The notes below the pieces were generated by a model. It was not told the DNA's origin. It saw only the letters and a program-made list of their open reading frames with translations, and ran no database searches. Below, one piece after another: positions 1 to 64,000 of a stretch of DNA of 64,000 nucleotides. A program made the translations under genes and the position numbers. The DNA is from Theocolax elegans (taxonomy: Eukaryota > Arthropoda > Insecta > Hymenoptera > Cerocephalidae), in contig CM047429.1 in assembly GCA_026168455.1 (NCBI GenBank), positions 58,347,623 through 58,411,622 of the forward strand, in the 5' to 3' direction. The first letter of the stretch is position 1. Each line of letters starts with the position of its first letter.

Positions 1-1
1 T

Positions 2-987
2 ATGGCTTTATATGCGAATATAGCCTACATTTGCTTATACATTATGAAAGATCTTATGAATGATGAGTCCATGGCTAACTACAGAGGATCTCCTATGAGA
101 AACTGTGTTTTAAGTAGAGATCAAATGGAGAGAATTGCGCAAAGTATTTATAGTATTTCGACAGAAATGGAAGGCATGGTATCCAACTTTGCTGACTTAT
201 GCAATCTAAATCGCAGACCGAATGAGGGGCAAATCGTGAACATTGGTCGGGATTATTTTGCTGTAGGAGCACCTGTTGGAAATGCTGCAACTGCATTGAA
301 TACTTTACAATTAGCATTTCGTGCTGGACGATTGGCCATGGCTCCGCAACGTGGTGGAGAGTCAAATCAGGACCAAGTTGCTGCTGGTGATGATTTCCAC
401 AATAGATTTCTTGAAAATATCAATCAAGAAATCCAAGACCTCCCACCAGAAGATAGAAGAGCTCGCAGAGCTGAAATCCGTGAGGCTGAACGGGCTGCCT
501 GGCCTCAAAGAGCTAGAAATCTGCCATTAGGAACAACGAAGGTCACCAGAGAGGACTAGTTAACCGTATTAAGGCAGGAATTGAGCTCAGATCAATTGTT
601 TTAAGAAATTGGCATCTGATGTCGCTATCCGAAGTCGTCAAAAATCATTGCAAGTGATGAATGAGCATGCTTTAAATAAACCGTCTGGATTACACAAGAT
701 TACTAATGATCAAGGTGCTCTGTTTTACTTATGGGGCATTGAGGTACCAGAAGCATATCGTGTTGACCCTCCTCCAATATGTGCCCAACCAAGGAGCTGA
801 TGTGATTCCTGCAACAGATATACTGCCCCATTGCGTTCCGGATATTCAGGAGATGATAATGCACAACCAGATGACCCGGAAGCTAGAAGAGTCCATACCA
901 GGAGTAGCAGCTGCTAATCAACCAGAGGAACCCGAACAAGAAGAACGCAACAATGATGACATTAACAGAGAAAACGAAGTCGATTAA
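2..987 (+). pseudogene. Gag-like gene of the Ty3/Gypsy-like element, copy 1 (frameshifted)
   Basis: The reading frame opens in the repeated leader (MALYANIAYICLY...) and runs to about 559, where one missing base relative to the intact copy at 12,193 creates a stop. The homologous reading continues in other frames to a TAA at 985–987. The last 60 or so residues are acidic and rich in Pro, Gln and Asn (ending NREN-EVD), and no CCHC zinc knuckle is visible. Calling it Gag rests on position: it lies directly upstream of reverse transcriptase on the same strand and is the element's only other conserved reading frame. I do not recognise the fold. This copy and the minus-strand copy at 15,366 keep the complete 3' end; all other copies stop earlier, at the codons for ...PEAYRV. 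Confidence 0.6.
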
Positions 988-1104
988 ACAATTCCTTGTA
1001 ATTTAGAGTACTTGTGGACTATTAGAGAGAGTACTCTAAAAACAATCCTTTTTACTACATAAAGCACTTACTATTTTGATTAACATTGTATTTAATTTAA
1101 GTAT
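988..1104 (+). other. Short Gag–RT spacer of the retroelement
   Basis: About 117 bp separate the Gag-like stop from the RT reading frame. A normal Ty3/Gypsy element has a protease domain here, and there is no room for one. The spacer contains a short inverted repeat (TAGAGTACT ... AGTACTCTA, near 1004–1038). The same spacer recurs inverted at 15,239–15,365, so it belongs to the element and is not a local deletion. Confidence 0.6.
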
Positions 1105-2110
1105 CTTATGACGAAATGTTACGAAAACGGAATTACAGAACGTTCAATTAGCCCGTATTACAACCCGATTAGGATCGCAAAAAAGGTCTGAAAATAAAGT
1201 TAGAATATGTTAGATGCAAGGCAATTGAACAAGGTTATTGAGGATGATTTAGAATCTCCTCCAGCGATAAATGAATTATTACAAAAATTTAATAATACAC
1301 GTTATTTTTCGAAAATGGATTTGGCCAATAGCTACTGGCAAATATCGTTACACAAGAATCGCGAAAATTCACAGCATTCCTTTTTAATAATAAAATGTTT
1401 CAATATAAGCATATACCATTTGGAATAAAAACGGCTGGAGCAGGATTTATAAGGGCTTTAAGAAATGCATTAGGTGAAATAGCATTATTACGCGAAATTT
1501 CAATTTATATAGATGACAAATTAATTGGAACGGATACTTTCAAAACACATAGAATTAGTAAATTTAATATTTCAACGATTAATTCAATATAACTTTACAT
1601 TAAGATTTAGTAAATGTGTATTCATTCAGAAAAATATTCAATTTTTGGGATTTATATTGTCTCCTACGGGAATTACGCCGGATCCGAGAAAGCTCGAAAT
1701 TATAAAAAATTTTGAAAATCCGCGGAATAAAACTCAACTGCAAAGTTTTTTTAGGACTGTGCAATTACTATCGACAATTTAATACAATGCATTGTAATGA
1801 TATCTATCCATTGAGAGAATTATTGTGTGAAAATGTCGAATGGATTTGGTTAGAGAAACATACCGCAGCATTTGAAAAATTAAAATCACACTTATTGAAT
1901 CATGTAACCCTTAATCATATAATGCCAAATATACCATTTAAAGTTCAGACAGACGCGTCAGATAGAGGTATCGGTGGTATATTGTATCAAGAAGATGAAA
2001 AAGGACATAAGTATTTAATATCGGCTGTATCGCGCTGTTTATCGAATAGCGTAGTAAATTATACTACCCTGCGAAAAAGAACTATTAGCAATAGTATATT
2101 CGGTGACTAA
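1105..2110 (+). pseudogene. Ty3/Gypsy-like reverse transcriptase–RNase H, copy 1 (frameshifted)
   Basis: The sequence aligns throughout with the open RT frame at 14,240–15,238 but is broken into four frames by single-base indels, for example near 1125, 1200, 1370 and 1590. Recognisable in order are the RT fingers (LDARQLNKV), motif A (KMDLANSYW), motif B (PFGIKTAG), catalytic motif C (YIDD), the connection region (GFILSPTGITPDP) and the start of RNase H (QTDASDRGIGGIL). The module stops inside RNase H, after which the sequence passes into an LTR-like unit. No integrase follows. It is non-coding as read. The indels may be real decay or consensus errors. Confidence 0.8.
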
Positions 2111-2351
2111 ATTTAGAATCTATTTATTTTTTAAATTAATATTGAATTGTGTCGGTCTTGCTGAGCTAACGTCTAACGACTCTAGAACTCCGAGTTGCTT
2201 GCTCGAAAAAGCACGACAATTCGCCGCGTATCAATCCCGAGGACAACATTATGAAGGCCACAAGCCGTCAGACATAAACCAAAAGAAGAAGCAAATAAAA
2301 TACTAAGTAATAAAATTGAAAATATTTTAATAAGAAAGAAAGAAATTTTAA

Positions 2352-2430
2352 GTCTATGTGTTTCGTCTTGGACCGTCTGCCAGAACTCATCAGTGGGGCG
2401 CAGACAGTCCCTGCCCAGACACACAAGAAC
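2352..2430 (-). ncRNA. Hammerhead ribozyme copy, damaged
   Basis: CUGAUGAG and CGAAAC are present on the minus strand. One base is missing from the 5' strand of stem I (UGGG-C against GCCCCA), and the loop and stem III have single-base differences. It is probably weakened. Confidence 0.6.
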
Positions 2431-2843
2431 AATATTATTGAAACAAAATAATGATAAACTTAAAATTTTGGTATCGTAAGAACGAATGAACGGAGCCTAT
2501 ATAAGTACATAAGGTGGAAAATCTGATTGTGGATGGAAAAGTCCCCTAACATCAGAGTATGTACTATGGACATAATTTAAACCAAAGTTGTTATTAAAAT
2601 ATATTTTTCTCGCCCAGGCAAAAGTTTTAAATTAATATTGAATTTTGTCGGTCTTGCTGAGCTAACGTCTAACGACTTTAAGAACTCCAAGTTGCTCGCT
2701 CGAAAAGGCACGACAATTCGCCGCGTATCAATCCCGAGGACAACATTATGAAGGCCACAAGCCGTCAGACATAAACAAAAGAAGAAGCAATAAAATATAA
2801 GTAATAAAATTGAAAATTTTAATAGAAAAGAAAGAAATTTTAA

Positions 2844-2924
2844 GTCTATGTGTTTTTGTCTTGGGACCGTCTGCCAGAACTCATCAGTGGGGCGCAGACG
2901 GTCCCTGCCCCAGACACACAAGAC
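2844..2924 (-). ncRNA. Hammerhead ribozyme copy, G12 mutated
   Basis: Stem I, the GUGUC site and CUGAUGAG are intact, but the second core strand reads CAAAAAC in place of CGAAAC. This replaces the invariant G12 and adds one A. Family knowledge predicts it to be inactive. It is mirrored base for base at 5348–5428. Confidence 0.6.
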
Positions 2925-3095
2925 AAGATTAGTGAATCAAAATAATCATAAACTTAAAATTTTGGTATCGTAAGAACGAATGCCGGAGCCTATATAAGTA
3001 CACATAAGGTGGAAAAGATTGTGGATGGAAAAGTGCCCCTAAATCAGAGTATGTACTATGGACATAATTTTAAACCAAAGTCCTGTTATTAAAAT

Positions 3096-3456
3096 ATTTC
3101 TTACGATACCAAAATTTAAGTTTATCATTATTTTGATTCAATAATATGTCTTGTGTGTCTGGGGCAGGGACCGTCTGAGCCCCACTGATGAGTTCTGGCA
3201 GACGTCCCAAGACGAAACACATAGACTTAAATTTCTTTCTTTCTTATTAAAATTTTCAATTTTATATTAGTATTTATTGCTTTTCTTTGGTTTATGTCTG
3301 ACGGCTTGTGGCCTTCATAATGTTGTCCTCGGGATTGATACGCGGCGAATTGTCGTGCTTTTCGAGCAAGCAACTCGGAGTTTAGATCGTTAGACGTTTA
3401 GCTCAGCAAGACCGACACAATTCAATATTAATTTAAAAAATAAATAGATTCTAAAT
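3096..3456 (-). mobile_element. LTR-like unit, inverted, carrying a hammerhead
   Basis: A partial LTR-like unit lies in reverse orientation between the head-to-head junction at about 3095 and the minus-strand RT fragment. It includes a plus-strand hammerhead (3148–3226) and the 130-bp segment (about 3290–3420). It matches the arrangement at 13,926–14,230 but has more indels. Confidence 0.6.
3148..3226 (+). ncRNA. Type III hammerhead ribozyme copy, core intact
   Basis: The cleavage site GUGUC, stem I (UGGGGC/GCCCCA), CUGAUGAG, stem II, CGAAAC and stem III are all present. Loop II is one G shorter than in the 13,167 copy. Its mirror copy is at 5045–5123. Confidence 0.75.
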
Positions 3457-4430
3457 TTAGTCACCGAATATACTATTGCTAATAGTTCTTTTTCGCAGGT
3501 AGTATAATTTACTCGCTATTCGATAAACAGCGCGCGATACAGCCGATATTAAATACTTATGTCCTTTTTCATCTTCTTGATACAATATACCACCGATACC
3601 TCTATCTGACGCGTCTGTCTGAACTTTAAATGGTATATTTGGCATTATGATTAAGGGTTACATGATTCAATAAGTGTGATTTTAATTTTTCAAATGCTGC
3701 GGTATGTTCTCTAACCAAATCCATTCGACATTTTCACAATAATTCTCTCAATGGATAGATATCATTACAATGCATTGTATTAAATTGTCGATAGTAATTG
3801 CACAGTCCTAAAAAACTTTGCAGTTGAGTTTTATTCCGCGGATTTTCAAAATTTTTTATAATTTCGAGCTTTCTCGGATCCGGCGTAATTCCCGTAGGAG
3901 ACAATATAAATCCCAAAAATTGAATATTTTCTGAATGAATACACATTTACTAAATCTTAATGTAAAGTATATTGAATTAATCGTTGAAATATTAAATTTA
4001 ATAATTCTATGTTTTTGAAAAGTATCCGTTCCAATTAATTTGTCATCTATATAAATTGAAATTTCGCGTAATAATGCTATTTCACCTAATGCATTTCTTA
4101 AAGCCCTTATAAATCCTGCTCCAGCCGTTTTTATTCCAAATGGTATATGCTTATATTGAAACATTTTATTATTAAAAAGGAATGCTGTGAATTTTCGCGA
4201 TTCTTTGTGTAACGGTATTTGCCAGTAGCTATTGGCCAAATCCATTTTCGAAAAATAACGTGTATTATTAAATTTTTGTAATAATTCATTATCGCTGGAG
4301 GAGATTCTAAATCATCCTCAATAACCTTGTTCAATTGCCTTGCATCTAAACATATTCTAACTTTATTTTCAGACTTTTTTGCGATCCTAATCGGGTTGCA
4401 ATACGGGCTAATTGAACGTTCTGTAATTCC
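3457..4430 (-). pseudogene. Ty3/Gypsy-like RT–RNase H, copy 2 (frameshifted)
   Basis: This is a near-complete minus-strand copy of the RT module, from the residues ITERSI (about 4430) to the RNase H region (about 3457). Several 1–2 base indels break it, for example near 4295, 4150, 3990 and 3660. It contains the unique spacer, about 3843–4428, of the large palindrome centred near 4136. Motifs A, B and YIDD are readable in adjacent frames. It is closest to the intact copy at 14,240–15,238, with the same strand and the same neighbours. Confidence 0.75.
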
Positions 4431-4815
4431 GCGGAATAAAACTCAACTGCAAAGTTTTTTAGGACTGTGCAATTACTATCGACAATTTAATACAATGCAT
4501 TGTAATGATATCTATCCATTGAGAGAATTATTGTGAAAATGTCGAATGGATTTGGTTAGAGAACATACCGCAGCATTTGAAAAATTAAAATCACACTTAT
4601 TGAATCATGTAACCCTTAATCATAATGCCAAATATACCATTTAAAGTTCAGACAGACGCGTCAGATAGAGGTATCGGTGGTATATTGTATCAAGAAGATG
4701 AAAAAGGACATAAGTATTTAATATCGGCTGTATCGCGCGCTGTTTATCGAATAGCGAGTAAATTATACTACCTGCGAAAAAGAACTATTAGCAATAGTAT
4801 ATTCGGTGACTAAAT
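4428..4815 (+). pseudogene. RT–RNase H 3' fragment, copy 3 (right palindrome arm)
   Basis: Only the end of the RT module is present, from about the NKTQLQSFLGLCNYY segment through QTDASDRGIGGIL to the truncated RNase H end. It joins abruptly, at a CCGCGG sequence (about 4429–4436), to the start of the minus-strand copy. It is the mirror image of 3457–3843 and shares its indels, including a shortened GAGAACATACC. Confidence 0.75.
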
Positions 4816-5044
4816 TTAGAATCTATTTATTTTTTAAATTAATATTGAATTGTGTCGGTCTTGCTGAGCTAACGTCTAACGATCTAAACTCCGAGTTGCT
4901 TGCTCGAAAAAGCACGACAATTCGCCGCGTATCAATCCCGAGGACAACATTATGAAGGCCACAAGCCGTCAGACATAAACCAAAGAAAAGCAATAAATAC
5001 TAATATAAAATTGAAAATTTTAATAAGAAAGAAAGAAATTTTAA

Positions 5045-5123
5045 GTCTATGTGTTTCGTCTTGGGACGTCTGCCAGAACTCATCAGTGGGGCTCAGACGG
5101 TCCCTGCCCCAGACACACAAGAC
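5045..5123 (-). ncRNA. Type III hammerhead ribozyme copy, core intact
   Basis: This is the mirror of the copy at 3148–3226, with the same one-base loop II deletion. All conserved core nucleotides and stem I are present. Confidence 0.72.
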
Positions 5124-5347
5124 ATATTATTGAATCAAAATAATGATAAACTTAAAATTTTGGTATCGTAAGAAATATTTTAATAACAGGACTTTGGTTT
5201 AAAATTATGTCCATAGTACATACTCTGATTTAGGGGCACTTTTCCATCCACAATCTTTTCCACCTTATGTGTACTTATATAGGCTCCGGCATTCGTTCTT
5301 ACGATACCAAAATTTTAAGTTTATGATTATTTTGATTCACTAATCTT

Positions 5348-5428
5348 GTCTTGTGTGTCTGGGGCAGGGACCGTCTGCGCCCCACTGATGAGTTCTGGCA
5401 GACGGTCCCAAGACAAAAACACATAGAC
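5348..5428 (+). ncRNA. Hammerhead ribozyme copy, G12 mutated
   Basis: This is the mirror of 2844–2924. The core strand reads CAAAAAC in place of CGAAAC, so it is predicted inactive. The rest is intact. Confidence 0.6.
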
Positions 5429-5841
5429 TTAAAATTTCTTTCTTTTCTATTAAAATTTTCAATTTTATTACTTATATTTTATTGCTTCTTCTTTTGTTTA
5501 TGTCTGACGGCTTGTGGCCTTCATAATGTTGTCCTCGGGATTGATACGCGGCGAATTGTCGTGCCTTTTCGAGCGAGCAACTTGGAGTTCTTAAAGTCGT
5601 TAGACGTTAGCTCAGCAAGACCGACAAAATTCAATATTAATTTAAAACTTTTGCCTGGGCGAGAAAAATATATTTTAATAACAACTTTGGTTTAAATTAT
5701 GTCCATAGTACATACTCTGATGTTAGGGGACTTTTCCATCCACAATCAGATTTTCCACCTTATGTACTTATATAGGCTCCGTTCATTCGTTCTTACGATA
5801 CCAAAATTTTAAGTGTATCATTATTTTGATTCAATAATATT

Positions 5842-5918
5842 GTCTTGTGTCTGGGGCAGGGACCGTCTGCGCCCCACTGATGAGTTCTGGCAGACGGTCC
5901 CAAGACGAAACCATAGAC
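5842..5918 (+). ncRNA. Hammerhead ribozyme copy, stem III shortened
   Basis: CUGAUGAG, CGAAAC and stem I are intact. Stem III has lost bases on both strands (GUGUC without the extra GU; CCAUAGAC in place of CACAUAGAC), which leaves a weaker stem. Confidence 0.65.
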
Positions 5919-6120
5919 TTAAAATTTCTTTCTTTCTTATTAAAATATTTTAATTTTATTACTTAGTATTTATTGGCGTCTTCTTTTGGTTTAGTCTGAC
6001 AGCTTGTGGCCTCATAATGTTGTCCTTGGGATTGATACGCGGCGAATTGTCGTGCCTTTCCGAGCGAGCAACTTGGAGTTCTTAGAGTCGTTAGACGTTA
6101 GCTCTGCAAGACCGACAAAA

Positions 6121-6882
6121 TTAAACACGATATGCTTCCGGTACCTCAATGCCCCATAAGTAAAACAGAGCAACTTGATCATCATAATCTGGTGTAATCC
6201 AGACGTGTATTTAAAGCATGCTCATTCATCACTTGCAATGGTTTTTGACGACTTCGGATAGCGACATCAGATGCCAATTTCTTAAAACCAATTGATCTGA
6301 GCTCAATTCCTGCCTTAATGCGGTTTACTAGTTCCTCTCTGGTGACCTTCGTTGTTCCTAATGGCAGATTTCTAGCTCTTTGAGGCCAGGCAGCCCGTTC
6401 AGCCTCACGGATTTCAACTCTGCGAGCTCTTCTATCTTCTGGGGGAGGTCTTGGATTTCTTGATTGATATTTTCAAGAAATCTATTGTGGGAAATCATCA
6501 CCAGCAGCAACTTGGTCCTGATTTGCATTTCCACCACGTTGCGAAGCCATGGCCAATCGTCCAGCACGAATTGCTAATTGTAACGTATTCAACATTTGCA
6601 GCATTTCCAATAGGTGCTCCTACAGCAAAATAATCCCGACCAATGTTCACGATTTGCCCCTCATTCGGTCTGCGATTTAGATTGCATAAATCAGCAAAGT
6701 TGGATACCATGCCTTCCATTTCTGTCGAAATACTATAAATACTTTGCGCAATTCTCTCCATTTGATCTCTACTTAAAACACAGTTTCTCATAGGAGATCC
6801 TCTGTAGTTAGCCATGGACTCATCATTCATAAGATCTTTCACAATGTAAGCAAATGTACGCTATATTGGCATATAAAGCCAT
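6121..6882 (-). pseudogene. Gag-like gene, copy 2 (frameshifted)
   Basis: This minus-strand copy runs from the leader ATG at 6882 to the ...YRV end at about 6123. There it joins the 130-bp LTR segment directly, without the acidic C-terminal tail. Several single-base indels break the frame, for example near 6185, 6490 and 6590. It belongs to a minus-oriented repeat series of about 0.94 kb (starts near 5994, 6939 and 7877) that mirrors the plus-oriented series at 9,164–12,964. Confidence 0.6.
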
Positions 6883-6936
6883 ATGTATTGGTATGTTATA
6901 CAATGAGAGAAGGGATTTCTCAAAACTTCTGGATAT

Positions 6937-7065
6937 AGTCTGACGGCTTGTGGCCTTCATAATGTTGTCCTTGGATTGATACGCGGCGAATTGTCGTGCC
7001 TTTCCGAGCGAGCAACTTGGAGTTCTTAGAGTCGTTAGACGTTAACTCAGCAAGACCGACGAAAT
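6937..7065 (-). repeat. 130-bp LTR segment between two Gag-like copies
   Basis: This is the segment bounded by GTCGGTCTTGC and GTCAGAC, minus orientation. It is fused on one side to the end of Gag copy 3 and on the other to the leader of Gag copy 2. It gives the repeat its period of about 0.94 kb. Confidence 0.65.
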
Positions 7066-7820
7066 TCACACGATATGCTTCCGGTACCTCAATGCCCCAT
7101 AAGTAAAACAGAGCAACTTGATCATCAGTAATCTTGTGTAATCCAGACGGTGTATTAAAGCAGCTCATTCATCACTTGCAATGGTTTTTGACGACTTCGG
7201 ATAGCGACATCAGATGCCAATTTCTTAAAACCCAATTGATCGAGCTCATTCCTGCCTAATGCGGTTAACTAGGTCCTCTCTGGTGACCTTCGTTGTTCCT
7301 AATGGCAGATTTCTAGCTCTTTGAGGCCAGGCAGCCCGTTTAGCCTCACGGATTTCAGCTCTGCGAGCTCTTCTATCTTCTGGTGGGAGGTCTTGGATTT
7401 CTGATTGATATTTTCAAGAAATCTATTGTGGAAATCATCACCAGCAGCAACTTGGTCCTGATTTGCATCTCCACCACGTTGCGGAGCCATGGCCAATCGT
7501 CCAGCACGAATTGCTAATTGTAACGTATTCAATGCATTTGCAGCATTTCCAATAGGTGCACCTACGCAAAATAATCCCGACCAATGTCACGATTTGCCCC
7601 TCCTTCGGTTTGCGATTTAGATTGCATAAATCAGCAAAGTTGGATACCATGCCTTCCATTTCTGTCGAAATACTATAATACTTTGCGCAATTCTCTCCAT
7701 TTGATCTCTACTTAAAACACAGTTTCTCATAGAGATCCTCTGTAGTTAGCCATGGACTCATCATTCATAAGATCTTTCACAATGTATAAGCAAATGTCGC
7801 TATATGGCATATAAAGCCAT
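7066..7820 (-). pseudogene. Gag-like gene, copy 3 (frameshifted)
   Basis: Minus-strand copy, leader ATG at 7818–7820, ending with the truncated ...YRV junction near 7069. Broken by at least four 1–2 base indels. Sequence and joints match copy 2. Confidence 0.6.
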
Positions 7821-7876
7821 ATGTATCGGTATGTTATACAATGTAGAGAAGGGATTTCTCAAAACTTCTGGATATA

Positions 7877-8126
7877 GTCTGACGGCTTGTGGCCTTCATA
7901 ATGTTGTCCTTGGGATTGATACGCGGCGAATTGTCGCTTTCCGAGCGAGCAACTTGGAGTTCTTAGAGTCGTTAGACGTGCTCAGCAAGACCGACCGAAA
8001 TTCAATATTAATTTAAAACTTTTGCCTGAGCGAGAAAAATTATATTTAATAACAGGACTTTGGTTTAAAATTAGTCCATATACCTCTGATGTTAGGGGCA
8101 CTTCCATCCACAATCAGATTTTCCAC
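7877..8126 (-). mobile_element. LTR-like unit, minus orientation, first part
   Basis: It holds the 130-bp segment and the region leading to the TATA box. It is interrupted by a SINE at 8140–8579 and resumes at 8580. Some bases are missing relative to other units (for example near 7937 and 8080). Confidence 0.6.
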
Positions 8127-8592
8127 CTTATGTGTACTTTTTTTTTTTTTTTTTTATGTTATTTAACGTCGCTCTATTTATGCTGCCAGGGCTAATCACG
8201 CGGAGGTGAACGGTGTGTCTGTAAACAAAGCACAGTAGTTGAAACAGTGGTGCTTGTGTCCATCGGAAGATATCATCGGTCCACTGTAATTAGTCTAATA
8301 ATTACAGTTTCCTGTCCTCCCGATGGACCACCGCGATCCTCTTTACATCTTCGCGTCCTAACGTTCCCTATAGTTCAGATGCCCGTGCCTCTCATGCACT
8401 GACAAGTGCACGAAACGCACGCGCACCTGAACTGGCGTCACATTATAGTGACACGCCGAGCCACTGAGTCCGGTGTTCGAAAATGCACATGAAAAAATTT
8501 TCAGAGGTACACGTCTGGATCGAACCCACGACCCTCGGTGTGAGAGTCGGGAGCTCTACCCATAAGCCACCGCGGCTCTCTTATGTGTACTT
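8127..8592 (-). mobile_element. tRNA-derived SINE with target-site duplication
   Basis: The element is on the minus strand. Its 5' end (8579 downward) has a tRNA-like RNA polymerase III promoter: an A box TGGCTTATGGGTAGAGC (8553–8569) and a B box GGGTTCGATCC (8517–8527), at tRNA-like spacing. The tail is a poly(A) of 18, seen as T at 8138–8155. Perfect 13-bp target-site duplications (CTTATGTGTACTT) lie at 8127–8139 and 8580–8592. The insertion splits an LTR-like unit next to its TATA box, so it came after that unit. A diverged relative ends the window at 63,850–64,000. Confidence 0.85.
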
Positions 8593-8877
8593 ATATAGGC
8601 TCCGTTCATTCGTTCTTACGATACCAAAATTTTAAGTTTATCATTATTTGTTTCAATAATATTGTCTTGTGTGTCTGGGGCAGGGACTGTCTGCGCCCCA
8701 CTGATGAGTTCTGGCAGACGGTCCCAAGACGAAACACATAGACTTAAAATTTCTTTCTTTCTTATTAAATTTTCAATTTTATTACTTAGTATTTTATTTG
8801 CTTCTTCTTTTGGTTTATGTCTGACGGCTTGTGGCCTTCATAATGTTGTCCTCGGGATTGATACGCGGCGAATTGTC
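8593..8877 (-). mobile_element. LTR-like unit, minus orientation, second part
   Basis: This continues the unit interrupted by the SINE: the TATA region, a plus-strand hammerhead (8664–8743) and most of the 130-bp segment (about 8818–8877). At 8877/8878 the sequence turns around into a plus-oriented unit, which gives a fold-back with a spacer of about 134 bp. Confidence 0.6.
8664..8743 (+). ncRNA. Type III hammerhead ribozyme copy, core intact
   Basis: All core positions, the GUGUC site, stems I–III and loop II are intact. Loop I carries GGGACUGUCUGC rather than GGGACCGUCUGC; this still pairs with loop II through a G·U wobble. Confidence 0.82.
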
Positions 8878-8944
8878 GTCTTGGGACCGTCTGCCAGAAC
8901 TCATCAGTGGGGCGCAGACAGTCCCTGCCCCAGACACACAAGAC
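8878..8944 (-). ncRNA. Hammerhead ribozyme copy, truncated at fold-back
   Basis: CUGAUGAG, stem I and the GUGUC site are present. The GAAA strand is missing because the unit starts at the inversion joint (8877/8878); the minus strand reads GACGACAATTC there. It cannot form a complete core. Confidence 0.6.
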
Positions 8945-9163
8945 AATATTATTGAAACAAAATAATGATAAACTTAAAATTTTGGTATCGTAAGAACGAA
9001 TGAACGGAGCCTATATAAGTACACATAAGGTGGAAAATCTGATTGTGGATGGAAGTGCCCCCTAACATCAGAGTATGTATGGACTTAATTTTAAACCAAA
9101 GTCCTGTTATTAAAAATATAATTTTTCTCGCCAGGCAAAAGTTTTAAATTAATATTGAATTTC
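8945..9163 (+). mobile_element. LTR-like unit, plus orientation, 3' part
   Basis: It carries the TATA region (CTATATAAG near 9010) and continues to the start of the 130-bp segment at 9164, where the Gag-containing tandem array begins. Confidence 0.6.
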
Positions 9164-9342
9164 GTCGGTCTTGCTGAGCTAACGTCTAACGACTCTAAGA
9201 ACTCCAAGTTGCACGCTCGAAAGGCACGACAATTCGCCGCGTATCAATCCCAAGGACAACATAATGAAGGCCACAAGCCGTCAGACTATATCTAGAAGTT
9301 TTGAGAAATCCCTTCTCTACATTGTATAACATACCGATACAT

Positions 9343-10110
9343 ATGGCTTTATATGCGAATATAGCCTACATTTGCTTATACATTATGAAAGATCTTATGA
9401 ATGATGAGTCCATGGCTAACTACAGAGGATCTTCCTATGAGAAACTGTGTTTTAAGTAGAGATCAAATGGAGAGAATTGCGCAAAGTATTTATAGTATTT
9501 CGACAGAAATGGAAGGCATGGTATCCAACTTTGCTGACTTATGCAATCTAAATCGCAGACCGAATGAGGGGCAAATCGTGAACATTGGTCGGGATTATTT
9601 TGCTGTAGGAGCACCTGTTGGAAATGCTGCAACTGCATTGAATACTTTACAATTAGCAATTCGTGCTGGACGATTGGCCATGGCTCCGCAACGTGGTGGA
9701 GAGTCAAATCAGGACCAAGTTGCTGCTGGTGATGATTTCCACAATAGATTTCTTGAAAATATCAATCAAGAAATCCAAGACCTCCCACCAGAAGATAGAA
9801 GAGCTCGCAGAGCTGAAATCCGTGAGGCTGAACGGGCTGCCTGGCCTCAAAGAGCTAGAAATCTGCCATTAGGAACAACGAAGGTCACCAGAGAGGAACT
9901 AGTTACCGTATTAAGGCAGGAATTGAGCTCAGATCAATTGGTTTTAAGAAATTGGCATCTGATGTCGCTATCCGAAGTCGTCAAAAATCATTGCAAGTGA
10001 TGAATGAGCATGCTTTAAATACACCGTCTGGATTACACAAGATTACTGATGATCAAGTTGCTCTGTTTTACTTATGGGGCATTGAGGTACCGGAAGCATA
10101 TCGTGTGAAT
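9343..10110 (+). pseudogene. Gag-like gene, tandem copy A
   Basis: Leader ATG at 9343. One extra T near 9432 breaks the frame close to the start, and other indels follow near 9905. The central part (9416–10,000) is open for almost 200 codons. It differs from the other tandem copies by shared substitutions with copy 1 at position 2 (PVGNAATALN, GESNQDQ), so copies 1 and A form one subfamily. Confidence 0.6.
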
Positions 10111-10291
10111 TTCGTCGGTCTTGCTGAGTTAACGTCTAACGACTCTAAGAACTCCAAGTTGCTCGCTCGGAAAGGCACGACAATTCGCCGCGTATCAATC
10201 CAAGGACAACATATGAAGGCCACAAGCCGTCAGACTATATCCAGAAGTTTTGAGAAATCCCTTCTCTACATTGTATAACATACCAATACAT

Positions 10292-11060
10292 ATGGCTTTA
10301 TATGCCAATATAGCGTACATTTGCTTATACATTGTGAAGATCTTATGAATGATGAGTCCATGGCTAACTACAGAGGATCTCCTATGAGAAACTGTGTTTT
10401 AAGTAGAGATCAAATGGAGAGAATTGCGCAAAGTATTTATAGTATTTCGACAGAAATGGAAGGCATGGTATCCAACTTTGCTGATTTATGCAATCTAAAT
10501 CGCAGACCGAATGAGGGGCAAATCGTGAACATTGGTCGGGATTATTTTGCTGTAGGAGGCACCTATTGGAAATGCTGCAAATGCATGAATACGTACAATT
10601 AAGCAATTCGTGCTGGGACGATTGGCCATGGCTTCGCAACGTGGTGGAAGATGCAAATCAGGACCAAGTTGCTGCTGGTGATGATTTCCACAATAGATTT
10701 CTTGAAATATCAATCAAGAAATCCAAGACCTCCCACCAGAAGATAGAAGAGCTCGCAGAGTTGAAATCGTGAGGCTGAACGGGCTGCCTGGCCTCAAAGA
10801 GCTAGAAATCTGCCATTAGGAACAACGAAGGTCACCAGAGAGGAACTAGTAACCGCATTAAGGCAGGAATTGAGCTCAGATCAATTGGTTTTAAGAAATT
10901 GGCATCTGATGTCGCTATCCGAAGTCGTCAAAAAACCATTGCAAGTGATGAATGAGCATGCTTTAAATACACCGTCTGGATTACACAAGATTACTGATGA
11001 TCAAGTTGCTCTGTTTTACTTATGGGGCATTGAGGTACCGGAAGCATATCGTGTTGAATT
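10292..11060 (+). pseudogene. Gag-like gene, tandem copy B (frameshifted)
   Basis: Leader ATG at 10292. Indels are frequent, for example near 10,340, 10,556, 10,585 and 10,770. It is the most damaged of the four tandem copies. Confidence 0.6.
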
Positions 11061-11241
11061 TCGTCGGTCTTGCTGAGCTAACGTCTAACGACTCTAAGAA
11101 CTCCAAGTTGCTCGCTCGGAAAGGCACGACAATTCGCCGCGTATCAATCCCAAGGACAACATTATGAAGGCCACAAGCCGTCAGACTATATCCAGAAGTT
11201 TTGAGAAATCCCTCTCTACATTGTATAACATACCGATACAT

Positions 11242-12010
11242 ATGGCTTTATATGCCAATATAGCGTACATTTGCTTATACATTGTGAAGATCTTATGAAT
11301 GATGAGTCCATGGCTAACTACAGAGGATCTCCTATGAGAAACTGTGTTTTAAGTAGAGATCAAATGGAGAGAATTGCGCAAAGTATTTATAGTATTTCGA
11401 CAGAAATGGAAGGCATGGTATCCAACTTTGCTGATTTATGCAATCTAAATCGCAAACCGAATGAGGGGCAAATCGTGAACATTGGTCGGGATTATTTTGC
11501 TGTAGGTAGCACCTATTGGAAATGCTGCAAATGCATTGAATACGTTACAATTAGCAATTCGTGCTGGACGATTGGCCATGGCTCCGCAACGTGGTGGAGA
11601 TGCAAATCAGGACCAAGTTGCTGCTGGTGATGATTTCCACAATAGATTTCTTGAAATATCAATCAAGAAATCCAAGACCTCCCACCAGAAGATAGAAGAG
11701 CTCGCAGAGCTGAAATCCGTGAGGCTAAACGGGCTGCCTGGCCTCAAAGAGCTAGAAATCTGCCATTAGGAACAACGAAGGTCACCAGAGAGGAACTAGT
11801 TAACCGCATTAAGGCAGGAATTGAGCTCAGATCAATTGGTTTTAAGAAATTGGCATCTGATGTCGCTATCCGAAGTCGTCAAAAACCATTGCAAGTGATG
11901 AATGAGCATGCTTTAAATACACCGTCTGGATTACACAAGATTACTGATGATCAAGTTGCTCTGTTTTACTTATGGGGCATTGAGGTACCGGAAGCATATC
12001 GTGTTGAATT
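11242..12010 (+). pseudogene. Gag-like gene, tandem copy C (frameshifted)
   Basis: Leader ATG at 11242. Small indels near 11,288, 11,506 and 11,655 break an otherwise well conserved sequence. It carries the NRKPNEG variant in place of NRRPNEG. Confidence 0.6.
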
Positions 12011-12192
12011 TCGTCGGTCTTGCTGAGTTAACGTCTAACGACTCTAAGAACTCCAAGTTGCTCGCTCGGAAAGGCACGACAATTCGCCGCGTATCAATCC
12101 CAAGGACAACATTATGAAGGCCACAAGCCGTCAGACTATATCCAGAAGTTTTGAGAAATCCCTTCTCTACATTGTATAACATACCAATACAT

Positions 12193-12960
12193 ATGGCTTT
12201 ATATGCCAATATAGCGTACATTTGCTTATACATTGTGAAAGATCTTATGAATGATGAGTCCATGGCTAACTACAGAGGATCTCCTATGAGAAACTGTGTT
12301 TTAAGTAGAGATCAAATGGAGAGAATTGCGCAAAGTATTTATAGTATTTCGACAGAAATGGAAGGCATGGTATCCAACTTTGCTGATTTATGCAATCTAA
12401 ATCGCAGACCGAATGAGGGGCAAATCGTGAACATTGGTCGGGATTATTTTGCTGTAGGAGCACCTATTGGAAATGCTGCAAATGCATTGAATACGTTACA
12501 ATTAGCAATTCGTGCTGGACGATTGGCCATGGCTTCGCAACGTGGTGGAGATGCAAATCAGGACCAAGTTGCTGCTGGTGATGATTTCCACAATAGATTT
12601 CTTGAAAATATCAATCAAGAAATCCAAGACCTCCCACCAGAAGATAGAAGAGCTCGCAGAGTTGAAATCCGTGAGGCTGAACGGGCTGCCTGGCCTCAAA
12701 GAGCTAGAAATCTGCCATTAGGAACAACGAAGGTCACCAGAGAGGAACTAGTAAACCGCATTAAGGCAGGAATTGAGCTCAGATCAATTGGTTTTAAGAA
12801 ATTGGCATCTGATGTCGCTATCCGAAGTCGTCAAAAACCATTGCAAGTGATGAATGAGCATGCTTTAAATACACCGTCTGGATTACACAAGATTACTGAT
12901 GATCAAGTTGCTCTGTTTTACTTATGGGGCATTGAGGTACCGGAAGCATATCGTGTTTAA
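12193..12960 (+). CDS. Gag-like protein of the retroelement, tandem copy D (open)
   Basis: This is the only uninterrupted copy: 255 codons from the ATG at 12193 to TAA at 12958–12960. A second in-frame Met (MANYRGS) 23 codons in is an alternative start. There is no signal peptide, no zinc knuckle and no recognisable enzyme motif. The middle is helical and charged (LPPEDRRARR, REAERAAWPQRARN). The stop is created where Gag runs into the 130-bp LTR segment, so the acidic C-terminal tail of the full gene (see 15,366–15,620) is missing. By position it corresponds to the capsid gene of a Ty3/Gypsy element, but I do not recognise the family from sequence alone. Confidence 0.6.
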   Translation: MALYANIAYICLYIVKDLMNDESMANYRGSPMRNCVLSRDQMERIAQSIYSISTEMEGMVSNFADLCNLNRRPNEGQIVNIGRDYFAVGAPIGNAANALNTLQLAIRAGRLAMASQRGGDANQDQVAAGDDFHNRFLENINQEIQDLPPEDRRARRVEIREAERAAWPQRARNLPLGTTKVTREELVNRIKAGIELRSIGFKKLASDVAIRSRQKPLQVMNEHALNTPSGLHKITDDQVALFYLWGIEVPEAYRV

Positions 12961-13166
12961 TTTTGTCGGTCTTGCAGAGCTAACGTCTAACGACTCTAAG
13001 AACTCCAAGTTGCTCGCTCGGAAAGGCACGACAATTCGCCGCGTATCAATCCCAAGGACAACATTATGAAGGCCACAAGCTGTCAGACATAAACCAAAAG
13101 AAGACGCCAATAAAATACTAAGTAATAAAATTAAAAATATTTTAATAAGAAAGAAAGAAATTTTAA

Positions 13167-13246
13167 GTCTATGTGTTTCGTCTTGGGACCGTCTGCCAGA
13201 ACTCATCAGTGGGGCGCAGACGGTCCCTGCCCCAGACACACAAGAC
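13167..13246 (-). ncRNA. Type III hammerhead self-cleaving ribozyme (reference copy)
   Basis: Read on the minus strand, 5' to 3'. Stem III 5' strand GUCUUGUGUGU; cleavage nucleotide C, with the cut predicted between the complements of 13,235 and 13,234. Stem I is UGGGGC / GCCCCA, closing a 13-nt loop. Core CUGAUGA. Stem II is GUUCUGG / CCAAGAC (one C·A mismatch and one U·G), closing a 9-nt loop. Core GAAA. Stem III 3' strand is ACACAUAGAC, pairing 10 bp with one bulged U. C3–G8, G12, A13, A14 and the A15.1–U16.1 pair are all present. Loop I (GACCGUCUG) and loop II (CAGACGGUC) are exact complements, consistent with the loop–loop contact of natural hammerheads. The open helix is stem III, hence type III. 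Activity is inferred. Confidence 0.85.
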
Positions 13247-13312
13247 AATATTATTGAATCAAAATAATGATACACTTAAAATTTTGGTATCGTAAGAACG
13301 AATGAACGGAGC

Positions 13313-13320
13313 CTATATAA
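13313..13320 (+). promoter_or_regulatory. TATA box of the LTR-like unit
   Basis: CTATATAA followed by GTACACATAAGG, conserved in nearly every unit. It points toward the next 130-bp segment and Gag. The motif is nearly symmetric, so an opposite-strand reading (TTATATAGG) about 70 bp upstream of the ribozyme is possible. Confidence 0.5.
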
Positions 13321-13674
13321 GTACACATAAGGTGGAAAATCTGATTGTGGATGGAAAAGTGCCCCCTAACATCAGAGTATGTACTATGGACATAATTTTA
13401 AACCAAAGTCCTGTTATTAAAAATATATTTTTTCTCGCCCAGGCAAAAGTTTTTAAATTAATATTGAATTTTGTCGGTCTTGCTGAGCTAACGTCTAACG
13501 ACTTTAAGAACTCCAAGTTGCTCGCTCGAAAAGGCACGACAATTCGCCGCGTATCAATCCCGAGGACAACATTATGAAGGCCACAAGCCGTCAGACATAA
13601 ACCAAAAGAAGAAGCAAATAAAATACTAAGTAATAAAATTGAAAATATTTTAATAAGAAAGAAAGAAATTTTAA

Positions 13675-13754
13675 GTCTATGTGTTTTGTCTTGGGACCGT
13701 CTGCCAGAACTCATCAGTGGGGCGCAGACGGTCCCTGCCCCAGACACACAAGAC
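13675..13754 (-). ncRNA. Hammerhead ribozyme copy, G12-to-A
   Basis: Identical in architecture to the 13,167 copy, except that the second core strand reads CAAAAC in place of CGAAAC. G12 is a catalytic-core residue, so the copy is predicted inactive. It lies one 508-bp period from the reference copy. Confidence 0.75.
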
Positions 13755-13925
13755 AATATTATTGAATCAAAATAATCATAAACTTAAAATTTTGGTATCG
13801 TAAGAACGAATGAACGGAGCCTATATAAGTACACATAAGGTGGAAAATCTGATTGTGGATGGAAAAGTGCCCCTAACATCAGAGTATGTACTATGGACAT
13901 AATTTTAAACCAAAGTCCTGTTATT

Positions 13926-14230
13926 AAAATATTTCTTACGATACCAAAATTTTAAGTTTATCATTATTTTGATTCAATAATATTGTCTTGTGTGTCTGGG
14001 GCAGGGACCGTCTGAGCCCCACTGATGAGTTCTGGCAGACGGTCCCAAGACGAAACACATAGACTTAAATTTCTTTCTTTCTTATTAAATTTTTTCAATT
14101 TTATTACTTAGTATTTTATTGCTTCTTCTTTTGGTTTATGACTGACGGCTTGTGGCCTTCATAATGTTGTCCTCGGGATTGATACGCGGCGAATTGTCGT
14201 GCCTTTTCGAGCGAGCAACTTGGAGTTTTT
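13926..14230 (-). mobile_element. LTR-like unit, inverted, with hammerhead
   Basis: It begins at the head-to-head joint (ATTTCTTACGATACC, about 13,930) and holds a plus-strand hammerhead (13,985–14,064), AATAAA signals in reverse, and the 130-bp segment. The segment is truncated where it joins the minus-strand RT at about 14,230. Confidence 0.65.
13985..14064 (+). ncRNA. Type III hammerhead ribozyme copy, core intact
   Basis: All core nucleotides and all three stems match the 13,167 copy. The only change is C to A at the loop I/stem I boundary (GUCUGA in place of GUCUGC), outside the 6-bp stem. Confidence 0.84.
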
Positions 14231-15238
14231 AGAGATTCTAAATTTAGTCACCGAATATACTATTGCTAATTGTTCTTTTTCGCAGGTAGTATAATTTACT
14301 TCGCAATTCGATAAACAGCGCGATACAGCCGATATTAAATAGTTATGTCCTTTTTCATCTTCTTGATACAATATACCACCGATACCTCTATCTGACGCGT
14401 CTGTCTGAACTTTAAATGGTATATTTGGCATTATATGATTAAGGGTTACATGATTCAATAAGTGTGATTTTAATTTTTCAAATGCTGCGGTATGTTTCTC
14501 TAACCAAATCCATTCGACATTTTCACACAATAATTCTCTCAATGGATAGATATCATTACAATGCATTGTATTAAATTGTCGATAGTAATTGCACAGTCCT
14601 AAAAAACTTTGCAGTTGAGTTTTATTCCGCGGATTTTCAAAATTTTTTATAATTTCGAGCTTTCTCGGATCCGGCGTAATTCCCGTAGGAGACAATATAA
14701 ATCCCAAAAATTGAATATTTTTCTGAATGAATACACATTTACTAAATCTTAATGTAAAGTTATATTGAATTAATCGTTGAAATATTAAATTTAATAATTC
14801 TATGTGTTTTTGAAAAGTATCCGTTCCAATTAATTTGTCATCTATATAAATTGAAATTTCGCGTAATAATGCTATTTCACCTAATGCATTTCTTAAAGCC
14901 CTTATAAATCCTGCTCCAGCCGTTTTTATTCCAAATGGTATATGCTTATATTGAAACATTTTATTATTAAAAAGGAATGCTGTGAATTTTCGCGATTCTT
15001 TGTGTAACGGTATTTGCCAGTAGCTATTGGCCAAATCCATTTTCGAAAAATAACGTGTATTATTAAATTTTTGTAATAATTCATTTATCGCTGGAGGAGA
15101 TTCTAAATCATCCTCAATAACCTTGTTCAATTGCCTTGCATCTAAACATATTCTAACTTTATTTTCAGACTTTTTTGCGATCCTAATCGGGTTGCAATAC
15201 GGGCTAATTGAACGTTCTGTAATTCCGTTTCGTAACAT
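14159..15238 (-). CDS. Ty3/Gypsy-like reverse transcriptase–RNase H, open copy (3'-truncated)
   Basis: An open frame of 359 codons from ATG at 15,236–15,238. The RT is of the Ty3/Gypsy class: LDARQLNKV (32–40), motif A MDLANSYW (67–74), motif B PFGIKTAG (101–108), catalytic YIDD (131–134) and the thumb/connection GFILSPTGITPDP (179–191). RNase H starts with TDASDRGIGG (279–288), and a second RNase H block (EKEQLAIVYS) lies near 319–328. The frame then leaves the element's coding region: the last 25 or so residues (after KFRI) are translated from the 130-bp LTR segment. Integrase, most of RNase H and any protease are absent, so the copy cannot encode a full retrotransposition machinery. It starts 128 bp after the Gag-like stop, on the same strand. 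Confidence 0.85.
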   Translation of the reverse strand: MLRNGITERSISPYCNPIRIAKKSENKVRICLDARQLNKVIEDDLESPPAINELLQKFNNTRYFSKMDLANSYWQIPLHKESRKFTAFLFNNKMFQYKHIPFGIKTAGAGFIRALRNALGEIALLREISIYIDDKLIGTDTFQKHIELLNLIFQRLIQYNFTLRFSKCVFIQKNIQFLGFILSPTGITPDPRKLEIIKNFENPRNKTQLQSFLGLCNYYRQFNTMHCNDIYPLRELLCENVEWIWLEKHTAAFEKLKSHLLNHVTLNHIMPNIPFKVQTDASDRGIGGILYQEDEKGHNYLISAVSRCLSNCEVNYTTCEKEQLAIVYSVTKFRISKNSKLLARKGTTIRRVSIPRTTL

Positions 15239-15365
15239 TTCGTCATAAGATACTTAAATTAAATACAATGTTAATCAAAATAGTAAGTGCTTTATGTAGT
15301 AAAAGGATTGTTTTTAGAGTACTCTCTCTAATAGTCCACAAGTACTCTAATTTACAAGGAATTGT
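15239..15365 (-). other. Gag–RT spacer, inverted copy
   Basis: Same sequence as 988–1104 in reverse, including the AGAGTACT/AGTACTCT inverted repeat. It contains no protease. Confidence 0.55.
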
Positions 15366-15884
15366 TTAATCGACTTCGTTTTCTCTGTTATTGTCATCAT
15401 TGTTGCGTTCTTCTTGTTCGGGTTCCTCTGGTTGATTAGCAGCTGCTACTCCTGGTATGACTCTTCTAGCTGCCGGGTCATCTGGTTGTGCATTATCATC
15501 TCCTGAATATCCGGAACGCAATGGGGCAGTATATCTGTTTGCAGGAATCACATCAGCTCCTTGGTTGGGCACATATGGAGGAGGGTCAACACGATATGCT
15601 TCCGGTACCTCAATGCCCCATAAGTAACAGAGCATCTTGATCATCAGTAATCTTGTGTAATCCAGACGGTGTATTTAAAGCATGCTCATTCATCACTTGC
15701 AATGATTTTTGACGACTTCGGATAGCGACATCAGATGCCAATTTCTTAAAACCAATTGATCTGAGCTCAATTCCTGCCTTAATGCGGTTAACTAGTTCCT
15801 CTCTGGTGACCTTCGTTGTTCCTAATGGCAGATTTCTAGCTCTTCGAGGCCAGGCAGCCCGTTCAGCCTTACGGATTTCAGCTA
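15366..15884 (-). pseudogene. Gag-like gene, 3' half with complete C-terminal tail
   Basis: Minus-strand copy starting abruptly at about 15,884 within Gag (near REAERAAW) and ending at a stop at 15,366–15,368. It keeps the tail absent from the tandem copies: VDPPPYVPNQGADVIP, then an acidic, Gln/Asn-rich end. Frame breaks lie near 15,628 and elsewhere. It marks the right-hand edge of the retroelement block; unique sequence or another element begins at about 15,885. Confidence 0.65.
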
Positions 15885-16155
15885 TTTTTTATCTTATATT
15901 AATTTAGTTTTTCTTTAACGGAAGGCAGCGCTTTTATTCTGAATTTCACTTGATCCTCGAAGCCGATGTTTATTCGATCAGGAAGTTTGGAAGGCAGCAC
16001 TCGATGAGGTGAAGCTCGCACAAACGTTTACGCCCAACAGAGAGCGAGCATTCCGTTGCGTCTCCTTTTATCATAGGGCTATAGAACCTTCTCGATTCTC
16101 CTACTTAAATATTTGAGAATTGACGCGATCTATACGAAATATTCGTTACAGTAGA
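15885..16155 (-). promoter_or_regulatory. Possible solo LTR or promoter-like segment
   Basis: Read on the minus strand it starts TGTAACGAATATTTCG, has a TATA-like TGATAAAAGG (about 16,070) and later AATAAA-type signals (GAATAAACATCGG, GAATAAAAGCGC). The plus strand carries a heat-shock-element-like run, GAACCTTCTCGATTCTCC (16,084–16,101). The order promoter then poly(A) signal and the position at the edge of the retroelement block suggest an LTR of a different element. No flanking duplication was found. Confidence 0.3.
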
Positions 16156-16792
16156 GTCATTGAAACAAAAAGTTTGTAATTTTATTTACTTGTAATAAAA
16201 ATTATATCGTATGGGTATCTAAAATTTAATCTTTGACCAACAATCTAAAAGTAAATTATTATACAGACTAATCGGATTAATTGCATTATCTTATCAAAAC
16301 AATTGCTACACGATAATATTGATCAATCTTTTCAGATTCTTAACACCATCTTAAATATAATGTCTAATACTAATTTTTAGAAACTGTATATTGTTGGAAA
16401 ATTAAAACGAACCAATCGTAGATAACTTTTTTTTCAGTAACAACCGATGTTCAAGTTTTCACTTCCATCGTCATCGAACCATAAATAAAACAATCAAGGA
16501 AGTGCGAGTAAAGCAATAACCAATAAAAATCGAAACGAAAACGGTGTGCAAAACGTTTCGATTAGCCTGCAGACGTTGATAGGAAAGGTGAAGACATATA
16601 TACAATTCCAATCTCCGAATAAAATAATTATCATGTTATATACAATACGATGGAAAATATCGTTTTCCGATGCTCTAACCAAGATTTCATGAGAAATTCA
16701 AGCTTTACGTGTCGCGCTTCGAGTGTGTTTATAGGTATACGTATATCCTCGATATTTTGGGCGCGCGAAATATAGATGTTGAGTTGACTGAC
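16156..16792 (-). other. Swip-1 intronic sequence, no coding signal
   Basis: AT-rich sequence downstream of the splice donor at 16,792/16,791. I looked for the expected next Swiprosin exon (an FLLIFRKA-type sequence after FRE) on the minus strand and did not find it. Confidence 0.4.
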
Positions 16793-19700
16793 CTCGCGGA
16801 ACGAGATACGTCCATCTCCATCCTCGTCGACTTCTTTGATCATTGCTTTGAGACCCAGGTGAGTTTGAGGTGCTCCAAGAACCTCCATCATACGTTTCAA
16901 TTCGGCGAGGTCTAAAAATCCATCACGACCATCGTCGAATCTGAAATCATAAATATTTTGACATTATCATTTTTGAGATACAATGCAGCGTTTTTATAAA
17001 ACATTTGATTTTCCATATATATATTTTATGACGTATTGAAATACAATTTATATCCATATAATTAATGCACATATCAGTGTGATTTATTAATGTATCTATG
17101 TAATTGCTAGTAAATACACATTTCACACTATAACGAATAATAGTAAGAATTTTTTATTTTTTATGTAATGGTGTAATGATATACCTGGTTAAGTGAACGG
17201 TTAAAAACTCTTCTTAAAGGAGGATGTCTTTTAAAGGAATTTTGCTTTACTGAAAAGCCTTCCTTTGTACTGTAAAAGTGAGACTACATTTAAGTATGTA
17301 TATATGTTGAACCCATGAATTACGTAACTTGTTCATGCATAATACCAATTTCCATATTTATCTTTGAGCAGTGATTAAAGAACGACGGGACACCTATCCT
17401 TTGAAGTATATTATCACATACATACATTCTTTTATATATATATCTACAAATTATTTACAAGTCAAAGATTTTCATATGAATATTTATAAGGCACCGTTGT
17501 AAATTTATATGAACAGTCATGATATTATGTATATAAAGTTATTAATTTATACTGGTTAATACTTTATACTGTGAGTTATAAAAAAATTTTGATTTTAACA
17601 GAAATCCTATGTATGTATACGTATAATACGTTAACTGTTACAGATCTTTAGGCCTACCACAAAGATGTAGCGGGATACTTTAAATTGCATTGGTTAAATT
17701 GTTATAATTCATATAATTGCGTTTACTCTCCACTTTATTGACACAATTAAAATTTCAATTAAACAATTACATTATCATTGGATCAATTACATTTCCCGTC
17801 AAAGTGAAATACGTAACACGTAATTAGATAAAGTGAGGCAACTTTTTCTTGAGTTCTCACTTAATTAAGTGATATACTCGCACACGTGTACAGGAAAATT
17901 TTATTTATTAAAAAAATGTGCCTAACAATGGATACCACGCGTACCATTAATTTTCAGGAAGTAATATAATAATAAAAGCGCCGATATGTTTAAAATTGTA
18001 TTATAAATAAATTTTATTTTTTACACGTACAATAAGATTATTTCAACTTCGTTACATTCTTTCGTCAAGTTTGACAAAATTTTGAATACATTAATTTCGT
18101 CCAAGTCGATTAATATTTGTGAAATTAATTGACACTTTTTCTTTAAATATATTATTTTGTATTTATTTCGAAAGTTACGGATTACGGTGAAGAAGAAGAA
18201 ACGAACAATAAACTCTAAAAAAATTTCTTAGGAAAGGAAAAAAACAAGAGCGTCAATGGAATATATATACATTTGAAACTAAAAAGTAAATTCCCAACAA
18301 ACAGAGTTTTCCCGCAAGAATTTTCGCACAAAGAATAATAATAATAATAATAATAATTGAATCCAACAAAGCGGACGAAGGAACTTCCTGTGTGTCGCGA
18401 GCGTTCATTCAAATATCAACGCGACTCCACGGTTTTTCACCTCGCCCCCATTGAAAAAGAAAGCCGTTCTCGATAAATCGCTCGGAAATCAGAAAATCGG
18501 TGCGAACGGGGCGCGCCAATTATCGCAAACTCTCACTTTGTTGCGCTTCCGTCGAATTCTTTGTTGATTACGTAAAAAAAAGGTACAACGATGAGGGAAA
18601 GCCAATTGCTAAAGTAAGATGATAAGGGGAATTTACGGTCTCTGTATTATCTCGTTCAAGTTTTTTTCGTTAAAGACTTTGTTTTGTGGTTAGTTTGTTC
18701 AATTTAGTTGCCCACGGTATCTTGTGTATACAACATAATGTCTTTTTTCTTAATATAATTTGATACTTTTGTATATATTGGAGAGTTGTTTCTTTGAACG
18801 ATGCCTTAAGGCATGGATGTTGATTGTTGGTGGATCAACAAAATTTTGTGTACTTATTATTTCAATTTTAAAAGTATTTATATGTACCAGCGAGGTAATT
18901 TATTAATTTTAAAATTAAATTTTATGACAGTGGTGGAAAATTTATTATGAATATTGCATTTTACAATATTTTATTTTTGCATAAACGTAATGTTTACTTA
19001 CATCTAAAATTATTGTAATAAACGTAGGCAGGATTTTCTTATAAAATATACGAAGAAATTATTAGTCATTTGGTCAGCAACTTAAAAACACCTTGACAGC
19101 ACGATCACAACTGTAACGATTATGATGCTTTTTAGCTTAATTTTTTTTAATCAGCTTATGTACTGGTTTACCGGACTGTCGCGGTTATTTTTATTAGAAA
19201 ATCCTTTCTGTGTAAATTAATATTTAATTAAATTATTTTAAAAAATTTATATTAAACATTTAATGACAAAAATGAAGTAATTTTATTAATTAACATAACT
19301 TGTACGAAGAGAAACAAAATACCTGTCTATAACATTACCAACAACTTATTAATATGTTTATTGACAAAATTCGTAGTCACTTTTCTAGTTTATGTATATA
19401 TAGATTGTTATTACATAATATTGTGCATTACTCAATCCATTTAATGGGATATCTCACGCACGGTTAATTTTGTCATATAATACCGCGGAGAGTTTCAAAT
19501 TACTTCATTAAAGTAGATTGAGAAAATCTTATATTTCTCGATTTTCTATTTTCCCACTAAACACTGGAATGAAAGCGAAACGAAAGTACAAAAGGACGAT
19601 AGGTTATTTTTATAAAAATTTTAATAACTCTGTCTGATATAACAGTTATATTCGAGCGTGCACTTTAATAATGTAAATATGCTGTACTATACGTAAAATT

Positions 19701-22700
19701 AAAAGATTTCCACAAAACGTTTACGCTGAATACAGCAAATAACTAAAACCACTTTAACTCGCTTTAAGCTGAAATAGGATATTTTTTACAACGTGTATTT
19801 TTTGACTACATATTTAACGATGTATATTCAATGCACCGACTACAAATCACTTTATACAGATTCATTGGTTAAACGTATAAAATTACATTTATATATACGA
19901 ATATTTTCTGAAGATTCTAATCAATAAAATTCACGTAGTAAAAATATTTCAATTAATCAAATTATAAATATAATTTACCGACAAAAATATGATATATGTG
20001 ATAGATTAAATAAATAATTTCTCAAGCAAACGTGAAACTGGTACGAGTAACAACTCGTTACGGGAGACACTTACGCACATATGGAGAGAAAATAATAATA
20101 ATAACAATAACAATAACAATAACAATAATAATAATCTAAGCGCATATACACGTATATAGGTATATATATAGGATATACGGCGATGAAGGTAACGAACGAG
20201 TAGAGTCCCTTGAGATGGTAGCGCATCACGTATGAATAACCATATGCATCCCTCGCGCGATAAACAAGTTGGAAGAAACCTTTGATCCCATATACGTATA
20301 GGTATGTATATATAGGTATACATACACCTAGGCAGGACCGTCCGATTAAGCTTAGCCACGCGGTATGTACACACAAAGGAAGCGACTCGCGTGCGTGTAT
20401 ATATCGTTTTCGCGGAGAAAGGCGTCGAGGTCGTTGCACTACTCGTCGTCTGTCGCTGACTCGACGCGAAATACCGCGACGACGCTGTGTCATTGTGTAA
20501 GCTTCATCCGAAGTTCCTGTTTCCGGTCGGAAGGGATGGAAATTTAGGGCGGTTTCGGTTATGCTGATACAGATACACCTCTGTACGTATTACACCCACT
20601 AAGAAAGACTATCATGAATAATTGCTACTTTTGTCTCGTCGGAAAGAAAGTTTAATCGAGTTCGCTTCCACTCGGCAGACAATGGAAAAATTCTACTATC
20701 TGGGTATATATATATATATTTCTACAGCGATTGAAAAACATTCTTTATTTTTCGCATTGAGTTTTATAGACTAGTGAATTTTTTTATTCCGTGTATTGAC
20801 AAAATACGATTGTTTTACCATGAGAGAAGTAAGTTTGGTTTTTTCATCAGTATGAAGGGTTGATCGATCGACTGTTTTTTTTTAAAACAAAAGTCACTAT
20901 TGGAACGAATGGTACAGCGTCCGTTTTACTATGCGTATATGTACATGAAAAATGTATTTGCGGTAGCGAGAGGATATTGGAGAACAAAGCGATTCGGGTA
21001 AAATAGTATTCAATTTAAAAAATTTCACTTTCATACAAAGAAATCAACATTTATAATCACACGTAAAGAATAGCTTATAACCTCGTAGTTCGTATGCATC
21101 CCAACGAGTTAAACCGCGCTTCGTATATATAAACGCGAATGTATATTGGTTTCATCTCCAAGTATTCCGTTTCTTGCTTTGTAACACGCGTTACGTGATA
21201 CGAATTTTCGCTCTAGTGTACAGAATGAATTTCGCCAAGTGAATATTATACCTGTAGTGGGTAAAAAAACGTTAGTATAAATTATAGGTATACACGAGAA
21301 AATGTAGACATAAAGTCTCAAAATCATACAATTGAGAAACGAGACATTCGTCATAGTAACGAGTCAAGCGGTGATAAAGTTAAACGTTATATATATATTC
21401 TGCTATTCGCTACTTGTGTAATATTTCGTTTAAACAATGCCGCATTAACGTCACCTGTGATAAGTTTGGCGTATGCAAAATAACGTCCGCTACTCTTTTT
21501 ACTGATCCAACCATATTTTGCACCTCGTAATGCGAGAATGTATATGAATTTAAATAGCTTTTCCTTTCAAATGTTTAGATAATCATTCGTATTAACACTG
21601 ATAGCTTGTTACTGAAACACAAAAATTTGTAGACTCGCGTGGATACTTTGAGTGAAAGTGTTAAAAAATTAGTATGCTCATGATGATTGAAAAAATATTT
21701 ATATCATTATAATTGAGTTACTATACGATGTATCTTTAAAATTTTAACAAACATGTTTTTTAGTATATATTTTTTGTAGCTTTTTTTACGATAATTATTG
21801 TTAAAATTGCGTAGAAAAATATACAAAAAGCAGCTAGCTTTTGTATTTCTTGCTTCTATTATATGCATTGTTTCTTTCTACAGTTTTTCTAAGAAACAAT
21901 TTCGATTCTACTATATATATATACAGATTTATTATTTAGGGAAAGATATATGTTGAATTAACAATTAAAAAATAAATATTATTTTAAAATTACTTTTTAC
22001 TACGATTCCTCAATCGCGAATTAACTATAAGAACAGATATACTGAGAAACTTTTTAATCTTTTTTAAATGTCATACAAAATGTAAAGCCCATTTAATTGC
22101 ATACAAGAATAGTTTTCTAAGTCAAAATAATATAATTACAGAAATTTTAATCCAGCCAACCAACGCGTAACTATCTCCATAGATAAATTATAAAACTTAA
22201 TATGTTCTAGATGACATAAAAGGAAATGAAAAATGAAAAACGTATGTATAACAGTTATAATTTGTTTTACGATAACGTACGATTATAATCCACGACATAT
22301 ATTAATAAATTGATATAATAGTAATAGCTGTGTAATCTTGTTAAAATTTAATAGCGCGAAACGAAACATTGCGTTCTGGATACGTCAGTCATAAATCGTA
22401 AACTATTGATTTTAATCGACTAAAAGGTATATCCTCGACACTTCATTAAATTCGATTCGCAAAACAAGTATAGGTATGCCTACATAACGTTACTTCGATG
22501 CGACTTTTCCATTCTAAATGCAGCTCTCGGCTAATCTGAATGCGCGAACGCGCGATGACTTTCAACGCTGACGAAAAAAAAAGAAGTACCGCTTTTCCCT
22601 TTCCCGTCACCGAGATAAATTTAACGTCAACTGTTAATTGTCCTTAGTTGTATTCATGATACAAATATATACACGGATATAGATAAAAAATTATTACACG

Positions 22701-25700
22701 CGTGTATATATATATGTACAAGCTCTCTCTAATTATTTCAAGTAGCTGACTGCTCGATTATGTTTACATTTTTTTTCTATTTTTTTCATTTGAGATAATT
22801 GCCATTATATGTATATATACACGCATAAATAGAAGTGTATATTTAATCATGGGATTTGCTTGATTTCACAATTTCTTTGGCGAATTTTTTTTGCCTAGAT
22901 AATTATTGGGCGTATACCAGTTACGAAGTAATCGATCGGATTGTATTCTCTTATTTTTATCAAGATTGTAATGTTGTTACTTAATTAAAGTAGTTGAAAT
23001 GTCTAATTAAAAACACTACGGTGATAAGTATATATACCGTGATAATCTTTATCTTTGTTAGTATACCCACCTTTTGCTAACGTCTATTCTAAAAATCTAA
23101 AACAGTTATCAAAAAAGTGTATTGCATGAACGCGGGTAGTTGTACAAATGTTTATTTTACGCAAGTATACATATAAAAAAATGTAAGTATAATCAAGCTA
23201 CTATTTTCTTTGAAGACGGTGGGATATAAGTAATTTTGTTCACTGTACGCCTCGTAAATTTTACATCAAATTAACAGAACTTCTGTTTAAAATATTAGTA
23301 AAACTAAAAATTAATTTTTAATAAAATTCGCATTTTAAGTAATTTTTCAAAGTAAATATGCTAAAGAGCAATTGAAAAAAGAAGTATATACCATATGGCG
23401 ATTTCCAAATAATATTGTATTTATTTAAATATCGTTTTTCCATAAATGTCTGTATTGAATATTCTGAAAAGTAATTAGTATATACATCGGTTCGTTTGAT
23501 CAGGTTTAAAGTCACTTTAAAACACGAGTACTTGTGCTTTCGAATTTTATGAATATTTTATGAAAATAATAATGTTTCAAGACTGCAATGATGATAGAAA
23601 TTCTCGTATGTACATGAAGAAACTTTTTAAATACTGTCGTACCGTTTTATATAATTGAAAATACACATTTGCAGTATAGAAATCAAAAGAAAATTAAAAT
23701 AACTTATTATTTTAAATTATTATTATTAAAGAAAAAAATATGTATATTAATGTTTTTTAATACTTCAACTACTTGATTATTATTCACCATTCACCAATCT
23801 AAACTTTCATCGCCAGGGATTTTCTTAATTAATTTAAACATTTTTCTCTCACATCAAAGTTTATATTACATTAAAAAAAATTCGTAGCCTATATTGAACT
23901 GGCAAGCGACACGATTTCCCGATAGAGTGTGACATTATTGTGTCAACGTGTATGGAATATATATATATTCAAAAACAATGAGTATAAAGTATGACACTCA
24001 AAATTCTCGTGTCATCGTGGTCGCGTATTCAATACCTACATACATTGTACACGAATAATATTTATTTAACGTAGAGTATTTTCTAAAATGTCACGTTTAG
24101 CACGGCGTTATAAATATACAGCTATGATTTCGTGTGCGCAAAGTCATACGGAAATTTATAAGCAACGACATATTTCTATCCGTTGACGAAATAAAATCAA
24201 CACGATCTTGAATGTAACAGACGGTCAATAAAAACTGAAGCGAAATCCAGGTTACACGGTTCTTATGCACATTATTTCACGGGTATCCAGAAAAAAAAAT
24301 CGCGGATTCGTGCAATAAGCACTTGCGGCGAAAAGAAAGAACGTAAGCGAGAGTCGCGAAACGCTACTCGTGTTTCAATTGGGAGAACACACACCAGGGA
24401 GGCCCTTTTACTCATTTTTGCACGCGAAAGTAGACCGACCCGAGGTAGTTATTATACGCGAAAATCGTCGAAGAAGGCGAACCACTCTAAAAATAAAAAA
24501 TCAAGGGTCATTACTTTTTTGTATACTTTGTAGTTGACTTTTCGGTATTGATTTTGAAAATATGTGTTTTTAATTGTTTTATTAAAAATATTTTTTTACG
24601 CGTGCACAAATTTCTCTTTTATGAATAAATATATATTTATATATATTGAGTATAAATAATATTTACATATTGTATAAGTGTGAATATATATTCTTTTAGA
24701 AACTCAGGAGATGTATCCATGTTTTTGTTATCAATAATAATTATAATCGACGCTTGATTAAGTACTTTGTAATGTCATTCTGATTTGCAGAATTCATATC
24801 TGGTTTATAATAGAAATCTAACGTAAATCTTACATTATTTACAATTTGCATAAAGTGTTGAAATTAATATTTGCAGCGTAAGAGTATAAAATGAATCCAC
24901 TTATGCAAAATTCTTAGTTCATCTCAAATTGTTACGTAATTCTTAATATTTTTATTAATTTATTAATTGCAAACTTTCAGTATTAATTAATATTAGCTTA
25001 ATTATACTAATAATATTTTCTTCAAGATTCAAATGTACGTAAACCGTAATCAAGTTTACTAGCACTATTCCCAAAATGCCAAATAAAAATGTTTAGTGTT
25101 CACATATAAAAACTAAGAAGCCCTTGGATGATTAAATTTAATTTGGATTTACAAGGATAAAATAAGAGGTTACTAAACCCAAAAAACTTAATATTAACCT
25201 TTTGAAGATACAATCAAGTGTAGGTAGAAAAACGAAAGGTTCATTAGAAGATCGTTGACAAGTTTAATCGATCTCGTAGTTTCTTGCGCTCCCCAATAAG
25301 TGACAATACCGCATCAAGATTCAGGCCTCGTTAGAATTCTTTTTCGTATATATTCTGGATCGTCGATTCATTGATTATATCTCGAGTTTAAACGAGCGGT
25401 TTGCTCTCTAATTTATTTAAGAGTGAGATGTCACTTTTGGTGAAAGTGGTAGCCAAGTTAATTGGTACCTCAGCTTTTTATTCTATGAGAACGAATCTCT
25501 GTCTATATAGACACCTTCGGATCTTATATTGAGTTGTTATCTATATATCCAGGTGTACAAAATAACTGGAAAAATTAAAATTTAATTTTCATACGAGTTA
25601 CTTCACGATTTTGCCCTGCAATTATTTTAATTATATGTATTATACGACGGTAAGCAATTTGTCTTTTTCTTTTCCTTTTTTTTAAGCTATTTTAATGAGA

Positions 25701-28700
25701 TTCACATACAGCGACAATCGCATATATATATCCCAGGAATTTCGACAGAATTATTTTAGTATTTCAAAAATGATCGTTCCGGTTTGAAAATGATGGCTAT
25801 AGAAATTCCTTTATTGTAAGAAAAGTAACATTCCTTTCGTTTCCAAGTTTCATTAGTGTGCCAGCGAATCCGTTTATAATGACAGTACAATCATTCCACA
25901 GCAATAACCTTTTTGTTTTTTTTTTTATTGTTGTTAGGTTATTATTACGATCTTTATTTTCTTTTAGATAAATTTTTATTTTATACGTGTTACACGTACG
26001 TTTTAGGCGCAGCACATAATTTTGAACTGTAACACGTATAAAAATAATACAAATTTCACTGCATAATATATAGTAACTATTTTATAGTATAGAGATTATA
26101 CAAAGAGTCCTTTAACAGTTACAAGCTATTTGGTATTGCTCGGTTAACAAACGACATAATTTTATCGGGGTAAGATTTAATTGAAACAATGTATAATGGC
26201 ACTCTTCTCTAGCTTTAAGAATATATAATTTTAAAATGTATATTACTTGTATATAGCTATTCATTCAGAATATGTTTCCGTTTTTTTTAATATTCTTTAG
26301 AAAAATAAATGTTCAATTACTATGCTATTCTTACATATGCGACATACTTTTATGAGTCTTATATTCGAGCGCACCGTTGTTATCATTCTCTCTGTTATCG
26401 GAGAAACGAGCTTCGTCTGCTTTTTCTGTGCAGACAAAAATATTGTGACGTGGAAAAGAGAAAGTCACAAACAATTACGTAAAGATTGAAAAAAAGAAAT
26501 ACTTTAAAAGTTTTGTAGGAAAATAGACAAGACATTAATATATAAAACAATTTTTTTACAAAATCATTTATTTGGTTTTATTAAAAGAAATGTAAGCTTG
26601 TGTTAATTCATAAATAAACGAAGTGGCACATTTTATGCATTACTAAAAACGTATACGATAAAAATTTTCCGCAAATAGCATAAGGTTCACGATAAAGAAA
26701 AAGAGACTTACACTCGCAATTATCTCCGAGTCTTTCAATAAAAGTAAACGACCATTTCTAAAAAAAAGTCGGCTAATAGCCTAAGTAAGGTGGAGCGTGA
26801 AAAAGCTCGGCAATCAGATCGAATTTACGCGTATGCGAATAGACGCGCAGTACTTAAAAGCTCGCGCCTATATCGAGTACACCTCTCTCGTAAAGTCTTC
26901 TCTAATTTTTCATGTGCCACTCCGTGTATCGATTTAGTTTTGTGTCTACAGTGATGTGTACGACATCGGGGAGGTCTGGTACATTTTTTAAAGCACACGA
27001 TACATATATATGTATATATATATACACGAAAAGGAGTAGTAATGAAAATCTCTGTGTGAGTAATAAGAAATAGAAATAAGAAATAGTTAAAGCAATTAAT
27101 AATAAATTTTAAATTCGTTTAATTCGATCGAAGGGATGAGACAGTTCGTACATTCGAGTCTCCGAATGTAATCAATGGTTCACGTATAATTTTGCACTCG
27201 TAAAGCTTACATAAAAAACCATAATTTCTTTGTTATTACAGAAAATAACTATAGCTTTCACGAGTTCGTAAAGTCCTGTTCCTAGAAAATCGATACCTAA
27301 TCAATGATGTTTGCAGACTTGTTAACTAATGTACGAAGACTCTTTTTCTTAAGTAACTTTTACGAAAACGTGTAATGTTATAGGCGAATGTTATATACTT
27401 TTCATATTTTATGTAAAAGTATTGAGTATATTATAAACTGTTTATTACGATTAAATGTGTATGAATTAAATATGAAATGAAAGTGAAATTAATCAGAGAA
27501 AGTGATGTATCGATTCTGTATAGAATGGGACACTTTAATAATGTAAAAAAATATATTCGTCGCCAATATGAAACTTCAAAGAGTAATTTACTGTTGGTAT
27601 TATACATGATTAATAATCTATCAATAGAATATATTCATTTACAATTAATGAATCAAGTATATATACATATACACATTATAGTGCAAGATTAAATGTATAC
27701 AATATGACATTAAATTTATCGATACATTCAACGACACATAAACTTTTTCCTCCGAAATGTATATGCCAGATACGCGAGGAAAGGTATTGTAATGGCATAA
27801 AAGACCATCGATTTCCTTGGTCGCGTCGTTTACAAAAATTTATTCAAACGCACCCTCGGAACTATCATCTTAAACTTTCTCCCGGTTTTGGCTCGTGATT
27901 CACGACGAGCATATACACATGTATATATAGGCAGACTCTCTCGAGATAGCTTCTGTAAGTATAAGATAGAAAATTCCATAGGATGCACGTGCAAATCTGG
28001 CGTGTGCGCACGTTCCACGTTAACGCTTAAAATAGAGAAAGCGCAGCAGTAGCATCAAGAAACATCTAAATTCGGGCGCTCAGCGATGCTGGAGAGTTGA
28101 AACTCATAAACCGGACGTTTTTAGACCTGGCGAGCGAGACGACCCGCAGGATAATCATAGGGTGACATTATATATATATATCTATACACATACACGTACA
28201 AATGCGGGCAGACTCTCGGGAACCCTGGGAAACGGAGACGGACCATTAATAAACTGCTTCCAACATGGGAATGCAGTCGATGCGGATACGTATTATTGCG
28301 TGTTTATAGCTTTCTTGAAATTTTAACCTAGTCTAACCAAGTTAAATTAGCAAAACTGAGAAAATTTCTTTTCTTTTTGCGTTATTTGAGACTTTGATTT
28401 AGTACACGCGCACAAAGAGGATTACAACGTTAAATAAATATTACATTTTCGTATACATACAATTCAACAACCCGGTAGTAATTAATTAAATACTATTCTA
28501 TTTATAGCATGTCGCTTTGGAAGATCTGTATATTATATTACGTGTTCATTGCGTTGAAATAAAATTTAAATAATTGCCTACGATTATTTAACTGTATAAA
28601 TTTAAACGTCATTAAAAATTTAATTTTTTCTAAAAAAGTGAATAAAAGTTAGCATATTGTTTGAATATGCACGTATATATAGTCAACTAGTATAGAATAA

Positions 28701-31700
28701 AGTTACAGGAAGTTGTAACTAATTGAGTTCCGGGTAACTTATTTAACCAGATTAATGTTTTGAGCTGTCATGGAGTTATTTGGCTATAAGCAAATGAAGT
28801 TTTCTTCGAGGAACTCATTCCAATCTTGTTTTACACCCTCGATTCAACAAATATGACGAATATCTATTAGAGAGTCCTTTGTTACATTAATATACATATA
28901 ATATATTTTATTATAAAATTCGAAAGGTAATTTAAAAAGCTTTAAAATAACCTGGTACAAAAGCCTATTTTTTAATTTTTTATTTGTGTAAAATACCAAA
29001 GTTTAAAACTGAAAAACTAAAAAAAACAGGTCTCTCTATAAATGCCTGCATTTTCCAGGAAAAGGTGTATTTTTAAATGTTATAAAATGTAAATTAAAGC
29101 ATTTTTTAAGAGCTTTCGAATGCTTTTTATAAATTTATTCTAGCATCATTTTTAAGGAAGTTACGACAGTTTTTATGCACACAAGCGTTTTTATTACTTT
29201 TTTTAATATCATAGCGGTTTTAAATATTATCGGATCACTCCAAAGAAACAAATAATGTGTTTCTAAATGATAAAAAAGTTTTCAAAATTTTAATATATTT
29301 TAAATGAAGATATTTTTAATGTTTTTTATTCATATATTAGGTAACTATATAAAGATATTCAGATAAAAATAACAAAATGTAAGTAAGTTTAAATAGGCAA
29401 ATTAATTATATTTATATATATAAAATGCTTATATAATAAAAACAGAACTTTTGTTCTATGCGGAATTATTTTTCAATATACATCAAACAGAAAATCTAGT
29501 TGTTCATGTATGTAATTCTTTTACAATTAACAGGAATTCATTTGATTTTAAAACATTGATAAAACATTGATCTCTTTGAGTTGCGCTTTATTTTCTAGAA
29601 AAGAAAATTCCGCTTGATTACAGAAGAATCCGCTTAATTATAGAAAAATCGCAATAGGTCAAACAAATGTTCTTTTTCAGGCGTATTTAAGAAAAATCTA
29701 CACACATGTTAAGTGTTTTATATAATAAATTACTGTCAAAAGATTGATATTCGAACTATTTATTTCCCAATGTTTTATCCTCTCTAACAAAAAATGTGTC
29801 TCACTGCGCTCAGCATAATCACTTTTATTAATGAAGGTGTAATGTTTTGTATAATTTAAAGTGTTTTTTCACTGATATTACTTACTTTATCAGAAAACAT
29901 ATCATTTAATACTTTCACTGCCTAAACTACTGTTGGAACTTACTGTTGGAAAAATGAGTTATCGTTTAATAAATATACAATTGTACCTTAATTTTGAAAC
30001 TTCCAATCAATACCAACTTTTATCTCATTCAAAAACTCTGGAATTTTAGTATATATGCATTAACTTATTAAATTTAAATCAATTAAATAAACTATTAATA
30101 AAATATGTAACAAATTATTTATATCTTTAAAAGAGAATTACTGTAGCTAACTATATATACAAAGAACCGATAATAGTTGAGCATCCCCTTTCAACTAGTT
30201 ATCAAACTCTAGAGGGACTTTTTACTATTTTTTTGGCTTCTTCCCCGCATACACCCTCGAGCTACAGCCCCTTTTTTCTTCTTCCCTGTTGACCTACTTT
30301 TCATGTATATATAGGAGGGATGTTGAGTAAGACTTTACGTACCAAAAGAATTTCGTCTTACGACGACAAACTGAGGTTTTTCGTGTATACAAAAAAATTC
30401 ATTGAAAAATTCAAAAAAATGTTTATTAATTTATAGATTAATATTCAGCAAATTTATGTTTATTACTTATTCAAATCGTCTCGCGATTGAATTAAATTGA
30501 TTATGAAGTTGAATATAAATTAAATATATCCATAATGATTTATTATAACAACCTAATTAAATATAAATAAACAAATTATATAGAATATACAACTATACTA
30601 GTGTAACAAAGTTGCAACATTGCAGTAGACTTTCCTACGAATAGAACGTGTAACGTTAACGAACAGCTGACGAAACACGGTGATGGGAGACAGGAGACGA
30701 GTCTTAAACTCTCACGCGTGTACCATTCAAAAGGAGTTACTTACGTCGTGCAAGTGCTGCACCATAAACGGCGCTTGTCTCTATCTCTCTTTCTTTCTTT
30801 TTATACCAGGGAATTCCTTTCCCTTTTCGTGCAGCCGACACGAAGCAGGTGCAATCGATCTTTTTATTTAGGTTTATCCTCCTTTTACAAGCCAAATCAA
30901 ATTGTTCATTATAGAATTTCTTCGATCGTGTGTAATAGTACATAATTATATACGCAAATGTAATTGTATACCGCTTATCCTACTTTTGAAATTACTTAAA
31001 ATGATATGTAAATTTTGGCGTTGACTATGTTTTTAGGTTAACAATGCGGTTATAATCTAGACGTTGTCGAGATAAGAATTTTTTAATACGTTATCAAATA
31101 TTGATGGTAAAATTGCTATCGCAATATCAGGATAAGATGTGTGCGTAATTGAATGTTACAACGGAAGCAAATTTTTTTTAAGTAGTACTCAGAACTACTG
31201 CAGTTAATTAAAATCAATGTTTTAAAACACAAAATACAAAATCATTATATATATATATATATATAGGTATCTCATTCGATCACGTTGACGTTTTACTATT
31301 GCTTTAAAAATTGATTATAACAACAAATTTGAAAGTTAAAAGTCTTTCGTGTATATAGTATATAAAATTATCTTTACAATTAATAGTGCATAAAAGATTT
31401 CTAAACATTAATTATTTAAATAAAAAAATATTGGCATCAACGTTAAAATTATTATTGATTTAAATAGAAATTTTTCAATAGTTTAAACTACGTGTGCAGG
31501 TATAAGAGATTGTTGGGAATGATCTTGACTTGGTGATTGAATAATCGCGACACACCCGATCGATTGCTCGAGTATAAATGCCCTCACATTTATTATCTAC
31601 GGGTTAGCTTTACCTCGTAGTGTATACGTACGTGGCCGGACATGCGTCTTTTTTTCATTTCATTTTAGTTTAGAATTTGCGCATATAAATATGTGTGGGC

Positions 31701-34700
31701 GATTTGCGCTTTGCCTGGATGTACTCTTTATTATTATATATCTCTCTCTATATATATCCATCTTCTATATGCGTTTATTTCGATAATATATTTATTGTTG
31801 AGATTTTTCAATCTAATTTCTTACCGGATTACTGAATCTAATTGTTTGATCAGCTGTACATTGATTTTGAAATATATTATAATTGATTTACAGTTATATG
31901 CATATTTGACATAGTGCGTTAATAGAAATGTTTGATGAATTTTAAAAATATATTACACCTAGTTACGTGATATATGTAATTTATTATTACATTACTAATA
32001 TGGTATTTGGAAAGTAACTAATAAAAATACTGCATTAAAAACAATGTTATAAATTTAGGATATCTACTTAAATTTTTGCAGGTGACAACTCGACTGTGCG
32101 CTTTACAATCAGTGCATATATTTTCGACGTGCGAAACATTTTCTAAATTGTAAATGGTGCGTTGAAGGCCAATGAACATGAAAGGCACTTACGTGTTTTC
32201 ATTCTTGCGAGAAAATAATGTTTGATTGAAAACATTTATATGCATTATTATTTATACATGCGCGCGTGGAAATTATTTTCTAGTAGATTGAATTTACGAA
32301 ACGTATGCTAATTGTGACACTTTTTAATTTAACAATTACTATTCTATTTAAACACTGCGGTAACACTGAAATTCAATCCCTCACATTGCTCCGTTTTTCA
32401 CTTAAAAATACTAAAGTTTTTAAAATTGGTTAAAAACTTATAATTTTTTAAATTTGAAATTGCGAAATTTGATTTGTTGATCTTGACTCTTATTTGTGTT
32501 TGTTCAAAGAAAACTTTAACGTAATATATGACTCATTGAATATAATCTTTCGTATGTATTCTTATGTGAATAATTACAAATGTGATGAACTCTATATGTA
32601 CAGTGTCGTTATCGATACTTACGCGCAAGTTCACTAAATACCGATAACCGTGACGAATTACACTGCGTGGAATCTTAAACATTAATAAAGTCACACACAT
32701 CGATTGTTGACTCAAAAAATAGGATTTTCTCATTTTTCTTACGACTGTTATATATGACGATTTGCTTATGAAAGATAAAACATTTTTTTTTAATTGTCAG
32801 GCTTTGGTTTACATTAAATAGTATATACCAACGCGCGAGATGAAAAATCATTAACTATACGATAAACTTCATTATCTTCAATTAATTTTTATATATACAG
32901 AGATATTTTTGAATTAAAAACAGTCAATTTATCACAAAGATGGCATTTTTATTGATACTTATCAAAAATGTTCCATTTCGCAGTCTTAAATATAAGTTTA
33001 TATTAACTTAATTTATTTCACGTATAGAGCAAGGCACAAGTTCCGTTACGTAAATGATCCAATTCTATCAAAAGAACATAAACCCATTAATTTACCCTAA
33101 AAAATAAAGTACAAATGTAATTTTGAACCGTATCAATATCCTCGAGTTACAACTTACCGCTAAACACACACGAAAAAAAAAATAATACACTCTATTTTTC
33201 TATGAGTGTATAATTTGATAATCATAAGTAGAAGACCTACATTTGCGGTTATAACGCAAACCGCGGATTTTTCCGAGTCGTTCCGTTTCTTAAGAGTAAT
33301 TTCACTGTATATGTATATACGCGTGAGTATATCTATAAGTGTGTATCTATGTTCTCTGTGACTAGAATATAACAATTCGGCTTAACGTCGCGCGTATACA
33401 GGTGAACTAGTTTTACTTCGCGCGAGCATAATACGACTATATATATTAAATTCCAAGCCAGAAATGGACTTGTATGTACCGGTTGACCATACTGATCCAA
33501 TTCCAACGTATAGGGGGGGGGGGGGAGGCCGATGATCGGCTTAACTTTTCTGGAGGTCCTTAACGAGGCAATTCGATAGGTCGGAGATTAAAAATGGACC
33601 TGATGTGTCTCGGGTGCATACCCGATTGTAAAATTTTAAGATTAGCCTCTCTTTTCTCACACGGAGAATGTGTACGCGGCAGTGCAATTTACACGTATAC
33701 CTTAAGATTTCACATTCGAGATAAATATATATATGGATTTGGAAGTGTACGCGTTTATTGCTTTAACGACTTCATGGAACTATAATAATTTTAGAGGTCT
33801 ATAGTCTATTGTTAATATTTACTATAGTATTGATTATATGGTACGTATAGATCTTTTAAATTGTCTGAAGCATATATTTTGAATGTATAATAGTATTGAC
33901 AATTATTATCCAACACTAAATCAGTTTAATGTTGAGGTTCATCACAATACTAAAAAAGAAATGTTAAAATTACAGATACATTAATTTTACGAACTATCTT
34001 CGATTCACTAACTAAAGGTGCATTTTTGACGTTATTCAGTGTCTTCAAGGTCTTCTAATAGTTGTGTCATAAATTTCGATGCATCCTTATTTTTTGGTCG
34101 TAAAAATGTCGTAAACTGTATAGCCTTTTGTTAAATTGAAATTAAGCAACCATTTGTAATTGAAATTTCAATATCCTTTTTTACGATTTATTTGTGACGT
34201 TTTGCTGTTGACATCGCAATAAAATTGCTTTGGGATTAAATAAATATAAAAAAAAATTTATAATTCTCCTTCAATATTACACTACGTTTTTTAAGAGAAT
34301 TATAACTTGTATACTTAAACACATACCGTTACGTATAATTTTGAAACTATAATAATAAATAAATCATTTTTACTCTCCCTTTGATTTCAGTATAATAAAA
34401 TGATACCGCTCGCGAAACGGGCTTGAAATATATATTTATATTTCGAGTAACTTTAAATATAGATTAAAAAGCGATATTTGTGCGCGTTAAAGTATTAAAC
34501 TTCTATATCACTATGATCTCACGATCGAGATTTTCATTAGGTAAATTGCAAAAAACAGCTGATGAAGTAAAAAAATATATTCGTAATCGTTGCGAATGAA
34601 AAAGCGATAAAAAAATAGTAACGATGTACCTTGCAACCTGGTATTTACATTTTATTCTCAAATAAATTTAATTACATATTTGAAGTTTCCTTTTTATGTC

Positions 34701-37700
34701 AGTGTATATGCACAAATATGGCATCTCGCCAAGTAATATTAATATGCAATAATATCAATTTAACCATTTTCATCCGCACTTTGATACACCCGTATAACAA
34801 AGTAAAATTCATATAGGTAGGTACTTTTTATTATTTTTAACTTGATTTCTTGAAACTTGAATAATGTCTGTTTGTAACATATCGTAAGCGAACAATTAAC
34901 AAAAAACAAAAGAAACATTATAACATTTTCTATTCGACACTAAAGAGTAAATAAAAATTATTTTAAATGAGTGGCTCTTAAGTACATACATGTGTACGCA
35001 CACACACACACATATATATATTAACTGAAACATAAATTGAAGTAAGTTATACTAGCACCTAAATATGGGGATAAACAATACTTGTTGTGTTAGTCATTTC
35101 CGTTCGAAAGAGTAATTGAACGAGTGGTCAATCCGCAAAATAAACACAGCTAATATAACGCGTGTAAATATATATATGTATATATATATATTTAAAGCAA
35201 GAAACACGAATCTTATCAAAGTGATACGTATCAGGAAATACCAAGTTTCCTAACAAAATTTCCGAGTCGTCTTCTTCGCAAATGTCGTACCTTTAAAGAA
35301 GCTATACGTGCCTATATAGATATACGCTGCTTGGGCGAGAGCCGTAAACTGCACCATGAGACATAATTCCAGCGAAAGGAAAAGTTTTTAAGAACGACGT
35401 TTGTCCCATTCGAAGTCATATATACTGTTTAATATGCGTGATATCGTAAAGGTTGCGCTTGAGGGACGTTACGATTCTCCGCGCACGGCTTTGTGTTGAA
35501 AATATCGAGTTTCTCGAGATGCATTTTATTATTGCAATGCTTTCGCGTGACAAATACGAGTATTGTCTCGCTCCTATATATATAGAAGTTTTAATTTTCA
35601 AAATTTTTGTCTTTAAGTGCTCAAAAATAATCAAATTATTCTTTTTCATTTGTATTAAACACATAATGTGTATATCATGCGTGGTAAGCGTAAAGCGATC
35701 ATCTTAAATAATAAAGACAGTTAAAAGTAAAATATCTGATGTAAATATATAACATCACTATAAAGTGGTTCTATTATTACAAAATCTATTTATAATATCA
35801 AATTAAATAGATGTACAACTTAATAATATTTCTATCGATTACCTATAAACTATAATAAGTCATTTCCGCTATACCTGTATATCACCAGATCGCTAAAATA
35901 CTTTTTATTGCGCGTCTCAGATATATACGTGACACGTGTTGTTAAGAAGATCGATTTTTATTGTTTTTTTTTTCAAAATCAGATTCAAAACTCATTAATC
36001 TAGAAAACGCTAATGAACATTGTCCATGTAGACATATTTACATTTGTCTATACACTAATATTTATACGTTAAATAATTCAAAGTGAAAATAGACAATTAA
36101 AATAAATCGATCTTAATCTTCGACAAATGCTTACACAAAATTAAGTAAATCGCGTCTGTAGGTTAATTGTATTATGTGCACAAGAGGTGCTTAGCTTTAC
36201 GCGCGATGAGTTTTTCTGATAAAGTGGATATATTATACCTGTAACGCTATCTGATGAAAAATACATCGAGTAACCAATTCACGAATCAATTTAATAGTTA
36301 GTTTTTTTTCATTATTTTTAATTACTCAAAATAAATAATCTTTTGACGCTGATTCCAACTTAGCACAATAAATCTGTTCGAGTATTAATATTATATTATA
36401 TTTCAAGTCATTTCGATTTAAGCATTAATAATCATCGATACTTGTGGGCTTGTGGGTTAAATATCAATATTCAAAAAGATGCTGGTATACGCACAATATG
36501 AAATTCTGTATAAAGAACTATTTAGTAGTAATTTTCTGAACGGTTGCTTTTAAAATCAACTAATTCAATAATCGTAAAGGTATCGATTTTAAATTCTTGA
36601 ATACACGCAACGAAATCTCAACAAATCCAGATAACAAAATAGAATCAAGTTACATACTAGTGAGTACAATTAGAGGGTCTAAGTAAAAAGCTTTATTTAG
36701 ATTTTAAAACTTAAAACACATTTTTTATACGATAAATGCTTTATTTAGTTAATATAATCGCTAAACGGTTTTTTATTAGTATTTTGCGAATTGTAAAAAA
36801 AAGTCTTTTAAATTACCATCGGCATAGTTTTATTAAGTTTACGAACGATCGAATGGCTTGTTTGCCTATACTTATATATTTTACTGTATTCGATTGAACG
36901 ATATATTAAATTCAAAAATTAGCATAAAATTTAGAAAGTCTTTTTTTCACCAAACATTTTTAAGATCCTGTCAATATATAAAAAATCAATTAAAATTCCT
37001 TTAAAATAGTTCACAGACATTAACAATTTTTTGCCAATAACTCTATAAAACAAAAAATTGATTTATAATTGCATGAATTATTTATGCTCGGTTATAAAAT
37101 CTGAGGTCGGCGAAGTATTGGAGCATTTGAAGCTTGAAAAAAAAAATTAGCAAATATTTAATGTTAATCGCGTACATAGTTATGTTGCATATAGGTGCTA
37201 TATAATCGAAGAGGCATAATAAATCTTCAATTATCACAATTATAAAGTTTAATAAAATCATTAAAACGCAATAGCGCAAGATATATATACTCATATATAT
37301 ATATATAAGTATGTATTGTTTTGATTACATCTGCAATTCACCGACAGTGTTTGTAAACGTGACGTGCAGGTGCTTTTAAATACACCTCTACACATCTTCA
37401 CGTACGAACATATTAAAGGACAATGTTGTACCTGAATGTTTTCAAATCATTCAACTACTTGTACGTTTTATATATGTTACTATATTTAATTCGGTGCTTG
37501 ACATCCAGTTTGTTGTAAGCAATAATAAAAAATACCTTTTTATTTGATTGCGTTAGCACTATCTGTTCATAATTATAACTTCAAAATCAATATTATTTTA
37601 TTATACATGTTTTCATTCTGCAATTAAGCTAATGCATGTATAAGGTCGTACAACTAAAAAATACAGTATACCTTTTTTACTAACAATCGCGTAGGCTGCG

Positions 37701-38175
37701 TTACAACAAAAATCGAATTGGCAACGACGATACGCAAAAAACGAATAGGTTACGCGAATTGAATATTCCAAAAAAGGCGAAGCGACCTAACGCAAAATCC
37801 GTTAGTTTCGATTTTGCGAAACAACCTTCCGGCGCCAAAAAGGAGTCTCGGAATAACAAGAGAAAAAAGAACCCTCCCACAAAAGAAATCCAAACCCAAA
37901 GAAAGCAGAAGTAAAAGAAGAGAAAGAAAAAGGTCTGCGTATGCGTACATCTATATATACATATATACACATAGCGAAGGTGGTAGTGCAGTGGGCCACA
38001 CTCACCTGTTGAAGGTTTGTTCGTACTGCTTGATCTCGCGTCTACTAAGCTCATGGAATTCCGTATAGACGTTGATGAATTTGTATTGTTTTTTAACCTC
38101 GCGTCCTTCTTCGAGATCCTCGTTGATCTTTTGCCTTCTACTGAGGATCGTGCTGAGTTCCGCGTCCGCCGGCAT
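16793..38175 (-). CDS. Swip-1: Swiprosin / EF-hand domain-containing protein D (first two coding exons)
   Basis: Two exons are in the window: exon 1 at 38,175–38,006 (ATG at 38,173–38,175) and exon 2 at 16,940–16,793. Both have canonical splice sites (CAG|GTGAGT; TTTCAG|AT; GAG|GTCAGT) and matching phase. Together they give 106 residues. The N-terminus ELSTILSRRQKINE and the linker NVYTEFHELSRREIK match insect Swiprosin. EF-hand 1 spans loop residues 59–70 (DDGRDGFLDLAE) and EF-hand 2 is canonical at 95–106 (DEDGDGRISFRE); the family signature LGAPQTHLGLK lies between them. Family role: calcium-regulated actin-binding protein. The C-terminal part (FLLIFRKA onward and the coiled coil) is missing and must lie left of 16,793 or outside the window. 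A GTG-initiated upstream extension was rejected in favour of the ATG. Confidence 0.9.
20092..20136. repeat. Trinucleotide/hexanucleotide microsatellite (AAT, AATAAC)
   Basis: Runs of AAT and AATAAC repeated over about 45 bp. Long minus-strand poly-Leu/Tyr reading frames here are products of the repeat, not genes. Confidence 0.9.
33513..33525. repeat. Poly(G) run of 13
   Basis: An uninterrupted run of 13 G in an AT-rich intron, prone to slippage and possibly G-quadruplex forming. Confidence 0.9.
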
Positions 38176-40236
38176 ATTCTCTCCTTGAATTTCTTTCTTC
38201 ACCAAGGTCAAGGTCGACCTGATGTCCTGTACCACCCACGACTTCTTTAGGTATATATCCGTCTGCCCCGTGCAACCGTGGCCCCGCGACTCGCGACCTT
38301 CGCCTTATCGATTCGCGCGCGCTTACTGCGAACCCCCGAATGTAGGATACTGCGACGAATGACTTTGTTTATCAAAAAATCCGTAATAAAAAATGGTAAC
38401 CCACTTTATATATATTTATCCACGTCTGGGAGGGCTGAACTAAGCGCTTCTTTTTTTTTTTCGTATTCTCGTCGAAGTAAAAGAGGGTACAGGTATCTGG
38501 AGCTTAGTGTTTGTTACGCACACACATATATACACACGACGTGCACGGTACGAGTTACGCGCGTCGACTGCTCTATCCAATATCCATCGTTGTATCCGCT
38601 CAATTTTCGCTTTCCCTCTCGGCGCGGGCGCGCGCGCAGCTTATGCGCACGTGCGCGCGGGGGAACTTTACCCGCCTCGGCCCACGGGTCGGGTTCTCGC
38701 TGTATATACACGTCAACACAGCTATATCGAGCGACCGTTCGAGCTCTTTTTACTTTTGCCGGAATTGGGATTTTCGTTCGTTCGTATTTATTTCCTGTTA
38801 TCCACACAATGCGGACAAATTAATTAGGTCAACCAATCAATTTAATTTCTGCACTTGTATTCACGCATTTCATTATCGATTAATATATAATTTCAAAGAC
38901 ATAATTGCGCGTGAATGACAACGTTTACCGATATAACGATATACCATACTGATTATCGAAGTATAATTGCAAAAACAATCACGAAAATTAACGTTATATT
39001 TATCACATTATTGTTTTATTATTAATCGTATTTCTGTATATTATTGCAAGGATAAAAGGAATGTACATACACGTGAATATTAGGTATAAAAATTTTAAAA
39101 ACCAATTTGCAATACACAGAAAACATCGTTAACATATACCTGCTTTTCAACTTATAATATGCATTAAGTATACGGATTATAGTTGCATATCCGCAGTCTT
39201 CCCACACCGAACGTACTGCAGTTCAGAATTCTCGGTAGAATGAATTCCAATTTGACCAGGTTGCAGTTGCGGGTTTCCGAACCATCTGCTCATATTCGAC
39301 ATTTATACGGGTACGAGCTTGGAGTCAGGTGTGCTGTATAGCATAATATTTAACAAATTTTTAAACTTCTCGTCAGTTGCATGACAAGTCGTATGGAAGT
39401 TTCTTTCATTGTAGAGAGATATATTCCGAGAGTTACTTTAGTCATTCAAAGTAATTTTTATATTTAATGTTTTGTTTACAGCTTTCTTAAAAGTTTAAGT
39501 GTTCAGTATATAGTAATTATAAAAATATAATTTACATTAATATTAAATAAATTTTGAATGATCATATAATTAATTATATTTATTTTCTAAGACATTTTGC
39601 GTGCAATATGATTTAACATATATATATATAGCATTAGGTTGGTATGTTATTACACTATTGTACAGATTCGACAATCAAATTGTAAACATTTTTAAAAAAA
39701 TTAAATTTTATTATCTTCACGTTTAACGGAAAATTAATTCATTCTTTAGTATAGTAAGTATAGTTAGTATTTAAACAAATATTATTTAGATACTTTCCTA
39801 TTTTCTTTTTCCCTTTTACGAATATTTAAACTATATATGATTATTTTTTCTAAAAAGCTATTCGATTATATTTATTAATTCATAATAAATACTGTGCTCA
39901 ATAACATTTTCATTCAAAGTATATTATCCATTTAATTGATTTGCACTCGGCGACGATTCCAAAAGATTTACAAAAATTTCGCGCTCGTCACCTAGCGGTA
40001 TACCAACGAACTTCTACAACTATCACCACCGCACCAACGGGCATCGTTTTCATTGGTTGAATTCGAAAATCAGACCAAGCGGTCGGACGGCGTTCGTTGG
40101 AAAAAAAAAGTACGACGCGCGTTGTTCTGTCAACGGATGTTTTCGTATCCGTTGTTCTCGCGCGCGAAGCGAATTACGATTTTATAACGCGCCGAGTGAC
40201 TGAATTTCACCGCGTTTTCAGCTATCGGATTTAACG
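38176..40236. promoter_or_regulatory. Divergent intergenic region, Swip-1 and tumbleweed promoters
   Basis: About 2 kb between the start codons of two divergently transcribed genes. 38,240–38,820 is strongly CpG-rich for this genome (for example the GGCGCGGGCGCGCGCGC run near 38,620) and is the likely Swip-1 promoter and 5' leader. 40,090–40,236 is a second CpG-rich patch directly before the tumbleweed ATG. The 1.3 kb between is AT-rich with no recognised feature. Confidence 0.5.
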
Positions 40237-43200
40237 ATGTCTACGTCCCTCTCGGTTTTAGCGAGCCACGACGAGATCGTGCGTTGCACGAACGTCCTCG
40301 TCAACGGTTCTTGCGAAGGAGGTTAGTCGACCGTTTTTACATCGCGGCTTTTCCATTTTACGTGATATTTTAATGTGTTTCTCTATATTTTTCATTTTCA
40401 TATTGTTCTTTTAAGTGTCGAGTTGTTTTATTTTTTAATTTATGTGATAACGTTCATTTAAGAATGGTTTGAATTCGAGTTTCAAAGTGTACTTTTTACT
40501 GGTTTCACGTCTCAGTGTTACATGCCGTTTGATTTTTTACTTATTATTTACATTGATATTTTTATAGTTTTAGCAATTCTTTTTTCACGTTTACTCTTTC
40601 ATTATTTTACGTTCAACATGTATGTACTCTACATTGTTTGATTGTTAAACATAATCATGTATATTCAATTGTTATGTACTTGGAATCACTACATAACTTG
40701 TGTACAGTTTCTTCATTAATAAAATAATTAAACACTTATATATATATTTAATAAATATATGGTTTTAATTATTTTATTTACTGTTTTCCTACTTTGTAGA
40801 ATTTCTGCAGTTTGCAATTAATCAAGAGGAAATGCGCCAGAAGTGGCTTGCTTCTGTGCAAGAATGTCAGCGTCTACATTCAGCTTTAGAAAAGGCTCAT
40901 CACGAAGCAGCAGATTTAGATCGTAAGTTAAGTCATGCAAGACGGCTATTAGACGAGGAAAAGAAGAGACGAAGAACTGCTGAAGATCAGCGTAATTCAT
41001 GTGTAAGCACAAATATAAATATTAACTTTTCCTTTTAATTCCGTAAGGTATTGCAGTGTACATATATATACATATTTCTTAGCACAAATGCGAACCTGAG
41101 GATTTAGAATTGTTTTGTATAATGTACATGTCACATTAATTTCTATCAAGACTTCAATCATTTGTTTTTCCCAGGAAAGGCAAATAGCATTAGTTAGAGA
41201 TCTTTTATTAAATGATGGAGGTAGAAACCTGAATGATGAGACAAGAGAAAAGCTCCAATTTTTAAATAACACAACACTTAATGGAAGACACAGTACCACT
41301 CATTTGAGAGATCACATACATGATAAGTAAGAAAAACTTTCAATTTACATTTAGTAATCATTTTTGTCAATGCAAACTTATTGTTTAAATAAAAAATTAT
41401 TAGACCTTATTTACATAATTATATTTGCTTTTTAATAAATTATTAGATTAAATACCATAACGGAGCTGGACTCCACTGGTTCCTTGCTCAGTGACTTAAG
41501 TTGCTTCTCAAAATCAGAAGATGATTTGGATACAAGCATTATCCTTCAGCAAAACCACAAGAAACGAGAATGGAAGGAACATCGACCTAGTGGCGAATAT
41601 GTTATTAATAAAAGACGTCGCAGTGCCTTACAAAAAGCTGTAGATCTTAACAATTCAGATAGAATAGTAGCAACAACAACCCTTGTAATGCCAAAAGAAG
41701 GTGCAATCACTGCATCTTCGGTAATCGAGGCTATCCCTGGTGATGAAAATAAGGATCCACAACTTAATATGTCATCGCAGAGCAGCTCACGTAAAAAACG
41801 CAAGAGCACCGACCAAAGCAGCAAATCCTCTAAAAGCGGGATGTACAGTCAAGATATTCCACCAACTGTAAGATCGTGTTTATTTATTATATGACATGAT
41901 ATACATAAAAGTGTATAAAACGTAAATTTAATTTTTCAGCCTTCTGCACCAAAAGCAGATATCATGACGTCAAATTCAGATTCAGAAAATGTATTTAAAC
42001 CTAGTCCAAATATTGGTGGTTATACAATTCATGCTAGAACACCAAGAGGTCATAGTTTTGTTGGAAAAAAAATAATTAAGCCAGAAATATGTACACCATG
42101 CGGTAAAAGGTAACATTTATAATTAATATTTAAGAGTAATTAAAATATTTTAGTATTAATTTTAGTATTAATTGTGTTAAATCTTACTAATAATTTATAT
42201 TTATATTTTAGGATACGTTTTGGTACTGCGGCTATCAAATGTAGAGATTGTAGGGCAGTAAGCCACTTAAAATGCAAAGATCTTGTGCCACTTCCATGTA
42301 TTCCTACAGGAAATACACCCACACTTCGTGGCACAACGGTATGTGATATTTCAAAAATGTAACTGATAAGATATTTAACTTATTTATCTCAAACGGTTCG
42401 AAATTTGATTTAAAAAAATTATACTACACTTATATGAGTTCATTATACTTTAATAAATAATTCTTTTGAAAGTTATTTGTTTACAATTTTTTTCATGTAA
42501 AATACGTTGAAAAATAAATAAATTACTTATAAATTTACCAATTGAAAATTATTTATTTAATCTTTTACGAATCGATAGGGCACTATCGCAGACTATACGC
42601 CGATGATTCCACCGATGGTTCCGTCGCTCGTGGTGCATTGCATCAATGAGGTCGAGTTGCGTGGCATGACCGAGCAAGGTTTATATCGCGTAAACGGAGG
42701 TACAGCTGAGGTCAAATGCTTGAAAGAGAGATTCCTGAAGGGACGAGGTGCACCAAATCTATCGGAAGTCGATATTGCTACGATTTGTTCAACCCTTAAG
42801 GACTTTTTGCGTTCACTCAAGGAGCCGCTCATCACCGTTGGTCTCTGGGCTGATTTTGCTCGAGCTACTACGATTGCGGATAAACAGGACGCAGATGCTG
42901 CTCTTTATCAAGCTATTTCAGAATTACCTCAGCCAAATCGCGATACTCTCGCATTCCTTATACTTCATTTGCAAAGGGTTTCCAGTACTCCCGAATGTAA
43001 AATGCCTATAAGTAATCTCGCGAAAGTTTTTGGTCCAACGCTAGTGGGATACAGTTCTCAGCATCCATCACCTACTTCCATGCTTACCGAAACTAAAAAC
43101 CAAGTCGCAGTAAGTAAATTAGAAATAAAAACCAATTTATGTTTATTGTTATAAATATTATATAAATTATTTAAAAATAATTTCATAAATAATATTAATT

Positions 43201-43600
43201 GATATTAATTAAAGATAAACTAATACAAAACAAATTTATTTATAATTTTCAATCAGATACAATTTTTGCATAATCTGCGTTTATTTACAGATTGTCGAGA
43301 ATTTACTTAAGATACCATCAGATTACTGGGCAAATTTTGTGAATTCAGAACATCTTAGTGATATTGGCACACCTAAGACTGCAGAATTGAGACATACACC
43401 TTCAACGGAATCGTTATTACAACGTGGATTTTTTAACACACCGATTAGTTCTTCGTATGTTACAAAGAAAATCATATTTTAATAATTATTAATTTATTAC
43501 AAAAATATTAATATACTGCTTCTTTTGTTCGTACAGGAAGTTATTTATGAAGAAAAATAAGAGGTACTTTGCAACTCCACCTTCAAAGACTCCGTATTAA
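40237..43600 (+). CDS. tum: MgcRacGAP / Rac GTPase-activating protein 1 (centralspindlin subunit)
   Basis: Nine exons give a 638-residue protein: 40237–40321, 40800–41002, 41175–41326, 41447–41867, 41940–42109, 42212–42338, 42579–43109, 43291–43454, 43537–43600. All introns are GT–AG and phases agree. Domains: N-terminal coiled coil (about 30–110), a basic, Ser-rich linker (about 165–290), an atypical C1 zinc finger (H325, C338, C341, C354, C357, H362, C365, C373) and a RhoGAP domain (about 390–575) with arginine finger R423 in GLYRVNG. The length and order match RACGAP1/CYK-4/Tumbleweed. In the family it pairs with kinesin-6 (Pavarotti/MKLP1) to form centralspindlin and acts at the spindle midzone in cytokinesis. 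The short first exon begins [15 protein letters not shown], and the ATG is the first after the CpG-rich leader. It ends with a Pro/Thr-rich tail, ...TPPSKTPY. Confidence 0.95.
40322..40799 (+). other. tumbleweed intron 1
   Basis: AT-rich 478-bp intron (GTTAGT...TTTGTAG). No other feature seen. Confidence 0.8.
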
Positions 43601-44192
43601 ATAGACTGTATTTTAAAATGCATCATTTATAGTCATTAGGTGCATAGATTATACACTTTAAGCGCATATTTAGAAAATATAAACGTTTTGTTTATAATTA
43701 TTTATAATTTAGGTTTTCTAATGAAGAAAACTCCATAATGCGTGAAATAGCTTTTTTATTATTGGATTATATTGTATATTTTCGGTACAAAACGTTTGTT
43801 GTTATATCATTTTAAATGTATTGACTAATCGAGGTATAATACAAACATTATTTTTTAACGCCTCGTCTGAGTTTGTACAGAATAATACGAACGACGTTTT
43901 TAACAAAAATAACAAAACTAACAATGCTATATTGTATCAACTTGTTAAAAAATAGATATTTAAAATCACAATAGATTTATAGACTTGGTGATTACAATCA
44001 ATTAAAAACATTTAATAATAATTTGCATAGAAGAAATTGTTACTTCTTATTTTGCTTTAAAATAATTAAATAAAATATTAAGTATAGCCGCGTAATCTTG
44101 TTGGTTGTAGTTCGCACAGCGATTAATCTCGGGATTAAAAGACTAGAAAAGCCCAGCAGCTTGAGTTTAGAAAAGAAAAAATGAAACGCGAA
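43601..44192. other. Convergent 3' intergenic region, tumbleweed and DEPDC5
   Basis: 592 bp separate the two stop codons. It must contain both 3' UTRs. An AATAAA at about 44,069–44,074 (plus strand) is a candidate tumbleweed poly(A) signal, which would make its 3' UTR about 480 nt and bring it near the DEPDC5 stop. Overlapping antisense 3' ends are possible. Confidence 0.5.
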
Positions 44193-47100
44193 TCACTTTG
44201 TATTTGTACAGAATTTCTCTTTGCGCTCCCAACATGAATCCCAAAATCTTTTTAAACGATTGTCACCGTTCGAGCAAAAGTGCCGAAAATCTTGAATGAT
44301 CTTCTTTTGAAAAAGTTCGTCACCGGTACTCGTCGTTGGATATTTCCATTTTCGGCTCAACATATGATTCCATGACCACAGGAATCCCATCTGAAATCCA
44401 AGAGTATTTACATATGAACTCACACGTTATTGTCATTAGAGAAAACATTTGTATGATTCAATACAATTTTTCTTTGTAATTGTAATAAAAGCAATTTTAG
44501 ATAAATGCGAGTATAATTTTAGTTTTTAACCTATTATTATTAAATTGCGTTACTAAAACTTAACGTGTTTACTTAATGAATTTGCTGATAATTTATATAA
44601 ACTAAATTAATTAACCAGAATAAGTGTGTCTGTTGTTACGGGTGTACGTAATTGTAATTATTTTTTATACAACGCATATAACATTAATAGCCTGAAATAG
44701 GTACCTTCATTATACATTCATACCTATTTCTATGGCTGTGAAAAGCTTAAAGAAATTTCGATATTAAGACCTAGAATTATAGAAATAATAATAAACGGTA
44801 AAAATTCAAATGTTAAGTTTCTATGAATCAAGGTATAGTATGTGATAGTTTCCATTATCAGTAATTTGGACAAATGTATTGCGGCAATGTGAATACGAAT
44901 TTTATCATTCGTAGAAACATACATTTTGATACTAGGTGAATGTTTTTTAATATTTTACATAAAAAAATCAAATAGATTATTTTTGCTACGTCCTACAAGT
45001 ACAAACCTCGGACACAAAATGAATCTAATTTGTAAATTTAACAAAAATAAAACGAAAATATCTAAAAACCACTAAGGTTGATTTAATTTTGCAGGAAATG
45101 ATAAACTTACGTTACCTATAAATCTTACTTCAAATACAAAATTAAAAAATTTTTATTTCTACGTAAGATTAATAACAAAAGTAGTTACGAAAGAAAAGAT
45201 TAGAACTAGTTGTTACAATTCGAGTACTTATAATTAATTTTTCTAACTTACCCGTCGATCCATGTTATAATCATCCTTATTTTTACCGCTAACGTGCCTG
45301 GTTATGTAAGCTTCGTGAGGACTCGGTTGTTCAGCATGTACAGGATACCTTTTTTGACCAGCGCTGCGTCTTATCACACTGGCACCAGTGTGTTGTCTCG
45401 GTCGAGGACTCAACGTTGATGGTACGAGAATGAACGCGTTACCCGTTACATGTACATACTGATGTACGTTTTCATTTCCTTCGACGAGACACCGCAAAAA
45501 GCCAAAACGTTGTAATATTGCTTCTTGGAAGAGAAATAACCGCTGTGCATATGTATCTTCACGGAACTCTATAAAACGGAATTAAAATAAATTTGTATTA
45601 GTTCAGTTGATCACATCTTACAAAATATACAAAATTTATATGAGAAAAACAGTAGAATATAAATTTCATATTAACACAAAATTAACATTAAAAACACAAA
45701 ACAAATTTAGTTTACCTTCGAATAAGTATCTTTTACCAGCCATTAGACACTCGGTATCTAAAGGAATGAAAATTGGTCCACGCAAAGGGTCGCTTTTCGC
45801 AGTAAATGGTAAAGCAAGTAAGTCACTTGGAATCGGTATCATTTGAATTCCACAAGATTGTGCTTTACGTTGCCAAATAAATATCTGCAAATAAATTACA
45901 ACAGCTAGAAAAATGTTAATTGGGTTTTGATAGTGATGTCCTTGCACTTATTTGGCATACTGGCTACACTAAGTAAGTGGATGGACAATATAAATAAGTA
46001 ATCTTTTTTTTTCTTGTTACTTTAGTCTTTAGTTTTGAATTATTTTGTTTTTCTTTATTAAATTTGATTTTTTTGTTTTTAGATTTTAAGTTTTACCAGC
46101 CCTACGTACGGATAAATTTCGTATATCTCTAAAGGGATTACATCATGTTTGTATAATGTTTGTAATTTTGTTTTTAACTGGTTAAATAAATAAATAAATA
46201 AATTAAAACACATTTTCGTAATTATATTGCATTATTAGAAAATTACTTATCAACAATACTGGTAATCCATAAAACTTACAAGATCGGCGACGATACTTCC
46301 AGAAGCAGCTACCCATTGTACAACCAATTCGTAAGAGTGATCAGGTTTGTAAATTGATTGATATCGTAAATGTCCCCACTCTATTCGATCGCTCTTATTA
46401 TTAATATCGATATCGAGATGCGTGTGTTTATACATCGGTACTGTACGTAAAAATAAATCAAATTTAACGCAAGTGTACAAAGTTAGAAAGGATATTATAT
46501 ACACGTATAAAGAAAATCCGTATACCTGTCCAGTCTCTTTCATCAGAAACATCTGATAAATCTACGTCATTTCTAAGGAAAACAGGAACATCAGACTCGT
46601 CAATTGTATCACAGCTTGGAATTGATATAGGATGAGATATGTTTGATAGGAGATTCGTTGAATTAAAGTTCGATTGAGGTTCGCACCAGCCTTTTGGTGC
46701 TCTCATCTCTACTTCGATCCATTCGTTTTCAAAACTTTGTAAATCGCCTAATGGAGGCGAGTAATCAGCACCTACCGATTGTATTCTTATTAGTTGTACA
46801 GTTTTATTATTAACATTTTATTTTGATTTTAATTTAATTTTATATCAATACATTATTATCATACCTTTCTGGCCATCTTTGTCCTGTACAATGTGATACA
46901 GATAAAAACCAGAAATAAAAGGTTTTGAAAAATCTCCAGAGGCGTGACAAATTAATTTCTCTTGGATCATCCCCTAGAAACGTTATTGTAAATTTCCATC
47001 ATAAGAACCTTTTTCATGTAACTTTTAATAAATTACTTTAAATGTTAACCGAAAACGATTTTAATAAAAATTACTGAAGTCACTTCAGTAAATCTTTTTT

Positions 47101-50100
47101 CTACGGATCAAGTAAAAATAGCCTAATTGGTTCAGTAAATTTTACTGTAGTGTTCTGGTAAAATTTATCGAAATAGAAGTTTATTTAGTATACGACGTTA
47201 CATATTGTTTATAGCTAAATATTTAAAAAATATACAATTTCATGTATTTAATTAATTTTGAACAATGAAACACGTGTAAATTAATTAAAGTAAATTCGAT
47301 TCTTTCAATTTCTTGATTTGCTAGAGTACTTCAGTAAAAATTACTTAAATACTCATGTAAAATCTCTATATTTTTATAACTTAAGTGCTTAAGTTTAATT
47401 TTACTTAAATCTTAAAATAATTTTTCTTAACTTTTTCCTGCATACGTTCTAACGTTATTCAAATCGTACAAAAAATAAAAATAAAAATTTACAATGGACA
47501 TAATATTACCTTCATTATATTAATGGCCCCGTCAACAATAATGCCCCCTTCTATGTGACTGTTTAACCATTGTACTGCATCTGCACTAACGAAGGTTTGA
47601 CTCGGAAGTGACGGATGTTGAGTGAGAAACCCAACTCCAGTTTGTGGATGCTTCATTGCCTCGAGAATTTCGGTATACGGCGCAGTGCTTTTAATCTTCG
47701 TTACTTCCGTAGCGACACTGTGTAAACAATTAAATAATGTAATAAAATATCTTTTAACCAGATTTTATTGAAAATTTTAAACGATCTTTGGACATCATCG
47801 TTATTTATTTTTTATTTAAAATAATTGAAAAATTAGATGAAACTCCTAAAGTTAATAGAAATATTAATTACTGTTCGTCATTGATTTCCAAATGGTCCTG
47901 TTGTTGTTCAAGCGACAGGGGAAGAACAGCCTCGCTTGCTGGTGATACTCGACCCCGGTCCATCACTTTCGAACCCGATCTTCACATATCAATGAAAATC
48001 GCGAGAAAAAAATAAAAACCGATTATATATTCTGATGAACATGTTTGTACTTACGTAAATTTTATACTGACAACTAACAATATTATGCAAAAAGTTGCAA
48101 AATTATAAGTTTCACTACGTATGCAAGAAAGAAGCGAGAGAGTATGTGAAATAGATGCATGTACGTGTGGTGTCATAGTAAGATATAGATTAGAAATTTC
48201 AAAACGCGGAAGATAACAGTTTTTAATGTACAAAGTATATATAAATATAAATATTATGATATAATGATGTGATGTATTCTATTACCAAACATGTTCTATC
48301 AATACTTTTTTCTTAAACTTTGTAGAACACATATAAATTTTTAAGTTTTTAAAATTTGCATCATACTTCAATTATTGTAAAGATAAAGTGTTTTTATTAT
48401 ATATTTACTTCTGCTACTGTTCAAAACTAGATTCAAAATTAATCTATGTCGACAAACAGAAAAATACTACATACTTAAATAAGACAATATTTAGATTTCA
48501 TTCCAATACAAGTAATAATTTACTTCAGAAAAAAGCGTTTTATCATAAAATAAAAAATTGGCACTTTTTGCCCACTCTATTAAAACAATTTATTTATTAC
48601 TTACTACATGAAAGTACATTTCTATTAAAGTTTAGTCTAAAAAGTAATAAGATATTTTTGGCTAAGTATGATCAGATCATTATATATAAATGTATAGGTA
48701 AATGAATTCCGCCACCAAAACTTTTTAAAACCATAAACTATTTATGTAGAAATAAAGAGTGTCGTTTCTTTCTTTAAAGCAGAGTCAAGTTTTTTAATGA
48801 CTGGTAGAAATTTGATATAATTTATTTAGATTTATTTGAACTATTTGTATGTGGTCGTGTGTAAATGAATAAAAAAATTGTTTAATATATTAATTAATGT
48901 GTTATACTTATGTTTAATAAATGTATGAAGAAAATAAATAAAAAAAAATATGTAGAATATTGTACCATATTTATAAAAATTTTTAAAAATTACTATTTAT
49001 AAATTTTAAGAGGATGTTAAAACCATTCAAAAATTAAAAATTCTCACGTTTACGATTTTCGTATATTTTAAATAAAAATATATCATTTTTTGGTAAAACG
49101 GCTCTTTTGAACGCATTAATTGTTGAACATTACTACACGATGTATAGTTTTATTGGTTACAATGCTTGAAAGCAATTAATACAATATACGAATTAATGTA
49201 ATTAATTGTAATTTTTAGACTGATAGAATGTATGTAGACGTACATATGAGTAAAATTACTACAATTTTTATCAAAAAGGAAATTGAAAAAACTTTGAGTG
49301 CGAGATATTTAAATTTTTGAAAGCCTTGTTATCCCCGTGAAGTATTCGCAATACCTGTATGTACTAACAGTCAAATTTATACCAGGGTGGTAGAGTAACA
49401 GCGTCGAAATTGTAGAGAAAAAGAAAATGAGAGCGACAAACCTGCTTGGTATGTGGCGAGGAGTGTCGAGGGACGTGCGAGCAGCCGCAGATGTACTCAC
49501 TACGTGCTTTTCCTGTACAAAGAACCCCGTCACTCTCTCACGCACAACCTTCGTGAAAAATGATAGAGTATAACAAAAATATACAGGAGAGCCAAGAATT
49601 GAAAAAAAAACGAGAGAAATAAAATTGGCTTATATTTATATATTAATTCTCATTGATGGTACCAAAAATATTAGTTGGACGTTCACTACAATGCATTCGT
49701 TTTGTATATTATATAGAAAATAGCCACATTGTTTTTTATCTTGCAATAACTTGTATCTTCTGAATACAATAAATTATTTATTTATGACAAAATTTAAAGA
49801 TATATCTACACATATCTACTGTACGCATGGTATATATATGTATCGAGAAGGAATAAACAATGCGACTTTCTTCTGGAAAATATAAGAGTTGTTAATCCAG
49901 AGAGCCAAGTGAAGCGAGCGAAATATAGACATCTACATATAACTGTAGCAACTGAAACAGTAAAAAATAATGTTGCGCTATATGTACCACAGGCGAGCGA
50001 AGGTAATAGTTGTTTTGGCAACCAGCAACCTATATGCACAAGCTACATGTGTTTAACATAAATAATAATCGCGCACGCACGCGTCCACGCACACACACCC

Positions 50101-53100
50101 ACACAATGAGCGTATATATATATGTAAGCGAGCACTATATATGTAGATGTGTTATTGATCTATATCTATATAAATATATATATATAAGTAAAAAATAAAA
50201 AAAATAACTAATAGATGAGATAGAGTCACACAGGAGAGAGCCTATATGTATATTTGAATCGTATTATACATAGGTTCTGGTTATAGTGCGATATCAAACC
50301 TTGGTCTAGGCTTCTCGGGTAGTCGGTTGCTTCCGAGCCGCTCCCGGAAAGGAGAGCTGCCTACGAGGCTGGTCTGCAATAGTGCGAGGAAACAGAGAAA
50401 AAATAGAATACAGCAATTCGATCAGTCTCGTTGTGTTTTATAAGTATATAGCGGGGTTTGTTATAACTATGCGATTAAACGCACAAAAAAAAACACGTGT
50501 ACACCCCTTTTATAGACAATGTCACGCATCATTTTGTATTGCAAACTATACAGCGATGAATAATGCGACGCATCGCGGCTAAGTAGCAAGCAACGTGATT
50601 TTCAACGGGCTTCGTAGATCGATTATTACGAATGTGCATAAAATTTGTTTGTGTTCGGTATCAACGTAAAAAATTCTACGGTTGCGTACAATCGTACAAT
50701 AAGTATCGTTAAGTTTGTGGAAATGTTAGAAATGACGATTTTTCAAAGTTCATTTTTTATAATGCGAACACAAACTTGGAAAGATTACTAATATTACATT
50801 CGCAATAATTAATCCTCGATTCCTCGATTAGGTATATATTCATAATTCAAGGCGATAAAAGAAGCAAAACTTAAAAAAAGTAACATAATAAAACAATTAA
50901 TGTGGTGAGCGTGTAATAAGTCGTGTATGTTATTTAATTTACATAATTATTTTTATTATTAACAATATTTTATAATATAATACGTATATATACATGCCTT
51001 GTCGGCTCTGTCCTTAACTTATCTTTATTACAATGGAACTTGTAAAACTGTTAACCATCTTGCAGATGATCAATTTCCAAGTAATATAATTCTAGTAACT
51101 TGTAAACATGTTTAGTATACGTATAAATTTGTAATAGACAGAATATTCAAGCTAAAAATTTAACGCGTTAAATTCAATTTTGTCAATTTAATGCACATAT
51201 TAGCACATTTAACTAATCGTAAAAAAAATTTAAGTAAAATTTTAAAATATATTACAGATTGTATATAAAAAATTCATTTGAACAAATTTTATCAATAGGT
51301 GTAACAAAATTATCAAACAGCACACCACAGTTTCTATCGTTCCATCGTAACTGTTTCGAAAAAAACGTAGTTACGATAAGTCTCTTAAAATTAATTTAAA
51401 AAAAAAATGTAATAAATAATAAATTAGTTATGCATTTATAAGAACCAGCATTAAAAATGGGTGAGTTGGGTCAGCGAGAAAAATACCTGGTTAGTTAAGG
51501 ATACCAGGCTCGTGCTGTGCCTGCGTCTGGTCAGATGGGAGGCAGGATCTCTCGGGAGTACCCCGCCAAGAGCTGTCGGGCTCTGAAACACATCATGCTC
51601 ACTCTTGGCCCCTGCTTCCCCAGAATACCAACCTCCCTTGGACGGAGTTGACTTTCTTTTCTTTACTTTTTTTTTATAGGACAAGGTGAAAAGCGTCATT
51701 TCTTTGTTAATTGTGTGTTATGAAAACCGAGCAGTTGTTAAGGAACGCGAACTTACATTTTTATATCGTTTTAATTCATTTTAATTATACAAGTCGATTA
51801 TATAATTCAATCGCAACAGAGAGATTATTTACTTTGTCGTTCTTCATAAAATCTAATCTAAAGAGTAACATATTTTAAATCTGTGTTTTCAAGGTAAAAA
51901 CTATTTGTTCATAGTTTTGTATCCTCAATTTTAAAAGATAATCACCCTCATATTCATCTTTAAAAAAACTGCTGCGACTTTTTAAAATTTACCCAACAGA
52001 AAAACTCATGATATATGAGTACACAAAGAATTGACACTCTTCTTATTGGATTAATCCACTTCGATCCATCCATTACATTGGTAATACCTAAAAGTCTCCT
52101 ATATATAAATAATCCGGTTCTTAATTTACGGTTAATGATAGGATGAATACGTGAATTAATAAGTAAAAAAACGATGCTACAAACAAACAAAAAATAGATA
52201 GAAGAAACACTACGATTAACACGTGTCTGTAATTGCTACGGCATAATGTTGTTAAACAAAATAATATTGATTAGCAGGTAAATCATAACTACTGGTAATT
52301 TGTTATTATCATTCTCATAATTAAGCGTAATATTATTCTTAATTAGTGCTTCGTTGGATTGTATCATGCAATTCATAGTGCTGTGGGAATATAATAAAAG
52401 AACAACGTTACAACAAAAATTTGTTGAAAATTTAAATCGACAACGGCTACACAACAGTAACACAATGATTAATTTCTTTTATCTCGTCTTGTGAATTTTA
52501 GAGCAAAAGTTTAATTTTATATATAGGCAATATAGAAATAAGTTTGAAAAGATACCCAATTTTTGTTCGGATGAGGTCGCCGAATTTTGTTGAGCCAACC
52601 TTCGATGAATCTCAAGAAACCGTGCATCAGCGAAGTTTGTTCCGCTGCGGTTGATGGACTGTATATATCGCAGTAAGGTGAACCTTCAAGAATTTTGCGC
52701 GTTGCTTGATTGTGTAGGGGTAGGAGGAATACTCGAAATCTCCAGTATTTCAGTGCCTGCATCGGTAGGTTAAATTTGTTAATTTTACAAAACAAATATA
52801 AGGAGGTAATGATTTAAATAACGATACAATTAAATCTCAAAATTTAGAGGAAAAAAATTAAAAGTTATTGAAAACATATAGTTACCTCAACCAAAGCAAA
52901 ATCAGTGTCACCTCTCGTACAAATATAATGATCCAAATAATTCCAATTATAATTTTCGAGTTTTTCGGTAGTAAAAGACACCCAAGAAACTTCGTACGTA
53001 TCGTGATGCGGTGCGTGAAATCGATAGCGATAATGAATATTGAACGGTGGGTAAGGATGCCTACGTATAAACAAATGTACATTATTGTTATTACACAAGT

Positions 53101-56100
53101 AAACTCTTATATTTGTTTTATATTTAAATAATTTACCTCGGCCTATATCTAGTAACACTAATAGAATTTCCACATAAAGAAATTTTGTGAAATATCCTTC
53201 CTATACTTAATAAATACTCTTCCTTATGTTCCGAGTCAGTCTGTCTTCCACGCATTACCGAACTTATTGGAGGCACTGAATTCGAACCAGGTGTCGAAAT
53301 TTGATTCTTGCTAGGTGGTATAATTATTAGTTGAAATCCCTAAAATTAAACAATTTTTTTTTCTAATTCGTTCGATATTGCAAATATTTTAAGTAGTCCA
53401 AGTATATTTTACCTGAGCCAACCTCTGTGAAACGAGTTCCTTAAAAACCTCGGCAGTGGACAATGGTTTCCTGTAAATAGCTCTCTGCTGTGCGAAATCC
53501 GCGTTTACATCGTCCGGTAATAAATTATAATCTGACACGACATAGTCATTCTGAAGACTTCGTTTATCCGGGAAGTAATCGGTAGTAATGGGTAGACATG
53601 CCGAGATCGTAAGTGATTTCCAATCAACCCCTATGATATCGACCCGTTCGAAAACATCGAGTGTTAGTATTTTAACAAACTTATATTTCATATGTATATA
53701 TAATAACAAATATGTATATTGTATGTACAAGTATACGCGTGTGCTACTGTGCAGCTTTCTTCTCTTTTATTTTACTATCTTAAATATTATATTCTATATT
53801 CACTACATATACTATAAATATATATGTGTATGTATATAGTGCGCTTTTTTGTATAAAGCGATTTGGATGGAAAAGAGCAGCATGCAGATTTATTGAATGT
53901 GCGTGATTTGTGTAAGGATAATATACAAGGTATAACATGTATGTATTAAACGAAGCTGAGGAAATTGATGGTGTTTTTGCATTTCTGTAAAAACTAAGAT
54001 CACGTGAACGTTAGTTTCATTTATATATGTCGATCTATACTACTTGTTAAAGGAGATGTAAAGTGCTACTATTGTTCAACTACGTATTGTATAATTATAT
54101 ATATAAACTATCAAAACCGATCATTTTTATACACGTAATAGCTAAGCATTTTGCATCTCCTAAAAATTTGTGATTTTTTATACATGCACTACACAATGTC
54201 GAGGTGAATAGTTAAAAAGAACTCGTCGGTAAAACAAAAAGGTGTAATTAACCACATATTCCTATAAAGGCTATATAAAACTTTTAAATAAAGTGTATAT
54301 ACATTTTTAGTCTGATTATACCATAACCGAGCGAATTAATTCCCACGGAAATGTATGTGTCGCTAACCTATGATCGCTGTTTAAAGTGACATCATAGTCG
54401 TACATCGAATACGCATCAATAAATCCAACGTTGCATCCCCAACGGAACGTACCACAGCATGGAAATACAAATTGAACAAGGATTACTGCCAAAGTTTTAT
54501 TTATTTTTTTATACACAAATCTTCAGATCCTCAATAAAATCTCTGTAAAATCTTTCAATTTACCGCCAATAATGTATACATTATATAAAAAATAAAAAAA
54601 CAATATGTTACGCAAACTCGTCAATCTATATACGATAACTGAAAAATAAAAATTACATAATTAAAGTACTTATTGCACAAAAAAATAGATAAATAAAAAT
54701 TCTTGGGATAGTCATTTTCTTTTTTTTTACCAAGAGGATCGTATACGTTACAAGTAATCGCGTATAAATATCGTCGATGCGTCAGATTCGTTTTAAGAGG
54801 AATATAATACGATTATTTTATTTCTTTCTCTTTAATTCTTAATGATTGGCCGAACCACGATGCTGTAAATGAATAAGATTAGCATGAAGACACACAAGAA
54901 GCGAGCGTATAATGAATTGTGAGAAAAAAAAAATTAATCGCAGAATGAAGTGCTAACCAAGCGCAATTGCATCAATTTTCGAGAAATATATTGAAAAATT
55001 TTTTCTAATCAAATTATAAACAACAATATAGGTTATTAAATAACCAATAGTCAATTAGTAATAATTAATCAATTATAAATAATATATTACGTATTCTAAA
55101 TGGATAAATATATCAAAATGTGCGATATTCAAATTATTTATTTGTATACTTTAACTTACCGACGTATTTATAACGTAAATATTATTTTTTTTAATATAGT
55201 CGCAACCATTTTTCAAGTACATCAGGTCAATGTGAAATGGTATGCAACTGAATGCTATGTACAAATAATACTTAAAAAATTATTTTTAACTACATCGCAT
55301 TATTTCACATTTTTATCCAAATAGAATTAGATTTATACCACACTCTCTGGTGAACTGCTTATACCTATAAAAATTACTTATAACAAATTAAATTAACATT
55401 AGTACTACCGAAATTTTCTCATATCTTCGCATTGACTGTAATGATTATAATTAATGTTTAGTTAAAATTGAAATACATATCATGCAATCCCAAACCATAA
55501 TTTAAAATAAGATTAATAATAATTATTTTTAAAACGTTTAAACTTTCTATATGCCACGCTCTTAAACTATTTTTAATACGAAAAATATGATAGGTTAATT
55601 TTTTAGCAATTCATTCTACGATTAAATAATCGTACTCAATTTTTATAAATTTAGTCTTAAAAAATAATCTTTTTGGAGTTTAAGGTACTACGTCACTTCC
55701 TGTTAGTTCCTCCGCTGCATGCCATTCTTATGACGCACTCGACGAAACTTTCGAGTTCTTTGCGATGTGATGATAAAAAAATTAAATAAAAAAAAATTAT
55801 GGTAGGAATAATTATCCTGTTACTCTAATTCCAAAAGAAAAATTACATACCCGTTGTGAGTGCTGGTGTCCATTCTTGTTCTCCAGTAGCACCCCAGAGT
55901 AAAGTTAAACTCTTCGAACCACTTGTTCCTTTGTCAATGTTATTACTCAATGGAAGATTCATGCGTTGATTTTTACTTTTTGCATCTTTAAAAAATAACA
56001 TTTATGTTAATATGTTCTTGTAAAATTCTATAATGAATTTAAATTTTTACATATATGTATAGTTTTCTAATAATCAATTTATAGAATATTATATCAGTTA

Positions 56101-58708
56101 TACAGTTTTATAATACATAATAAGTTTAACAGTTCCAAATATTTACGTTCATTAAAGCAGATTTGAGATGCTGATCGAGACATTGAGGAACCATTTCCCA
56201 TTTGTTCCGACGGTGAGCTACTAAGTACAGATGTTGTATCACCAGCTGTTTGTTGAATGTCAGGACCAACACGTTGCTGAGCTGCTGGAACTGCTTGGTA
56301 ATGATGTTGTTGTATGAGAACGCCGGTAGGTCCTTTAGGAAAAATGTGAGTCCATCGTCGGCGGTTACTCGTTAATTTGATGGTAACATGTGATGGATCG
56401 AAGGGATTGATAAGAGCTCGACTTGGACGAATACTTCCAGTTGGTTGGTGTCCCATCGAATTTGTTGGACTTCCTGCACTTCCTACTACTGGCCTAAATG
56501 GTGGTGATATCTCGCTGTCAGTCATATCGCTCTTAACTGAGGTTCTTGATACTAAAATTATAACAATTTGTTATTTACTGTTTATTACAAGAAGTTTCAT
56601 GTAGAAGAGAAAAGCTTACTTTATTAGCATTTAAAAGTTTAGAAAAAAATAAACGTATGTATTTATCAGGAGGGATAAGTTTGAAAATTAAATAATTAAA
56701 AAAACTAATTTTACTAAATAATACTAAAATAATTATAATGCTTTTTAAAGTTATTACATAAAATAAGGTTTATACCTGTAACTTCACCATTAGATTCGTT
56801 ACTTGTAACACTTTCTGTACGAGGTGGAATAGAAATTGCAGCAGTGCGAGAAGCAGAATTGGCAGCTATTACTGACAAAGATGGTGTATGAATCTCTGGT
56901 GGAGGATGATGAATATCTGGATCTGACATTTTCCTTTTTAAAAGTTTCAACGCTTGGGCATTGTTATGAGTTTCCATGCATACCACACTAGTCTTTTTTG
57001 TTCTTGTTGATACACGCTGTAAGCTTGAAGTATGAATAGGTGGCAACTGAAAGACTTGAGCATCGTAGGCATCATAATCAAAAAATGAATTATGCAGATA
57101 CTCTCGAGTATCTTCTTGCAATAGTCTTGTTTTACTACTCAAAAGCTTCCCATTATTATCTTCATTTAATTGTTTTGATACTCGTTGTGGAAGTTTAATT
57201 CGAGGAATAAAGGTTGAATTTGGTATTTTCTTATTTGTAGAGTAAAAACTTAGATTTATCCAATGAGGCATACTATAATCATCTGGCACATTCATTGATG
57301 AATCTTTATTATGAAACTGGAATGAAATATTAATTAATGTATTAATGGTGTAATTTTAGATTAAAAATGTTGAAAATTAAAAAAAGTGAAACCTTTAACA
57401 ATGGAACAGCATGTAAAGGCTGTTCTCCAACACAAACTAAATCACTACCAACTCCATTATCAATAATTCTTTGCTTTGTAACATTTGTTAATTCTCTGTC
57501 CACCTCAAACACTCCAACACCAGATGTAATAACAACTGAAAGTTGACCTGTTCTATCAAAACTACGATCCAAATAGTGTTTCTCGAATACTATAAAATTA
57601 ATAATGCATTAGAATTGTGTATAATAATAAAACTAGAAATAAATTTTTTTTATTCGAATGAATTATTATTACCATTTAGAGACATATTTAAAACTTCTAA
57701 AAAGTTGCCCTGTGCTGCTGTAGAATTTGTAGCTTTAGGAATAATAACACCAGGTTTCTGATGATATTCCAAAACAATTTTTTGATAGTCTGTAAACAAT
57801 TTTCTAAGCTGTACTAAAACATTACTCCAATCTTCATAACGTTCATTTTGCACTGCAACTCTATAAAAATCTTCATAAAATCTTCCTCTATAATCTTGTT
57901 GCAAGCATTCGCGCATATAATTAGGAAATTCTTCAAGGCTAGTAGCATTATAAAATGTTCTTGAAAATAGAACAATTGTTACTTCATGATTGCTACCATT
58001 TTTTTTCCATTTTTGAAATAAATCTGCTAAAAACCCATTTACAGCCTTTTCAAAGTAAAGATCACCATGTATATCAAAATCCCACATTTCTGAACTCATT
58101 TGAATAAAAAGATAGACCATGCTAGTGGATGAACGAAATACAACTTTTGTGTCATCAGTTATAACTCCACAAGCTACTCTGTCACCTTGTGACCACATTT
58201 CATAAACTTGACATCTTATACTTCCTCCACAAAATTCTATTTTTTTATTCATATAAACACAAGTATTGACCTACAAACATAGTAAAATATGTTTAAAAAC
58301 AATAATATACTTGAATAATAAATGTGAATTTTTGAAATATATTAAATTGTTTTATACCAGGCTGTTTTTTAACCGCCACATTTCACTGCGACCCATGTAT
58401 TGATCTTTAAATGTTAATTCAACAGAATCTAAAGCTACATCATCAGGATTAACAACATTCATATAAACATCTCCAAATGTTCTTAATTGAAACATAGATG
58501 CTATATTATATTCCACGCTAATCGTCTCTCTGCCTTGTAAGTCCTCCTTGAAGGCAGTAACCTGAAGGAGGAGACGACTAAATTCGTCATCAGGATGGTA
58601 TATCTCAACAACATTGCCAGTTTTTATTCCAGGATAATCCTTTGGATTAATAATAAGATCCTCACCACTGAAGTTTTTTTGGTGCACAATAAGCTTAAAA
58701 AGCTTCAT
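44193..58708 (-). CDS. Iml1: DEPDC5 / Iml1, GATOR1 complex subunit
   Basis: Twenty exons give 1,594 residues: 58708–58358, 58270–57673, 57589–57393, 57316–56776, 56551–56147, 55985–55851, 53630–53413, 53339–53137, 53060–52886, 52756–52556, about 51660–51487, 49512–49442, 47979–47872, 47717–47510, 46973–46865, 46771–46526, 46440–46280, 45884–45716, 45568–45252, 44390–44193. Phases agree throughout. Signatures: N-terminal [35 protein letters not shown] with [70 protein letters not shown] domain (about 1,138–1,231, [13 protein letters not shown]); C-terminal IHVTG-type region and [13 protein letters not shown]. Length is close to human DEPDC5 (about 1,600). In the family, GATOR1 (with Nprl2 and Nprl3) restrains TORC1 at the lysosome as a Rag GTPase GAP. 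The start at 58,708 was chosen over a TTG three codons upstream. The acceptor of exon 11 lies in an A-rich run and is uncertain by a few codons. Confidence 0.95.
44391..45251 (-). other. DEPDC5 last intron
   Basis: 861-bp AT-rich intron between exons 19 and 20, with GTAAGT donor and TTTCAG acceptor. Nothing else recognised. Confidence 0.8.
46974..47509 (-). other. DEPDC5 intron 14 with ACTTCAGTAAA-like repeats
   Basis: Short degenerate repeats of the type (A)CTTCAGTAAA(T) recur near 47,072, 47,084, 47,130, 47,150 and 47,330. They may be a decayed low-complexity array. No coding. Confidence 0.5.
47980..49441 (-). other. DEPDC5 intron 12
   Basis: 1.46-kb AT-rich intron. Reading frames inside (for example 48,388–48,705) have only low-complexity composition. 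Confidence 0.7.
49513..51486 (-). other. DEPDC5 intron 11
   Basis: 1.97-kb intron with a (CA)n/(CG)-rich simple repeat at about 50,070–50,105, TATATA runs, and a GC-richer island at 50,300–50,400 of unknown nature. No exon seen. Confidence 0.6.
51661..52555 (-). other. DEPDC5 intron 10
   Basis: 895-bp AT-rich intron (donor GTATCT at 52,555). The acceptor side is an A-rich run rather than a clean pyrimidine tract, so the right-hand exon border is approximate. Confidence 0.5.
53631..55850 (-). other. DEPDC5 intron 6
   Basis: 2.2-kb intron. A 66-codon minus-strand frame at 54,316–54,516 has no recognisable homology. The remainder is AT-rich. Confidence 0.6.
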
Positions 58709-61537
58709 TTTTATCAACCCGTATTAAACATTTTTACACTGACAGCTGCAAAACAGTTTATAAAATAATGCATAAATAATGATTTATTGTGAATATAAAA
58801 AAATTAATAGAACTAAGCGTAAGAACGACGAATTATTAATTTATAAAGGTTACTGGAAATAATATTCAACATATTTAAAATTAAAGAATGTGTATATATT
58901 TAGATAGAAAAATTATGGAGTAAATAATAAAGCAAAGCTTACCCGATATTGTTTACAGTTCAGTGACGACGTAACCAAATTTTAATAGACAACTCTCAAA
59001 CGCATATTTACTTCGTGATTTCATGACTACATTCTTTATTTAGAAACAAGATTTTTTTAACCTTGTATACAACTATGAAAAGATATATATATGTCCTTAT
59101 CTATTATATTCATAAGTTCTACGCAATTCACATATTTATATATACGTCTAAGCCAGCTAACCTAAATCTAATCATCAAACTTCACCATTGTTGGTAACAC
59201 TGGTGTTTACTAATCTGCTGACGTCTGCTGACACTGCTCTAATGCTAGCTACTATGCTAGCTCTCTTTTAGACTTTATTAAATTCTATTATTTTTTCTAT
59301 CACTCTTTACAATATCTACGTACGATAAAGCAGAACAAATATTTTCAACATTTCAATATGGAGGAAAGCATAATTAAATTTTTAATTAGAATTGTTGCGG
59401 ACGATGTTTCAAATTATTATTGAAGATGTTATACTACTACTATTAAATATAACTACTATTAAACCAAATTTTAGGTACAGACTGAAAATGATATCCAGAA
59501 TTTTTAGGTGCTGAAAATAATTTGTTTAAAAATTATTGTTAAACAAAATTATTTGTTTAAAATTATAAAACCTTAAAAAGTGAGTATTTTTCAAGTTTTT
59601 TTTAACATCAGCTGTATTTGCCGCTATTTATGTAAAAATCTATCAACTTTTACTATAGAACATTACATGTAACATTCGTTGCTAATTAGGTCTAGAATTC
59701 ATCCTTCCCGTTTAGAATTCCAAATCTCAAGCTCAGTGTCTTCGTCAAAAATTACAGGGGCCTCACGTATTTACATTCACTTCATAAATTTTAGATTTAC
59801 CGTAAATGTACGTTTTACATACAAACAAACAAAGTTTGGAAACGGGGAAACCCAACTTTTATTAATTTATTGAAATTAAATATATACTGCAGGGTGGTCC
59901 ATTTTAATCTATGAACCCAAAAATCTCAAAAGTTATAGTTGTAAAAAACTTGCTTTTGACATAAGTTGATCTAGACATTGGGGACCACACCTTATAGTTT
60001 TAACCTTCATATTGATTTCAAAGCTCACTTGAAAATTAAAGTAACCTTTTTTTAATGGACACCCCTATTTATGACAGCGGATTTGAAAGGAGCGAGAAAT
60101 CATGACTTATTTAAGTTACAACTAAGGTTTCAAAGAAATTAGGAACATAATGCTAAAAACTTGAATAAATATTTGTAAATTTGTAAATCTACCTCTCTTA
60201 TTGTTTTAGAAGCATATTTTTCACAACGTTTTATTAACCGCGTATAACCTTCGTCAAATAGATTATGAGATTGAATTTTATATGAAATCAAATTTGAAAT
60301 TTGGAACTTCTCGATCCTTGTAAGTGAATTATCTCAGAATTAATATTTTTTATTACTGTTGTTGTTATAACATTATTGTGAAATCGAGTATGAAACAGAA
60401 GATTTTTCTTTAAAAGATGAATATTTTTTTTCGAATACTTTTAAAAAAACTTTCTGCATTCATATTAATAATATATCTGAGAAATTTTTTGGCAACTAAT
60501 ACTTTTTTAATCACGATTATGGATAAAATATTCGAAAAATTTTACGATTGAATAGTTATCGAATTCTCTCTCTCTCTGAATGCTATTTTAGATCGAGTTC
60601 AATATTTTCAGAATGTGCCATTTCGAAATTGGTTAGCACGGAAAGATACTTTTGCATGCCACATGCCCAAAAATTTGACATATTACATCACAAAATGTAA
60701 TTGGAATCATATAATACCAAAAAATTATTTTCAATATACTGTTCCCTAATATCACTGTCCGCCTCGAAGACGTTTTTAAAACGTTTTTAAGCGTTTTAAA
60801 CATTTTAAAAACGTCTGATAACGTATTTAAGACGTTTTGTGCTGGCAGGGTTGCTTCTGGTACTCTAGTAGTTTGAAATAATTTATGCAAAAATTGTAAT
60901 TACTACTATCTCACAGTATTAGGAAATCCTTTTATACAACGATTGGAAACGCTGTTTTTCATAATGGTCATGATAAACGCCCATTAAACTGTTGGGGATG
61001 TGAACCAAACTTGGATTGCCACATATAAAAAAAACTAATAATCTCTTGTCTCGATCATTGAGCATTGGCATGTGTGATTTCAATTTTGGGCGCGTGTGAG
61101 ACTCCCAAGATTAGAATATTTACAAGCCGTACAAGTAACCTCACATGCAAAAGTTGGGAATTCTCAATTACTCTCTTAATATTGCTCGCGAGGAATACCA
61201 AAATTCTTATTTTGTATGTCCAACTTTGAAACGTATTTGACATTTACATTAAAATTGGTATTGTGGGATTTACAAATTTTTCTCGTGAGGATCGAAAGGT
61301 TTCAAAACTTTGGAACTCTCGAATACCATATTAATATTGCTCGTAAGAATACCAAAATTCGTACGCTGTATACCTAGTTTATCTAGCTTGGTACTACTTA
61401 CTAAATGGATTTGAACATGCTTTTGTCCGAAGAAATAATTTATTAATTGTTATTAATAGTTCTATATAAATGTTAAAGTTTTGAAGTTATAAACATGTTT
61501 TCTTTGAATGAATGGTTATTTATGCACTGTAAAATTG
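58709..61537. other. DEPDC5 upstream region and intergenic sequence
   Basis: 58,709–59,300 should hold the DEPDC5 promoter; no TATA or CpG island stands out. Further right is AT-rich sequence with likely transposon debris: a segment starting GGGTGGTCCATTTTAA (59,892), which looks like a terminal sequence of a dispersed repeat, and the perfect inverted repeat at 60,768–60,816. No gene was recognised. Confidence 0.5.
60768..60816. repeat. 14-bp perfect inverted repeat in an ACGTTTTAAA-rich patch
   Basis: AGACGTTTTTAAAA (60,768–60,781) and its exact complement TTTTAAAAACGTCT (60,803–60,816) flank a 21-bp spacer of similar composition. More ACGT-TTAAA words lie on both sides (to about 60,840). 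Confidence 0.8.
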
Positions 61538-61608
61538 GCATTTATTCCCGGGATGAAAGTTGTCCGAGCTTTAGCGAGGGCAGTAATTCATCCAAGGGAA
61601 TAATCGCC
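61538..61608. repeat. Fold-back of 21–22-bp arms around a 28-bp loop
   Basis: GGCATTTATTCCCGGGATGAA (61,538–61,558) is nearly complementary to TTCATCCAAGGGAATAATCGCC (61,587–61,608), with four or so mismatches. The loop is GC-rich (TCCGAGCTTTAGCGAGGGC) and stands out from the surrounding AT-rich DNA. It may be a short MITE-like or structured-RNA repeat. Confidence 0.6.
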
Positions 61609-61780
61609 TTTTACTTCCGAAATGCATATAAAATTTTTCACCCTGATCATTTGAAAAGTCATTAAATTTTTTCAATATTGTAAAATTTTTTGAATTGTCT
61701 TAATTAAATACAATAAATTTAAATTTGTATTTATATAAAAAGGCTATAAAGTAAGTGTTAGTAACAAAAAAATTTATGAT

Positions 61781-61871
61781 GAATAAAATGCGTCTTCAAG
61801 GAATAAAATGAGTCTACGGAGAATAAAGAGAGTCTACGGGGAATAAAGTGATCGAAGGAATAAAATTTTGG
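61781..61871. repeat. 20-bp tandem repeat, about 4.5 copies
   Basis: Units start GAATAAA at 61,781, 61,801, 61,821, 61,841 (17 bp) and 61,858. The consensus is GAATAAA-TG-GTCTACGG. It lies just upstream of the SINE. Confidence 0.85.
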
Positions 61872-61893
61872 TTCCATAGTCATAGGGGTTAAT

Positions 61894-62387
61894 AAAGTAT
61901 TATTTGTCAACCGACACGGTGGCGGAGTGGCGGAAACGCACCTCGGCCGGTCATGAAAGTTAAGCAGCACCGAGCGCGGTTGGCACTTGGATGGGTGACC
62001 ATTCTCGGGCTTAGCTTAAATGATCGGTTAGGTGTTTTTTCACATTCCACAACGTGAGCGGGAGGTGTGAGGCATTCGGTTTTGGTGTTAAAGTCTACGC
62101 AATGTGACCTTACCACCCAAACAGAATTGTTCTCGAATACACCGCCCTTCTCGGAGGAGGTTTTCCTAAATGGCATTTATCCCAACGGGTTTGGCCACAG
62201 GTTTTCCCTCTCTCCACGGGCATAACCCCGGGCAAATGCGAGAAGATGGGGTAAAGAGGGGGTAAAAATTGGAAATGGAATGAAATGGAATAATAAAGGT
62301 GTAGGGGATACGTAAAAACCTGTAAAAAGGTGTACGTGGAAACTACCAAAATTTTTAAAAAAAAAAAAAAAAAAAGTATTATTTGTC
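61894..62387 (+). mobile_element. 5S rRNA-derived SINE with tRNA-like head
   Basis: The body runs from 61,909 to 62,372 on the plus strand. It contains the internal promoter of 5S rRNA: AGTTAAGCAGC (box A, about 61,959) and ACTTGGATGGGTGACC (intermediate element and box C, about 61,986–62,001). Upstream lies TGGCGGAGTGG (61,920–61,930), an exact match to a tRNA A-box consensus, so the head may be chimeric. The 3' end is an A run of about 19 (62,357–62,375). Target-site duplications of about 15 bp (AAAGTATTATTTGTC) lie at 61,894–61,908 and 62,373–62,387. These fit a SINE3-type element mobilised by a LINE. Its high integrity suggests a fairly recent insertion. Confidence 0.85.
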
Positions 62388-62663
62388 TGGATTAAAAAAA
62401 TTAATTTTTTTTCTGATAAAGAATATTTTGGTGAATGAAGAAAAATTTTATTGACTTGGACATAAAATTGGTTTAAATATACTGTTTTCGATAAAAAAAA
62501 CTTTGTTCCCACTGTATATATTTTATAATTCATTTAATATTAATCGACGTATTAATATAGATAATAGATATTGAATATATTAATCAAATTGTCTGGTTAT
62601 TAATAATGACGTTGTAATTGATTGTAATTGCAGGACGACAAAATCAAAAATTGAGGTTGAGAT

Positions 62664-63456
62664 TATGTATATCAATGTATTAAATAATATAACAACGCAT
62701 CGTAACCCGAAAAATTCACAAGTTCTCATTGATTTGTTGTTCTGCTATTTGGACTCGATCACCGAGATAACGCAGGTTAGGCAGGGGTTATTGTATAAAG
62801 ATCATTGGTTTTTTTTTGCTCGATAAATAAACTATATAATAATCGTTTGTATAAATTGAGGTTGATAGCCCGTATAAACCTGGACAGATTGCGCACGCTA
62901 TCGATGGCTAGAGCCTTAGTGAACGTCCGAGACGTAAGCGGTACGACTCCGTTGGCCATGAACAAGAATTTCATGGATTCTACGGCTCAATCAATCCTAT
63001 AGTCAAACACATTCAAAAATTCGCGTTGTGCGGATTGGCCCTACACCCGAGCTACTCGGAATATGAATGTTTATACAGAAGTTCGCGCAACAGTTCCTAC
63101 AAAGACTTACACACTTTGAAGAGAATTCGTCTGGGAACAGGATTCACTTTGTACGATTTGACGAGAAAGAGAATCATCGCGGATTAAACTCTGTCGTGTC
63201 GTCAAGCTCTCGAACGCCTACTATCTGCCGAAGATTTGTATAATACATTTTCTAAATTTAGCGCAGTACTCAAAACCAATATAGAAATGCTCGAATGAGG
63301 TTCGACCATCTGTTCATATTGGCAATGGAGGCAGCTCAACTGCTTACCGATCTTGGACTCCTTGACCCTTGTGCAGATTGCATACTCTGGCATTTGTCAA
63401 CCGACGATTTGATCAATCTGATCGTTGCTGTTATGAATGAACGTCCGGGCTGTTAA
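62664..63456 (+). pseudogene. Ankyrin-repeat protein with PRANC-like C-terminus, broken
   Basis: Coding-like sequence survives in pieces. 62,674–62,778 reads MYINVLNN...DSITEITQ and ends at a possible donor (CAG|GTTAG). 62,855–63,001 contains an ankyrin core, VNVRDVSGTTPLA. A frame change near 63,000 leads to IVKHIQKFALCGLALH and LKRIRLGTGFTLYDL (to 63,186), an in-frame stop, then QALERLLSAEDLY. A second shift near 63,297 leads to LLDPCADCILWHLSTDDLINLI, ending in TAA at 63,454–63,456. The order (ankyrin, HI-K block, MK-like/LYDL block, F-box-like ILxxLSxxDLxxLI end) resembles ankyrin–PRANC proteins known from parasitoid wasps, Wolbachia and poxviruses. At least two shifts and one stop make it non-coding as read. 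The family call is from memory of the pattern, so moderate. Confidence 0.5.
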
Positions 63457-63849
63457 CTTGATTTAATCTGCGACTTCAAAACTTAATGAGTTATTCACTT
63501 TTTAGATTTTCAAAGCCCTAGTAAAAAATGTCACGTGATATCTCGTGTCCCTTTTCAAATTGCTTAAACTTCTCAAATGCTAAGAATTTAATTTGTCAAT
63601 ATAGTAAGTCAATTTTTAAGATCTCAAGTGAGACTTTTTACGAAGAAGAAGAACCTTTGCGTTATTTTTATGAATTTACACTATGAAACGCAATACTTCA
63701 ATTGCAAAAAGAAAATTGTATAAAGAAAAACCTTTGTAATGACCAAATAATCAAGTTCTGGTGTGATTGCAAGTCTTATTCAAGCAAGTCAATGATTGTT
63801 CTAGTCATAAACTTAAATGTACATACTTAACGCAACTTTACTAAATTAT
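63457..63849. other. Intergenic, nothing recognised
   Basis: AT-rich sequence between the ankyrin-like pseudogene and the terminal SINE. No feature seen. Confidence 0.5.
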
Positions 63850-64000
63850 TTTTTTTTATTATTATTTTAACGTTGCTCTTTTTATGCTCCCAAATCGGTG
63901 CTAATCAGCGACGAAGGTCATACGATGTCTTTGTGAAGAAAGCACATGTTGAAAATTTAATAGTGGTGCTTGTATCAATCGGCCGGACCGGGAATCGATC
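63850..64000 (-). mobile_element. tRNA-derived SINE, 3' part, cut by window end
   Basis: The stretch from the T run (63,848 onward) through AACGTTGCTCTTTTTATGC to TAGTGGTGCTTGTATCAATC aligns with 8,150–8,270 of the SINE in the left block (AACGTCGCTCTATTTATGC ... AGTGGTGCTTGTGTCCATC). It is clearly more diverged. The promoter end lies outside the window. Confidence 0.7.

Follow-up and report, generated by a model that had tools for sequence, protein, structure and literature searches.

A type III hammerhead in a dispersed ~510-bp repeat of Theocolax elegans with Penelope-type insertion marks

The window, a 64,000-nt stretch of the Theocolax elegans genome, carries a type III hammerhead at 13169–13243 on the minus strand, with an intact core and three helices. 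Read from 13243 to 13169, the minus strand is UUGUGUGUC/UGGGGC-13 nt-GCCCCA-CUGAUGA-stem II-GAC-GAAAC-ACAUAG, and cleavage would be expected at the slash, between 13235 and 13234. Stem I is 6 bp long with a 13-nt loop, and stem III has 8 contiguous pairs, wobbles counted. Stem II is weak, with 3 contiguous pairs or, by manual reading, 4 with a bulged U. Hammerhead copies on contig C4 have a clean 4-bp stem II (manual reading). The initial annotation had described a complete-looking hammerhead on this strand, the cleavage position, and stem I UGGGGC/GCCCCA abutting CUGAUGA, and our reading agrees on each; its 10-bp stem III is shortened to the 8 pairs given here.

Exact copies of the 15-nt core region number 11 in the window, whereas a search tolerating as many as 3 mismatches would yield 0.62 matches by chance. 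Nine of the 11 cores are listed by the Rfam type III model at E ≤ 1, and seven of these have E < 0.01. Copies at 3152–3223 (+) and 5048–5119 (−) score 36.4 bits (E 3.6e-4 for the best window copy). The reported hammerhead at 13169–13243 scores 36.3 bits (E 3.8e-4), as do copies at 8668–8740 (+) and 13989–14061 (+), each 36.3 bits, the latter inverted relative to 13169–13243 and 13678–13750. The copy at 13678–13750 (−, 32.6 bits) has GAAA changed to AAAA on its own strand, a broken core, and stem I is shortened at 2355–2425 (−, 32.3 bits). Weak copies lie at 2847–2920 (−) and 5352–5425 (+), each 25.7 bits with E 0.38. The core search added two 15-mers absent from the Rfam list, one at 5877–5891 (+) within a unit copy and one at 8893–8907 (−) within a truncated unit copy. 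The recurrence in 11 copies put forward earlier thus holds for the exact core, and is reduced to nine by the Rfam model, with a broken core in at least one of these.

By its conserved core, cleavage triplet, and three helices with an open stem III, the motif is a type III hammerhead; by covariance model it falls short of the Rfam gathering score of 48.5, which no window copy reached. In the genome, where 68 of 79,098 candidates were scored with this model, the best copy among the matches listed also lies under that score, at 42.9 bits (E 1.3e-5). Of the two observations that together would have refuted the initial annotation, no hit above threshold and no cleavage, the first is thus the case at the curated score. 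A chance hammerhead was ruled out by the 11 exact cores and the E-values; together E-values, core, and copy number make a chance origin untenable, as had been argued. The core is intact in 102 of the 111 distinct hammerhead-like copies from the fetched loci; badly broken copies are uncounted among the 111 because the pattern tolerated one change per core block. One exact hammerhead pattern searched in IMG/VR had no match.

The window hammerheads sit in copies of a ~510-bp unit. Two head-to-tail units at 12959–13926 (−) include the reported hammerhead and diverge, head to head, from an inverted partial unit at 13933–14234 (+), with the junction at ~13926/13933. Two units at 2128–3091 (−) diverge at 3091/3098 from a partial unit at 3098–3439 (+) that ends at unit position ~505, and a partial unit at 4831–5174 (−) with the same end diverges at 5174/5181 from two units at 5181–6122 (+). 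The only converging junction seen, at 8876–8879, lies between partial units at 8579–8879 (+) and 8876–9286 (−). At 9156–13091 (+), a ~135-bp stretch of the unit (unit positions 358–490, antisense) and a gag-like ORF form a ~950-bp tandem array; the unit piece in this array lacks the hammerhead.

Pieces of a Gypsy-like element adjoin the units. A gag-like ORF at 12280–12957 (+) is interrupted mid-ORF by a unit piece, and a reverse transcriptase (RT) with RNase H at 14234–15238 (−) is interrupted in RNase H by a unit and is antisense to the adjoining hammerhead. No Pfam family matched the gag-like protein, and a search of a very large protein set found no homologue of it at E ≤ 1e-3. Gag joins the unit after '...IEVPEAYRV'; at 15366–15644 the same residues run on in frame into more protein. 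The RT joins the unit inside RNase H, and both gag and RT are antisense to the unit. In Ty3/Gypsy pol, integrase follows RNase H; here RNase H passes directly into the unit at the site where integrase would come.

The initial annotation placed the hammerhead in LTR-like units of a Ty3/Gypsy-like element; on such a reading it would process that element's RNA. The repeated hammerhead and its retroelement context stand, with 11 cores and with units adjoining gag and RT in an LTR-like repetition. The LTR assignment itself fails because gag and RT join the unit mid-ORF and antisense. In the fetched loci no direct LTRs bound a gag-pol, and one of the 35 distinct places, each examined with flanks of ~1.5–10 kb, has gag and RT with the unit. 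We regard this reading as highly improbable. The term 'LTR-like' is a fair likeness to Penelope pseudo-LTRs rather than to Gypsy LTRs. What lies in the window is secondary, a composite of nested palindromes and a 950-bp gag/unit-piece tandem.

Beyond the window, 34 further fetched places contain the hammerhead-bearing ~510-bp repeat, arranged as short palindromes or tandem arrays. Arrays of ~18 copies occur on small contigs and short dispersed groups on large contigs. A genome search gave at least 148 matches, a lower bound because 38 of 789 candidates were scored. The check for gag, NC, and RT covered 52 fetched stretches, which overlap and represent the 35 distinct places, with ~1.5 kb of flank for 30 loci and up to 10 kb for some. 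Among these, the window's gag, NC, and RT pieces match only their own locus (L023). The sole other RT match among the 52 stretches is a fragment, 31–33% identical, near L049 and L050. In one unit, read as a doubled sequence, the longest stretch without a stop codon is 158 aa. The unit is an independent repeat, outside the neighbouring Gypsy element.

Outside the window, all 26 inverted junctions diverge; inverted junctions are present in 24 of 35 loci outside the window, and the 26 are not all independent because L011 and L049/L050 are duplicated loci. The window has three diverging junctions and one converging, and the converging one counts against insertion by a Penelope-like element (PLE). 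Of 21 resolved palindromic loci, 20 have outer ends of two classes, one at unit position 27–34 and the other at 492–510; the two sites, ~30 and ~505, are ~39 nt apart. Exact flanking repeats of at least 11 bp bound 19 of the 21 loci, compared with 2 of 420 swapped flank pairs. They measure 13–14 bp in 14 of 21 loci and range from 11 to 20 bp in the 19 long ones, some lengths being extended by fortuitous identity of target and element ends. LTR elements make fixed target duplications of 4–6 bp, so these repeats and the head-to-head arrangement of the dispersed groups also speak against a Ty3/Gypsy LTR. Insertion flanks are 77% AT, compared with 68% across all fetched loci.

The exception in end class, L042, also lacks a long flanking repeat; the other locus without one is L037, with 9 bp. 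L042 is a unit palindrome with reverse-complementary flanks, an inverted duplication of the whole locus. Single-arm copies end at one of the two sites (~505 or ~30) in 7/7 cases, and six of these seven lack a flanking repeat of at least 11 bp (the exception is L024, with 13 bp), which counts against the PLE reading. Loci without two resolved outer ends or without an inversion were left out of the 21 (L010, L018, L020, L017, L024, L028, L036, L041, L043, L044, L046, L051, and L052). L049 duplicates L050 and was therefore dropped, and L013 and L014 were entered as L048. L030 was included, although its 18-nt inverted arm is uncounted in the 35-locus junction tally, and visual inspection placed the ~30 ends of L021 and L030. 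L082 was left out of the analysis.

The end sites correspond to 3′ ends of RNA of the hammerhead strand, and from this geometry that strand was probably the template. Arms extend beyond the hammerhead site in 28 of 40 cases and beyond one unit in 21 of 40 (L042 and L049 are in the arm and inner-end counts), as would suit a circular template or a multimer that had not been cut. Picking loci by similarity score inflates these arm lengths. Inner cDNA ends fall at the cleavage site in 1 of 46 cases, with 1.0 expected, and cleavage therefore leaves no trace in the insertions. Run-off of a hammerhead-cut linear RNA was considered as the insertion template and rejected on these unenriched inner ends, in a sample biased to near-complete copies. 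No hairpin shared by the start sites was detected (z-scores 0.14, −0.01, and −0.31, the third for a stretch that stopped short of the tail). The start regions have no common or significant RNA fold, which counts against the PLE reading.

Spread as a tandem satellite by DNA-level events such as unequal exchange and inverted duplication, with an incidental hammerhead, would suit the long arrays on small contigs and the inverted duplication at L042, flanks included. It would also suit the nucleotide diversity in 64 units of the genome, 0.0229 in the hammerhead and 0.0246 in the rest of the unit, which gives no clear signal of selection on the ribozyme within the genome and counts against a retrozyme. 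The copies within the genome are too alike for covariation testing. The scattered insertions contradict the satellite reading for dispersed copies, with their fixed end sites, one per class, and their flanking repeats. It is very improbable as a general account, and local array growth may proceed by such events.

PLE copies of the same genome served as a control. Scoring of 150 out of 1,713 candidates gave at least 98 GIY-YIG matches; several are paired head to head and contain stop-free stretches longer than 800 aa. Among the matches listed, wasps and ants supply the closest PLE relatives with an organism name. In L053 (C6:24250301-24257500), two PLE copies stand head to head with arms 99.8% alike; one end alone carries a tail, of 29 nt, and the flanking repeat measures 13 bp. 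The L053 protein contains RVT_1 and GIY-YIG domains (L053 is the one GIY-YIG locus checked with Pfam). The locus also carries its own short hammerhead-like core 3′ of the ORF, which the Rfam model did not list. Another seven pairs from this family, selected for their head-to-head layout, have a tail at exactly one end (7/7) and flanking repeats of 13–16 bp; overall, a one-end tail and 13–16-bp repeats are present in 8/8 loci. In L068, one of the eight, the tailless end is ~7 nt longer than in the others. L068–L081 belong to the L053 family and have stop-free ORFs in head-to-head pairs.

In the published account cited, the PLE enzyme cuts and extends both strands of AT-rich targets and initiates at two adjacent internal sites, the stretch between them giving a tail of 30–40 nt (PMC11167929). 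The one-end tail of the PLE copies here would follow from such initiation, as that source describes it. Adineta Penelopes are described with inverted pLTRs, a 31-bp tail, and 8–10 bp duplications (PMC3846280). Flanking repeats in this genome are longer than these published PLE duplications of 8–10 bp, which counts against the PLE reading. The ~39-nt offset and ~13-bp flanking repeats of the unit are the same signature as in the L053 family. Head-to-head arms, a one-end tail, and fixed start sites mark the unit's insertions as PLE-type.

The best explanation of these observations is that the ~510-bp unit is a non-autonomous type III hammerhead retrozyme inserted by a PLE enzyme of the same genome (probability of about 0.75). 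It is a dispersed repeat without RT, with a hammerhead per unit and marks of retro-insertion. It is not an autonomous PLE, in that the unit has no ORF with RT and GIY-YIG and the PLE protein lies at a separate locus. Because the insertions bear the same scars as the genome's Penelope-type retrotransposons, the unit probably moves with the Penelope enzyme.

The unit could instead be a deletion derivative, a pseudo-LTR fragment, of an unsampled PLE family and no independent retrozyme. PLE loci here do have their own hammerhead-like cores 3′ of the ORF, and solo pLTR copies are described (PMC3846280, in the part cited). The 3′ regions of 15 GIY-YIG loci were compared; 14 fall in five groups and L055 matches none. 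Across L054–L067, there are at least five GIY-YIG groups by 3′ region, with hammerhead cores that differ, are degenerate, or are not visible. The unit has no common sequence with any of the 15 loci (best blastn E 0.008, AT-rich), and no convincing identity was found between unit ends and PLE ends in this set. This absence of similarity argues against a derivative and also counts against the PLE reading. By manual reading, the stem III region of the PLE cores is very short, in contrast to the 8-bp stem III here. A deletion derivative is thus unlikely.

Insertion of the retrozyme by a PLE enzyme could proceed as follows. Tandem units would be transcribed on the hammerhead strand, and the hammerhead would cut the RNA to unit lengths, which may be ligated into circles. 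The PLE protein would cut both strands of an AT-rich target ~13 bp apart, the enzyme being proposed from the observed duplications. The two target 3′ ends would prime at two fixed sites, unit ~505 and unit ~30, which are separated by ~39 nt. The template RNA would extend beyond the cleavage site and exceed one unit in length, presumably as a circle or uncut multimer. Joining of the two cDNAs head to head would yield the diverging palindromic arrays with a one-end tail, a geometry that is observed. Some tandem loci would expand to satellite-like arrays; in the window, units would have been fused antisense with Gypsy-like pieces and then further rearranged. The more specific proposal that a type III hammerhead retrozyme serves as an in-trans template for the Penelope enzyme, with both target ends primed at two fixed sites on one possibly circular RNA, stands at even odds; if right, it would be the first sequence-level evidence of an animal retrozyme's mover.

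Animal retrozymes are described with type I hammerheads, and PLE helpers have been proposed from co-occurrence and common traits (PMC7229834, as excerpted); a later review states that their repeats hold no conserved motif by which a helper could be recognised (PMC7761336). With a PLE mark on the insertions and PLE copies as a control in the same genome, a single protein and a single RNA would suffice to test how animal retrozymes move. A dispersed insect repeat now joins the hosts of type III hammerheads, which are known mainly from plants and infectious circular RNAs. The cited part of PMC7936874 reports type III hammerheads from plants, HDV-like agents, termites, and flies, and a structure search for that kind with no similar motif in hymenopterans. 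'In preparation' work on type III elements in insects is cited in the relevant part of PMC7761336. A search of titles and abstract openings of open-access journal papers gave no insect type III retrozyme and no PLE insertion marks in retrozymes among the matches listed.

The unit resembles animal non-LTR retrozymes, as described in the cited text of PMC7229834, in its tandem repeats, its hammerhead per unit, and its dispersed and arrayed copies; their target duplications, when present, exceed 4 bp, and PLEs are suspected helpers. They carry type I hammerheads in ~170–400 nt, whereas the unit is type III and ~510 bp, with Penelope-type end sites, tail, and head-to-head structure. Plant LTR retrozymes share a type III hammerhead, a 6-bp stem I, and units of several hundred bp, according to the sections cited (PMC7229834, PMC7761336, PMC7936874). 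Those sections describe direct LTRs, 4-bp repeats, and a stem I loop of 6–8 nt; the unit has head-to-head groups, ~13-bp flanking repeats, a 13-nt loop, and an animal host. With its inverted groups and longer flanking repeats, it does not fit a plant-type LTR retrozyme. PLEs, as described in part for Poseidon of Anolis (PMC11167929) and Adineta (PMC3846280), are alike in head-to-head copies, an optional one-end tail, two start sites, and AT-rich targets. They differ from the unit, which has no RT or endonuclease ORF, has a type III rather than a short PLE hammerhead, and has no common sequence with PLEs as sampled above. Type III hammerheads of HDV-like agents, termites, and dipterans are alike as insect type III motifs with Watson-Crick loop-loop pairing; in the cited text they have a long helix I and an internal-loop pseudoknot of ~4 pairs, and here the complementarity spans 12 nt of two apical loops (PMC7936874). 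Dolichopoda pDo500 is a similar insect satellite, each of whose repeats contains a hammerhead, and the word 'retrotransposon' is absent from the main text of that paper (PMC2837043).

The loops of stem I and stem II of the 13169–13243 hammerhead are perfectly complementary over 12 nt, a feature missed in the initial description of the motif. A loop-loop complementary run of at least 12 nt is present in 75 of the 111 distinct hammerhead-like copies. Hammerhead pseudoknots elsewhere have ~4–6 pairs in the passages cited (PMC3088659, PMC7936874). At minimum energy the RNA is predicted to form a long hairpin (−39.9 kcal/mol, z −5.3) that buries the hammerhead core, and a hammerhead constrained without the pseudoknot reaches −21.9 kcal/mol; the 12-bp loop-loop duplex has a folding energy of −25.0 by itself. 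The predicted fold thus speaks against self-cleavage and counts against the retrozyme reading. In folds of prefixes, stem I is predicted at 39, 46, 56, and 58 nt and is absent at 52, and the competing hairpin wins from 60 nt on, when the stem III 3′ strand is still unmade. Co-transcriptional cleavage would therefore need kinetic persistence of stem I, followed by a locked state, and the folding energies argue against this sequence of events. That the 12-nt complementarity locks the ribozyme off in the mature RNA is a speculative suggestion.

Other features of the window lie outside the units. A weak Rfam mir-932 match at 41028–41116 scores 30.4 bits, compared with a cut-off of 54. An open frame at 42579–43154 resembles a RhoGAP exon. 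At 57650–58270 lies an Iml1/DEPDC5-like GATOR exon; among the matches listed, its nearest with an organism name is an ant protein (94% identity).
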